This document shows positions 1 to 64,000 of a stretch of 64,000 nucleotides of DNA, piece by piece (the stretch's first letter is position 1; the number at the start of each line of letters is the position of its first letter). This stretch comes from Rhodocollybia butyracea. Its lineage: Eukaryota; Basidiomycota; Agaricomycetes; Agaricales; Omphalotaceae. The position numbers and the translations under genes were made by a program. A model generated the notes under the pieces. It was not told the DNA's origin. It did no database searches and saw nothing but the letters and a program-made list of their open reading frames with translations. Location: the NCBI GenBank assembly GCA_015501585.1, contig JADNRY010000024.1:1-64000 (forward strand). Direction: 5' to 3'.

Positions 1-478
1 TCTGTCCTTTCCATCATGAGTCAGCTCTGGTAGACTTACTCACCTTCGCTGTGATTCTCTAGGCTCTCTTTGTACGCGATACGGGTCCTTATTCTTATAC
101 TTCCCAAAGAAAGAGGTGAAGTATTTTTCCGGGGAAAGGGAGCTTAAGGTGCGAAGCTCGAACGCTCATATCGAATATACAGTCAACATCCATCTAGGGT
201 TATAGCGCTAGCTTTGGAGCCAAGGTCGTGGAACACAAGTTTTGTCCCCAATGTGGGAGTTATACTGGCTGGCAAAGACTTAGACCTACAAACAATCCGG
301 CGGTCGAGGGAGTCAATGTATAGTTCTAATTTAATGACAGTCCCTTGGTCAACGGCTCACTTTTAGGCTTTAGGTCCGAATGCTGAACGACGTCGACGTT
401 TCTAAACTAAAGTTGAAACCATTGGATCAACTGGGAGGGTATAAAGTGGGACAGTGGTATGAAGAGAAAGGAAAATGA
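1..478 (+). CDS. GFA/CENP-V family zinc enzyme, 5' part outside window
   Basis: This is the C-terminal part of a glutathione-dependent formaldehyde-activating (GFA/CENP-V) type protein. I read exons 63-148, 198-317 and 374-478; bases 1-62 are intron. Visible signatures are CSLC at the start of the first exon, FCPQCGS in the second (zinc-binding cysteines) and a C-terminal KVGQWYEEKGK before TGA 476-478. Introns are 49 and 56 nt with GT..AG ends and sit exactly where they do in the paralogue at 13484-14060. Family members bind two zinc ions and typically act on glutathione-S-hydroxymethyl adducts, but many fungal members have unknown substrates. The N-terminus lies left of the window. The ORF starting at 459 overlaps the end in another frame and is a shadow. 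Confidence 0.85.
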
Positions 479-2460
479 GTTCCGTCGTGTCGTCTATGTC
501 CTGGTAAAAAGAAACAAACCTTCACGACTAATGAGTTGCTTTAACCTTACAAAAGCTGTACCACTGGTGAAGAGTGCTCCTCCTACTCTTTTTTTTTTTT
601 TTTGCGGCACTGAAGAAAAGATATGGCATATCCGCATACTTGGGCCGGAATATGACTCGTCCATCTTTTGGAGCTGCCAGCCCTACTATGCTATACTGGA
701 AGATGCGTAGTTACTGCAGAAGCATGGCATGAGCGTTTACCATTAGATAAAATTTTCCCACATACAAAGAGGAGGGACTTATTTTAGATGCACAGAAATG
801 AGAACAAGTAAACTGATACAATCAATCATGAAACTGAATAAACCGAAGAAGAACATTTAACGGGATTGTACAAAGGTGATCCAGTCGCCTTCTAGACTAC
901 ATCCGAGCTTCTCAGCAAGGACGAGTTGCTCAGACATTGGCAAAGAGGCAAGGATTTGAACTAAAAGATGGCGGTGGCGGCAAAGTTGCTGGAGAGTTGG
1001 CGATTGGTCAGACGTTGGCAAAGAGGCAAGACGCGAAGTAAACAATGAATTATATGAGTACTGTTATAATGGCGAGATCCCAAGATATGAAGTATGATGC
1101 CCATATATAACAGAATACTCTGGCTACTCGCGATGAATCCAGATGTGAACTTTTGCAGGGATGCCAATTGCGCACCAGATATCGGTGTGGGAATGTACTT
1201 CAAGTTGTGTTGAGCCATTAATGATAAACATACAGGTAAATGAGAGGAGGGTAACTAGTGGGTAAAGGTATATTGTGCGCGAGCTTAGGAAGTGAACTAG
1301 ACGCTCAACTGGGCTCAACGGAATGGCTCTTTGCGTGTGGGAAAATTTTATCCAATGGTAAACGCCCATGTCACGCTTCTGCAGTAAGTCAAAAGCTTAT
1401 ACTGGAGGCGAACAATCATCGTTCCTGATCGGTATACTTTTCATCTATACCCAAATTCCTCAGTGACTTTGTGAGCGCTCAGGTCGACATGCAGAACTAC
1501 CCTGCTACTCGTCTAGCACACTACATCCCCCCAGTTATAGTTACGATCTAGTCAAAATCACCTTCCATGCTCAGTTGTATCAGTCTGCTCAGCTACTTTA
1601 CACCCACCATCCCTCTGGGGAAAGATGTTCAATCATGTCCCACAGAAACGCTGGACATCATGGAAAAACAGCCCTTATATGACCCTGTATGTATCATATG
1701 TATCTATTGTATAGCTGTTTAAAGGTCCCCCTGTACATATGGTACAGTATCGCTCTGTATAGCATTTATACCTTCACTAAGTGTACAGTATTGAACTGGA
1801 CATCTTTGTACACTGTATATACCCTCACTTCAAATACTGTGTGGGTACAGTAGCACTACATCTCAGTCTATCTCAGTCAGTACAAGTTAAGATTGTCCAG
1901 TTTCATCGTATTTACTCTGAATATGGGCTACTCAGGAATTCAAGGAAGATGAGCAAAAGGCATTCATTAACGTAGCCAATACAAGTAATTTTAAGTGACA
2001 AAAATGTAGTGAACAACAGTAATTTGTATTAATAAATACCCTGTATTGAGACCGTACTGAGTACTCCATACTGTCTCCAGCCCAAAAAATAATGACAACA
2101 ACAATAGCAAAGAGAGTCAAGAATCTATAGCAACGTCGTTAGAGAGAATAAAAGCTGTAGATGACAATGACAAGACATACCAGTGAAAGCAAATCCATCC
2201 TTGATCCTCCAGCTCTTGAAATGTTTTTAAAGAGCATCTTGGAGACAAAGCAACCAAAGCAATTTTGAGGAAGAGCTCAGAGACAGCATAGCGAGAGTGT
2301 GAGATCCTTGAAACATTGATGTCAAGGTGTTGAGACATTGAGGCAGAATGCAAGGTCAGTAAAACGTCAATGTTGAGGCATTGAGTCGCTGAGGCTAGCA
2401 GTGGAAAGTTGGGAAAAAGAACAATTCAACAAGAATAATATCGAAATATGTAATTCCACG
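479..2460. other. Non-coding stretch with small repeats
   Basis: I see no convincing gene here. It holds a 12-bp T run near 590-603 and a 22-bp direct repeat at 931-952 and 1009-1030 (CAGACrTTGGCAAAGAGGCA core, one mismatch). An AT-rich stretch at about 1680-1900 carries many GTACAG/TGTACA words. The bases around 717-760 resemble the 3' flank of the second GFA copy near 14383, which suggests that the GFA duplication included some downstream sequence. Confidence 0.5.
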
Positions 2461-2610
2461 ATAAGTTGCTAAGGCGGCTTATCTTAGGATAAGATAGGCC
2501 AAGGTGTGAGAGTCGGCATCCCGCCATTTAGGCACTTCCATCTTTTGCTTCCGACTCTCGTGTGCACGCGTTTTGGAAGCTTTATCCGCATATACAGACA
2601 TTTCTTGTCC
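2461..2610 (+). repeat. Split direct repeat A1
   Basis: The left terminal repeat of the retrotransposon begins ATAAGTTGCTAAGGCGGCTT and ends ACATTTCTTGTCC. It matches 10628-10775 with scattered substitutions and two single-base length differences. The Gag start codon at 2638 follows it closely. Confidence 0.85.
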
Positions 2611-3082
2611 TTCCTTGTCTTTTTCTTGTCCTTTATTATGGCTGACATTCCTATCAGGATCTGGAAACACTTTCATCCATATGATTCCTCTTTTGAATGG
2701 GCCGACAGACCACACTTCACGCATAAAGACAATGCAACAAGTGTTCGTATCAAGAAACTCTCAACCTTGCAGAGAATCAAACTTAATTTTAAAATTAATC
2801 AACAAAACAAGGGCCGTAGAGAATGTGCTTTTGATGGTGAAGAAAATGTCTCCAATGTAGAATCTCTAGCTGATATCAATGAAGAAGAGTACGATGCCAT
2901 CCAAAGTGATCCTACCACTTGTGAGGCTCATAAACAGTATTTTCTTTCCTCAACCATTCATGAAATGGTTCTTGCTAACCGCGAGGAAGCTGAGAAAGCT
3001 GCCCTTGCTCTTACTGGTGGTAACAGACTCTCTCCTCAGACAGATGTTGCCTCTGCAGGCACTATTGAACTGGAAGATGACA

Positions 3083-3090
3083 TCATGTTG
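3083..3090 (+). repeat. 8-bp target site duplication, left copy (TCATGTTG)
   Basis: TCATGTTG lies directly left of the composite element and is repeated exactly at 4899-4906 directly right of it. An 8-bp duplication is characteristic of the hAT superfamily. Confidence 0.9.
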
Positions 3091-3757
3091 TAGAGATGTC
3101 CACGAGTCCAAGTCTTCACAAGTACTTGCAGGTAAGATCCGTGGGAAAACCTGCAAGTATGTGACTCGCGGATCCCAGGATCCATTTCCCACGGGTCAGG
3201 CGCGGGTCACAAGTCAGACATTTGCAATTTTCGGTTGACTTGCAAGTACTTGTGTGACTTGTGCAAGCAATATGAACTCATATATTTGTTGTTGGTGATC
3301 AAAACTTACAGTAATTAATAGTATCATATTTATTATAGTACTTATCAAGTACTGCCACACATGTTTGAGGTTGTAGACAGCTCACAGCGACTGAGCGCTT
3401 ATTTTAGCGCCCAATCGCCGTAGGCTGTCTACAATCCAAAGCCTAACTGTCAGTACATTTTTACTTCATACCATAGTATGAAATTAGTGTAACAAGTAAA
3501 GTACAGGTTTTTAATAGCATTATACACTGTACAATCACTGTATGCAAGTAAATAATGGTAAATACTTGTGAATATAGCTGTAACTACTTGATTAGTGTGC
3601 GGATCCACAAGTACTTGTGAGACCCGCAAGTAATACTTGCGAGTCAGTGACCCGTTTCCCACGAGTCAGCCGCGGGTCACAAGTCAGGCCTTTTAGGCCA
3701 CAAGTACTTGCGCTCCAGATCCAAGTATACTTGGATCCGGACTCGTGGACATCTCTA
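3091..3757 (-). repeat. hAT-type MITE copy A (reverse orientation)
   Basis: A full-length 667-bp copy, the reverse complement of the MITE at 9343-10009. It is followed at 3758-3765 by CAGTCAAT, the reverse complement of the target duplication ATTGACTG that flanks the copy at 9343-10009. It was therefore copied together with its old insertion site in the recombinase gene. Confidence 0.9.
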
Positions 3758-4330
3758 CAGTCAATTCACCTATAAATCAGTGATGAGAGGTATGAGCAAA
3801 TAAGAAGAGATCATCAATACTTAGTCTGCGGCAGCCCCAGAAACAGATACAAGCAACAGCCCAAATAGTGCAATGAAAGGGGATATCAAAATCAAGTGAG
3901 AAGTATAATGCCAACATATGCTGGAGAGTGATGGGGTTTCTCATAGGACGACAATGATGAGCACCTGCTTTACTAGTACCAGTGTGAGCGAAACAAAGTT
4001 TCTGTGAATCAGCAGGCCAAGGAGCACCATGGAGCTCATGCCAAGCTCTAAGACCAGAAAGCCAATTCTTGGCAGACTTTTCCGAGACCTTGCCATATGA
4101 TAACCCATAAAACTGACTATGAGATCCTTGCTAGCAGGCATACAGAGCTCTTCAGAGATGTTCAACATGTCACAAAGCTGATTGAAATGTAAGAGCCCCA
4201 CTGCATAAGTGGATTTGGAGGCATCAACAAGAGCCACATGGGTTATCTTTTCACCGTATTTGATGACCTCTGGGGGAAGAGTGGAGGAGATGTGGGTGCG
4301 TTTTGCTTGGGAATAAGGAGTAGTCCAAGC
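3758..4330 (-). pseudogene. Captured fragment of the tyrosine-recombinase gene
   Basis: This is the reverse complement of 8769-9342, nearly identical. One base is missing (in the MGYHMGK region, read here as MGYHMAR), which shifts the frame. The fragment covers the core-binding domain, the 51-nt intron still unspliced, and the first 12 nt of the next exon, so it was copied as DNA rather than from a spliced transcript. It cannot encode a recombinase. Confidence 0.9.
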
Positions 4331-4898
4331 ACTTGTGGATCCGCACACTAATCAAGTAGTTACAGCTATATTCACAAGTATTTACCATTATTTACTTGCA
4401 TACAGTGATTGTACAGTGTATAATGCTATTAAAAACCTGTACTTTACTTGTTACACTAATTTCATACTATGGTATGAAGTAAAAATGTACTGACAGTTAG
4501 GCTTTGGATTGTAGACAGCCTACGGCGATTGGGCGCTAAAATAAGCGCTCAGTCGCTGTGAGCTGTCTACAACCTCAAACATGTGTGGCAGTACTTGATA
4601 AGTACTATAATAAATATGATACTATTAATTACTGTAAGTTTTGATCACCAACAACAAATATATGAGTTCCTATTGCTTGCACAAGTCACACAAGTACTTG
4701 CAAGTCAACCGAAAATTGCAAATGGCTGACTTGTGACCTGCGCCTGACCCGTGGGAAACGGATCCTGGGATCCGCGAGTCACATACTTGTGAGTTTTCCC
4801 ACAGATCTTACCTGCGAGTACTTGTGAAGACTTGGACTCGTGGGCATCTCTAGCTCCGGATCCAAGTATACTTGGATCCGGACTCATGGACATCTCTA
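4331..4898 (+). repeat. hAT-type MITE copy B, truncated, with rebuilt right end
   Basis: Bases 4331-4852 match 9488-10009 of MITE copy C; the first ~145 bases are absent. After the normal right end (...GCATCTCTA) an extra 46 bp (4853-4898) repeats, inverted, the left terminus of the same MITE family, including the AAGTATACTT palindrome. The outer border of the composite therefore uses this second terminus. Confidence 0.85.
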
Positions 4899-4906
4899 TC
4901 ATGTTG
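4899..4906 (+). repeat. 8-bp target site duplication, right copy (TCATGTTG)
   Basis: An exact repeat of 3083-3090, directly right of the composite element. After it, the interrupted Gag frame resumes at 4907. Confidence 0.9.
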
Positions 4907-5877
4907 GTCCCCAACAATCCTATTTCCCATACTGCTGTCTCTTTTCCCAATGAAATGCGCACAATAGCACACCAGAAACATATTTTCCTCTCCATCTTTT
5001 CCATACAAAAAATGTCAAGTTTATTAATGCCAATTTGCATAGATTCAAGTGCATAAAAATTGCGCATGATAAGAATAAGATCTCTATTCTTGATATTGAT
5101 CACATCTGCTCAATGATCTGAGTCAAGGATGCCAATGCAGGACCACATAGAGAGGATGACCTAGATTATAATGGTTGGCATAAATTCATGGCTAACCTCT
5201 ATGCTTTTGAGTGTAGCAGGTACAAGTCAGGTGCAGAGGCTGCTTGCCCTATGTTCCTCACCTCTCATGGGTCATTCTTTGATGAGCTTGAAGATGCTGA
5301 CATAACTTTTCCCTTCTGGTTTATCCATGAACAGAAGTTGCACCGCCTCCACTATGATTTGGATCTGGAGTTTAATGCTATTGCGTATATCCATACACAT
5401 ACAATAATTGAGGCAGCAATTAACACCCACAACCAGTTACTGACAGCACAAAAATTTAATGGTAACAGTAACAGTAACCATCAACAGGATTGACCTTCAG
5501 GTTCTAGTTCTTCAACGTCAAAACATCCTCACACATCTAAGGGTAATCCTTCCACCAACTCAAACGCGATCCCTGTAGCCCCTTCAAAGCCCTTTCAATC
5601 AGGCAACGAGAAGAAAGCCTCCCCTCCTCATTGCACAGGATGTGGTTGTTGGGGGCATGCCTTGGGCGACAACAGTGCAGACCATGGTCCGTTCCCGTTC
5701 ACCACCTACGCTGACAGAAAACTCAAATCCCCAACTGGGGTTGTCATATGCCTCATGTACAACATCTACGGTAACTGCTCCTGAGGTTGTTCTCCCGAGT
5801 CGCACATCTGTTCCCTATGCAGAGGCTCCCACTGGGCTCAAGAGTACAACACTGCCTGCCCTTGCACCACCAATTAA

Positions 5878-7381
5878 TCCTTTTCTTTGCCCAAAACTGT
5901 TGGAATTGAGGTATTCAACCATATTGTCACTCCATACAATGCTTCTAGCTTCTTCATCAAAATTTCTCACTATAATGTTTTGGACCATTACCCTCTTCTG
6001 GTCTGTTAATTGGCTTGGTTCATACTGATATGTGAAAGGTGCTAGAAAACAACCTAACAAATACAAGACCACACCTAACCAGACTATCAATTTATTTAAA
6101 GGGAGCAAGGCTGGGTTGTCAAAGATTCCCCAAAGAAAGTTAAGATATCAAATGTAAGATGATACACCATCCAGTGTAGTGAAACAACTGAACTAGCATA
6201 GTACAACAAGGTCTAGTAAGTTCTATGAACTGAACTAGCATAGACTATTGTCTAAGTTGTGTGCATATGTCTGACTGAAAACCCAAATAACCAAATAACT
6301 GTGTGTGTGTGTGTGTGTGTGTCCAATGATAACCAAAACCAAAACCAATACAACACAACTAGGACACTCCTGGGCAAACTCTGGCTCCAGCTAGCATAAT
6401 GCCATAACGTCCCTGACCAAACTCTGGGTCAAGCTACGAAACTGTGAGTGAACTTAATCACTAGGAACTTGTACCACAATCTTAGTGGCTTGCTAATACT
6501 CATTAGAGCTAGCTAAGGAACCCTCACTCTGGAGCCAAATAATTCTGTCATGCCCTAGGCATATACAGACTGCCAACGTTTCCTGCTTACAGTTACATAA
6601 CCCGCTCCCACTGCATTTCCGGTTCTGATACACTTCCGCTTTGCTTCTGTTTTACTTTTTCCTTCACTGTACACCTTCTATGATCCCGTCAATCCATTCT
6701 CCATCATTCTTACAATTATACATATGCTTTATGCTCATCCCGCCGCTTCCACTTATGTTCATTGCTGTCTTTCATCTCTTGTACTTCTTTTGGCTATTCT
6801 TGTCTTTTTCTACTCTCAGATTATTACCTATCACTACTCTGGTCCTTGAGTACCCTTTATATAGTTCCGTAGCATGTCAAGTATGGTAGATTGGAAATAT
6901 TGCTTGACCCCTTGACTCGTGTGCTCTTGTGTGTTCCAGTTTCTTGCTTTATCTGTTTCTTTAACTCTGTTTCTTCACTCCATTGTTTTCACAACCTCTG
7001 CAATTTACTATCATCTATTTGGTTCTGCTCTGTTTGCACTGCATCAGGTCAGCTACCGCTTGACCTTCCGCTTCCGCTCATATTGCTATCAAAGCCACTT
7101 GCACTTAGTGGGTCCTACCCTTCAAGTCGGAAACTCATCTACTCTTAGGCTTACTCGCCAAGTTCATTCTATTGCCTGTATGGACCTGCCATCCTTACAT
7201 TAGTCCCTTGGATGATCCTGACACAAGTCTTACATCCCATAGGCACTTTGGAACTGTTCTACACTCACATCCTTTCACATCTCCAACCAACTTTCCCAGT
7301 TTGGCTGAACAACGGCAGTACGGAGCGTATCCGCACTTTGGTTTCCAGGTTTGTAACCTGCGCTCGAAGGATTCTGCCTAG
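5878..7381. other. Internal retrotransposon region without a readable RT palm
   Basis: About 1.5 kb where the reverse transcriptase fingers and palm should lie. A short peptide at about 5890-6000 in the third frame (HIVTPYN, DHYPLL) resembles the linker that precedes the RT in this family. The rest is full of stops and rich in pyrimidines, and includes a GT microsatellite (6301-6322). It may be strongly decayed or partly replaced by unrelated sequence; I cannot tell which. Confidence 0.4.
6301..6322 (+). repeat. GT dinucleotide microsatellite
   Basis: Eleven GT units in a row at 6301-6322, within the unreadable part of the retrotransposon. Confidence 0.95.
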
Positions 7382-8379
7382 ATCCTTACAAGAGGAGTTT
7401 CACCTTTAGCAAAGATTGAGGATGACTGGGCTTTGTTCTGGACTCCCAATGCTACTGGTGTTTATGACTATGATTGCAAAGATGCTCTTGCGCATATCAA
7501 ACATTTAGGCACACCTTGGCATCCATCCAAGAAGAAAGGCGATCCATTTTTCATCTCCATCTTCACTTTTATTGGTCTTCCATGGGACATTCCCTGCCGC
7601 CATGTCAGTCTTCCCGAGGAGAAACAGCTAAAATATCTTTTCCGTCTCAAATCATTCTTGGGGTACCAACACTCATCCACTCGCAAAGCATGGAAAGTCC
7701 CACTCTATGAGGTTGAATCTATTCACGGCACCATTTGCTACATCACCTTCATCTATACTGAAGGCAATTCCCATCTTCTCGCTGTTTCAAATTTTTTGGT
7801 GTCGTTCAAAGGAAATGAGGTTATTTTTGGGAAATACCTCACCACCGCTGTCATTCGGGAAATCTCATGGTGGATTGACACTCTCCTTGATCTGAATTTC
7901 TTCAGACAACTCCGCCTTGTGGTCCTCTGGCAGACCATGGAATTTTTGTTGATGCCTTCACTGATTGGGGTATTGGCCTCTGGATCAATGGTGAATATGC
8001 CGCTTTACACCTGAAGCAAGGTTGGAAGATTGAGGGCCATGACATCTGTTGGTTGGAGACAGTTGCTATTGAGCTCACAGCTTATTACCTTGAAGCTTTG
8101 GGCTTCCGTGATTCTTTCATTCTCATATGGTCGGATAATAAAGGTACTATTGGTGCCATGAGGAAGGCCCGTAGTCCTAATCGCTGGATTAACCTTTCTG
8201 TTTGCTGCACTTTTGCAGTTCTATCTTCTCTTGCTATTGACCCCCATGTGGTCTATATCCAGTTTGCATCTAATCCAGCTGACCCACTTTTGCGTGGAAT
8301 CCTGGGCCCCCCGGAGAGGAAACTTGCTCCATTGTTTAAGCTCCCTGATGAGCTTCAAGATGCTATGTCTTATGTTTAG
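7382..8379 (+). pseudogene. End of reverse transcriptase plus RNase H (pol fragment)
   Basis: An open frame from 7382 reads RGVSPLAKIEDDWALFW, then GTPWHPSKKKGD, FTFIGLPWDIP and HVSLPEEKQLKYL, typical of the thumb/connection part of DIRS/Ngaro-type RTs. A frameshift near 7915 moves the reading to the next frame, which carries the RNase H domain. Its four catalytic acidic positions are visible: D in VDAFTDWG, E in ETVAIEL, D in SDNKGTIGA and D in NPADPLL. It ends at TAG 8377-8379. IEDDW may be the remnant of the YxDD box, but this is uncertain. It sits between Gag and recombinase as expected for the element. Confidence 0.75.
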
Positions 8380-9279
8380 GTATTCTATTGTCATTATTTG
8401 CTCATGCATAATTCTAACACTAATCTAGTACAATGTTCAATCGGGCACCACAAAGTTGTGGTGTGAGAGCCAGCATTCCATGCACGTTGTCCTCTCATAT
8501 ACCCAAGGTCCCTGCTCCCCATCCCAGCTCTAATAACTCTTTATTTTCCTTTCTTGGTCATCAGCCCTCTCCTGATAGGCCTCCACTTCCAAATATAATA
8601 TCCCCACTTTCCACTATTCCTGCCATCCAGCCTGCTCCTGCAATTCCACTTCCTTCTAATACACTGGCTCATCTACCCTCCCTCCCTGCCCCAAGATGTG
8701 CCAAGAAGGGTTGCAGCATTGCTAGCAATCCCTTACGCCCTAATGTCCAAGCAAAAGATTGTCTACATGCTTGGACTACTCCTTATTCCCAAGCAAAACG
8801 CACCCACATCTCCTCCACTCTTCCCCCAGAGGTCATCAAATACGGTGAAAAGATAACCCATGTGGCTCTTGTTGATGCCTCCAAATCCACTTATGCAGTG
8901 GGGCTCTTACATTTCAATCAGCTTTGTGACATGTTGAACATCTCTGAAGAGCTCTGTATGCCTGCTAGCAAGGATCTCATAGTCAGTTTTATGGGTTATC
9001 ATATGGGCAAGGTCTCGGAAAAGTCTGCCAAGAATTGGCTTTCTGGTCTTAGAGCTTGGCATGAGCTCCATGGTGCTCCTTGGCCTGCTGATTCACAGAA
9101 ACTTTGTTTCGCTCACACTGGTACTAGTAAAGCAGGTGCTCATCATTGTCGTCCTATGAGAAACCCCATCACTCTCCAGCATATGTTGGCATTATACTTC
9201 TCACTTGATTTTGATATCCCCTTTCATTGCACTATTTGGGCTGTTGCTTGTATCTGTTTCTGGGGCTGCCGCAGACTAA

Positions 9280-9330
9280 GTATTGATGATCTCTTCTTAT
9301 TTGCTCATACCTCTCATCACTGATTTATAG
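9280..9330 (+). other. Spliceosomal intron inside the recombinase gene
   Basis: GTATTGATGA...GATTTATAG, 51 nt. Its removal changes an ORF ending in TGA (9321-9323) into the conserved CRRLSELTVP sequence across the junction. The same intron is present, unspliced, in the captured antisense copy at 3770-3820. Confidence 0.75.
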
Positions 9331-9334
9331 GTGA

Positions 9335-9342
9335 ATTGACTG
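9335..9342 (+). repeat. 8-bp target site duplication, left copy (ATTGACTG)
   Basis: ATTGACTG directly left of the MITE, repeated exactly at 10010-10017. Removing one copy together with the MITE restores the recombinase reading frame (SELTVPTHS). Confidence 0.92.
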
Positions 9343-10009
9343 TAGAGATGTCCACGAGTCCGGATCCAAGTATACTTGGATCTGGAGCGCAAGTACTTGT
9401 GGCCTAAAAGGCCTGACTTGTGACCCGCGGCTGACTCGTGGGAAACGGGTCACTGACTCGCAAGTATTACTTGCGGGTCTCACAAGTACTTGTGGATCCG
9501 CACACTAATCAAGTAGTTACAGCTATATTCACAAGTATTTACCATTATTTACTTGCATACAGTGATTGTACAGTGTATAATGCTATTAAAAACCTGTACT
9601 TTACTTGTTACACTAATTTCATACTATGGTATGAAGTAAAAATGTACTGACAGTTAGGCTTTGGATTGTAGACAGCCTACGGCGATTGGGCGCTAAAATA
9701 AGCGCTCAGTCGCTGTGAGCTGTCTACAACCTCAAACATGTGTGGCAGTACTTGATAAGTACTATAATAAATATGATACTATTAATTACTGTAAGTTTTG
9801 ATTACCAACAACAAATATATGAGTTCATATTGCTTGCACAAGTCACACAAGTACTTGCAAGTCAACCGAAAATTGCAAATGTCTGACTTATGACCCGCGC
9901 CTGACCCATGGGAAACGGATCCTGGGATCCGCGAGTCACATACTTGCGGGTTTTCCCACAGATCTTACCTGCAAGTACTTGTGAAGACTTGGACTTGTGG
10001 ACATCTCTA
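9343..10009 (+). mobile_element. hAT-type MITE, copy C
   Basis: A 667-bp non-autonomous element with terminal inverted repeats TAGAGATGTCCACGAGTCC and (reversed) the same with one change, flanked by ATTGACTG on both sides. The 8-bp duplication and the TAG start indicate hAT. Subterminal regions carry the palindrome GATCCAAGTATACTTGGATC (9363-9382) and several copies of CAAGTACTTG, plausible transposase-binding sites. A long imperfect hairpin lies in the middle (about 9666-9728, TTGTAGACAGC against GCTGTCTACAA). The ORF at 9438-9650 lies wholly within the element and has no recognisable domain. Confidence 0.9.
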
Positions 10010-10017
10010 ATTGACTG
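10010..10017 (+). repeat. 8-bp target site duplication, right copy (ATTGACTG)
   Basis: An exact repeat of 9335-9342, immediately right of MITE copy C. Confidence 0.92.
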
Positions 10018-10289
10018 TTCCTACGCATTCCGGTTTCAAGCCAAGGTTCCATGTGGCTCACAACACATCACCGTCCTTTTCCTTCCATTCTGATAGAACA
10101 CCAAAGGCTCTCTTGTTCCATATCCCTTGGACCAAAACCACAAAGGAATTAGGTGCCACTGTCACTGGTACTGCACAAACCGCCGCTCTTCAGTCAATAT
10201 GTCCTTTTGCTGCCATGCAACTCCATCTCCAGGCTAATTCCAGGATTCCCGCCAATTTCTCTCTTTTTGGTTATATTGATAGACTCTGA

Positions 10290-10543
10290 CCAGGTTATGC
10301 GGTTAAAGTCTATTTTGGACGATTTTTGTATCACTAATAAAATCCCTGACTCTGTAATTGAAACATGTATTAATGGTATTGATATTGAAGACTTCAAATA
10401 GTTTATAATAATATGACTGTATTTTCTTGATGGTATGTTTTCTTTGCCCTTGCTCTTACTGAGGTTGCCTGCCTGTTTGCCAAGCTTATCGGAGCTCTGG
10501 CTCTGTTTGAGACAGAGCTCTCAACGTCCTGGGCGGGAACACA
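10290..10543. other. 3' internal part of the retrotransposon
   Basis: Sequence between the recombinase stop and repeat B1. A frame shifted relative to the recombinase stays open to about 10401 but shows no conserved recombinase motif. A palindrome, GAGCTCTG...CAGAGCTC, lies at about 10493-10520. Confidence 0.5.
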
Positions 10544-10624
10544 GGGCCAAGCCCTAGGCAAACCACAGTCTATATTGTATCCCTTATTATACTTTATCCC
10601 TTATCCCTCACTCTATCTTATTCT
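10544..10624 (+). repeat. Split direct repeat B1
   Basis: Begins GGGCCAAGCCCTAGGCAAAC and runs to CACTCTATCTTAT; it matches B2 at 10964-11057 except for a short length difference. It is followed almost directly by A2. Confidence 0.85.
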
Positions 10625-10627
10625 GCA

Positions 10628-10775
10628 ATAAGTTGCTAAGGCAGCTTATCTTAGGATAAGATAGGCCAAGGTGTGAGAGTCGGCATCCCGCCATTTAGGC
10701 GCTTACATCTTTTGATTCCGACTCTTGCACATGTGTTTTGGAAGCTTTATCTGCATATACAGACATTTCTTGTCC
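10628..10775 (+). repeat. Split direct repeat A2
   Basis: A second copy of A1 (2461-2610), starting ATAAGTTGCTAAGGCAGCTT and ending TTCTTGTCC. Confidence 0.85.
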
Positions 10776-10963
10776 CCCACCCACCCTCCCTGGACTCAAT
10801 ATGTCTTATTTGCATAACTTGAATGCTCCCACCTGCTATTCTTCCTACATGTCCAACTCTTTCTTCATTCCATTTCATTTTTAGTGTTCTCACAATGTTC
10901 CAGCTTGGCTCATCCACGTTTGGAGGTGTTTATTTTATTCCTCTTCCACCTCGCACCCACGTG

Positions 10964-11057
10964 GGGCCAAGCCCCAGGCAAACCACAGTCTATATTGTAT
11001 CCCTTATTATACTTTATCCCTTATCTTATATGTATCTACAGCCTCACTCTATCTTAT
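10964..11057 (+). repeat. Split direct repeat B2, right end of the retrotransposon
   Basis: A second copy of B1, from GGGCCAAGCCCCAGGCAAAC to CTCACTCTATCTTAT. It marks the right border of the element. Confidence 0.85.
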
Positions 11058-11969
11058 CCAACAACAACGTGACATGATCATGTGAGTGTACTAAGGGCAG
11101 GCGGCTTCTGACTTGTTTTATGTTACTTATTCCAATACTGGGGCGACGCATTGCCTTCCCGCAGGCTCCTGCCGGGCGCCCACCCAGCTCAAGAGGTATT
11201 CTAATTTTGATGAAACCAGCCTACATAGGTGCAAGATTGCTCCAAGTCTAATGTGGCAAATGTTCGGACTAATAAAATAATACTACTCAGATAATTTACA
11301 AAGGTTAGATCAAATGGCCCGACAGCGCAAACAATACAAATAGATGGCTTGATGATGTTCCATCCTCATCCCGGCAAGTCGTTGGCAAAGCAGGCGAAAG
11401 GGTTGGGCTGGGCATGCAAAGCATGCTCAGACGCAGAAAGTGGTCACCCGCGGGTGGGTGGGCACTTTTGGCAGTTACCTGCTTGCTGCGACTTGGAAAT
11501 TTTATGATGCAGTGTGGTGTATTTACTCAAATATGTATGGCTATTAGACAAGGAGGTATAGTAGGCATAAGCGAGACATAAGCTGCGTGAGTGCATGTAA
11601 ACAGATTAGGGTTAAGTCATGGTTTTGGGATAAAGCTGTATGGGGGATGATGTGTGAAGCAGGGAGAGGGGGGGTGGGTAGCGATAATTTGGTGTGCAAG
11701 TGTAAGGACCAACAGCTGAAGGCGGGCTGCAGCGAGAGCATGCCAAATGTCAGAAAAAGAAAGGCTCAAACGGTGGGAAAACTCTTGCCTTGTTCATATG
11801 GAATATGCGGCTTCTTCTCCCGGCTTCGCGAGGGTTCATTGGGCCGCTGTAGCAACTGTGCACGGAGCCTGACTCCTTCAAATACAAATATATACAGGGT
11901 TGTATATACAATACATACAGGCCTGCAAAGCATATTGATCAATACACAGTATACACACTGTACGCTACT
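11058..11969. other. Non-coding stretch
   Basis: No supported gene. The open frames (for example 11587-11988) overlap on both strands, show no domain and run into the repeat element at 11970. A short palindrome, GCATGCAAAGCATGC, lies near 11413. Confidence 0.5.
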
Positions 11970-12996
11970 AGTCCAACTCAATTACTAAGAGAAATTTCTA
12001 GTGCTGGGTATGATATTGAATTGGCTCGGTATGATACTGTATGATAGAAGAGGTTCTGTGTCTTGTAAGTAATTAAGGTATAATAAGTATTATACAAGCG
12101 CCGCAGGCAATTTTTTTTGAGGTATTATACATATAATACATGTATAATAACATGGTATAATATGTATAATAATAATGAATGGCTACCATGACATACCGTT
12201 TGCCTCCCACAGACAAACTTATCAATCTCTAGGTGAGATTAGCTCAACTTATGGAAGGTAGGTCAACCCGCGCGCAGAGGTAGGTCAAGGCAGGTCAGTC
12301 TAGGTCAGTATCCAAGATTTGCTCCATGACTTTGCCAACTAAGCCAAATGCATCACTGTCAAGAAATGAACGTGCCGCGCTGTTCAACCTGTCCTACTTG
12401 TCCCTTTTGAGCATTGAATAGTGAACCACTAGTAAGTACTGGAGATTTTTGAATATTTCATTGGCAAATTGCATCCTCGGGCTACTTGACCATGCTTAGA
12501 GTACTCAGAGGGCTCAGACCACCCTCAGACTTTTATACATATTATACATGGTTTCTCGGAGGCTTGAGGTATAATATGTATGATACATGTATTATACAGG
12601 CTGGTATGATACGTCACAGTTCTATACCCAGCACTAGTTCAAATTTCGTTGAGAGAAATTTTGAGAGAACTTTTGGTAATATAATTTTTGACAGCGCCGA
12701 GTTGATGGCGCGTTCCGGGAGAATAAGTTATCTGTATCTCGTTTTTATCTTGCAGAAGCTCGTTCAGCTTAGTTAGAGCAACGATGATTCAGATCTTTCG
12801 ATGAAATGTAGCCTCAAACTTTTCTTCCTGAGAGATAGTAATTTTGAGGCTCAGCAGTTAGCGCTGTACACTAGACACAAGTACAACACAGGCAATCCAA
12901 CGAGCGCTCGGCAGCACTCGGCGCTGTCAAAAATTATATTGTCAAAATTTCTCTCAAAATTTCTCTCAACGAAATTTCTCTTAATTGAGTTGGACT
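11970..12996. mobile_element. Inverted-repeat element interrupted by a second element
   Basis: The outer ends are AGTCCAACTCAATT (11970) and AATTGAGTTGGACT (ending 12996). Long inverted arms at about 12640-12712 and 12915-12990 share GAGAGAAATTTTGAGAGAA and TATAATTTTTGACAGCGCCG. The left arm is split by an inner element at 11998-12637. Without the inner part the element is about 390 bp, the size of a MITE. No transposase is present and the superfamily is not clear to me. Confidence 0.7.
11998..12637. mobile_element. Inner nested element with 14-bp inverted ends
   Basis: 640 bp bounded by CTAGTGCTGGGTAT and ATACCCAGCACTAG, inserted in the AAATTT of the outer element's left arm. The interior is AT-rich with many repeats of TATAATA/GTATAATA (for example 12118-12175 and 12567-12597). 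The flanks read GAAATTT on the left and TTCAAATTT on the right, so any target duplication is imperfect. No coding capacity. Confidence 0.6.
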
Positions 12997-13483
12997 ACTG
13001 TACGTAGAAAAAGCCTCATTGTATGTATCATTTCACTGTTTCCTGATGGAGTTAATTGTACTTAATAATCATTCACTAGCATCGGAGTCGTGAACGTGCC
13101 AGGCTTGGCACGGTCTTGATAAGTACTTCTACGGCATGCTCGGGAGTGCATATGGCTTACATATCAATGCTTTCTCAGCAGATAAGAGCTGTTCAGCGCT
13201 CACCAACGCCCTATTTAAATTTTCGCGAGATTACTCTTGTAATTAATAGACAGTGCGACGTAAATACTACTACTGCTAATCTCATTTTAAGATGTAGCAC
13301 CTGATGTGACTAAAAAGTCAACCCTACCCAACCCTACCCAACCCTACCCCACCCAGCCGGGTTCCCGAACAGGGCCTAATAACAAGTGCTCCGGCCCCGA
13401 GGGGGGCAGACTATAAAAAAAGTTGGACAACATTCGCTATCTACAGATTTACTTTGGTTTCTACCCCCGTTCCCAAACTCCCG
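12997..13483. other. Upstream region of the second GFA gene
   Basis: Non-coding. It contains a short tandem array of the decamer CCAACCCTAC at about 13320-13350 and a TATAAAA-like word at 13412, about 70 bp upstream of the GFA start codon. Confidence 0.5.
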
Positions 13484-14060
13484 ATGAAAACTTACTCCGG
13501 AAACTGCCACTGTGGGCTTGTCAAGTATACCATAAATCTAGAAGGGCCTATTGAAGAACAGAACGTCACGAGCTGCAATTGTTCGTCTTCTCCATTTGAA
13601 CTAACTTTTGTGGGCTCAGTAAATGTTTTGTAGGCTCTCACTGTTCTCGCAACGGATCCCTATATATTTTCGTCCCAAAGAAAGAGATGAAATATTTCTC
13701 TGGGGAAACGGACCTCAAGGTCGGCTCAGACTTTTAGATCCATTTAAATCGATCGCACTGAATATCCTCTAGGGCTATAGCTTCGGGGACAAGAACGCGC
13801 AACACAAATTTTGTCCTCAATGTGGGAGCTCTACAAGCTGGCATGGTATTAAACCTGAATTCCTTCCTGGAATTGAGGGAGTTAATGTATGGTTCTGTTT
13901 CCTAACAGTCACCCGGCTTAAACTTCTTCTGCTTTAGATTCGAATGTTGAATGATGTTGATATTTCGAAATTGAAGCTGGTCCCCTTCGATGGTCGAACG
14001 AAAGTGGGCGGAGAGTATGAAGTAGGAAAATGGTATGAAGAAAAAGAAGAACGAGTTTAA
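13484..14060 (+). CDS. GFA/CENP-V family zinc enzyme, complete copy
   Basis: Four exons (13484-13580, 13634-13719, 13773-13886, 13938-14060) give a 139-aa protein with all splice phases in register. It starts MKTYSGNCHCGLVKY. The seven cysteines typical of GFA domains are present: C8, C10, C31, C33, C36 (in SCNCSHC) and C75, C78 (in HKFCPQCGS). Family members bind two zinc ions and act on, or carry, glutathione-linked small molecules; the exact substrate of this one is unknown. It is a paralogue of the gene at 1-478 with intron positions conserved. The C-terminus (EVGKWYEEKEERV) matches that of its partner. Confidence 0.88.
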
Positions 14061-14721
14061 CGGCTGTTTCGTGTACGCATCTGTAAAAAGATTTAAACCT
14101 TCAAACGTGTTGCCCTCATCTGTCTACTACTGATGTAGCTGAAAGGACATAGAACGTGTTTAGCACGGCCAATCTGTTGGTCAGCCGATGCATCACCATT
14201 CGACAACGTACAAGAGTCAAACGACGCACAGCGCCTTCTTCATTTATTGTGTCCAGAGATACTATTCTACATTACGCGCCACCCGGCAGAAAAGTCTAGG
14301 CCCTTTCTGTTATGAAATTGCAAAAACGATAGCATATATGCGGTATTCTCAGTCGAAGGGAGAGGAAACTTTTCATTAATACCAGAAGCATGGCATTTCC
14401 GTGAAAACCTTTCTCTTGTTAACATTTGAAGTGGCCCCCCTCTGGCATGAATATTATGTTTCGCCAGGCTGTGGCGCCGACTTCGAACCCAAAGAACTAA
14501 GGTCCTGATAGAGAATCCTTTCGGATAACAATTGACAACCAGTAAAGATCGCAGTCACAGTTTGAATACGAGATAGTAACCATAAAGGGATAGAAACTTT
14601 CAAAATCCATTTATAGCAAGTATGTAGTCCAATATATGCACCTCGAAGAGAAACCCTGAGAAACCAGCGTCCAGTGGTCGATCGTTAGCCAAAAACTCAC
14701 GTAAAAGGAACAAGCGAAGGT
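14061..14721. other. Non-coding stretch between GFA copy 2 and the APH-like gene
   Basis: Contains the 3' flank of GFA copy 2. CAGAAGCATGGCAT near 14383 recurs downstream of copy 1 near 717. I see no gene; the ORF at 14188 has no recognisable features. Confidence 0.5.
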
Positions 14722-16008
14722 TTATGACATGGTCAAGATAGGACATTCCGGGATTATTTCGGGATCGCGGTCACTAAGCGCTGCTCTTAGAGTTAGAATA
14801 CGAAGATTGCGGCAGACGTCACTAGTTGCATCCTCCCACCCCGCCACCTGAGCGCAGATTCTTCTACGCATGAGATTTTTCAAGTGGCTAATTTCCGTCT
14901 CGTCTGAACGGGGCCACCTGAAAGCTGGATTCATTGCCCACATAGGAACAATCCGAGCACCCTCCCAATCGAGGACTGCCACGATTCGTGTAGGATCTTC
15001 ATGGGATACCAGAATGTTGTGTGTAGAGAAGTCAACGTGCTCCATACACAGTTGCGAGGCATTCCACGGTGTGCAGATTTGCAGATCTCGCGACCGACGA
15101 ATCAAGTCCAAGACAGCGCTTATGCGGGATAAGCGTGAAGACGCGTCTAAAGGATGTGGGAGAGCGATTTTGTATGCAAGTTCCTGACGGGCACTAGCCT
15201 CAAGCCACGCCTGTGCGGTGGAAAATGGACCACATTTGTTTGCATCAGGAGGTGCAATTGCATAATGATTTGCTGTTGGAAGAAAAGTCATTCTTCCTAC
15301 ATAAAAGTGGGTCCCATCGGCGCACTCGTATAGGCTGCCGATTTTTTGGAACGAATGTTGCATCAGTCGAGCCCATATGTCTGCTAAAGACAGGACCAAT
15401 TTCTCGCGCTGAGCCCCCGTTAATGTGCTCCAGATCTGATCACCTCTTGAACCGTTAAGCTGGTCAACGTTAGTACCGACGATTTGAACAGCAAACTAAA
15501 GAGAGACTTACGTATTCCATGATCATCCATTTACCGCCTACACGCCCGTCTGTATCGTCATCGTACCAGTATATGAACGGGACGGGAATAGTGGAATGTT
15601 GCTTCAAAAACCGTATGGTAGCGACCTAGAGAAATCTCAGCACCGTCACACTAGACGCGGAAGATTTCCCGCGAACCTCTGATGACATCTTATATGGGGA
15701 GGATATACCACATCCACTATCCTTTCTTCTCAGGTAAATGGATTCAACACGGACGAGTCTTTTTCCACCGTGCGTCATCTGAGCTATGTAAGTCTGCAAT
15801 AAGGTGTTGAAAACCAAATCTATAAAGCAATAATTGAACAAGAATAAGCACCCGATGATGACTACCTGCGTGAAATTCTAAATCTGAGGCCGCACTGAAT
15901 CGCACAAAGAAGCGCACCTTGAATGTGTTCTTCCAAAGACTCGCATTGATCATTTAGTCGGTTCTGGATGCGCTGTTTGAGGACTTCTACGTCTACAGAG
16001 TCAGACAT
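14722..16008 (-). CDS. APH-family (aminoglycoside phosphotransferase-like) kinase, one apparent frameshift
   Basis: Exons (minus strand) 16008-15866, 15819-15677, 15625-15512 and 15459-14722 give about 378 aa. The Brenner motif is MEHVDFSTHNILV (H274, D276, N281), followed by VLDWEGA (D297), the metal-binding acidic residue. Such proteins phosphorylate small alcohols or amines or are uncharacterised; resistance to aminoglycosides should not be assumed. Exon 3 (VATIRFLKQHSTIPVPFIYWYDD) is typical. Exon 2 needs one base removed in an A-run near 15765, where DDARWK in one frame continues as RLVRVES in another. This is either a real frameshift or a homopolymer error. Exon 1 is less certain than the rest. 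Confidence 0.75.
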
Positions 16009-16908
16009 CCCAGTGGTAAAACCAACGATAGACCAAGCGCTGCTTTCTCAATTTTCATGTTGTTTTCATGGCGACTTTGTGGAGAGAGCCCGGATAGACG
16101 CCCGTTAACTGTGGGAAATGGGGTCACACTTTTGAATGCGCCGATTATTCCTTTCTTCTTTGCTGCCATTAGACCAGTTTGATGATCGTCGCACAAACTT
16201 TCTTTCTAAGATGCGGATTTGAAGGAAACTGAACTTGCTTTTCTGGCCTCGATCTAAACATCCTCTGCGTTTCGGTGTTCATTCACACAAACTTCGATCT
16301 GATCAAGGTTTCAAGGCATTCGGGGACCTCTTTCAGTTCGAGACTTTCCTATCTGGAAAATGACCTAAAACGAGCTAAATCTATGCTTCGCCATCGCGAC
16401 CTCTATGTTTATAGTCACTGGAAATGCCATCTTCCCTTACAGACGGATGGAACAGCTGGAGTTCGCGTGTTCGTGTACCTCAACACTATAGGTTCTTTTC
16501 AACGACACGAGGAATTGCATAAATTATCTCGTGTATCAATCAAGTGACAAACCTGGAAGCGCAATCTTTGTTTCTGATGTACGCCTCCAAAGCTTGTCAA
16601 CACGCGACTATCACATCAAAATAATGGGGGTCCTGTGGTCGCAAGAAACTCCTGAGAGCTGGGAAACCACCGATCCGGAAGGAAACACCAGGAGCTCGAA
16701 GGTTTCTAGATATCGGTAACTTAGTTTGTTAACTGTGGTAAACATGATGCTTCATTACCAGTAAATTCTGCGAGCTCCCCGGGGCCGACCTCGAAGTTTC
16801 GTGCTCAGCTTAATGGGTTTCTCTCTCTCTGTCTTATAAATTGATGGAACTTCCGAGTCTCCTCCCCAACTCACGTACTAAGAACTATCTTCTAGTCTAT
16901 ACCGCACA
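16009..16908. other. Intergenic region between divergent genes
   Basis: Separates the minus-strand APH gene from the plus-strand gene at 16909. ORFs at 16275 and 16531 show no family features and are not supported. Confidence 0.5.
16834..16840 (+). promoter_or_regulatory. TATA-like box upstream of the 79-aa gene
   Basis: TTATAAA preceded by a CT-rich run (TCTCTCTCTCTG), about 70 bp upstream of the ATG at 16909. Confidence 0.5.
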
Positions 16909-17264
16909 ATGCCTACTCGACACGCGCTCACCAAAGAATGGTGTCCAGAATTTTTTGCAGCTGGCCAAGGTTGTTACTTTCTTGTAAATGGCTTCCCGCT
17001 TCTCACAATTATCAAAGAGTGCTGCATTTGGCTGAAGGATCCCAAGAGTCGTTCTGGCCATTCCTTATATTCCTTTCGATGCCTCAGAGACCGTAAGTTT
17101 CGCAGTCTCGACACGTCTACGATGGTGTGCTAATAAACTAACATTTTGTAGATCAGGGCAACGAGAGGAACAAGGTCAGTTTTTCCTTCTCATCTGGCAT
17201 GCATCATGTGCTTACATTATGTTTCCCTCAGCCCCCGAACAAGGATTGCTGGGAAAGAATCTAA
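16909..17264 (+). CDS. Small protein of unknown function, 79 aa, three exons
   Basis: Exons 16909-17092, 17152-17174 and 17232-17264 join in perfect phase. Both introns (59 and 57 nt) have GT..AG ends, and a good branch site (CTAATAAACTAAC) lies in the first. The protein starts MPTRHALTKEWCPEFF and contains a hydrophobic cysteine-rich segment at residues 22-42 (CYFLVNGFPLL, ECCIWL). It ends with a charged tail (NKPPNKDCWERI). There is no N-terminal signal peptide, because the hydrophobic part is internal. I do not recognise the family. It could also be the 5' part of a larger decayed gene. Confidence 0.5.
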
Positions 17265-18529
17265 GGGTCTATTGCCCCAAATTCAACACCATTGTCTGTT
17301 GGTTTTTCCTTCCTATCATCAAACCCCAAATCAATTAATTTTTACAGCGTCTTCTTCTTGCGTAGGCTTGCCGCAGCTCGCGTCTTGCCTAGGGGAGACA
17401 AGCGTCTTCTCGATCCTCTCTGTATACTTCGCGTTGGACGGTGCTGCGCTATTGAACTGTACATGTACTCGTTTTGTGCTACGCTTCGGCGTTCTTATTT
17501 CTTCCGTGACATGATCTTAGTACTTACATGCTGTTTCCTGAATCACCTAATTCTTATTCTCGTGCCTACTACTTGCGCACCACGCGGTGACCATTGTATT
17601 CTAGTTCTGGCTACTCACCTTCGCCTTTTCCATCGTGCACCGCGATCGACAAGGTTGATATAGGTTGACATCTTCCAGAGACTTCTGTATTATGTATGGC
17701 TGCTGCGTCTTTTTTGCTACCCTTTTTTTTACCTTCTCCCCTGCCATCTTCCAAGAACAATAATTCTTTATTTACGAAATTGCGATCTATCCCTAAGTAA
17801 TTACAGCCGAAGATGACTATATTGCGAGGCGAGTCGGCCACTTTCTAGTATTGACTGTCCATCAGAATAATAAGCACTCTAGTATTCGAATATACTGTAG
17901 GGTGGACATTCCTAAAGGGTTGATCTCCGTGCGTTCTGTCCTAGTCATGTTAGAGAGAAGCAAGGGATTGCAATAGCGCGATGTAAACGCTGCCCTGAAC
18001 CGAGAAAATAATGTCGCGCAGCCAAGGTAGTAGGTACACTCATCGATAAGATATTACTTGCCGTGTTTATTAATCACCACTCACTCGAGAACTATCCAGA
18101 GTCCAGCTGCAGATACATATGGAGAAAGTATAAAACATCGGGAACTCAAAGGAGTTGCTCGGATTTGATTTCATATTCTCCTAAGTTAGTCCCCTCTGGG
18201 GATCCGGATCAAAGAAATACATCGAAGTTGGGCGTTGATGGGCCGGGGCTCAACGGTAAACTGTGCTTGATATTGATCTTCAAAACCACGAAGAGAGAGT
18301 GGTTTGTCACTGGTCGACAACCCTAGCGCGTGTATCCATGGATCATGTCAGGATCATGTGTACTAGCATAATCTGGATGAGTTGAGAGCATGGAAAAAGT
18401 AAACATGAAAGTGTCAAGTAGGAGACTCTGACAGTGCCACTAGAAAAAAGGTCACCAGAGTTCCAGAAGGCAAGGTAGACGATACGAGCATTGAGTCGAT
18501 AGAGTCAAGTGTATGTATCTATTTTGCAT
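17265..18529. other. Non-coding stretch upstream of tRNA-Phe
   Basis: ORFs in 17206-17663 overlap in several frames and have no domain; they are more likely the 3' UTR of the small gene plus spacer. Nothing else is supported. Confidence 0.45.
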
Positions 18530-18614
18530 GGGGGTATAGCTCAGCTGGGAGAGCAGCAGACTGAAGTGCTTGGCAATATTTCTGAAGGTCCCGCGTTCGA
18601 TCCGCGGTACCCCC
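18530..18614 (+). tRNA. tRNA-Phe (GAA) with intron
   Basis: The acceptor stem GGGGGTA pairs with TACCCCC. The D-arm is GCTCAGCTGGGAGAGC and the T-arm CCGCGTTCGATCCGCGG. The anticodon loop CTGAAG carries GAA and is followed by a ~13-nt intron at the canonical position after base 37. The anticodon stem GCAGA/TCTGA has one mismatched pair at its base. A short T run (near 18625) could end Pol III transcription. The layout matches eukaryotic nuclear tRNA-Phe. Confidence 0.93.
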
Positions 18615-18615
18615 A

Positions 18616-20018
18616 ATATTTATCTTTTCACCAGTGTTTTTCAAACGCACTTGAGCTCGCCAGTGCTACTTTTTTCTGCTTGTCATCGCTCAGAGCAATA
18701 ACCCCTAGTAGCCCCCTAACCCCCTATAGATCAAGTTTCGATCCTTCCAACTCTTACATGATGTGTCTGTATACATGGCCTCTGCTCCACTGTGAATACT
18801 GAAGTACTGAAGCACGGTGGACAAGGTTCCGCTCTTGAGATGATTGACAACTGATCCATCGGGAGACAAATATGATATCCTGAGAGCGTACATAAGATGC
18901 GAAAAAAAGGCTAGGCTTGATTGATGGGAGGAGTGGCCGGACCGTCGGATTGCAGGAAGTACACGGCAGAGAAGATGAATTAGTTCATCTTGGTCAACCG
19001 TTCACAGAGGAGGTCCTCCTCACTGCCGTCCCAGCCGACATCAGCATACTACCGTATCTGCCAGAAAATTAATCACAGGTGATAGGGATTGACGACAAGG
19101 CATCATCAAGGCGGGAGAGAAATTGGTTTGTTTCGTTTTAGGAGTTCTGAATGTACATCGTCTCTGAGGGTGTACTTTCTGCTATCTAGTAGACCACCAA
19201 GCTAGAGTCATGGTCTTGGCCCCGGAGAGAGCAAGAAGGTAACATAGTACTAATGTGTGATCAGCTCGAATCAAAGGATTAAGTATGTGAATTTGGCGGA
19301 TACATAGTGCTTGATGCCTGATGATGAGCGTCTTGTTCTTGCAAGTAACAGGCACGCCATCCATTTAGCCATCCTTTCAATGCATCCAAAGATGTTGAGG
19401 ATGATTGTAATTGCGAGTACTCCGTTGTTAGGCTTTCCAGCCCAAGAGGTATTTATGTAGAGGAATTTATGCGGTGAGTGAGCTTGAGTGAGGTTCTTGG
19501 CTAACGCTGTGCCGGGAGGCTCCCGGCGGCATCAAGCGCTAAGCGGCCGGCTATCAAATTGCTTAGATGACGCTTTCTCAGGTAAAACCCGGAAAAGCAC
19601 TCGAGTTTCGAAACAATTTCGAAAGCAGCTTGCCCGACAAGTCTGCTCAAACAACGAGAATATATGGCGGAACTAACGCTTATGGGGATTTATGTGCACA
19701 TTCAAGTACTTGCACTATCGCGTCAGCAGTGCCTTCGGTGAGACTTTGACTGTTCCATCACTGATCCGCTCCAGTTCTTCACCATCTATACAGTTTCAAC
19801 TGGGATACCCGCAGTATTTAAAGTAGCGGCCAGAGCACCTCCTTTTCGGCTCTCACAGCTCCCCACAGCATACTTATAAGTCGCATCGGACGCCTCCTTT
19901 AGGGCTGCCGCTTTCATTAGCTTATAAAGCTACCTGGCGCCTGCTTCATCTTCTTGAGACTGCTGGGCAGTTCTCCATCGTTTAGTTTTTGTTCGTTCTA
20001 TTATCATTTGCGGGCGCA
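18616..20018. other. Non-coding stretch between tRNA-Phe and the Ser/Pro-rich gene
   Basis: No gene, tRNA or clear repeat was recognised. A CT-rich segment with TATTTAAAG near 19812 lies about 200 bp before the start of the next gene and may belong to its promoter. Confidence 0.45.
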
Positions 20019-23000
20019 ATGTCACTTTTTCCTCCTACACGCTTTCGACCTTTGGATCCTCTGCTGTTGGACGATGGGCTGGCCTCAGGAAGCAGTATTT
20101 CAAGTGCTCCAGTATTTGGATCAACACCTGAGAGCGCAATGGTCAATGAGATATTCAACAACCCGGACGCTTGGAGTGTGCAGGTCGGCGATGAAGGAAA
20201 TTCTGCGGGTCCTGGTGAGTTCTTTTCCAGATCTGTCGTAATTAATAGCTCTTTGACTTGTCAAGGCCTCAATTCAGGCAACGGTATGTCCAGCGCGCTT
20301 GGTAAAGGGAAAAGCCCTGGTAAGTTTCCTGTGACATGATCAACTCTGCTTATGTTGATGTACTTTAGCTCGGAATGTGCTCGAGGACAGCCATGATCAG
20401 AACCAGGCATCTGGTTCTTCAGTAAAGAGCAAGAAGAGTTCGAAGAGCGTACGACATCCCGAAGGTTATCATCTCAAACGCAAGTCAAAGCTTCAGCTCG
20501 AAGCTTTTACGCTCAAGCCATTTGAGAGCAGACATCGAGTAACGCCATACTTATCGTCCGCCTCATCGTCCGGTTCTTCGTCATTAGCATCCTCCACCCA
20601 TCATTGAATTCCTCCCTCCCCACCATATCCGACGATGACAGCGTGAACTCTAAATCTGTGGGCGTGTAACAAACAAATGGCGCGGGATTCAAGAAGTAGA
20701 TGAAGGAAAGATTGATTCTCTGTCTCTGGTTTCACTTATGGAGCCTTCCAACAACATTTCGCCTGAATCAAGGAGAGGATGTCTATTCTATGGTCCCACC
20801 AGAATATATTTCGAGCCTTTCCAACGCCGACGGGCGGTGAATTCAATTTCCGAGGAGACAGCCCGATAACTAGTTCTCAGCCTTCGTCCGCGAGCGTCGG
20901 CCCAACGCTAGGTATAACTAGCGCACTGCTCTCAGTGCACGGCCAGAAGAAGCTCCTGTAATGAAACCGAGACGCAACGTCCCTTCTTTGACAATTTCGA
21001 CTACTACCACAATGACGACCACGACCATGACTACGATAATCACAGTGCAATCCCCAGAGAACCGATCGCCCCCGAGCGTCACTGTCATGGGAGCATCTGC
21101 AACCTGGAGTATCCTCGAATTGTACGGAGACTCTCCGAAGCCTAGTCCGGGCATGGTGGTACCAAAGACGTCGGGACATGTACACAACTCGTTCAAACAG
21201 TCAGACCTGCAGTTTCCGTCGAATCCCCCAAGTCTGCGTTTACTTCAAGGTTTACAGCGCAGCAGTTGAATCCTGGTACCCCGAGGATAGTCGAACTTCC
21301 TGCGGATTTTGTGATCCCACGAAGAATCTCGAACTTGAAGGGACCGAGAATGGCTCCCCAGACGCCAACCAAGGTTAGCATGGTAAAGGAACCAAGCACA
21401 CCGCAGCTACCGGCACGAAGCCCTCGAAATCGGAAGAGTGGAACGGTGCGCCCACTACCGAAAGTTCCTCGTAGGCATTCTCCGCCGCCTCCAATGCCTT
21501 CGCTACATTCGGCGTCCGCCTCAAAGCTCATCACTTCTCCACCTCCTCCTCCAGTGCCTCCGCTACATCCGGTGTCTACGTCAAAGCTTATCGTTCCTCC
21601 TCCCCTCCTCCCGCGCCAGCCAAGCCAGCCGCTGAAGCTACTCCTAACCCCAAGCCGAAAGATCCACTACCCAAGAGTCGCATTCCCAGAAGCAAGAAAT
21701 CAGTCGTTCGGAATCCTCCTCCTCCTCCCCTTCCATTGGACGATCCGCTGCCTCCTTTGCCAGTGGAGCAAACTCCTGCCGATGACACTACAAAGTCGGT
21801 ACAAGCAGAGATTTCTGTACGGCCCCCGCCACCTCCGCCTTACAAACAGGACTTAATTACGGAGACTCCGTTACCCCCTTTGCCCACAGCGGAGAATCCG
21901 GAGGGTGAAAGCACACAGACGAAAGTTATAAACGAACACGTTTCATTACCGCCACCTCATGCGCAGAAGTCGAAAGTTCCTACCGAAGAGGCATCTAGTG
22001 CAACGGTAAAGAAAGGTATGTTTTTTCAAAACCTTTGGCCGGTCACAAGAGTTTAAATATCGTTCCAGCTAAAGTCGCGAAGGAAAATGTTCCAACGGTG
22101 ATTATACCGCAGGACAAGAGCCTTTCTAAGCCTCTTGAAGTTCCCTCACGGCCAAGCAGGAAGAACGTCACGTCGCCTCTCCCTTCCCCGATCCTGCAGA
22201 GAATAAACCAGCTGGAATCTGTTCCTGGAGGGCCTGTTCTTTCTGTTCTTTCTCCACCTAGCTCTCCAGGTCAGAAGCCCACTGATATAGGGCCATTAGT
22301 AGATTCAGCTCCGGGCGACCTACTATCTGCCGTACCTTCCGCACAGCTCTCGGCGAGGAAGAGTTTGAGGAAATCGGTATCTATAGCGTCCATCCCAGAC
22401 GTAGTACTACCCGATCCATCGGTGTTGGCCAAACGTGTTCGGAAGAATTCTGCACCTGCAGTACGCCCACCTTTCAATGATGAGCCTCAAGCTGTTGTCA
22501 CTCCAGCCCCAGCAGTGCAGACCAAGGTTGTCGTTGCTCCCCTAGTTGTATCGAAGCCTTCAGATGTTCCTTCGTCGAATGGCATCAAGAAAATCGCAGC
22601 TGAAGAATCTTTATCTTCTCAAGGTCAGTTCATAAAATCATATTTTGCTAATTGAAGCTTATATCATGCTCTGTCCAGAATCGTCTGCGAAGCTCGAGTT
22701 TCCCTCCATGGATCGGAATACTCCATCGGTTCCTCAACGGCCGTCTCCTGCACCTTCCTCATACTTGACCTTACGAGCTCCAGCATCTCCTAGTATTCAT
22801 AGAAAGGGAGCTTCCTTGAATTCTTTCGAAACGAAACCGATTGTGAATGGTCATAAAAAGTCGGCGTCATCTGTATCTATCAAACCGACATTTGCAGATC
22901 CACCTCTTCCTGGTGCTGCCACTCTTGCAAAGAGACTGGCTGCCCGAAAGAATTCGACTTCAGGGTTCCGGCCACCGTATCCGGGTGTTACGAGAGACTC

Positions 23001-24414
23001 TCTCACCAAGGAAGATCGGCCCCATATTTCCTCAACTACCTCTGACCCTACAATTCCAACGCGGTATAGGAAAGAGAGCTCGCGAAGCCCGTCTCCTGCA
23101 TCGAAGGTTCCTATTCTGAGATCGACATCGGATATGGTGATACCGTACCGGGTCGACGAACCATCTCCTTTCCCAGATGCTTTGCAGCCTCGTAATTCCC
23201 ACACGAAGACCCCTTCGACTGCATCCTTTCCAAAGATGAACGAGCTCGTTTCTAGTTTGTCTATTGGGCTGAAGAAGATAGGATCTAATTCTTCATTACG
23301 AAGTGGTGGTTTTTCCCCTGCTCCAGACTCAGCTACCGTGACGCGGAGTAGGAATGGGTCAATATCAATGCGACGGCCGATGATGAATAATGATGTAGTT
23401 CTTCCAGATCGTTCCGTCCTTGCCCAACGAATGCAAACTCCGTCTGCATTAAACCGTCCATATAGCGACACTTCTGATGCCTTTACGCCTTCCACAACAT
23501 CTTCTCGGTCTTCAGCTTCCTCCACAGCGCCTCAGGTTTCAACCGCTGAAGCTAGCATCCCACTAGCGGCCCCAAAGCCAACCAAACCTATTATGTCACT
23601 AGCAGCAAAGTCATTCGAACCTGCTATACCACTAGCAGCACCCAAACCGATGACGGCTTCTGGAGCATGGGTTCCTCAGCTGGCAAAAAGCATAACGGAA
23701 ACTGTGGTGGAAGTCCAGAGTGCCTTACCAGGCGCAGTGGCTCATATAGAGGCTTCGAAAGAAATGTCAAGAGCTCTCCTACCGAGGGAATCTACATCAA
23801 TGGGGCCAAGAGGTCGTTCAGGCTCTGTGTCCGGTGCGAGGGCTATGAAACCTAGTCCTTCGGTGTCTTCTCGGGTTTCACGGGACCCCCCGACTCTCCA
23901 GGTTCGAGGACAGGATTCAACATCACGGACCCCATCGCCGAGCATTTTGGTTCGACACAATACATCCACAGCTTCTTCGTCGCATATTCGTTTCCGTTCC
24001 ATTGACAAGCACCCATTACCTTCTATGTCGTTCAAAGGCGAGGAAGCACCTCAGCCTGAGGTTAGAAGACGCCCGTCGGCGCCGGAGCGTCGTGAGCATA
24101 CGGAGAGTTCTCGAGGTAGACAGCCGACTCCAAGGACCACAAATCCGCCGGCGGAAGTTGTTTCGCCTCGAGGTCGTTCAGTATCAGTCGCTCGGTCGCC
24201 CAGTGTTCCTAAACAGCCATCTAGTGCAAGAAGATCCGCCTCCGTTGCTGCTTCACCGAAACGTCTACCTTACCTTCCTCCTCCACTTCCCCTCGGGTCT
24301 GCAGGGATTCATAGTCCTTCTGAAAGCCTTGCCAGTGCGTTATCTCGAGGACGAACCTCGCCGTTCCCTTCCAGACCTGTTTCTCGTGCTTCTACAGTCA
24401 GACTGGCTGCTTGA
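20019..24414 (+). CDS. Large Ser/Pro-rich, probably disordered protein
   Basis: One gene is likely. Well-supported exons are 20019-20214, 20266-20319, 20369 onward, a segment ending near 20886, 20936-21198 or so, 21249-22015, 22069-22623 and 22679-24414 (TGA). Introns at 22016-22068 and 22624-22678 are canonical and in phase. The connection between about 20600 and 20760 is unresolved, with stops in all frames. Near 21600 a CT-rich tract requires one extra base to join two proline-rich frames (SPPPPMPSLHS and LPPLPVEQTP). The protein has polyproline runs, basic SRSPSP-type stretches and repeated VLPDxSVLAxR motifs (DVVLPDPSVLAKR, DVVLPDRSVLAQR). There is no catalytic domain. The features suggest a scaffold or cytoskeleton/SH3-binding protein, but that is inference. 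Confidence 0.6.
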
Positions 24415-24707
24415 ACTTATTTCTGCACTTTTTCGCACTTCATCTACATTATTATTTACTCACCACATTCTCTCACTCTGCATAAGTTATTTGAACGATC
24501 ACGAATACATGATATTATTTAAACCCTCTTAGGATTACAGTCAGTAAGGCTCACGTATCCGTATGTTTGAAATGCGATTGGGATGCAGGTATGATAAAAT
24601 AAGATGCGGAGCGGAGTAGATATGAAAAACAAAAAAAAGTGGTATAAAGTCCATGTGCGTGTCCAGCATCACCACCAGCCGTGAAAGAAACATCGATGAA
24701 GTGAAGG

Positions 24708-25510
24708 TTATATGACTATACACCGTCGTTTTTTAACGATTTTCCCCCATCGGCCTTTCATGCTTTCCTTCAAAGCAAGATTGAAAACGTCATGTACGCC
24801 CCGACCAGTTTTTGCTGAACATTCGATATATTTCGCGCCGATCTCTTTCGCGACGGCAGCGCCTTGCTGTGCTGATATTGGTGTTTGGCCCTGCGCTCCA
24901 AGCATACGCTTCGTTTGATCATCGCTTCGCAAGTCGGTCTTGGTGCCAACGAGGATGAGAGGCGTGCCTTCACAAAAGTGTGCCACTTCAGGAAACCACT
25001 AGAAAAGATGCACGTTGGATGCTGGTTGGTCATTCAAAAGATAACCAGGTGACAGACCTTGTCCTGGACATTGGCAAGACTGGTTGGAAAATCAATGGAA
25101 AACACAATGAGGATTACATCGCTTTCTGGATAGCTGAGAGGTCGCAATCTGTCGTATTCCTCTTGTCCTGCAGTGTCCCACAACGCCAGCTCTATCTCCT
25201 TTCCTTCAAACTGAACTTGTGTCACGTAGTTTTCAAACACTGTTGGGATATAAGCCTGCGAATCTCAGAGTATACACGAAATCAGGACAGACAGTAGGAG
25301 AATACAGTTATCATTTGATAATTACCTCTGGGAATCGGTTTTCCGCGTAAACAATGAGTAGACAGGTCTTTCCGCAACCACCTAGAAGAATTATACTGAT
25401 GACTAGATTTCACCAGATATTAACTGGCGAGGCGTACCATCTCCCACTACAACAAGCTTCCGCTTCATATCTGGCCGACGTTGCGAAGATGGCTGGTTGG
25501 AATTTTCCAT
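24708..25510 (-). CDS. Rho-family small GTPase
   Basis: Exons 25510-25438, 25381-25326, 25255-25058 and 24998-24708 give 205 aa, all in phase. The P-loop GDGGCGKT is at residues 23-30. Switch I contains YIPTVFENY (effector Thr48) and switch [18 protein letters not shown] (Gln74). The nucleotide-specificity motif is TKTD, the ECSAKT motif is present, and the tail KKRRCIVI is a CAAX box with basic residues expected to be geranylgeranylated. Rho GTPases act at the plasma membrane on the actin cytoskeleton, polar growth and glucan synthesis. The short N-terminal extension and divergent insert region make Rho2/Rho3-like classes possible; I cannot fix the subclass. Confidence 0.93.
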
Positions 25511-26155
25511 GGTGAATAGTAGAAAAGAAAAACTGGGGAAGGTTGAAGTTCAAGCGTGTTCGACGTTGGTTGATTTCGGGCTGTCGGGTTGATTCCCGAT
25601 CGCGTGCCAGCGTTTAATTACTTTAGCGCCTCCAGAGCAATAAGTCCTTCCACTGGTGACCGCGGCAGCTGACAAGTTCAGCGTGCTTGTCTCTCTCAGT
25701 GTATCTCGATATATCTTCGGTTCCGTCCCTGGTTAGCTGAGCTACTAGGACCTGCGATTTCTGCTCTGTTCCTCCGAGTCTACATAGTTTCTCATTAGAC
25801 AACTCCGATCGGACTCTTCTTTCAATGTTCGATTTCAACTAAGTCAGATCCTACCAGTAAACTCTGACCCCTAGCTACCACTCATCTGGAGTGACGACTC
25901 GATTAACTGTCACTGAGTGACAACACAACTCGTCTTTCGTATATCATGTTCTCCCAAAATTAGGTTCTCGACGCCTTCACGTCTAACTGTACAGCTTAAA
26001 ATATATCCAACAGTGAACAAGCCGCTCACGCTAAACCAACTCAATCGACTGGCTTGACACTTGCCACCGACCTCAACTATCAATCAAGATAGATGCGCGC
26101 CTTCCTCATTTTGCTATAAATTAGGAATTTAGCAAATTTCTCTACAGCTTTCTGT
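25511..26155. other. Upstream region of the Rho gene and spacer
   Basis: No gene supported. The minus-strand ORF at 25623-25838 is in the probable 5' region of the Rho gene and shows no domain. Confidence 0.45.
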
Positions 26156-26240
26156 GCCGGGTGCGGTGGCTCTTACAGCTCATATTTTTGGATAACCGAG
26201 ATCAGGCTGAGGAATGCAAGTTCGACCAAGAGGTGTTAAA
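26156..26240 (+). ncRNA. 7SL/SRP-RNA-like or SINE-like Pol III sequence
   Basis: GCCGGGTGCGGTGGCTC is almost identical to the 5' Alu domain of 7SL RNA and 7SL-derived SINEs. It is followed after about 35 bases by AGGCTGAGGAATGCAAGTTC, resembling the conserved GGCTGAGG segment and a Pol III B box (GTTCGACC). A TATAAA lies about 40 bp upstream (26114-26119), as in some fungal SRP RNA genes. I could not find the helix-8 (S domain) motif downstream. This may therefore be a SINE, a truncated copy or a divergent gene. Confidence 0.35.
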
Positions 26241-28704
26241 ACTTGGATATCAATCGACCTATATAAGGCGATTTCATCAAATGCTTGGACTGCCGGTGTA
26301 TTGCTGTTTCTATGCCCGACTCTGCAGTTTCACAAATTAGATTCACAAGAGCGCAGCGCAATCATCATAGAAATAAAATACTGTACATAGTACTGCATAA
26401 ACTTGGCCACTCCCCGACCTTGGATACCAGGTCTAATCCTGCCTGGATATTTCCGATACTCCCCGAATAGTCCATTGTAGCGCGTTATCGGCACTTTTGA
26501 GCACTATGATTCTGGTTTGTAAGATTCTTTTTCAGTTTGAAGTTCTAGTCAGCGAAATCGGTGCTGGTTTCGCGCGATCTTTGAAGTTCTACAGTGAGGA
26601 GACACCAGACTTATCCATGAGTCTTGTTATCACTTGCGAATATCGTCGATCTGGCTGGGATGCGCGAATTTGTGTCATCAGTTCTGGCCCGAAGGGACTG
26701 AACACCGAGTACAGTAGTATGACCTTGGGTGTAGCAACGCTATCTTCAAGCGCATCCTGATTGATCCGTTCATGAAACCCAACCTTACCTCCTGGTTAGA
26801 TTCCAGATGTTGTCTGATGTTGTCAACCCACCAACAATTCGCATCATAGATGAAATCTTGAGCCACGTATGCCTTGTTCATTATCTGAACCTGAGAAATA
26901 TGTCGTCAATCACCCCAGAATTTCTGCGCCCTGTTTCTCTCATCGTTTTCTGCGCAAGCAGCAACCTGCAGCAACTTTGGTACCACCTTCTGGTACAGGG
27001 TCATTAAAAATGAGATCTACCGCTCGCTTCCACAATTCGAGGGTACAGCGTACAACCACGCTGGGTGAGAGTACTAAGAACGCCAGTGGCTCGAGGAAGA
27101 AAAGGCAAAGCACCGCCAAAAGCAAAGTCAGGAGATGAGGTTGAGATATTTAAAGATGTTTATCTGGTTACGCTGAGGTATCGCAGAGGTTGACGTTTAC
27201 GTTGAGAAAACAGTCGGATTGAGCAAGTTGTCATCGCGTGGGGCTAGCGCTTATGATAACTTTTACTTTAGCGCCTTACCTTGAACTCCATGATCCCTTT
27301 AAAGTTTGCTATGCATGAGCGCATCTTTACTACCACTTGCACGGGAATCCCCGACTCTTTGACACGTCCGCGCTGAGCTTATGGAGTCTTACAGAGTCCC
27401 AGAATCGACGTTAATTCCCAGAGCAAGAAAATCAAGTTGAAATTCTTATTCGCTTGATATGGCCCAGGGTCATTGGATCGTTACCGCTTGGTCAATGGTA
27501 GGAGGTGCTTCATCGACATCTTCTACTCTACCAAGTATTGCAGACGCTCTCTTCCCTTCGGCATGAGTGGAGATACAAGACACATGGATGTCGCTCGTAG
27601 CTCCTGGGATTCTAGCAGACTCCGAGGACGCACTGTACTTAGATACACGCGTAGTCTCATACCAGGCACTCAAAATGAATCTAGAAGGGAAGAGACGTGT
27701 GTGGTCTGCTTTCTATCCCCTATCTTTGGGCGTAATGACGCGTTCCGTCGAGGGACCATTCTCGAGATCCGTGGTCATCCTGAGGAAATACGACGTCACG
27801 ATATCAAGTTAGCCTATCTACTTCACCGTTGCTCTTATCACCGCATGCGTATCTCTTTCCTTCCATGCTACTTATTCGGTTTGATAAATTGTCAGATCGT
27901 TCCCAAAGCTACTCACAGTTATTTTGGTACAGACTTATCGTCTGCTGATCGAGACTTGGTTCGAGCGTCCGAATTTGAACATGATTTCCGCGTGCTATTT
28001 CGTGCTTCGAAGGCTGATACTTGGATGTTTATCAACACGTCATACACCAAAGATCTTCAAGTATGGATGAAAGTATACATGTTTATTGTGTTGACATTTA
28101 TTCCGGCATGGAAATCATGATCGTGACTACTGGCACCGTGTGGCTCATGTCTAATGCATGTCAAAACAGTGTCTAATAGCTTCTCAACTCCCGAAAGTCG
28201 TCCGTATGGTCACCGTCGTCGGGCTATCGCGAATATCCGTTTCCGAGCTCATAGAGGGAGCCGCTTCAGTTCCCAGTCTTTGGAGCTCAACTCACGAAAC
28301 CTATCCACATGATCGATGAGCAGAATACAGACCCATCTACGCGCAGTTCTCGCCTCGGCTGCGTTGTTCACACTCTGTTCTTGTTTGTTTCAAATCTCAC
28401 AAATACTGTATCTGTGAGAGAATAGCACCGCTTTTATGCAATCAAAAACCAAGATTGAACAAACACAAGTTCTTCTGCCGTATGGTGTAGACTTCATACA
28501 CCTAATTAAATCGTGATATGTTCCCATATTCCGCTATTTCAGAATTCAGCAGTAACGGAAATAGAGTCACAGCTCCACATGTGCGACAGTGGAAAACACG
28601 CTTTAGCTTTTTCGAAATCACCTTAAAAGCAGAGTGCCTACCGACTCTAGCTCCCCAGAGCTTTCACTGCTTCAGCCCTTCGATCCTACTGTCCATCGCC
28701 CAAT
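26241..28704. other. Long stretch without a confident gene
   Basis: Several open frames exist but overlap each other. One frame from ATG 27459 (MAQGHWIVTAWSMVGGASS) runs to 27810 with a single in-frame TGA at 27564; it then reads EIQDTWMSLVAPG and KRRVWSAFYPLSLG. It overlaps a 215-codon frame at 27473-28120 that looks less protein-like. This could be a decayed gene. The final ~200 bases are the probable promoter of the protease gene. Confidence 0.35.
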
Positions 28705-30727
28705 ATGTTCTCCCCCGTCTCTCTCTTAACCTTCGTCACCCTCGCCTTAGGCATTGCGGCCAACCCAGTCATCATTGACCGCTCTCCTATTCTCTCTATA
28801 CCCCTCTCACAGATTCGGAACATCACCAGTGGGCACAACCTGGTTGCTTCTAATCTTGCTAGAGCACAGGCGTTCAAGGATCGTTCCAAAGCTCAAGGTT
28901 CCGCTCAAGCCAAGAGGCAAACTGTCCCTGTTACCAACGAACTCGTCTCATACATCGCATCGGTGGGTGTTGGTGCGGACGACAGCCAGTGTGAGTGCCT
29001 TTCAGAGTATGGAACATATTGTTCGCAGTTTTGAACTTGTTACTTCTAGTCGACCTGATCGTCGACACGGGAAGCTCAAACACCTGGGTTGGTGCAAGTA
29101 AGAGTTTATGTTAACGATGAAATGTTTGAAAAATATATTGATGGTCAATCTAGCCAAGAAATATACCCAAACCTCTACATCCCACAGCACAGGCGACAGC
29201 GTCGAAGTATCCTATGGATCTGGCGATTTCGAGGGTGTGTCTTATCCAAACTTTGTCTGCTATTTTCTCATCTGCTGTTACAGGCACCGAGTTTACTGAT
29301 CAAGTTACCCTCTCATCCTCGCTCGTCATTAAATCTCAGTCGATCGGTGTGGCCAGTTCAAGCTCGGGATTCGAAGGTGTTGATGGTATCATCGGGTAAG
29401 TTGATCTATATTATAGGCATCTGACTGCACAAGCTCATTTGTTCCTCAGTATTGGCCCGGTAGACTTGACTGAAGGTTCATCAACATCTTTTATTGCTCT
29501 CATCAAATGCTGATTAGCTCTTTTTTATCTTATCCTTCCCACCAAATAATCTAAAACACTAAAAGACACCGTCAGTCGTACCACCACTGTTCCCACTGTG
29601 ACCGACAACCTGTTCAGCGCTGGTACCATCGCCGAGAACCTCGTTGCTATCTCTTTCGAGCCCGCTACCAGTGACGAATCAGCGAACGGTGAACTCGACT
29701 TCGGTAGGTGTTTAAAAATCTAGAAACAAATCTTTTCACTGATCATTTAATCAGGGGGCACCGACAGCAGTAAGTTCACCGGGGACATCACCTTCACGTA
29801 GGTCTTTTCTTATCGACAAATTTTGACATCTATTGATATATGCGTCTATATATAGTTCAAAAGTTGGCGACTTCTGGGGAATCTCTCAAAGTGTAAAGAT
29901 TCCGAGTATCCTTTCGCATGAAAAGTAACCTAACTACGATCTGTTCAGGTATCTTACGGCTCAGAGACTATCGTAAGTAACTTGGAGGGTATCGTCGACA
30001 CGTATGTTTTTCTCCATCTTATTCAACAACACATCTAATCTTTTTTTTAGTGGAACCACTTTGCTCCTCCTTGTGGTTCGTTTCTCAGGAGTTACCATTG
30101 AGTTTCGGCAAAAGCTAATCATCTTCTAGACAAACTCATACAACGCATATGTGAAAGCTACTGGGGTATGTAGTACATTTCTGGAATCTGAAACTCTGGC
30201 GCTGACCTCGATTGCCAGGCCGTTCTTGACAATACTACTGGTCTTCTCAAGGTTACTGAAGCCCAGTTTAACGCTCTCGAGAACTTGGTCTTCACCATCG
30301 GCGGTGTAAGTTGTTTTGAATAGCGACCCCTGAGGTCGAACTCTGTTCTGACTTGAGCCCTTTTCTGGTAGACTGAATTCACTTTTACCCCCAACGCCCA
30401 AATATGGCCACGCTCTTTGAACGCTGAAATCGGAGGTGTAGCCGGCGATATCTATCTCATCGTCAGTGATCTCGGTGAGTCCTTACACTGCTCGAATCTT
30501 TTTTGAGTGACGTTTACCAACACCCTTCCACAAAAAATAGGCGCAGAAACAGAAGGATTCTCCTTCATCAACGGAATGGTCTGGCTCGAACGTTTCTACT
30601 CCGTATTCGATACTGCCAACAGCCAGTCAGTAACTCATCCCCACTTGTGTACTCATTAGAACTAACCAAACCAATGACAGGGTTGGATTCGCCACCACAC
30701 CCTTCACTACCGCAACCACCAACTGAG
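28705..30727 (+). CDS. Secreted aspartic protease, peptidase family A1
   Basis: Fifteen short exons (28705-28990, 29050-29097, 29154-29234, 29284-29395, 29450-29475, 29566-29703, 29755-29797, 29856-29892, 29949-30001, 30051-30075, 30130-30165, 30219-30305, 30372-30474, 30541-30625, 30682-30727) join in phase to 401 aa. A signal peptide (FSPVSLLTFVTLALGIAA) and a propeptide ending at a KR site near residue 73 precede the enzyme. The two catalytic aspartates are in IVDTGSSNTW (D101) and IVDTGTTLL (D274), and the flap SYGSGDFEG is present. It resembles the short, cysteine-poor polyporopepsin-type proteases of basidiomycetes, which digest protein outside the cell at acid pH. The exon 10 end could lie 3 bases earlier. 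Confidence 0.93.
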
Positions 30728-31463
30728 TATATATTTATATTACACGAGTCCACATTCCCTACCAATTGTATCCCAGATGCGCATCTAAAAAATAAAAACG
30801 AGATTTGGATGATTCCTGACTTATAGCTATAAGGCACAGTACTTTCAGCTTTGGCTGCCAGATCATTTTAAGACTTCGATTCTCAATAGCCAACTTAATA
30901 TGACTGTGACTGTCAAATGAATCTGCCAATCAGATGGTCCAGGGGTGCCATGTTTAAGGTTATAAGGATGAAGGGGAGTGAAGGGACCTGAAGATAATGT
31001 ACACTATTGAGAGTCAATGGTGGGTTGTATACATCTTTATCACGAGTGCAGAAATCTTAGATGATATAAACTTTGACCGGCTAAAGCATTGCCAAGATGA
31101 CTGTACGCCACCTTCTGCCCTCCGGGCCGTCAGACCCAGCCCACGGATACCTTTGCTCGGCAACAACGGAAGAGATGCAGGAGTCAATGACTTCAAGTGA
31201 GATTTTAAATTCCTTATTCGTAGCGGTAAGCTGCGGCCCGTCCGATATTTCCAGCTTTGACCACCGTGATCGATCGTATACCACTGCTCAGAACATCCTT
31301 TACGCAGTAACCTCGCTTTTCAAATTAGGTAAGCGTTTATGCTACCATTCTAATGATTGCGGCCAGCAGTATTTTTTCCAAATGATCAAAGAGATAGGTA
31401 AAAAGTTCGACTTCGGGTCGTTCGTGGGAATATAGTGGAAATAAAACGTATGGCTCGGACGAC
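30728..31463. other. Intergenic stretch between convergent genes
   Basis: 3' flanks of the protease and of the minus-strand gene ending at 31464. AATAAA-like AAATAAAAA lies at 30790. No supported gene. Confidence 0.5.
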
Positions 31464-33048
31464 TCAGAACGAAGGACAGACCATTTCCGCGCTCGGTCGC
31501 ACATTCTCCTTACCGCCCGGAGCCAGCCTCCTACTCTTTACTTCACGAACTCTTCCACTCAAGCCGGCGATCTTCGTAGCGGAGCACAACGTTTCTCCAC
31601 GGGAATTGTTCTTGACATGCGTGACGTTCAGCAAGGCGTTCTCGTCCCGATTACAGCCAGCTACCTTCAGTCCAGATCTCTTTCCTTTGTCAGTGTTATT
31701 CATTGCCTGTACCTTCCTCAGACTCGTTGTAGTTCGTTTGTCCGACATTGCTTTGGTCGTTGGAGGTTGCACATATGGCAACGTGGTGACCAGCCCCGGT
31801 CCTCGCACTTCCCCGACAGTGGCTGTAGACTGCGTGTAAGCGTTCTGATTTGGAACATTAGCTACACCCGTGTTCTCGACGGAACATGCCCGGCGAGCTG
31901 GTAATGACATGCTCAAGATCTTCGAATGACGAGCAGAGCGTGGTGAATCGGGATTGCCAATACTTGATGCAACTTTAGCAGGGGTTAGAGAGAACTTGGA
32001 CCAGGACAGGCTGCGCGAAACCGATACAGTGATATTGGGCGTTTGACTTGGGGAACCAGCGACGACAGTATTGGATGAATGGCTAGATCGATGAAGAGTG
32101 GAAAGGAACTTTACTGCTGGAATATTGCTCGGAGTAGAAGGGCCAATAGAAGGCGGATTGGCGATAGGGTGAGGTTGACGGTGTTTTGGATATCTACTGC
32201 TCTTGATGGACGTCGAAGCGGCCTTAACAGGAGTACCACGAGCGATAGCCGGAACAATAACTGCAACTCCCCTGTTTGGAGGATTGTACCAAGAGATATC
32301 CGCTCCAGTATCGGACACCAATCGATAGTCCTGCGGGCGAACCACTGCATGTCCCTTCACAGCTAACCGCGTAAGAAGTGGTTTAGCATGTGGATGTGCA
32401 CCAACAACAGCATCTGCAAGAGTCCACAAGACGACTATGGCTTGTCTGTCACCATCTGAAAAAGCAGCTGCTGAGTGCTGTGGAGCGGTAAACTTCCGGT
32501 CAGCGAGTTTACTTTTCGCAGGATCTTTTCTACCAATCATTGAAAGAAGACTGAGAGGCCTAAGACTTAGACGGGAGGTAGAATTTGTAGGAGACTTGAG
32601 CGTTATAGAAGAGCGATGATTCGCGAATGGCTTGTATGGAGGTGAACCTGGTTGTTCTGAAGGCGGGCTTGCGAAATATCTTCGTAAGTCTTGGGTACGA
32701 GTTTCTTTCTTCTTCAGCTGATGAGAGGCTTCGGGAGATCCCAGAATTACGACCTCTCTGTCTGAGTTGGAGGAAGACTGGTCACGGTGAGAAAATGTAA
32801 AGGCGTATTCTCGAAGATCGCTCAAAGGATGGTAAATTTACCTTGACCGAGTCATCTGATCGTGCTATTTTCTTCTTGATCCTGGAGCCGCCCCCCATAA
32901 TGCGAGAGCATACGTAGAGAATAATGACAACAGCGGGAATGAGAGAGGCCAAGCATAAGATCTCTGTCCCTTGCGATATGCCAGAACTAAGACTAGAAGT
33001 TGTGCTAGATTGTGCTGGAGAAGCAAAAGGCGTGGTCATGATAGGCAT
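31464..33048 (-). CDS. Single-pass membrane protein with long basic, disordered tail; unknown function
   Basis: Exon 1 (33048-32842) and exon 2 (32777-31464) are joined by a 64-nt GT..AG intron in phase 0, giving 506 aa. The N-terminus is Ser/Thr-rich (about 25 residues). One transmembrane segment (ILCLASLIPAVVIILYVC, about residues 31-48) follows, then a basic stretch (RIKKKIAR). The remaining ~430 residues are rich in Ser, Pro, Lys and Arg and look disordered. There is no cleavable signal; the layout suggests a type I or III single-span protein with a cytoplasmic tail. I do not recognise the family. Confidence 0.7.
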
Positions 33049-34641
33049 TCTAGGATGTAGGACCGAATAGGCTGTAGTACTAGGATGGAGAGTTCATTGG
33101 CGTCTAAATAAGCCAGATCGCTCACGTGATACTCTTTCTAGACTGCCAAACAGATTTTATATGAGAACGAGTATTCTCTTCTCAAAAGACTAGCTAGCTA
33201 GGCTACAAACAGATGTTAACGAGGACGTCGTCAGGTCGAGTACCTTATCATGGAGCAGTAACGTCCAAGCTCAACCTCAAGCTCAAGTTCGACTCTATAT
33301 CCTATGTGGCGAAAAAAAAAAAAAGTATCACATAACAGCCCAAAATATTCACCGGAATTCACTGCAGTTTCGTTTTCCAGTTTCTCGGTCTTGACTCTTC
33401 CGGGAACGATTCCTTATGAATATGGATCCGATCTATCCGACTGTTCGTGCACGTTCGCCTCCGACCATCGCATTATCAGAAATAGAGTCTTTCTTCAAGT
33501 ATAACAACTGCAGCTTTTGTAAGACTAGGTAAGTACTTCTCGGGCCCGAGAAAGAATCATATGTGATTGTGCGCCTGATTTCTATGCCTCTCTAGCAGTA
33601 ACAAATGAGAAATTCTGCACCGGTACACGTAAACGCAATCGTATGTCAGTGGGCCTCGGTCCTCGTTTGGTCCAAGTCGTTCACTTCGTATTTAAGTCTT
33701 TGGCTCCAGTACACTTTACAATCCTTCTTTTCTTAGTTTGTCACTACGACTAACTAAGGTGCGCTATCTTTTTCTGATAGATCATCTGTTTTTGTGATGA
33801 TTACATGTTGAGGTTAACTCCAGTAAGCTTGTCCTACTTATCCCCGGGCACCAGGTGAACTTGGTAACTACACATCTGCAGACGGCGGTCTAAAGCAATC
33901 GTGTAAATACCGATATCACCCACACGCATGGAAGATCTACATGAACAAAGCGACCTCATCCTGGAAAACAATATTATATCCGCCGAAGGCATCGGGTATG
34001 TAATTTCGTCAAGCTTTCGTTTAGCAGGTACCGGGGCAAACCACACTCCATCTGCTATACTACTCAGGCGAATGTAGGCGAAGCTTTCTCCATGGTTGAT
34101 TGACATACGTGGAATCACAGGATTCTATACAGCAACCCCCCTATCCTTAGTAGGGACTGGTAAATGACGACGTAATGATTTGGCTCAGGTTTCTGGTCGA
34201 CACATTGTACTCGCAATCGTACGCGTGAAGGTGTACAAGTTCGGATTTACCCTTGAATACATACAACGATATGGTACTCAAACTCACGTTTCAAACGCAG
34301 AGAGAATCTATCTGTCTGAGTATCAGTCGCTATGATATTGTGCACGGGTATACAGTGGTTATCGGTAGGCGTAAGTTTACCGTCCGGTACAGTTCATCTC
34401 AATTTGGATCATCATAGGAATGCATCATTGTGATTTTTGCAATACATTGCGTTCAAAATTATGTGCACGGATCCATAAGGTCGCTACCACCACCAAACTA
34501 CCACTCCCGCTGAATCTTCACACATCAAGTCTACGAATAGTAACATCTTATGGTGTAATGAAAGGTTTCAATGCCGTTGTTGTTGATACAACCGCGCGCA
34601 GCGGCGAGGATTCAGGAGGAGAGTAAGTTCCCGCCGGTATG
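33049..34641. other. Non-coding stretch
   Basis: Upstream region of the minus-strand membrane protein gene plus spacer. A 13-bp A run is at 33312-33324. ORFs at 33304, 33834 and 34420 carry no recognisable features. Confidence 0.45.
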
Positions 34642-34868
34642 TTAATCCGATTTTATCCCAAGCAGATCCTTAGTTTTGACACGAACATCCTCTATCTTGC
34701 TTTCTTGGAGGTAGGGGGGCTTTCTACTGAGCTTCGATTGAGCCTGCAAACTCCCCAGCTTGTCCTTTGCGAAGAACTCGATCCAGTCCACCATTTCTAT
34801 CCGAGTCCGAGCTTCTCTTGTGGCTTCCGCCTCCGACGGTCCGAACCAACTCAACTGGCAAAATTAGA
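34642..34868 (-). CDS. Possible last exon of an unrecognised minus-strand gene
   Basis: An open frame of about 70 codons on the minus strand reads SWFGPSEAEATREARTRIE..., then VDWIEFFAKDKLG and DLLGIKSD before a TAA at 34642-34644. The charged, non-repetitive composition looks like real protein. It has no in-frame ATG at the start, and a TTTTGCCAG acceptor precedes it. An upstream exon would fall at about 34900-34960, just before the GH128 gene, but I could not find one in phase. It may be a gene fragment. Confidence 0.3.
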
Positions 34869-34972
34869 AATTAGAACCATTTTCTATTTCCTCGGCACCT
34901 CTCATCAGGGGGACCTTCGAGGTAGTCTGAATATGGAGATGCCTTGTTGAGATGTGCCCATCACTATGTAGA

Positions 34973-34980
34973 GTATAAAA
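34973..34980 (+). promoter_or_regulatory. TATA box of the GH128 gene
   Basis: GTATAAAAGGAGGG at about 34972-34985, 55-60 bp upstream of the start codon at 35035. Confidence 0.6.
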
Positions 34981-35034
34981 GGAGGGTTTGACGAAATTAC
35001 AGTCAGTACGATCTTCACCTCGCTGAATATCATC

Positions 35035-36630
35035 ATGGTTTCTCAATCTGCCCTCGCACTTTTCGCACTTTTCATTGGATCTGCCCAGGCTGGGAAGCGC
35101 GGTCTGGCATGGCCTTTCTGTATGTATAGCTCGTTACCAGAGGAAGTTCGTTAACATCAACTTTGTCCTCCACAGATAACTCTCCCCTGTAGGAAAAACA
35201 GTTGAACTTGTGTCGTTTGAAAGTTGAACCCACCTACGTTTCAGTGACCCGGGCGTGTTGAACAACGGTCAAGGCGAGGTAGTCGCCATGTACGTATACC
35301 TATCTTTCATCGCTTCAATGTTGTTTTCGGCTACTCATGAACCTCGGTTCTTAGCTATGATTGGGAAACGGTAGGTCCCGGTGCACTGTTTCTCGTCTAT
35401 ATCTTAACCCATTCCCTCAGTTTGCTCCCCCTGATAGCCTTGGAGGAACAGGGGGTCTCGGGTTCATTGGCACGCAAGCCACGATGGACTCTAGCTCAAG
35501 CCCGGTCGCCGATCTGGCTGCACGTCAAGCACAGCAAGGATGGGCTAGTACGTCTAACGATGCCTAGTCGATCTCCTTACTAACAATCTTTCGTAGCCGT
35601 CTTCAGCTTGAACGAGTACGTGTCTCCTTTTCGTCCCTTTGGTTCTTTGTCAGCTACTCATCAATCATGATTTGCAGACCGGACATCAACGGTATCAGCC
35701 CTGCCGAAGCAGGTCAGTGCATATTAGCAGATATTAGCATGCTCTACAAAAACTGAAATTTACAATGTCTTCAAGCTTCGTGGTATATCCAATGGATCAA
35801 TCCTCTAGTACGTCGACCCAAACCCTTGCATTGAACCTGCTCTTAACTTAATATACATCTTTTTAGGCCATCAAGAAGGCGCTCCCCGCTGTGACTTCCA
35901 GTGCAAATGCTGGACAGGGCCTTTCCTGGTTGTCGGAATTCATTTCAGCCTGTGCTGGCCAGTGCTTCTTTGACTACATCAACCTAGTATGTTAAACGCC
36001 ATCGAATCTTCCTTCACTGATCTGACGTTTGTCGAATGTCCTTAGCACTGGTATGGGTGAGTAGTAAATCGCGTTTATATTTAACGTTCATCCTTATATA
36101 TTTTCCATAGGACCTCGTTCGCTGAGTTCTCATCATACATTGAATCAGCCCATGCCAAATTCCCGGTTAGAAGTTTTGTGACCGTTTTATTGGCCATTAA
36201 AATTAACTATCTCACTTAAGAACAACATTATGGTTATTACTGAGTTTGCTCTCAACACCGGAACTAGCTCTGACCAGTATGTTTTCGTGCGCCCTGTTTT
36301 TGGACAAGGAGCTAACAGCTGCTTCAGAGTCGATTTCTTTGCCTCTGCGTTCCCCTTCCTTGATGGTCTATCATATGTACTCTTGTACTTCCCTTTCGTG
36401 GCAACATCACCCTCCCTACTACAAGCAAACGACGGTGCCGCGTTCGCAATGGTTGGTGCTGGTCAGTAGTTTCTCTAATTGATAGGTTCGAATATATATA
36501 TTGACAAAATATCAAGCTGCCTGCCTCTATAATAATGACGGTAAGAGTCTCTCTGACAAGTAGGATGTATTTTTATTGACAATTCGTTGAACAAGGTTCT
36601 CCGTCCGCTGCAGGAAACCTGATGTTCTAG
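35035..36630 (+). CDS. Secreted GH128 (Asl1-like) endo-beta-1,3-glucanase
   Basis: Fifteen exons (35035-35119, 35176-35188, 35245-35289, 35355-35370, 35421-35547, 35597-35615, 35678-35712, 35776-35807, 35867-35986, 36046-36056, 36111-36165, 36221-36276, 36328-36461, 36517-36540, 36596-36630) join in phase to 268 aa. A signal peptide (MVSQSALALFALFIGSAQA) is followed directly by the family hallmark KRGLAWPFYN. The acid/base glutamate is in SLNEPD (E102) and the nucleophile in VITEFA (E194). HWYG and CLYNNDG near the end are also typical. GH128 enzymes cut beta-1,3-glucan and act in cell-wall remodelling, including in fruiting bodies. Several exons are only 11-19 nt. Confidence 0.93.
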
Positions 36631-36941
36631 GCGACGCGACGCAATAATCATTCGGGTTCAACTTAGTAGTAGCAATGAAACTAGTATCTAGTCACTGCAA
36701 ATTCGATACTTACTGACTGTTCAAACTATATAATATAAAAACTTTACACGAGCGCGGAACAAGTTCGGGGGAGAGGAAGATAACCGGCACGGTCCCTTTG
36801 ATTTAGTGATTTGGTAAGAGATACGAAGCGGCCCGTCTTACGCGTCACGGCTTTTCATCCGGCTTTACTTTCCTTGGCTCTTCAAAACCGTCACTGTCAA
36901 TGCCTCAGACGTAGTACCCAGCTATCTTATATCCCTATTTG
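36631..36941. other. Intergenic region before the ABC1-like gene
   Basis: No feature beyond AT-rich sequence (TATATAATATAAAA near 36727) that may belong to the 3' end of the GH128 gene. Confidence 0.5.
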
Positions 36942-39138
36942 ATGTTCCACAGGACTCTACTGCTGAGTCAAGCCTCTCTTCGGCGACCATTTGCCACCAA
37001 AGTCCCAACAACTCGAGGACGGAATTATCTACGAAGAACAGGCTATATAATATTAGGCCTTGGATCCATTTATGGCGCCGATAGAATATTTAATGCGTCC
37101 TCAATAACGCGCAACCTTAGGACCCTAACAACTGCAAGTGCTACACCGGATGTTCTACTATCTATACTGACCTTTTGTAGTGTCTTATGATAACATTAGA
37201 TTATAAAATAAATTTCACGGAGGAAAAGAGTGACCTAATTCCCGAGCTGCATGCCCGAGTCGCTGATAGAATGCATAACCTATTTACCTCTAATGGGGGT
37301 CTGTATATCAAGATCGGTATGTCATCTTTTGTAAATGCACGACCACATCACTGATTCTGTGTTAAGGTCAAGCCATTGGTGCCAATGCTAGTTTATTGCC
37401 CAAGGCGATGCAAGAAAAGTTTGCTAAACTTTTCGACGATGCCCCCCAAGTTTTGTACTCGGAAATCCTCAGTGTTTTCCAATCCGAATTTGGTCGCCCG
37501 CCAAGTGGACCCGGCGGAGTGTTTGCTATATTTGAGGAGCAGGCTGTTGCGAGCGCCAGTATTGCCCAAGTTCATAAAGCCAAACTATGGCCTAGTCCGG
37601 ATGATGCTGAAGGGGAGTGGGTTGCGGTCAAAGTCCAGAAGCCAGCCATTGCTAAACAGGTGGAATTTGATCTATCCGTCTACAGAGCGGTAATGTGGAT
37701 GTTCGAAAACTGGGTATTTGATTTACCAGTATACTTTGTCGTCGGTGAGAAGTATTGAAGTATTTTCCTTTGTCTTTTCTGACACCCTTTCCGTAGATTT
37801 CGTCACAGATCATCTCCGTCGCGAGCTAGATTTCATTTTGGAATCTGAAAATGCAAAGCAAACTGCCAAATTCATTGCCTCTGAACCTAGGCTTGCCAAT
37901 AGTGTTTACATACCCAAAGTAAGGCATCTCCCTATTATCCTGAATATCCCTTTTAAATCTCAAGAAAGGTATACGACGAATTCACAACTAAACGCGTCAT
38001 GACCGCCGAGTGGATATCTGGCGTTCGTCTAAGCGACCGCGCTGGGATTGGCCGTCTTATGGGGGAAGAAAATAACATTATCGTATCCCAAGCAACTGTT
38101 CCCTCATCTGTACTCTCTCCAGAAGAACCTCCGCCCAACTCATTCCAGTTTCCCCCCAAACCACTCAAGGGTGGAGTTCGGTCTGTGATGCAAACTATGG
38201 TTGAATTATTCAGTGCCCAGATGTTTACTTTTGGATCTATCCACGGAGACCCTCACCCTGGTAAAAAAAATCGTCGACGTCTTTTATTTGACTGATTCCC
38301 ATTCAGGAAATATATTGATTCGTCCTAATCCACAAGATCCCACTATTGCGCAACTCGTGTTGTTGGACCACGGATTGTATGTTCGAGTTGATGAAGAGTT
38401 CCGTCGGGACTGGTCGTTGTTATGGAAAGGTCTTCTCACTGGAAAGTTCAAGGAGGTAGAGCGCACCACGAAGAAATGGGGCATTGGTCTTCCCGATATG
38501 TTTGCTAGTGTAGCATTGGCGAAGCCAGTGCGACTGACGAGGAAAGACAGGAAGGCTGAGGCTGAGAGGGTTACGAGGGAATTGCAGGAGTACCTGAGCC
38601 TCAGTCAGTATGAGCAAAGCGTCAGGTATAAACTAGTCAAACTCGCCTTAGACACTTGACACTAACTGGACCGCTTAGAATGAAGGCAAAACTAAAGCAA
38701 TTTCTCAATGACACACATAAATTGCCCCAGGCCTTAATTTTCTTACTCAGAAATATGCGGTTAGTCTGTCCCTTGTCACGAAGACAAAACCAGGTGCTGA
38801 TTTTTGTACCGACCAGAATCGTACAAGGAAATAATCAATCCTATGGTGCGCCGGTAAACCGAGTCAAGATCACTGGGTTATGGGCTTCCAAGTCTCTTGC
38901 TCGCTCTCCCAACCTCTCCATTAGCCAACGCCTGCGTGAATACGCCAATGATCTGGTGTTCCGTAGTGTAATCCTCTCCCTCGACATCGCATTCTGGACC
39001 ACCCGGATAAAGCAAAGGATCTATGCTTTATTAGGTTGGAAGACATACAGTTTTGAGGATGAACTGGAGCGAGCCATGCGGGGTCTTATGAAAAACAGTA
39101 CCGGAGTTGAAGTGGGTAACACTATGTTTAGCGGGTGA
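36942..39138 (+). CDS. Mitochondrial ABC1/ADCK (UbiB) atypical kinase, Mcp2/Cqd2-like
   Basis: Eight exons (36942-37133, 37181-37316, 37367-37744, 37797-37918, 37969-38260, 38307-38625, 38679-38759, 38817-39138) give 613 aa. The basic N-terminus (MFHRTLLLSQASLRRPFATK) looks like a mitochondrial presequence, with a short hydrophobic segment after it. The family KxGQ motif is LYIKIGQAIGAN (K108-Q111), HGDPHPGN spans 368-375, and LLDHGLY stands in for the DFG motif (D394). These proteins sit in the mitochondrial inner membrane and affect coenzyme Q and lipid homeostasis. Intron 1 (37134-37180) must start with GC (ACT/GCAAGT) to preserve the conserved TTCLMITLDYKINF; no GT donor keeps that frame. 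Confidence 0.92.
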
Positions 39139-39510
39139 AATGCCCGATCTTGTTTCAGAAGATTCGTTCTTTGGTGGCCCTTTTGAATGTGTAGATGAGA
39201 TTAACTCAAACTTCAAAGACCAGTCGTTACGGGAATAATCGTGATCATTGTAGTTATTTACTAGTGTAAGTTGGACATACTTCTGTGCGTGCGCCTCAGC
39301 GGGTTAAAAAACATCAGACAAATTTTTCCGACAACAGCGAGTGGGCTACTTGGTGTACAACTCAAATTCGCTGGGATAGATTCAGAAACCTTCGTTCGGA
39401 TAGTATTACAGTGTGAATGAGCATTACTGTAAGAGTCCAGATATTACAATTCCTCGACAGCCATAATTTACAGGTAAAGTAGTGTTCAAGTAAACTTCCT
39501 TGTCTATACC
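39139..39510. other. Spacer between convergent genes
   Basis: The 3' flanks of the ABC1-like gene and of MID1, which run toward each other. No further feature seen. Confidence 0.5.
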
Positions 39511-41044
39511 CTACACAAGATTGCACCATACATTCCCCCATTGATCTTGTGCGCTCCCAGGTACACCTAGTCCTTGCTGGTCCGGATCAGCACCATCAAT
39601 ATACCCCACGCCATAACTCGAGTTTGCGTTGAATCTTGCCAGCGGGCACGCAAACCCAAGAAAATTGGGACATGCCCTATCTGTAGCCTGACAGGTTTCT
39701 ATACACGGCAATAGCACGGAATAAGACATGTTCATGGAAGGGAAAGTGGGGTTCCGGGGTGATGAAGATGTAGTTTGAGCCTGTAGGGCCGAAGTAAAGG
39801 TGGGAATGTCCACGGAGGTTTCCCCTGACGAAGACGAAGTGGTGGTAGTGGTGGGGCTCTCCTCGCCACATCTAGGAAAACTGACAGAGCATAGCCAGCG
39901 AAAGTATGCTCTCTGACAATCTGCACAGGTTTGTAGAGGCGAGTAGTAATCTCGGCCACAAGCCTGTGTCGTCAGAGCAATTGTGAAATTTGAAAAGTAC
40001 GTGAGAAGGGTGTCGGATATGGCTGACGGTATGTTGGTGTTGTCGTAGATGGACAAAGCAGACCCGGAAGCGGGAAGTGGTACAGCATATGTTACGCCTG
40101 GACAATAAGGAAGGAACGCAGCTATCGGGCAGGCAAATATCGCTGTTGGACGTCAGAGAAAAACACAGCATTATATACGGAGATGGGCTCACCAGATTTA
40201 GTCACAAAATACATTGGACCGCTTAGCGTCGTGTTGTTCTCTACAACGTATGCAGTGTAGTTGGTCTGTGGCGAAAGGCCCTCGATTAACCACTGCATTC
40301 TCCATCCTTGTTCGTCTCGAAGCCACAAACTTTCGTTCGCAATATTTCCAGACGATGATGACTGAGACGAAATCATGCAGGCAGTCTGTGGTAGGCTGGT
40401 CAGAACCTGAGACGAAGTAGGCGTTATCACCAAAGTAAAGTTGGGAGAAGAATTTGGCGGTGAGGGAGGTGAAAGTAATGGACTAGGGAGAGTATAGTTT
40501 GGATATGAAGGTTCTGAAAACGAGGGCGGGTCGAAAGGAGGTGAAAAAAGTAAAGCCTGATTGGATGTCGTATCGCCTAATAGCGGAAAAGTAGCCAGTA
40601 CTTGATGTATTGGTCCTTTTGAAGAGTTCAGATAGTATATCACCTTGCAGCGCGGAAGCTCTTACCATCATCCGAAGCACCAATTTCAAAAGAGAAATTA
40701 TCTGGAATGTCTCCGTCTAGAGCTAAAACTCCTCCGTTTGGGAAGATGCCAGAAAAGGCCCCCAGTCCTCGGTCTACTGGTATCTCATATACATCAGTTC
40801 CTCCACCTGGCCCAGGATCATCCACAGAAGTACTATTGGTAACAAAGAAACGAGTTGAAGTCGTTTCTGATGAGCAGTAAGCAACGGTAATGGTCAGATT
40901 TTGGGCAGCTGGAAGAGAAAAAGTTGGCGGAGAGGGAAGATTTTGAGAGTCGAGCGATAGAATGTTGTTCAGTGAGAGTTGTGCGGTAGCCGCTGCTTGT
41001 ATAATGCCAGCATTAAGAAGGCATAATAGCGTCTCTGCAAGCAT
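39511..41044 (-). CDS. MID1: Mid1, stretch-activated calcium channel component
   Basis: Exons 41044-40666, 40615-40193 and 40142-39511 are joined by two 50-nt introns, giving 477 aa. A signal-like N-terminus (MLAETLLCLLNAGIIQAA) is followed by an extracellular region with many N-glycosylation sites (NLT, NST, NFS, NYT, NFT, NES). The family core is present: GLSPQTNYTAYV, ACPIAAFLPYCPGVTYAVP, YFSNFTIALTTQACGRDYYSPLQTC, and a cysteine-rich C-terminus (LPCIETCQATDRACPNFLGFACP). Mid1 is the regulatory partner of the Cch1 calcium channel at the plasma membrane and is needed for calcium entry during stress and mating. Confidence 0.93.
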
Positions 41045-41564
41045 TTACAGTAAAGTGCAGGATAATAGGCGCTCAGGGCGCTGTGCCGGTATCGGGCCGC
41101 CGTTTTGAGCGCATTGTACCGGGATCGGGCCGAGGCTTATCGATCCACTCCGAACGGGTAACTCATGAGACAACTATATTCGAGTGACGGCGTATCAACC
41201 AAAGACCGCAGCATATCAGACGGCGAAAGAAATTGTATCCGACGCTGACGAGGAGACAACGATTGTATTAACCACTCTGACCGCATAGCGAAAGAAACTG
41301 TATCAAAGGACAAACTCAGGAGGCTTTCTTCAACCAGTAGAGAGTCTGACAGATGATTCTTCAAGTTTTGCGCTCGCTCGTTTCCGGATTTTTTTTTCTC
41401 TATGGAGTTTGACTGAACCGAAGCAACAAACTTTCTAGAATCATAATCTTTATGTATCCGCTCGCTGGGAAAAGAAATGCCTTTTATGAACCATGTCTAG
41501 TTTAGAAAGTATAGCGATACACACATACTTACTGTATTTTTGATTTATTTTCAATGAGTTGCAA
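41045..41564. other. Spacer between MID1 and CCT3
   Basis: Upstream of MID1 and downstream of CCT3, both on the minus strand. It includes a GC-rich direct repeat, CCGGkATCGGGCCG, near 41082 and 41119. No gene supported. Confidence 0.5.
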
Positions 41565-43465
41565 TCACTGGGCCTCCATCATTTCTTCCGGAACTGGTCC
41601 TCCACCACCACCACTCTGATCCCGATCTTTGCGCACGGCTTGCACGACATCGTCGACGCGGAGAAGCATGCGGGCAGCCTGGTACCATAAGCGATTGGAC
41701 AGATGAGCGATCAACAAAAGAAAATGACAGGAGATGTACCTCAACAGCAGTTTTGAATATCTGTACCTTCACACTAGCACTTTCCCATAATCCGTACTCG
41801 TTCATGTCAGCGATCTTTCCGGTGTCACCGTTAACACCAAAAGTGTGCTGGTTGGCAGCGTGTTTGGCCTAAGTAACGCGTGAAAGATGAGCGGTAGGCC
41901 AAGTGAATGAATTGTGAAAACCAACCCTCAGTTCTGTCAACACCCTAATCGCGTTTCCACCCGCGTTTTGTACCAACGTTCGGGGGATGACCTCCATCGC
42001 CTCGGAGACAGAAAGGAAAGGACCAGCTTCAAGGCCAGTTATGCCTTGCTTGCTCGATCCAGCACCGGTTCCTCCAAATCCTCCCTTCTTCGCGGCCTGA
42101 CCTAAACGAACACTAACAGCCATCTCCGTGGCACCTCCTCCGGGGACCAATCTAGGATCCATGATAACGTTACGGGCCACGGACATGGCATCCTGGAGGT
42201 TCCGATCGACCTCGTTAAGAATGTCTTTTGAAGGGCCACGCAGAAGAATGGTGCAAGCACGCGGCTGAGTGCAGGGATCGAGGAAAGTGAAATATTCATC
42301 CCCGATTTTCTCCACCCGAAACTCCTCACAGCCTGTTCCAACATCACTTTCCCGCAAGTCTTCTAGCCGGTTAACGATGGTGGCGCCAACGGCAAGAGCG
42401 ATACGGTTGTTGTCAGATTTGCGAACACGGCGAATGGCAGTAACGTTATGGCGGATAAAGTGATGTTGGGCGAGGTCAGATATTCCTTTTTCTGTGAAAA
42501 CCAGATCGACCTCAAGCTCGCAGATTTTTTCCACCATCGCTTTCACAATCTCCTCTTCGACCTCCTGTGCTCGCGCCCAGTCTCCCTCCTTACTGAACTC
42601 CATATTCGTTTGACTTTCACCCTTTTTGTATTCCAGCGGGCAGTCGAGAAGAATAATGCGAGGTTTTTGTATACGACGACGCATACGCGGGTGAGTAACG
42701 TCTTTGTTGAGGAGAATTCCACGAAGAACGACGGATTCCTCAATCGTGCCGCCAGGAATTTTTTCAACGCGAGCATAACGTTTTATGTCGATGACTGATG
42801 GTTGAGCAACGATACGTACCGCTTGAAGTGCGAGTTTGCACATCTGCTCTGACCACCGTGAAACAAATTTAGTGCCTAAACTGCCTTTGATGATTTTTAA
42901 CATCTCCTCGTCGTTTTCGGTGTTGACCTTGATTGCAACACTGTCTATGATCGACAGGGCCTCTCTGAGTGCCTTGTTGTAAGCACTGATAATTACAACT
43001 GGGTGAATATCCCTTTCGAGCTGGGTCAAGGATGAAGCCAAGATAGAGGCAGCAAGAACGATGACACTTGTTGTTCCATCACCACATTCTTCATCCTGTG
43101 TCCGAGAAAGTTCAATCATATTCTTCGCAGCAGGATGGGCAACTTCTATTTCTCGTAAGATGGCATTTCCGTCGTTTGTGAGTCTTGGTGGACATCCGAT
43201 TATCAGTACGATAAGTAAACTTGGAAGTCGTTAAAACTGACAAAATTCCTCCCATCGGATCCAAAATCATCTTCAACATAGCTTTAGGTCCTAGACATGT
43301 TCGTATCACATCTGCAACTGTTTTCGCTGCAGTGATATTGGATATCTGTGCTTTACGGCCGGATTGGCGTTCGGGAGCAGTATCTGCAAAAATTATCAAT
43401 TATTGATGTTGAAAAGTTAAAAGAAAGAGAGACAGACTCATAACGAAAACCGGAGTTCCTGACAT
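41565..43465 (-). CDS. CCT3: T-complex chaperonin subunit gamma (CCT3)
   Basis: Exons 43465-43438, 43383-43242, 43183-41926, 41868-41740 and 41678-41565 give 556 aa in phase. Typical stretches are SNITAAKTVADVIRTCLG, LKMILDPMGG, the ATP-site region LLTNDGNAILREI and SRTQDEECGDGTTSVIVLAA, and near the end AKHAANQHTFGVNGDTGKI. The tail RDQSGGGGGPVPEEMMEAQ is also typical. The MNT-x-x-x-R-x-SGRKAQ start is characteristic of CCT3 rather than the other seven subunits. CCT folds actin, tubulin and other proteins in the cytosol using ATP. Confidence 0.95.
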
Positions 43466-45868
43466 GTTGAATTTCTTGTATTTTTCGTGTCACTGCCAGG
43501 GCTTCTGAGAAGAACGAAACAAAAGATTAAGAAACGCGTTCACTGAAAACGCGATGGCACCAAACAAGTACACACACCATTGCAAACAATGCATACGTCA
43601 TCAACAAATTCGACTCCAAGTCCGAACTGTAAAGAGCTGTAAAGCGAAATGTTTCTTCCCCCCGGGGAATACCTTTTCGTGGGGCTCGGTCCTAGGACTA
43701 GGTACTGGGGCCCTAATGCCCGGGGGCGATGTTACCACTTCCCCTTCCACTCGCTCCGTTTCAATACCTAGTCCAGCTTCTCGGGAGACTCTCTTCATCT
43801 TTCATCCTTTGAGTAAGTGCCTTGTTCGGAATCAGCAGCCAGCCTCAGATCCCATATCCCGGTTATGGTCCTATATCTAGACCGGAACTTGGGGCGTCTG
43901 GATTCGAGCTAAGCACTTCTTCGAGGTAAGTCTTTCCACACTTTGATGGTTGATGGTCAGCCATGCTGCTGCCAAAGGAGTGATTGCACATCACCGCAGC
44001 AGGAACTGCTCAGAATGTGATTTCTGTTTTTTACAATAGATTCTGTACAAATGGTACGATAAGGAAGTCAAATCCCTTACAACAGTCTGCTTGCTACTGT
44101 ACCGTACTACTGATGTACTGATATGACATATCTTCTAGCTTGAGGAGTACATGCAGGAGAAGGTGCACTTTCTTTTTTTTTGGATGCTTGATTAAGTATT
44201 ATCCTCCGTCCGGGGACAGACAGTGAGCACGTACTAATACGTCGTGTTCAAGGTCACCTAGGATACTTTATCATCCTTTTCTTTAGCGGATCTAACTTGC
44301 TATTGATTTGGGGAGCTCCCCACCTTCTGTGGATTGCAATTTATATTTTCTTGGACGTGAGAGCTGGCCAAGGCTGGCCATCCCGATTCCTTACTCTTCA
44401 TATTGCGCGATGCGATGTGGCAGCACAGCCTACCCTGTCTTACTTTAACAGTCAGTACCTGTAGATTACCCTCCATGCGTACATACGATGTACACACGAG
44501 AATACGGCTTGAAATTTGACCCAATTTGGTGGCTGCCAAGATTTGGTGTGAATTTGGTGTGATAAGAACCCAGATACTGACAATTGTACCTTATATACGG
44601 GAGACGATGTCAACAGGTATGTGTTTACCACGAGATTGTGTTTACGATGAGGCATGCCAGTGGTCAACATGAGTTCTCAAGCGCTCGTATCTTGGATCAA
44701 ACCTTTTGCGAATCTGTGGTGGTAGGCTGTTGACAGCACTTGACAGATTCCACAAATTCAGTTGATTGCAGCATATCCTAGCATATCCCACCCGACGCGA
44801 TTCTAGGTTTCGGCCAAACGGTCACGATTAATAATTTGTTGTTCTCTAAGCAGGTCGGTTTACACCGAAGACTGAGTAAGTTTTCCGAGTTGGTCGAACC
44901 GTTTGAAAATTAACCCGATTACTCCTATGCTATACTTGATATGATGATCGTTACTCATACATCGTGATTGTTGTGTACCTAGGCCTGCTAGTTGTAGTAT
45001 CAATATTAGCAATGTCAGATCCGGCGATTATTCTAATAGATCCGGTGCCGATAGGCATATATAGAAATAAAGCTCGGTCAGATAAGTTTACGATCCCGGC
45101 TAGTTTGGCTAAGGCTAGCCTATATGCTCCTATATGCGGCCTCGCACCGGTGACCGATTTGATTTTTTTGACATTAAACTTCAATATGTACGCATATCAT
45201 TGACAATGGCAGCTCCGATAGGTCCATTACGGCACTTAGATCAACTTTTTTAAGAACCCAGTTACCCAGGGGCCAGTCGGGGCCAGTACATACTATTATG
45301 GTAGTACGCAGCTCCGCTGTCACTTGTACTTACTTTGTAATGATGGATGGCGCAAGAATGAACACCGGACTGGAGTCTGGGATCCGAGCCCCAGCCTACC
45401 CCAGCCCCACCCAACCCTCCCTAGGTATACTAGGGTGGCATACTCCGGCTACGGTACAGCCTATGCACGCCAGAATGTGCTGAGATTGACCAAAAAAGTT
45501 TCAATTCTGGTATATGTAAGATGCGTCCAGGCTGTCTCTTCCAAACGTGAGAAGATAACGTTGGTGAGTTGAAGTGCAAGGGGGTTACTGCATAAGACTA
45601 TTCAAAGAGGTTGGGTACTTACGTTCAGTGGAAACGGAGGCCCTTTATGTCCAATAATAGCGCTGGAGTTCCTATGCCAAGTATTGTCAAGTCATTTTTG
45701 CACTTCAGTAACATCCGAACAACGGGAAAAGAGAGCGGAAAGATCGAGATGGTGAGCTGGCCATTAAAATACTCCAATTTGGCTATAATTACTCTGGTCA
45801 GCAAAGGAGACTTGAAGGAGAATATATAACAGCTCTCCAAGCTTTTCTGATAAAAAAGCCCCCGAATT
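43466..45868. other. Long non-coding stretch
   Basis: No supported gene in 2.4 kb. ORFs such as 43554-43880 and 45298-45572 lack family features. GCTACGGTACAGCCTATGC near 45448 resembles GCTACGGTACAACCTACGC near 46956, so the two spots may share a degenerate repeat. Confidence 0.45.
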
Positions 45869-46349
45869 ATGCCCTCCGCCATACCACCCACGCTTCACCA
45901 GTTCGTCCTTTTTGCTCCAGATGTCAAAGGCGCTCCCCGTACCAGCCTCCATAAACAACATCGTCAATATATGCGCCCGCTTATCGATTCTGGCGTAGTG
46001 AGTAAGTGCAACTTTGCTTCGCCGTTCTTGCATAAGTATTGACAATGTGCTTTGTAGAAGTTGCTGGGCCGATGATTGCACCAGAATCATTCGATTCGAA
46101 TACGACGGTAATCACGCAGGAGTCATTCCAATCTAAAGACACGGCATTCGGTTCAATCGTTATCTACGAGGGCGAAAGCTTGGAAGCCGTATGGAAGATA
46201 GTAAAAGGGGATATCTATTATACGTCCGGTGTGGTAGGTACTCCTCATTTGTTCTTAGTACAATACCTGAATCGTTGTGACAGTGGGACCATGATCGGCT
46301 TACCCTCCTTCACTTCGTACCTGGTACCCCATGGCCACTCCCACTGTGA
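45869..46349 (+). CDS. YCII-like (dimeric alpha-beta barrel) protein
   Basis: Exons 45869-46001, 46061-46233 and 46284-46349 join in phase to 123 aa. The first donor is the strong GTAAGT, and the second acceptor restores SGVWDHDRLTLLHFVPGTPWP. The order LHQFVLFAPD, RPLIDSGV, AGPMIAP, GSIVIYEGES and KGDIYYTSGVW matches YCII-related proteins, small ferredoxin-like domains with suspected but mostly untested enzymatic roles. The first intron could use a nearby acceptor 3-5 bases earlier, but those break the frame. Confidence 0.78.
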
Positions 46350-47474
46350 TTTGGCCATCACGGAACTGGCTGTAACAACTTGAATACAAAAGTTGTGTAG
46401 ATAAAAAGGAGGCTCACGTCTGAGGGTAGATTATATCCGTCTTCCGGTTCATATTCAGATCACTGCCAGAAACTTCCCATTGTGAATAATTACTTTTCGA
46501 GATTGTCCAAATATATAATACAAAGATATTCTTAGTTCTCGCCATCATCCTCGGTTACAATCGTAGCTCTACGGGCACGTTCAACGTTGCTTCTTGTACA
46601 AAGCCTTGTAAGTAGATGCCGTGACATACAAAATCAACACCATCATCTCGACTCGTTCCGACATCACTGCTGGTAAGTAAGTGAAAGGCTGCCGTTCAGC
46701 CAAGACCGAATCTGGAGAATCATGCGCCCTGACAAGACCACGTTATACTACAAACGGAGAGACACTAGCAACGAGGGGACTAATGGTGGTGGTGGTCGGT
46801 ACGGTAAAGGACAAAACGAGGTAGAAACGGAAGGTAACAACGTATTACTGTTATCCATACTCTTGTCCATACTTACAGCAAGTATGGAAATTGATCGAAA
46901 GATACTATTCCTTTATTTAAACAGCGGTTGGCGCTAGTCTCCCTAGGCATACTCGAGCTACGGTACAACCTACGCAAGAAGTCGGCGCGGATAGGGAAGT
47001 GCCACGAAACTGCAGCATTTCCTATCCCAAAGTTAACGCTTCAATATGACTTTGCTCTTGCTTTGTGCAAACTTGACAAGTCGATCGCAGGATCAACGCA
47101 AAACTCTGCAACACTGCAAACTTTGCCTGTGCCAGACTTCTGGGACAATTCATCGGAAGAATCCCAGCTTCAGCTGTGGGGCTGCAGCCAGCCGCGGCTG
47201 CGGGATCGAACTTAAATGCCGACACGCGGCAGACGACGGCATCACTTTGCAAGCCATTTCTCTCGACCCTTCTTAAGTTCATTATTCTGCGCTCTTAGCA
47301 ACAGTTCACAATCTTCATTTCCCCATCATCTTCAAAGCTTTCGACATTCGCATTGCGTCGGCGTCATCAAAACATCAGCATCACGAGCCCCGTCGGCCTG
47401 GCCCATATCTGGAATCATAAACGTGTGGCGCTTACCCCGCTTTCAGACTACTCTCTTCACCTCCACCAACTCGA
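46350..47474. other. Spacer and probable promoter of the CNNM gene
   Basis: ORFs here (46722, 46928, 47216) are short and overlapping, without family features. CT-rich sequence before 47475 suits a fungal promoter. Confidence 0.45.
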
Positions 47475-50400
47475 ATGGTCCCTGTTCCTTTGACTTACAG
47501 ACACTCTTCTCGGCTATTATACACTACACTTTCACTTGCTTCATATCATGGTCTCGGCTTCCTTCGCACCTTGTGGCCGCAGCACAACGATGCTTCAACT
47601 GATAACGTCACCAACTTGGTCCGTAGAAACCTCAGCGAGCAGGATCAGAGAATCCTATTTGGAATTCTCATTCCAGTACTCGTATTATCATCCGGTATGA
47701 TTCTCCAACACCTTGCACTCATGTTCTGACTATACATCCATCTAGGTTTATTCGCTGGCTTAACATTGGGCTATTTTTCTCTTGAGATGACTCAATTGAA
47801 TGTACTTGCGATTAGTGGTTCACCGTATGTATTCTTCACTGTTGTTGACGCTGTAGCTTGTAGACTGACTGACGATCTCCTCAGTAAACAACGCGAATAC
47901 GCCAATAAGATTTTGCCTATTCGCGCGAATGGACATCTCCTTCTTGTGACTCTGTTGCTTGCGAACATGATTGTCAACGAATCCCTACCCATTGTATCTA
48001 ATAACGTCCTGGGAGGTGTTGAATCTGTTGTCGTGTCGACTGCTCTTATTGTCATGTGAGTTCTCGTCAGAATGACGTATGTGTAAGATCGCATTAAGTT
48101 TACTGCTGTGACAATCTTGTCTATGCTGAACTTTCCATATCGCCCGCGCGTTTTATGGACATGTTGTCGCAACATGACATGGAATATGGGACGTGACGTC
48201 ACGCGTCGATTGCAAGCGTGGTTTTTGCCTTACCGCTACATATGGCCATATGAATCTTCTTTATTCAAATTACTGACACTTTTTGTTCTTCAGCTTCGCG
48301 GAAATTATCCCTCAGTCCCTCTTCACTCGTCACGGACTTTATCTGGGATCCAAGATGGCTGGATTCACCCAGGTCCTTATCTATGCACTGGTGAGTGGAT
48401 AGATATTCTGAATGGAATCCATGTACCAATCCTATTTCAGGGTATCATAGCCTGGCCCGTAGCCAAATTTTTAGATCTGGTAATAGGATCCAACCACGGT
48501 ATCATCTACCGTCGCGCTGGCGCGTATAGCTTGTTTGTAAAGATTTCGATCGGACTAATGTATCACCTTCACAGAACTCAAAGAGCTTATTGCCATGCAT
48601 TCCTCTATGGCGACGCACGGGGGTGATTTAAATAACGATACAGTGACGATTATTGGTGCGGTATTTGACTTGCAAGAAAAGGTTCGTGTCTCCAGTAGCA
48701 CTCCCGCTAAAGCTAATTCTCATGCAATGTCAAGGTTGTAAGGCAGGTTGGTACTCGTAGTCTTGTGAACTATTCAGTTCACCTACTGACCATCATTTAG
48801 GCAATGACACCTATTAAAGACGTGTTCATGCTTTCTATCGATTCGGAGCTTGATTATGATTTACTGAAGAAGATTTGTGAGACTGGACATAGCCGGGTAC
48901 CTGTGTATGAAGAAATCGAGGTTTCTATTCATGGAAAGGCTGGGTTGGAACCAAGGGGTCAGGAGCGGACTCGTAAAGTTAAGAAGATCCTTGGTATACT
49001 GCTCGTGAAACAATGCGTATTGCTTGATCCTCGAAGTGGGTGAACTTTTTCTTTCTTCCACTGGCGATGCACTAATCAACGTTCAACCAGAATCGGTTCC
49101 TTTGCGTGATATCCCACTCAATAAGGTGTTTTTTGTACCGCAAAATGAATCTCTGCTTGGTATTCTCGACAAATTTCAGGAGGGCCGCTCGCATAGTGAG
49201 TCATCAACGCGTCTTCGATGACTTGTTTCCTCATCTGTTTTCCAGTGGCCATTGTCAGTCGATTTAGTCGAGAAAAGGTACGCTATCGTTGAACCTGATC
49301 GTCTAAACTTTTCCAACCCAAACGTTAGGCTGCGAGTGTGAAGAAAGTTGTCAAACAGAGTCTCACTCGTCGTCTACGGGAACGTGTTCTGGGTGACTCA
49401 GACTCTAGTGACGAAGAGAAAGAACCCTCGAATGAGGAAAAGATAACTCGAAGGCGCAAGATCAAGGATATCGAGGAGGGATCTGAAGACGGCGAAGCTA
49501 CGCTGAAAAGCGAACGACCGGACGGATTTTCGAGTCGTACCATCAGCAGGTCCAATGCGTCGATAGGTCCTGATATCACTGATATCACTGCTGCTGATTT
49601 TACGGCAATTGACAAAGAGCTTGTTGTTACGCCTGGGAATGGTACTCGACCCAAAAGCAGAAGAACTAGCTTCCAACTTTCCAGAGCCGCGGTAGGAATG
49701 ACGTCCATTTCGAACTTGGAACAGAGTACGTGTCAATATTTTACTTGTCTGCGAAGATCTTTTAAGTGACTCAATTTTTTTCAGGCATGCCAGCCGATGC
49801 GGTTTTAGCTAAAGAGGATGCTGAAGAGGTAAGATTTCTTTCGTTGAACGGCCAAACTGGTTCTGACGGAGAACAGTTCCTTCAAGGATTAGATCCAGCC
49901 ATCAGTCCACTTGGTATCATTACATTGGAGGATGTTCTTGAAGGTAAGCTTCATTATTTTCGACTACACAGTTGCTTTACGTTCGCTGTACAGAGCTTAT
50001 TGGAGAAGAAATCTACGATGAATTCGATCCTCAAGGTGCCCATGGCGAGGCTGACATTGTCAACGCCGCGGCCGCCAACGTTTCGAACGAACATCCAAGT
50101 ATATTGAAACCTGTTCCTTCCACCCTGAAACCCCTTTCTTTGAAAGGTTTCAACTTCTTGAGGCCCAGAAGTGCTCCTCCCAGTCCGCGAGATGTCGTAC
50201 CTGGTAGCGAATCTGCACCGAATAGCGCTGTTGATTTTCGACCTGCTCCTCCCCAACGCACCCAGTCTCATTCCAATATGGAAATTTTAAATGCTTCCAG
50301 TTTAGAGGGCGGGGAGGAACGCATCATTCGTGGTCCTCCTTCAATCATCGTCGAACAACATAGCGCAGATTTCACTCCTAGTGTTTCACCTCCTGACGTA

Positions 50401-50853
50401 CCCAATCCTGTTCTTATGCTTAATCAAGAAGCTGGTAGCGGAAAAACAGCGCATTTCGTGCTTGCTCAGCCACCAACGATCTTGTCTCCTGTTGCAAAAG
50501 TCGCCAGTGCGGCGATGGTAGCTCCTGGGTCTCGTAGTGCTTCTCCTGCACCCTCTATTGAAGCCATCCTACTAGATCGTAGACGTAGAATCGGAGCTTC
50601 GGGATCATCATCCGTGGTGGCACCTCCTGCTGGGGCTTTGACTGCGCCTCCAGTTGCTGTTCCTCTCGGGGTAAGAGCTACATCTTCCAAGGGCACTCGT
50701 TTCAAGAGTACGCCTCTTGGTGGTCTCGATAATCATCATCCTATAACCAATGATGGCGCTTCGAATCGCATACCTGATGAACACAATAAGGAAGGGCCTG
50801 ATAAACGAGCTGATGATCCTGGACAATTCGCTAGTACCAATGAGTCTTCTTGA
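47475..50853 (+). CDS. MAM3: CNNM/Mam3-type membrane protein (DUF21 plus CBS domains)
   Basis: Fourteen exons (47475-47694, 47746-47824, 47885-48055, 48294-48390, 48441-48519, 48575-48681, 48735-48746, 48801-49035, 49091-49195, 49246-49277, 49329-49725, 49785-49828, 49877-49943, 49994-50853) give 834 aa. DUF21: SGLFAGLTLGYFSLEM, LVTLLLANMIVNESLPI, FAEIIPQSLFTRHGLYLG, YRRAELKELI. CBS pair: VVRQAMTPIKDVFML, GHSRVPVY, IPLNKVFFVP, EGRSHMAIVSRF, GIITLEDVLEELIGEEIYDE. The tail is long and Ser/Pro-rich. Such proteins affect magnesium/manganese handling, in yeast at the vacuole. Exon 7 is only 12 nt, the intron after exon 5 needs a GC donor (CTG/GCGTAT), and intron 3 is unusually long (238 nt). Confidence 0.9.
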
Positions 50854-51121
50854 TTCGTGATTTAATCGTTCTGTCCCATATTTTACTTTTTTGCTGCTTT
50901 CCGAGTCCCGAGGTCCTGAAATCTGCCTGCTTTAACCTGTACAGTAAACCGTATCTTTTTACCTTGACCTGTGTATAGCTTTTGTAAATATATCGAACCA
51001 AGTGCTCCACTACCAAACACTCTCGCCGCTCAATAGCGGTTTGGCTCGTTCACTTCCAGATCCCACCAAGAAGATGAAAACGTCCTTGAAAGGATAAGTA
51101 CATTAAAGATATAGATGTTGT

Positions 51122-52174
51122 CTACTCAAACTCCGAAAAGATTACCGAGCGAGTTGTTCTATCTACCGGAAGCCCAGCATCTCTCCAACCACGAAAACCC
51201 CCTATGATATCTGTAGCGTTCAAGAGCCCAAGCTTCTGTAGAGAATATGCTGCAAGACTCGAAGAGTCACCCTCCTGGCAGAACACGATGATCCGCAAGT
51301 CGTAACGATCCGCAATAGTCAACCTTGAAAGGGATCGAGGGTCAAATTTCCACTCCAAGGCATTTCGGTCAACAACCAAAGCTCCGTTGATGCCTCCTTC
51401 CTCGTCTCTCTGGGCTGCATTTCGTATGTCGACTAGAAACGTAGGCGCCGGTCCAGCCGCAGGCTCGCGAAGCTCGTCATAGGCTTCTGTTGGTTTTAAC
51501 CGCTGGAGTTGAGCTCGTACGTCCGAAAGGATTTTATCGATGGAGCGACTTCCGGGCGGGGGAATCAATGGATCGATGGGAGGTTGAGCGGATTTTTTGA
51601 CAACGTCCCATAGTGCTGCCTCGTCGTAGCTCGTATAGCCGACATCCTTCACAGATAGGATGGAGCAATACGCAGGTTCTGTCTGGACTACAGTAACTCC
51701 AGTGACGCGCCCGATGAACTTGGCTGTACTTAAAAGTACAGCTCTCTGAACCAATTCTTCTGTGGATCCACTTTATAAACCGTTGAAACGTAAGCGAAAT
51801 GTAGTGAAGTGTCAGGGTCTGCACCTACTGGAGGAAGACAAAATTGGCCTCCGAGTCTACAGGATCTCCCGTGGTCGCAATAGCAAACAAATAGTCCTGG
51901 AAGCAACATTGCTTGATAGCCTGGGCAATTTGCTTTAAAAATCCCACATCGTCGCTTTTAGAAAATGTAAACAAAACTCCGTATTTCACATCTTCACTGC
52001 TAAAGGTAAAGAAAAGTTCATCGACATTGGTACTTTCGGAAATTTATTACCGTCAAGAACCTCCGCTTGTTTAACAATCCGGACTGCTATAGATTGAGAG
52101 ACTTGATCTCTAACATCAGCCAGCGTTCGTGGAGGCAAAGACTCTGAGTAGATCTGAGCAGCAGAGGAAGGCAT
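51122..52174 (-). CDS. Rhodanese-domain protein with an N-terminal domain of unclear type
   Basis: Exons 52174-52051, 51991-51829 and 51770-51122 join in phase to 311 aa. The C-terminal ~110 residues are a rhodanese (sulfurtransferase) domain: TFLVDIRNAAQRDEEGGI, then the active-site loop CQEGDSSSLAA with its cysteine, and DIIGGFRGWRDAGLPV. The N-terminal part (VKYGVLFTFSKSDDVGFLKQ, DYLFAIATTGD, STEELVQRAVLLSTAKFIGR) distantly recalls the DHHA1-like end of alanyl-tRNA synthetases, but I am not sure. Rhodaneses move sulfur from thiosulfate or persulfides; the partner here is unknown. The intron acceptors were chosen because the alternatives give stops. Confidence 0.78.
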
Positions 52175-52591
52175 TGGTTTAAGTAGTCTTGTTGGTTTGA
52201 ACTGAACAGTGAACTCGATCTATATCTATGTGCTAAACATGCGTGACTTTCACGTGATATATATTCGAGCGCTCGCGCTATTACTAATTAGTATTTTCGC
52301 AAAAGTTCAACGAACGATCCGTCTTTCTATTTTCAAGCCTCATATACTGAGACCCGGCTATGCACCTCAAAAATCACATAAGGGAATCGATGTACTCAAT
52401 TTAGGCCCGTTATGAAAGGCCTTGTCATGATCCTATACACAATCGAGTCGTGAATGAGAAACGCTAATATCTCGAGCTGGAAGTGGTTGTTGCCAGCATC
52501 TTTTCCTTATCACTTTTTAGGCAATTTCTAAATTCCGGCTTGTAGTTGATTCAACCTTGTATCCGTTATTGGGCTAAGAGCCTCTTATAAG
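52175..52591. other. Spacer between divergent genes
   Basis: Between the rhodanese gene (minus) and the F-box pseudogene (plus). AT-rich, no feature recognised. Confidence 0.5.
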
Positions 52592-54400
52592 ATGTCGATA
52601 ACAACTTCCTTTCCTGTCTTGATAAACATCTGGCAGGTGTTTCTTGGTATTATTTCTTCATTCCTGATACTGACAGGTCCCCTTAAGTCGTTACACCGTA
52701 TGTCGCTAAATTATCTCGTGGATGTCCTCCCTTCCTCCGAATCGTTGGACAAGCCGCTGTCTGTGAGTAATTACATGGGCTTCCCATTCTCAAAATGATA
52801 ACATCTATTTTATTCAGCCTTCTTACGAATGCTCAACGTCAACCATCGGTACTCTCAGTAGCGGTGTCCACTACATCCAACGTGGTCTGTCGGAATATGA
52901 TAGTTCAAATACACAAGTCTGGCACCCAATAAATTTGGACGGATATCATTGGCAGAGCCCAAAGGCCATATAAATCACCTGCCTGTGGAACTCCTTCGAG
53001 AGGTGTTCATGTTTGTCTTCCATACGAAACATGGACACACCCCTTGAACGCCTCGGATCCACCCGCTCGATACCCTCTTCCCCCACTTGTTCTCAGTCAA
53101 GTGTGTAGCTACTGGCGAAGTGTTACCCTCTCGTTCCCGGACCTTTGGTCTACTATCATTATCATATTTTCTGCACTGTACCACATCCCAATGGCAAAGC
53201 TATGGCTGGAGCGTGAGGCAGCTACCCCTCACTCTTTATATCAAGAACAATTAACAAACGCTGCTCCACTTGGGATAAAGCGTGTATATCGGCTACCATT
53301 ATAGAAGATGTAACCAATCTCCTGCGACTTCACATTGTTCGCTGGAAATCGTTCACCTTGATCCACCTCGTTATTTGAGTCGCTCCTTGGTATTCCATCT
53401 GAAAGTCTCCCATCACTCGAGGCGGTGCATCTTGAGGTCGACCGTGATGTCGATGTATGGTACCATGAAAGCGTAAGGCGGATCGGAAAAATGTTCCTGC
53501 ATTCTTCCGCTCAGCTGAAGGAAATTGAATGGAAAACGGATTCTTGGTTCCCCGATGCCCTTCTCTTTCCAGTAAACCTTACTCATCTTTCTGGTGTTTG
53601 CGTTGGACACGTCCTTCTACAACGCACTTTCTGAGCTCAAAAATTTGCATTGTCTCTGTCTGAACGGAAGAGGTAGACGGGACAGGTTTCCTCATCGACA
53701 CCCCCTCACTCTCCACCATCTACATACCCTAGATCTCCGAACGGCAAGGTTCACTCCACCTTTGTTGGATTTGATTGTCGCCCCAAACCTTGAGGTTCTT
53801 GTGATGGAAACCCAACTCGCGGAGGACGATTATCCAGCTCTTCTCTTGTTCCTTTCTCGCTGTCGTTGCAAATTGAAGACATTTTCATATTTCAACTCTA
53901 GCGGAGAATCATACGAGCTTCTCTTTTGGAGGGATCTCTTTTCTTCGCCTTGTGTTGATTCGCTCTCAGAACTAAATGTCAAAACCGTAGATGCAGATCC
54001 ACTCTTAACGGCATTATCTTGGAGGAATCCTGCGAGACCCATCCTCCCTTTGCTCGGTCGGCTTTGGCTTGCCATAAACGGCTGTTCGATCGGCGCTTTG
54101 TTTGATATGCTGGAATATCGGGTCCACCACTTCCAACTTCCCTCTGGTCCAGCAATGTCCGAAGGATTATTCGACGGTGTTCGTTTTTCTGGTAACATCA
54201 TCCCTCCGCTAACCGGACATTCGTTGTGTATTTGGACCCATCTTCTTGAGAATAATGGTTCTCGCAGTCTAGCAGAGCTGAATAACTTGATAGAAAGAAA
54301 TGCATGTGGACACAGAAAGATAATTGTACCTACTAAGGCTCCTAGTTTGGAATTATTTCTAGTCTACCCGCAGAAAGGTTCACTCGATACTACCCAATAA
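52592..54400 (+). pseudogene. F-box protein gene with several frameshifts
   Basis: A first exon from ATG 52592 and an intron at 52763-52817 lead to an F-box: INHLPVELLREVFMFVFHTK at about 52972-53032, continued in a different frame as PPLVLSQVCSYWRSVTLSFPDLW. Further frame changes occur near 53030-53040, 53270-53300, 53390 and 53595. The last open stretch, 53594-54400, gives a leucine-rich C-terminal region (LHTLDLRTARF, LIVAPNLEVLVME). F-box proteins recruit substrates to SCF ubiquitin ligases, and Agaricomycetes have large, fast-evolving families. No set of canonical introns that I tried repairs all the frames, so I call it a pseudogene. Confidence 0.65.
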
Positions 54401-55442
54401 AGTCTGCCGGGTTCAGTTCATCCGTAATGGTTGGTGAAAGGTGTGAAACACGTATAAGTATAAGCCTCAGAAGTGTACAAACGACTCGTATTGAAGTTGT
54501 AAGTACCTGTGAAACACGTATAAGTATAAGCTACATAATAGCGTAAGTACGGGCTTCACAACAATATAAATAAAGTATAAACTCACCCTCAGAAGTGTAC
54601 AAACGACTGAGGGAGAAAGGACGATAGGTCCTGTATATAACTAAGTACTCGAAACTGCCAAGCCATAGCTAGGCACTCGGATAAACGAAAAGGTAAGATA
54701 AATAATATAAGGAAAAGGGGGAAATACGGCCCCCACGGAAGGGTAAACTATAAGATGATGCGAAACGTGTCCCACCTACTCCGGATGCAGAAAGGCGGGG
54801 GGCGGGACTCCTTGACCCGAAGTTCTTCCTTCGACAAAAGGTATGGAGACTAGGACCGTCTATCTTCCATTCTTGCCCGCTTGCATCCCCTTTGTGAAGT
54901 TCAAAGGTGATCTGTTCAGGTAAGGGCAAGATTCCATGTGACTAGCGAAAGTTTATAGATAGCAGTAGATCGAGGCCTCCTGTGCACCTACAAAGGCGCT
55001 AACACTGTGTCTTCACCACCTTGGGCGGAATCCGAAGGAGCGATTTGGTACTTGAATCTAACGTCCCCCGACCTAGCGCATATTGTCTAGGACGAGTCAC
55101 TTAATATCTCGTTCTTCTGGGAGACGAAGAAACCCTTAGCACGAGTCAGTGTTCTTACTTAAACTGAACCAATGAGTTTCTGTAGCGAGGAAAGGCAGCG
55201 TACTGGTTTGTTGCATATTGAGTTAGTATCTTAGGGTACATTCAACCTTCGAGATGGCTCTACTGCCGGCTCCATTTGCCTCATGCCAATCGTTTTTACA
55301 AGAAGCTCCAGTTGTATAATTACAGTGAACTCTCTAGACAATTGACTTTACTGAATCGGCAGACTCAAAGGTCTGGGCGGCAAACTTGGTGGAAACTTAA
55401 GCGCTGAATTCGGCTTGTATAAGTACTTGAGACTTGACCGTC
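54401..55442. other. Non-coding stretch with interspersed direct repeats
   Basis: Two short words each occur twice: GTGAAACACGTATAAGTATA at 54443-54465 and 54509-54531, and CCTCAGAAGTGTACAAACGA at 54465-54486 and 54587-54608. They could be remnants of a transposon or LTR. No gene seen; the minus-strand ORF at 54669-54929 has no domain. Confidence 0.5.
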
Positions 55443-56037
55443 ATGTTTTCTTCTTTCCAAAGAGTAGCGGTAAGCATTCAGTATAGTGTGAATCCTATTC
55501 CACCCACACTCTTTCCTTCTCCATAGCACGAAATCACAATCTTGTGAGTAACTTGGCCTGCAATCAGTATTGCAATCTTTCAATACTTACAACGAATTCA
55601 GCCATTATCCTTCCTCACCGGCTTCCCAAAGGGCATTAAACATGCTAAGATCCGCGGTTTCTGGTCCTTTTCCTGCAGGAAAAGCCTCCTCACCTCCGCT
55701 TGACTTTGAGCTTGAAGTTGTGGAGGCGCCTCCAACTTCAGATCAATTAAGGACTATAATGTCTTATATATCTGGGCCAGGCCAACGTGCTTCGGCCGCG
55801 TCTGTTTTCCTTTCTGCTCATCCTTCTACGCCCTATGGATCTGAAGCTCCTCAGTCCATGTCAGCAATACATGACATTGGAGCGAAGAATCCTCATGCCC
55901 TGAAATGGCCCATTGTCGTTGACTGGGCAGCTGGAAAAGCCAGCATCGGTGGTGATGTAGAGGGTATCCTGGAGAGCTTGCGTAAGAAGAGAGACGGAGA
56001 ACTGTCCGAGGAAGAGCCCAAAGGCTGGTTTTCATAA
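55443..56037 (+). CDS. FMP46: Fmp46-like (DUF1687) thioredoxin-fold mitochondrial protein
   Basis: Exons 55443-55469, 55527-55543 and 55602-56037 give 159 aa. The short first exons restore MFSSFQRVAHEITIFHYPSS, where ITIFHYPSSPASQRAL is the conserved start of this family. EVVEAPPTSDQLRTIMSYI and LKWPIVVDWAAGKASIGG follow. The fold is thioredoxin-like, and in yeast the protein is mitochondrial and a putative redox protein. This one contains no cysteine at all, so a thiol redox role is unlikely. The large ORF alone would start at a non-ATG codon inside the second intron. Confidence 0.85.
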
Positions 56038-56599
56038 GTACTAGTAGTTCTGGTCACTTGTATAATTGTATCATGGCATCCTATTAAATTTTGGTATCGA
56101 ACGAAAGGAGTATATACGAAAGAGTAAAGTAAGAGTGAAGGCGAGTACGTGTGTAGCAAACAGCGATGACACTTATAGAACGACAAGGTATATACGGTAT
56201 AGTGACAACACAACATACTTAAACAGGTTAGATATTCGAAATATAAGTATACGTTACAGCAACAGGGTCAAGGTGAAACAGAGATGTGATGAGATACAGG
56301 TATATTATCAGGTATTAGTTTACTTGCGCAGGGCATTCATAAATAGAGGATTTGAGATGGAGAAACACTGAAGGAAACAGTAAATAAAGAAACAAATACT
56401 GACCCAGCCTGTGCCAGTGTGTTGAAGTTGAAGGGAGGAACCCAACGACACCGTGCGATGTCACGAACATCCTGAAACACAAAAAATTGCGCCTATAAAT
56501 CGCGAAACAGGGGAAACGAAACGCTTCAATTAGTCGCTGATGCATATAAAAGGCCAGTGGAAATCATGCTCACCCTTCATTTTCCTTTCTCTTACTCAT
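56038..56599. other. Spacer between convergent FMP46 and STE12 genes
   Basis: 3' flanks of both genes. ORFs at 56066 and 56315 have no recognisable features. Confidence 0.5.
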
Positions 56600-59500
56600 T
56601 CATAGGGTACTAACATGGTGAGCATAGTAACCATTACTACCATTCTGCGCACTAAAACGTTCGTCCATCCCAAACTGGGGCGGAACGGTGGCAGCATGAG
56701 AGTGTAAATGGGAAGGTTGCTGGTAAGATGAACCAGGTAAGTCCATAACGAATGTTCCTGGGCTGTCAGTAACTTGACTAGAGCCAGACGAGTTGTGGTG
56801 TGTAAACGGTAAAGGAGAATCTGTCCGATAGGTCTCTCCTCGATAGTTCGCAGCACCACTGGGATCTGTCGAGCCAGGTCTCGACATCATCTGTCGCGCT
56901 TGTTGTAGATGATCCGACCCTGAAAGGTCAACGCTTACTCTAGATGCGCGACTCTCGCTTCTTTGCATTCCCATTCCAGGAAGGGGAAGCTGACTTCCTG
57001 CTGGACTTGAATGTACACTTCCTCCACCTCTACTTAGACTACTGGCTCGGCTGCTACTCGCGTACGGATGGTATACGCTTGTACCGGCGTTATCGCCAGA
57101 GTTACTTGCAGGCCTTCTTACAAAGCCGCCATCTGCGCCTCTCATCAAGCTAGGCGTCATACTACGATGTCTCCTCACCGGCCCACCCCCTGTGGACGAA
57201 TCAACACTCAAACCGCCCATGGATGCAGCAAACGAGGGCTCAAGCAGCATGCCCGGTGGGTACATGCTATTATGATCGAATCCAACTTTGTGTGAGGGAG
57301 CTGAGGCTGACGCCGAATTCAAAGTCGGAATCGGTAAACTAGCGGATCCTCCACTGTACGACACTGACGCGTCGTCGCCGCCATACCCATCAATACTGCT
57401 TCCGTTAGAGTGTCGCCCGAACGACGAGCGAGGTCTCGACCCAGAGCTCCATGAATTCCTGTTTGGACTCAAGGGTGGTACGGATATTGTACTGAAGGCG
57501 GGAGAAGCGCCGCGCATGGCCCACTGAGATTGCGCATCAAGCTGTGAATCAAGGGATTGGCGAGGAGAAGGAGAAGGAGCACGGAGATGACGCTCGGCAT
57601 TGAAAAGATGAGAGTCGAGTGAGGAATGATGGTGGGGATGGTGCACTACATATCCCGCTGGGTCGTAAAATCGTATGGGTTGCTGTTGCCGTTGTTGGCT
57701 ATACGCATCTGCATTTTGCGGTGGCTATCAAATTTATCATCAGCAAATTAACTTATAATTCGAGAATTAGATACTCACTTCTGTATTGTAATTTGATTCG
57801 CCAGTGTAATAACCTTCATCACCAGACCCGTTACGGACGTGCACGACCAAGCCTTCTTCATCGCCCTGCACATCCCTCACGTGTCCAGTAAGCTCAACCT
57901 CGCATAGTTCCATCGGTACATCCAGAGGCGCACCGGAGTTCGGTATTGAGGACTCATACGCATCGTAGCTGGTATCATAGTTGGTCTCAGAACCAACAAC
58001 AGAGCCAGATACACCAGTAGCCATTCCCATACCCATACCCAATCCCTCTGATCCGCCAAACATATTCAAACCCCTTGCAATATCAGGTTTCGGATGCTGC
58101 TGGGATTGACTTTGCATGTTGTTGTCTGCATCACTTCCTCCCTTCTCATCGGACCCTCCAGGTTGAGCATCGTCATCCATTTCAGAATTGAGCCACTCTC
58201 CAACGTTGACCCCCCACTCCATACCGCTCAACCCAAGGCTATCACCTTCGGAAGTCACCCGATTCGCAGATTCAACATCTCCGGAGTCTGATTCTGATTT
58301 TCCACCTCGACACACTCGCAAGTGTTGACCTAGGTTATCACTGCGAGAGAACCTCTTGCCACATCCTTCCTTAGTACAGACAAACGGCCGTTCCATGGTG
58401 TGCGTGCGTAGATGCCTTTTCAGATGTTCCATACGTTTGAAAAGCCTCCCACAAGAGAGTAAGGGACACGCGTATGCTTTGGTGGTCATCGGTGTCCCAG
58501 CTGGAGAGGTGCTGGGGATTGTAATCGGGTTTGGGAACGCAGCGGAGGCTTCAGCAGCAGTTGGCATAGAAGGCGCGGGGGACGAGTTGGATGTGGGGGG
58601 AGAGTTCCTTGGGCTTGGGTTTGCAGAGCTACGCGGGGGTGATCCAGCCATTGAACTTGGACCTACATAAGGGCTGGCGTTAGGAAGATCCTGTTGCGGT
58701 TGTACATAAGGTGATGGGCGTGTAGCGTCCATCATCTCATCCATGGTTCTGGCTCGGTTTGCGAAAGGTGGGGGAGGAGCAGCAGCGGTAGCCGCCATAC
58801 CTACTCCAGCGAATTTGCCTTCGAGCCATACAGGGACGCTAGTGGTATCTGGACATGCGTCAGTATATGTTAACAAAACTTCGAAAAAAAATGTAGGACT
58901 AACCGGTTCCGGCATAGCTATGCCTCTTCATGGCCCTAACTTCAGTAGGTGTAGGTCCGGCTGCATTGGGTAACTCGCCCCGGGCTTGCTGTATAAACAT
59001 ATCGGCAGCACTAACAGGCTCCTGCTTCACTCTCACGATGCCCGTATCGCTATTCATAGCGTATCCTTGAGCGTAAGCAACATCCAATCCATACCGGTTG
59101 AATTGTGTTGTTCCAGGTGGGCTTGAGCTAGGGTGATATCCGTAAGGGTTTCCACTGGGATACGAAGTGTATTGCTCGCCAGAAGGGGGGTAAGTATAGC
59201 GATCCACATGTGCCCCATTGATAGTTCGCATATCATACCTCCCCCTCACATCGTCTTCTGATCCATGCTGCGCCGCGGTTGTAGACGCTAAAGCAGTGGT
59301 CGATAAAGCAGATGGTCGGCTAGTTTTTTTCCTGCGTTGCTTGTAGGTAGGACTGCCTTCGAATAACGAGAACATGTTGAAAAAGGGAGAGTTGGAGTTA
59401 TTAACGGCTGGGGCGCCTACCCCCGATTTTCGCTTTCGAGTATTGAATCCTTCAACATCGGAAGCATCATCGCCGCTGACGTTGTCAGCATCGCTCATTG

Positions 59501-60592
59501 TTGCATCGCCATTTATGTCCTCGGAGCTGTAGCCGTTCTCGTCCAAGTCCCTGACGACACGTTCCAAATCGCCCTCTCCATCTTTACCCCCAGTGGCTTT
59601 GACGAATTGCTCATACAGAGAGCGTTTAAAAGCCCCATCATAAACAAAACTAAGAGCAGGTTCACCGACGACCTGAGTTGTCGATTCAAGCCCCATCCTG
59701 AGAATTAGAAGCGTTAAAAAACTATCGAAACAGAACAGATAGATAATCACTTTTCTCGTTTGAGATCTCTCTCAAGTGCATCCAAGAATAGACGATCATG
59801 GGGAACACTAAACCAGTAGAATACTTTTTGCTTCTTCTGAGTTCGGATACACTGGTACTTGAACAACAGATCGAGGAAAGGTGACTTCAAGATGGTGATA
59901 AGCAAGCACAGAACTGAGAACTAAGAACTTTGCACCGACCTTGGGCTCTTCCAAACTAGCATCCTGTCCAGGCTTTAGGTTTCGCAGATCACTGAAGACA
60001 CCTTCCTCAAACTTTTTCATGTTGCGAACGGGACGTCCGAAGGCTTCAAACCTAGAGATCCTCGAATTAGACAAAAGTTGGATATTCAATGAAAGGCGAC
60101 TAGCCTAAATACTAATGCCCTGACGATATCCGTCCCAGTAATATGATAGAGTCCATTCCAGAGTACACAAGTGACATACTCCTGAGTTGGAAGAAGAAAT
60201 CGATTGAGTGCCGGATGTGCGGGGACATGAGGAGCAGTGAGGCCGCCATTCATTCCCATGCCCATGTTGAGATAAGGATCTGACGATGAACTCGACGCAT
60301 TGGAGGCAGTAGTGTCCCAGCGACTGGGTGCAGTTGCTAGAAAGAACTTCAGCCTGTCGAGCTGGGCCAGCTTTTCCTCCTCTGCGGCGTTCAACGGTCT
60401 GGATAGACCAAGAGGAAGACCTGGCGTCTGGTCAATTATTGGGGACAAAGTGTCCTCAGATCTGTTGGATGAGGTCGCCGTATTCCATGATGGAAAGCTC
60501 CGATTTTCGCTAGGGCGAGCGGTATACTCATCATGTTCGTGGGCCCTCGGAAGAGAATTAAGCTGCAGAGGCTGTAGCTGGTTGCGAGACAT
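56600..60592 (-). CDS. STE12: Ste12 transcription factor with C-terminal zinc fingers
   Basis: Exons 60592-60105, 60051-59940, 59884-59751, 59697-58904, 58848-57779 and 57724-56600 give 1240 aa. The STE homeodomain-like DNA-binding region runs from about residue 60 to 245 ([76 protein letters not shown]). Two zinc fingers follow at about 637-689: C637, C642, H655, H659, then C667, C672, H685, C689, so the second is CCHC. Ste12 binds pheromone-response elements downstream of the mating/filamentation MAPK. Intron 1 must use a GC donor (TTTAG/GCTAGT) to keep the invariant [12 protein letters not shown] small further 3' exon beyond 56600 cannot be excluded. Confidence 0.93.
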
Positions 60593-62461
60593 GGTAATTA
60601 GGGATGATAACTAGGGTATTACGGTCAAGTGCGATATCTTTGCGGTTTGTTGTCGCTCGTCGGAAAATATAGTAGCAGTTGTCGTCGTCCAGCCTGGCCG
60701 GGACAATTTAATAAGCTCGTTTGGCGACGAATGTATGGTATACGTGGTGATGGAGGCTGAAAGCGGGCACAGACGAACAGAGAGCGAACAAAGAACAATG
60801 GAAAAGTTGATGAAAGACAGGTATGAAAAGAAGAGTATCAGTGATCCTATATGGCTGAAGGGCGGAAAGCACAAATGCAAAGGCGATGCTCCATAGCCCA
60901 AAAGGGACCAGCAAAGAATCCGGATGCCGGCCATCAAAGAAATCAAATTTGTAAGCCTCCTTGATTGGTCCGATACTCCGAATATCAAGGGTCCTGATGC
61001 AGTAGTACTGCCTTCCTCTTTTTCTTCCCCATTCCACGGTGCAGCACAAGCCACCATTGCTCAGTTCTTCGAGCTTCAAGTCTCCCTAAATCTTAAATTT
61101 AGCAAGCAATCAAAAGGAATATTCTAAGTCTTCAAGCCTATCTACTAGACGAAAGGATGCAGTCTCGAGCAGTCTTGCTGCATTATCAGGCACCGTGAGC
61201 CGCGCTAATTAAGCGGCTGAGCGGGCCACTTCGCGTTCTCCGGGCCATGAACCTCACATGTATACTGGCAGCTGTGCAGCTGTGGCAAAATACTTGAGCG
61301 AAGGTCACACGATTGGATAACAAGCAAGAACAGCCAAGAGCCTACTTGTTCTCCCAGTCAGCTCCCACCTAATGCACTGGTGACTGAAAACATAAACTCT
61401 CAATCTGATGGTGGCTTATCTTAAATATACGCTAACAGTGTTCCCCGTTGCAACCGTTCATCCGATGAAAATTGGTCAAGACTACGCTATTACAAAAATA
61501 TCTAGACGTGCGTAATTGCACATGATAATAATATCAAGGGGATGCAACCCAACTTGCTCACTAGACGCTCATTCTTGGACTGGGTCGATGATTTCGATTA
61601 ACATCAACACTTGCATAATTAGATTTTCTCTGGTAAGTATCTACATATGTTGAAGTCACTCGCATACGAAACATCTATGAAGATCAAAATTCTAACATGA
61701 CACGACACGAAAAGAGATGTCAAGTTCGGAGAGTTGGTGTCAAAAAGTAAGTAGAATGATATATCTACACATAATGTAGAATCCACTAAATACAATCCTC
61801 CCGAATATCGTTGAACACGTGTAGATCACTATGAACGAACAATTAATAAATGCCAATGGTCCCGGTATCTGTGTCTCGATCCTACCGAGCGCTCATGGAT
61901 CCTTGAGCTCGACCAGATCCCGGGCTTGTAGAAATTTACTTTTTTGTCGAAAGTAATAGCATATGCGGGGGGTGGTTGAATACTTTTGATACAGTTTGTT
62001 CAATCGAATTTCTCAGTGGCCAAGAGTCTCCAAGCAACTTTTTTTCAACAACTCAATTCTCGTAAGTATGTTCATCCCTCAAATCTATCCCATCTGTTCT
62101 TCAACTGTATTCTCTACAATTGGGGACTCAATGTCCAATGCAAAAATGACCCTCGCTAGCCCTCGCTGCACTAAATTTCTACCTTCGTGCCAAAGGAAAT
62201 ATGTATATCAGGCTTGGAATCGCTATGAGTATCTTATGTGCATATGCGTTATTAACTCCATAACAAGGAAGTTTTCAAAATTCGGTGTAAGTTCAAGTTA
62301 TGATCTGTTATGATGAATCCCGGCCTGACCTCAGATCATCGATTCAAAGTTGTGCTTGGTATTCAATACGTATCACCACTATCTTTCAAGTTCTAAGGAC
62401 TCACGCTTTGTGTTCATCATCGTCGACTCGGATCTTTGCAAGCAGAGATCGTAGGTTTCAA
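60593..62461. other. Upstream region of STE12 and spacer
   Basis: Probably holds the STE12 promoter and 5' UTR. The minus-strand ORFs at 60611-61079 lie there in two overlapping frames and look like chance ORFs or a leader peptide region. I did not find a clear TGAAACA pheromone element close to the start. Confidence 0.45.
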
Positions 62462-62943
62462 TTCAATTTTCAGGTCTACAAAACATAGAACCTCGTACTA
62501 TATTCTGTCTCGACCTGCCCCTGTTCCTCTGCATTTCCCTGTGTCATGCCTCGTCGTGGTTGAACGTTGATGAGTTACCAGAGTATGGCCCCCTCAACGT
62601 GCAGTCAAAAACTATCTGAAGCTTTGATAAGCAAGTTAGGGATTTTAAGAGGCGATTTCTTATCCGTCCTAGCCCCCACTGCCGCTCCATCAAGCTTCCT
62701 TTTCAGGAAAGAGATTCTACAGTTGCCTCTCCGTCGCAGTTCGGTCCTATTCTCATGGGATCTGCGATTAGCTGTTCCCAACCCCCTATGCCAGAATCAT
62801 TTGTAAAATCCATGGCAGGCATCGTCAGAACTATATCAGCGACGGGAGTTGTAACCTGGTTGATTTTCTCCAGCCCTCCGAGCTTGCCCATTTTCCGTCC
62901 CGGCCTGAGATCATTTGACCCGAACCTCCACGTTCTCCAGTGA
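62462..62943 (+). pseudogene. Possible degraded coding exon with one stop
   Basis: A reading frame runs from a likely acceptor (TTTTCAG at 62468-62474) to TGA 62941-62943 with a single in-frame TGA at 62617-62619. It reads IEPRTIFCLDLPLFLCISLC, WLNVDELPEYGPLNVQSKTI, then after the stop SFDKQVRDFKRRFLIRP and a hydrophobic segment GIVRTISATGVVTWLIF. I do not recognise it; it may be chance or a decayed gene. Confidence 0.2.
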
Positions 62944-64000
62944 GAAATTAGGCATAAGATCCCGCTCCGCTGTCTTGTGGAGATGTCCGGATCTAAGATA
63001 GTTAAACTTAGGCACTAAACCTCACTAAACTAGTTGTCGTACTAATCCCGATTGAACGGTACCGCAAATAGCGTACAGCATATAATCCAATTTTCTTGAT
63101 GCACTGGTACTAAGACACTGAGGACTGCATCTCAGACAATCACCATCGACACGTCACCAAGTTTTCACGCCGGTAATCTAGCCAAGAGCACGACAAGTAT
63201 CTGAGATGTTTTCACTCATCGACTGCATTATTCAATGCACTATGAGCATCCGAAGGAATTTGATGGAACATACAGGCTGGAGATTAGTATCCCATACATA
63301 CCACCGAGTCTAGAGCCTATCTATGAGGTCCGAGAAGGCAATACGTACTTGTTTATTAAGATAGATATATCTTTAATTTATGAGCAGAGTTTACTTATGA
63401 CAAGCTAATTCCGTATACAGCCTACGGACGGATCCGTATCGTTATGACCACCGCCTTGAGACACAAGGGCGTTGACGATATGTCAAAGTGCCCAGAAAAA
63501 GCCACAAGAAATTAATCCCAGGTAAGACGGATTGAACATACTGTAACCAAGTCGCAGCAGACTCCAAGGGTCAAGAGTCAGACTGCGACTTTTACGGAAA
63601 GTATGACTGATGGGAGGAGGAAAACCGGGGAGGCCGGTACTGCTGAAAACACGGTCAAATTATTGTGGGTGCTAGGTCGAATGAAAGAAACAGCCTCTCC
63701 CCTGGTTTCTAGACGGTATACTTACTTTCAGTATCTAGAGACCACAGAACTTGAGTCAGTTGAATACACAGTAGTACATATAAAGGACAGACCGTCACTG
63801 GAGCACTGATTCGAGTGGCCGGTGGGAAAAAGAAAAAGAAGATGGGAGAGTGCTACGAGTGTTGTTTTTGTAGATGAAAGGTAGGGGGGGGGGAGGGGGA
63901 GGGGAGGGGAGGTGTGACGAGGGGGTACGAGCAACTCCAACCTAGAACACCTCGTAGCACCTCGTCTCGTCTCAAATCTTCACCTTTTTTCCTGCACCAC
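62944..64000. other. Non-coding end of the window
   Basis: No supported gene. A purine-rich tract lies at 63832-63917 with a run of G-blocks at 63882-63912. Confidence 0.45.
63882..63912 (+). repeat. G-rich tract, possible G-quadruplex
   Basis: A run of ten G followed by AGGGGGAGGGGAGGGGAGG at 63884-63912. More than four runs of at least three G on one strand satisfy the simple G-quadruplex pattern. Confidence 0.7.

Follow-up and report, generated by a model that had tools for sequence, protein, structure and literature searches.

The 1,808-bp composite unit at positions 3091-4898 of the Rhodocollybia butyracea DNA analysed here probably arose in place, through the repair of a broken MITE residing in a Gag gene, and was not carried in as a finished element, a reading to which we assign a rough probability of 0.72. 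The stretch analysed, hereafter the window, comprises 64,000 nucleotides (C539:1-64000) of a genome assembly of 95.6 Mb in 1,381 contigs. The anatomy of the unit, both target duplications, an empty site, the donor and a change from non-donor to donor sequence within the left MITE are legible in the DNA itself.

The composite unit, its host and the MITE family

The retroelement that contains both the composite unit and the donor MITE (2447-11025) appears to be Ngaro-like, judging from its repeats. These are arranged in the order A-pol-B-A-B, which is the definition of Ngaro in the available text of PMC3783388, with identities of 103/112 positions between A1 and A2 and of 61/62 between B1 and B2. 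Its first ORF is labelled Gag because of its position and its match to the first ORF of a relative (28% identity, 151 aa). When reverse transcriptase and RNase H were sought, neither the two pol-region pieces of the window nor one piece from a relative had a Pfam match. The pol-region frames of this retroelement appear broken.

The recombinase gene has homologs in Gymnopus, Lentinula and other agarics, one of them named as a DNA breaking-rejoining enzyme. The donor MITE interrupts it downstream of its first part, the second part being matched at 9987-10325. The recombinase piece of the window had no Pfam match. Two full-length relatives matched Phage_integrase with scores of 24.0 and 26.0 bits, both below the cut-off of 27.1, whereas a third had no such match. 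At the protein level, distant relatives of the recombinase are present in the genome (117 matches), and protein P0002 of Gymnopus androsaceus JB14 had a best match of 65% in the genome, with short pieces reaching 77% at most. The features concerned are listed below, with the strand where one is assigned.

2447-11025, + strand: host retroelement with Ngaro-type A-pol-B-A-B repeats, from the A1/A2 and B1/B2 identities and the repeat order
2447-2558: A1 repeat of the host retroelement
3083-3090: left target duplication of the composite unit, TCATGTTG, identical to 4899-4906
3091-3757, - strand: left MITE, full length (667 bp), chimeric, non-donor-like from 3091 to at least 3297
3758-3765, - strand: CAGTCAAT, copied target duplication of the donor MITE, reverse complement of 9335-9342 (ATTGACTG)
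3758-4331, - strand: captured recombinase piece, antisense, running from 9342 back to 8768
4326-4331: junction microhomology, CAAGCA in the recombinase piece and CAAGTA in the MITE
about 4331-4852, + strand: second MITE, cut on its inner side with about 140 bp lost, outer terminus complete
4853-4898, - strand: 46-bp MITE terminus, oriented like the left MITE
4899-4906: right target duplication of the composite unit, TCATGTTG
8433-9323, + strand: recombinase gene, first part, from which the captured piece derives, with homologs in Gymnopus and Lentinula
9335-9342: left target duplication of the donor MITE, ATTGACTG
9343-10009, + strand: donor MITE, in the recombinase gene
10010-10017: right target duplication of the donor MITE, ATTGACTG
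10544-10605: B1 repeat of the host retroelement
10614-10725: A2 repeat of the host retroelement
10964-11025: B2 repeat of the host retroelement

Much of what the sequence-only reading had described is borne out by this anatomy. The unit is bounded on both sides by the same octamer, and its two inverted MITE segments surround an antisense part of the recombinase gene. This captured piece of 574 bp is the reverse complement of the gene from 9342 back (8768/8769-9342), with 0 substitutions and one 1-bp deletion. The inner junction also retains the target duplication of the donor MITE, as had been noticed. The picture of two MITEs enclosing the cargo was right as to the presence of both and overlooked the extra 46-bp terminus and the chimerism of the left MITE. 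The outer edge of the second MITE (4852) is the exact family terminus, and the 46-bp terminus that follows starts with GCTCCGGA, presumably the surviving target duplication of a nested second MITE. The outer termini of the whole unit are intact, the right one with one change. Among the 12 left/right pairings of flanking octamers, identity was found only for 3091/4898 (TCATGTTG) and 9343/10009 (ATTGACTG), the remaining 10 differing at 5 to 8 of the 8 positions.

The copies of this MITE family are about 667 bp long and have in common short terminal inverted repeats, TAGAGATGTCCACGAGTCC, a terminus matched 889 times in the genome (441 forward and 448 reverse, with at most 2 mismatches). In 28 fetched loci, the 8-bp duplication was perfect in 21, carried one or two mismatches in 4 and was absent from 3. 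Since a duplication of this length is usual, the family behaves as hAT elements do, in agreement with the hAT-type character first attributed to the unit, and duplication and inverted repeats together argue for a non-autonomous family of the hAT superfamily. At L003, L027 and L028, the 8-bp flanks differ by 4-6 mismatches, and these loci are possibly products of MITE-MITE recombination. The flanking octamer GTGAGCGG or its complement is common to four MITE loci (L010, L014, L075 and L079), which may reflect a larger repeat or duplicate contigs carrying the MITE.

The hAT dimerisation domain was matched 46 times in the genome. In the search for an autonomous partner, 10 hAT loci were examined, and none had a transposase region with the family termini as its own. 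At L047 (C702:17663-17830 and 18413-19078), a hAT dimerisation domain is followed about 580 bp downstream by a complete MITE of the family, and the transposase there showed no sign of the same termini. Two other MITEs carry inserts, one of 989 bp (L053 in C246, 1686-2674) between TA and TA and one of 181 bp (L055 in C235, 647-827) bearing inverted ends. They were considered as further gene-capture composites and rejected, as from the inserts' own sequence they look like nests of other transposon kinds.

Insertion site, copy number and origin of the alleles

A paralogous element in the same genome, in C735, is the only close relative found for the Gag region, and it presents an empty site (L038 from 3456), GATGACATCACGTTGGTCCCC, with a single octamer, TCACGTTG, that differs from TCATGTTG by one substitution. 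The flanks of this site are 93% (632 bp) and 90% (1,011 bp) identical to the Gag region. The flanking octamers and this empty site together indicate that the unit occupies a genuine hAT-type insertion site, and the insertion into the Gag region proposed from the sequence is thus upheld. The C735 element has a simple MITE of its own elsewhere (L038 6439 to L039 595), with CAAAACAG on both sides.

A DNA search of the genome with 8500-9342 gave five matches, all of which were scored (5/5): the donor, the composite unit and three at 67-68%. Captured DNA above 68% identity was therefore found nowhere else in the genome, and the junction 4852/4853 had no second occurrence in it with up to 3 mismatches allowed. 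As the captured DNA occurs only at the donor and in the unit, which are 4.4 kb apart in the same retroelement, the chimera is single-copy within the assembly. The claim that the composite had moved as one piece is not sustained by these searches, which returned none of the further copies expected of it, nor the several copies with differing target duplications that would mark a mobile element.

The origin of the MITE segments was traced with a panel of 45 copies besides the left MITE and the donor, namely L003-L030 (28 copies), the copy in C735 and 16 loci taken from a further 25. The further loci were included when more than 640 bp aligned at more than 90% identity, and nine (L053, L054, L055, L057, L064, L066, L071, L072 and L074) were dropped. 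This panel is biased to copies resembling the unit, L003-L030 being the top matches to it among the 40 that were scored from 563 candidates, and nine fetched loci having been picked for carrying the 591A word. The allele 591A, which the left MITE shares with the donor, had itself been considered as private to the donor, an idea that was dropped when it was found at 12 places in the genome.

The left MITE differs from the donor MITE by 7 substitutions, all within positions 1-207, and is followed by 0 substitutions over the remaining 460 bp of MITE (208-667) and the 574 bp of recombinase. In positions 1-207, 37 of the 45 panel copies resemble the left MITE more closely than the donor does, while in positions 208-667 the donor is the nearest of 46 copies. 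The switch point lies between 3297 and 3681, and from there to 3757 the left MITE equals the donor exactly. Neither the left MITE nor any panel copy carries the donor alleles 102T, 120T or 207A. The 207A word has one exact match in the genome, the other rows listed among 142 matches (at most 1 mismatch) reading G.

The 46-bp end carries 627G and 655A, unlike both the donor and the left MITE. A minority allele of the donor, 627A (2 of 45 panel copies), is in the left MITE and missing from this end. This 46-bp end differs from the donor at 2 positions and matches 3 of the 45 panel copies exactly, and 34 of the 45 are nearer to it than the donor. Thus, by their alleles, the outer ends of the composite look non-donor and its interior looks copied from the donor, although the two outer ends may stem from different MITEs. 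The second MITE differs over 522 bp at 11 positions from the donor, at 10 from the left MITE and at 8 from the nearest panel copy, and its alleles 9C, 128C and 183G occur in 0 of 29 panel copies. Judged by these differences, it is a copy of neither the donor nor the left MITE.

The chance that all 7 differences fall in the first 207 of 1,241 bp is 3.6e-6 under an even spread, 9.7e-5 with a rough CpG weighting and 0.0026 when weighted by the distribution within the family's own MITEs. Indeed, 43% of the pairwise differences of the family fall in 1-207, so the clustering is partly a family property. Among the 544 panel pairs that differ at 6 or more sites in 1-207, only 2 show no difference in 208-667. 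These are the left MITE with the donor, and L076 (C257) with L079 (C279); the latter two have differing flanks, are identical in 208-667 and differ at 7 sites in 1-207, possibly by gene conversion. Taken alone, the clustering of 7 and 0 would be good but not overwhelming evidence that the left MITE is chimeric.

Proposed repair in place and alternative explanations

We infer a nested pre-state, a break and a repair pathway, which could have unfolded as follows. A MITE would have entered Gag, duplicating TCATGTTG, and a second one in the opposite orientation, which duplicated GCTCCGGA, would have entered the first at 46 bp from the right end. A break would then have arisen close to the left edge of the nested MITE, and the broken end on the left would have invaded the inverted MITE that interrupts the recombinase gene, about 5 kb off. 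Synthesis would have copied the donor MITE, then its target duplication and lastly 574 bp of the recombinase gene. The new strand would then have come free and, at the CAAG(C/T)A microhomology, have been joined to what was left of the second MITE, which lacks about 140 bp. In this course of events the composite need not have moved at any point.

The nesting is suggested by the second MITE, which ends exactly at its terminus and is followed there by GCTCCGGA. It is given here as a probable state rather than an observed one because a single GCTCCGGA remains, the other copy of the octamer being gone, as resection predicts. No copy of the pre-capture state, with a simple or a nested MITE at the Gag site, was found, the relative in C735 being empty. 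Repair in place is favoured because it explains with fewer steps the single copy, the nearness of the donor and the association of non-donor ends with a donor interior. From the order of events read earlier, the direction of copying can be kept, the donor duplication having been carried along, but not the chimera that gains a terminus and then transposes.

That chimera, built elsewhere with two termini and then transposed into Gag as one 1,808-bp piece, is in our view an unlikely origin for the unit. It would be in keeping with the intact outer termini (the right one with its one change) and the perfect 8-bp duplication round the whole unit, and local hopping of hAT elements, as discussed for maize Pack-hATs in the available part of PMC8903248, could explain why the donor is so near. 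Nevertheless, neither a second copy nor any further trace of the captured DNA was found, and the chimera would have had to form elsewhere, jump to within 4.4 kb of its donor and lose its first site. Moreover, repair would be required in any case to place a donor interior between non-donor ends.

Still less probable, we consider, is that replication switching took the place of break repair. The inverted MITE pair about 5 kb apart, the inverted copy of the donor and the microhomology at the exit all agree with such switching. However, its product would be the same as that of break repair, and nothing in the DNA tells the two apart.

An assembly artefact, with reads of several MITE copies misjoined round the inverted repeat, appears very improbable, even though near-identical inverted repeats and 889 terminus matches are hard for assemblers. 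The window contains no N bases, and a perfect duplication with a matching empty site is not expected from a collapsed assembly. The 1-bp deletion in the copied piece and the second-MITE alleles seen in none of the 29 panel copies also speak against it. Finally, a macrotransposon, in which the second MITE once stood at 8768 and both MITEs moved jointly, was rejected, as the donor gene shows no interruption at 8768 and has kept its MITE, and the truncation of the second MITE falls exactly at the 8768 junction.

Relation to known gene capture

With two outer termini and an 8-bp duplication around a gene piece copied from another place, the unit is built like Pack-TYPE and Pack-TIR elements, and it would be a newborn single-copy Pack-hAT if it was made by repair in place. 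In animals, single-copy Pack-TIRs have been attributed to transposition-independent gap filling (Tan et al., PMC8277862). According to the available part of that study, 160/281 (56.9%) have their parent within 15 kb, mostly at less than 5 kb, and microhomology with a median of 2 bp occurs at one or more breakpoints in 190/281. There, hAT is the commonest superfamily (208/370), and the filler-free element was present in outgroups in 91/97 primate cases.

Like those elements, so far as that text describes them, the composite is a single-copy hAT unit with intact termini and target duplication, a donor in cis at 4.4 kb and a breakpoint microhomology (CAAG(C/T)A, 4326-4331). It differs from them in being fungal, in having a retrotransposon gene as cargo and in a recipient that looks nested. 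The donor would also have been entered via long MITE-to-MITE homology, hence the copying in of the donor's target duplication. The composite thus fits the class of gap-filled single-copy Pack-TIRs, the comparison here being with the paralogous C735 site rather than an orthologous one.

For fungi, a precedent of hAT gene capture is in print, namely a hAT element with histone H3 in Dothideomycetes (PMC6710886). As far as the accessible text goes, both cases combine, in a fungal genome, a hAT element flanked by 8-bp duplications with a gene that it captured. In contrast to the single copy seen here, that element has hundreds of copies, and its cargo is intron-less, from a transcript or retrocopy, whereas the cargo of the composite is genomic DNA of a neighbouring gene. 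The plant Pack-TYPE transposons, including Pack-hAT, covered in the available part of PMC8903248 are likewise non-autonomous, with termini and a target duplication round captured coding DNA. Their acquisition is proposed there to proceed via neighbouring insertions and re-mobilisation, while the composite is without sign of mobilisation.

At rice transposon excision sites, filler DNA is reported to arise by synthesis-dependent strand annealing (PMC4423477, available part), and there too foreign DNA was copied in while a break at a DNA transposon was repaired. Those fillers measure 1-123 bp and the element is gone, in contrast with the 574 bp of gene DNA and part of a MITE copied here and the element still present. 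In the open-licence literature, at the level of titles and abstract openings, we found no report of a fungal Pack-TIR arising in place. What would be new is a fungal in-place case, with MITE-to-MITE entry that copies the donor duplication, an apparently nested recipient and a retrotransposon cargo.

How DNA transposons first gain gene pieces is still debated, and in the composite the event is legible nearly base by base, from the departure of copying through the donor duplication and the cargo to the microhomology that closed the gap. We put forward tentatively, as a possible though doubtful generalisation, that capture starts from homology where one MITE is present in hundreds of copies, a broken MITE copy invading a gene-resident copy and reading through, with the copies acting as entry ramps into genes. 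If this were true, Pack-hATs would originate in place, the target duplication of the donor marking each of them like a stamp, and inverted MITE pairs inside one retroelement would be hot spots. Such a stamp would be searchable in any MITE-rich genome, the rule being to look for a donor target duplication beside a MITE terminus, within a larger unit bearing a different duplication. Should repair in place be the true origin of the composite, it would favour repair-based capture before any transposition and would extend the result obtained in animals to a fungus.
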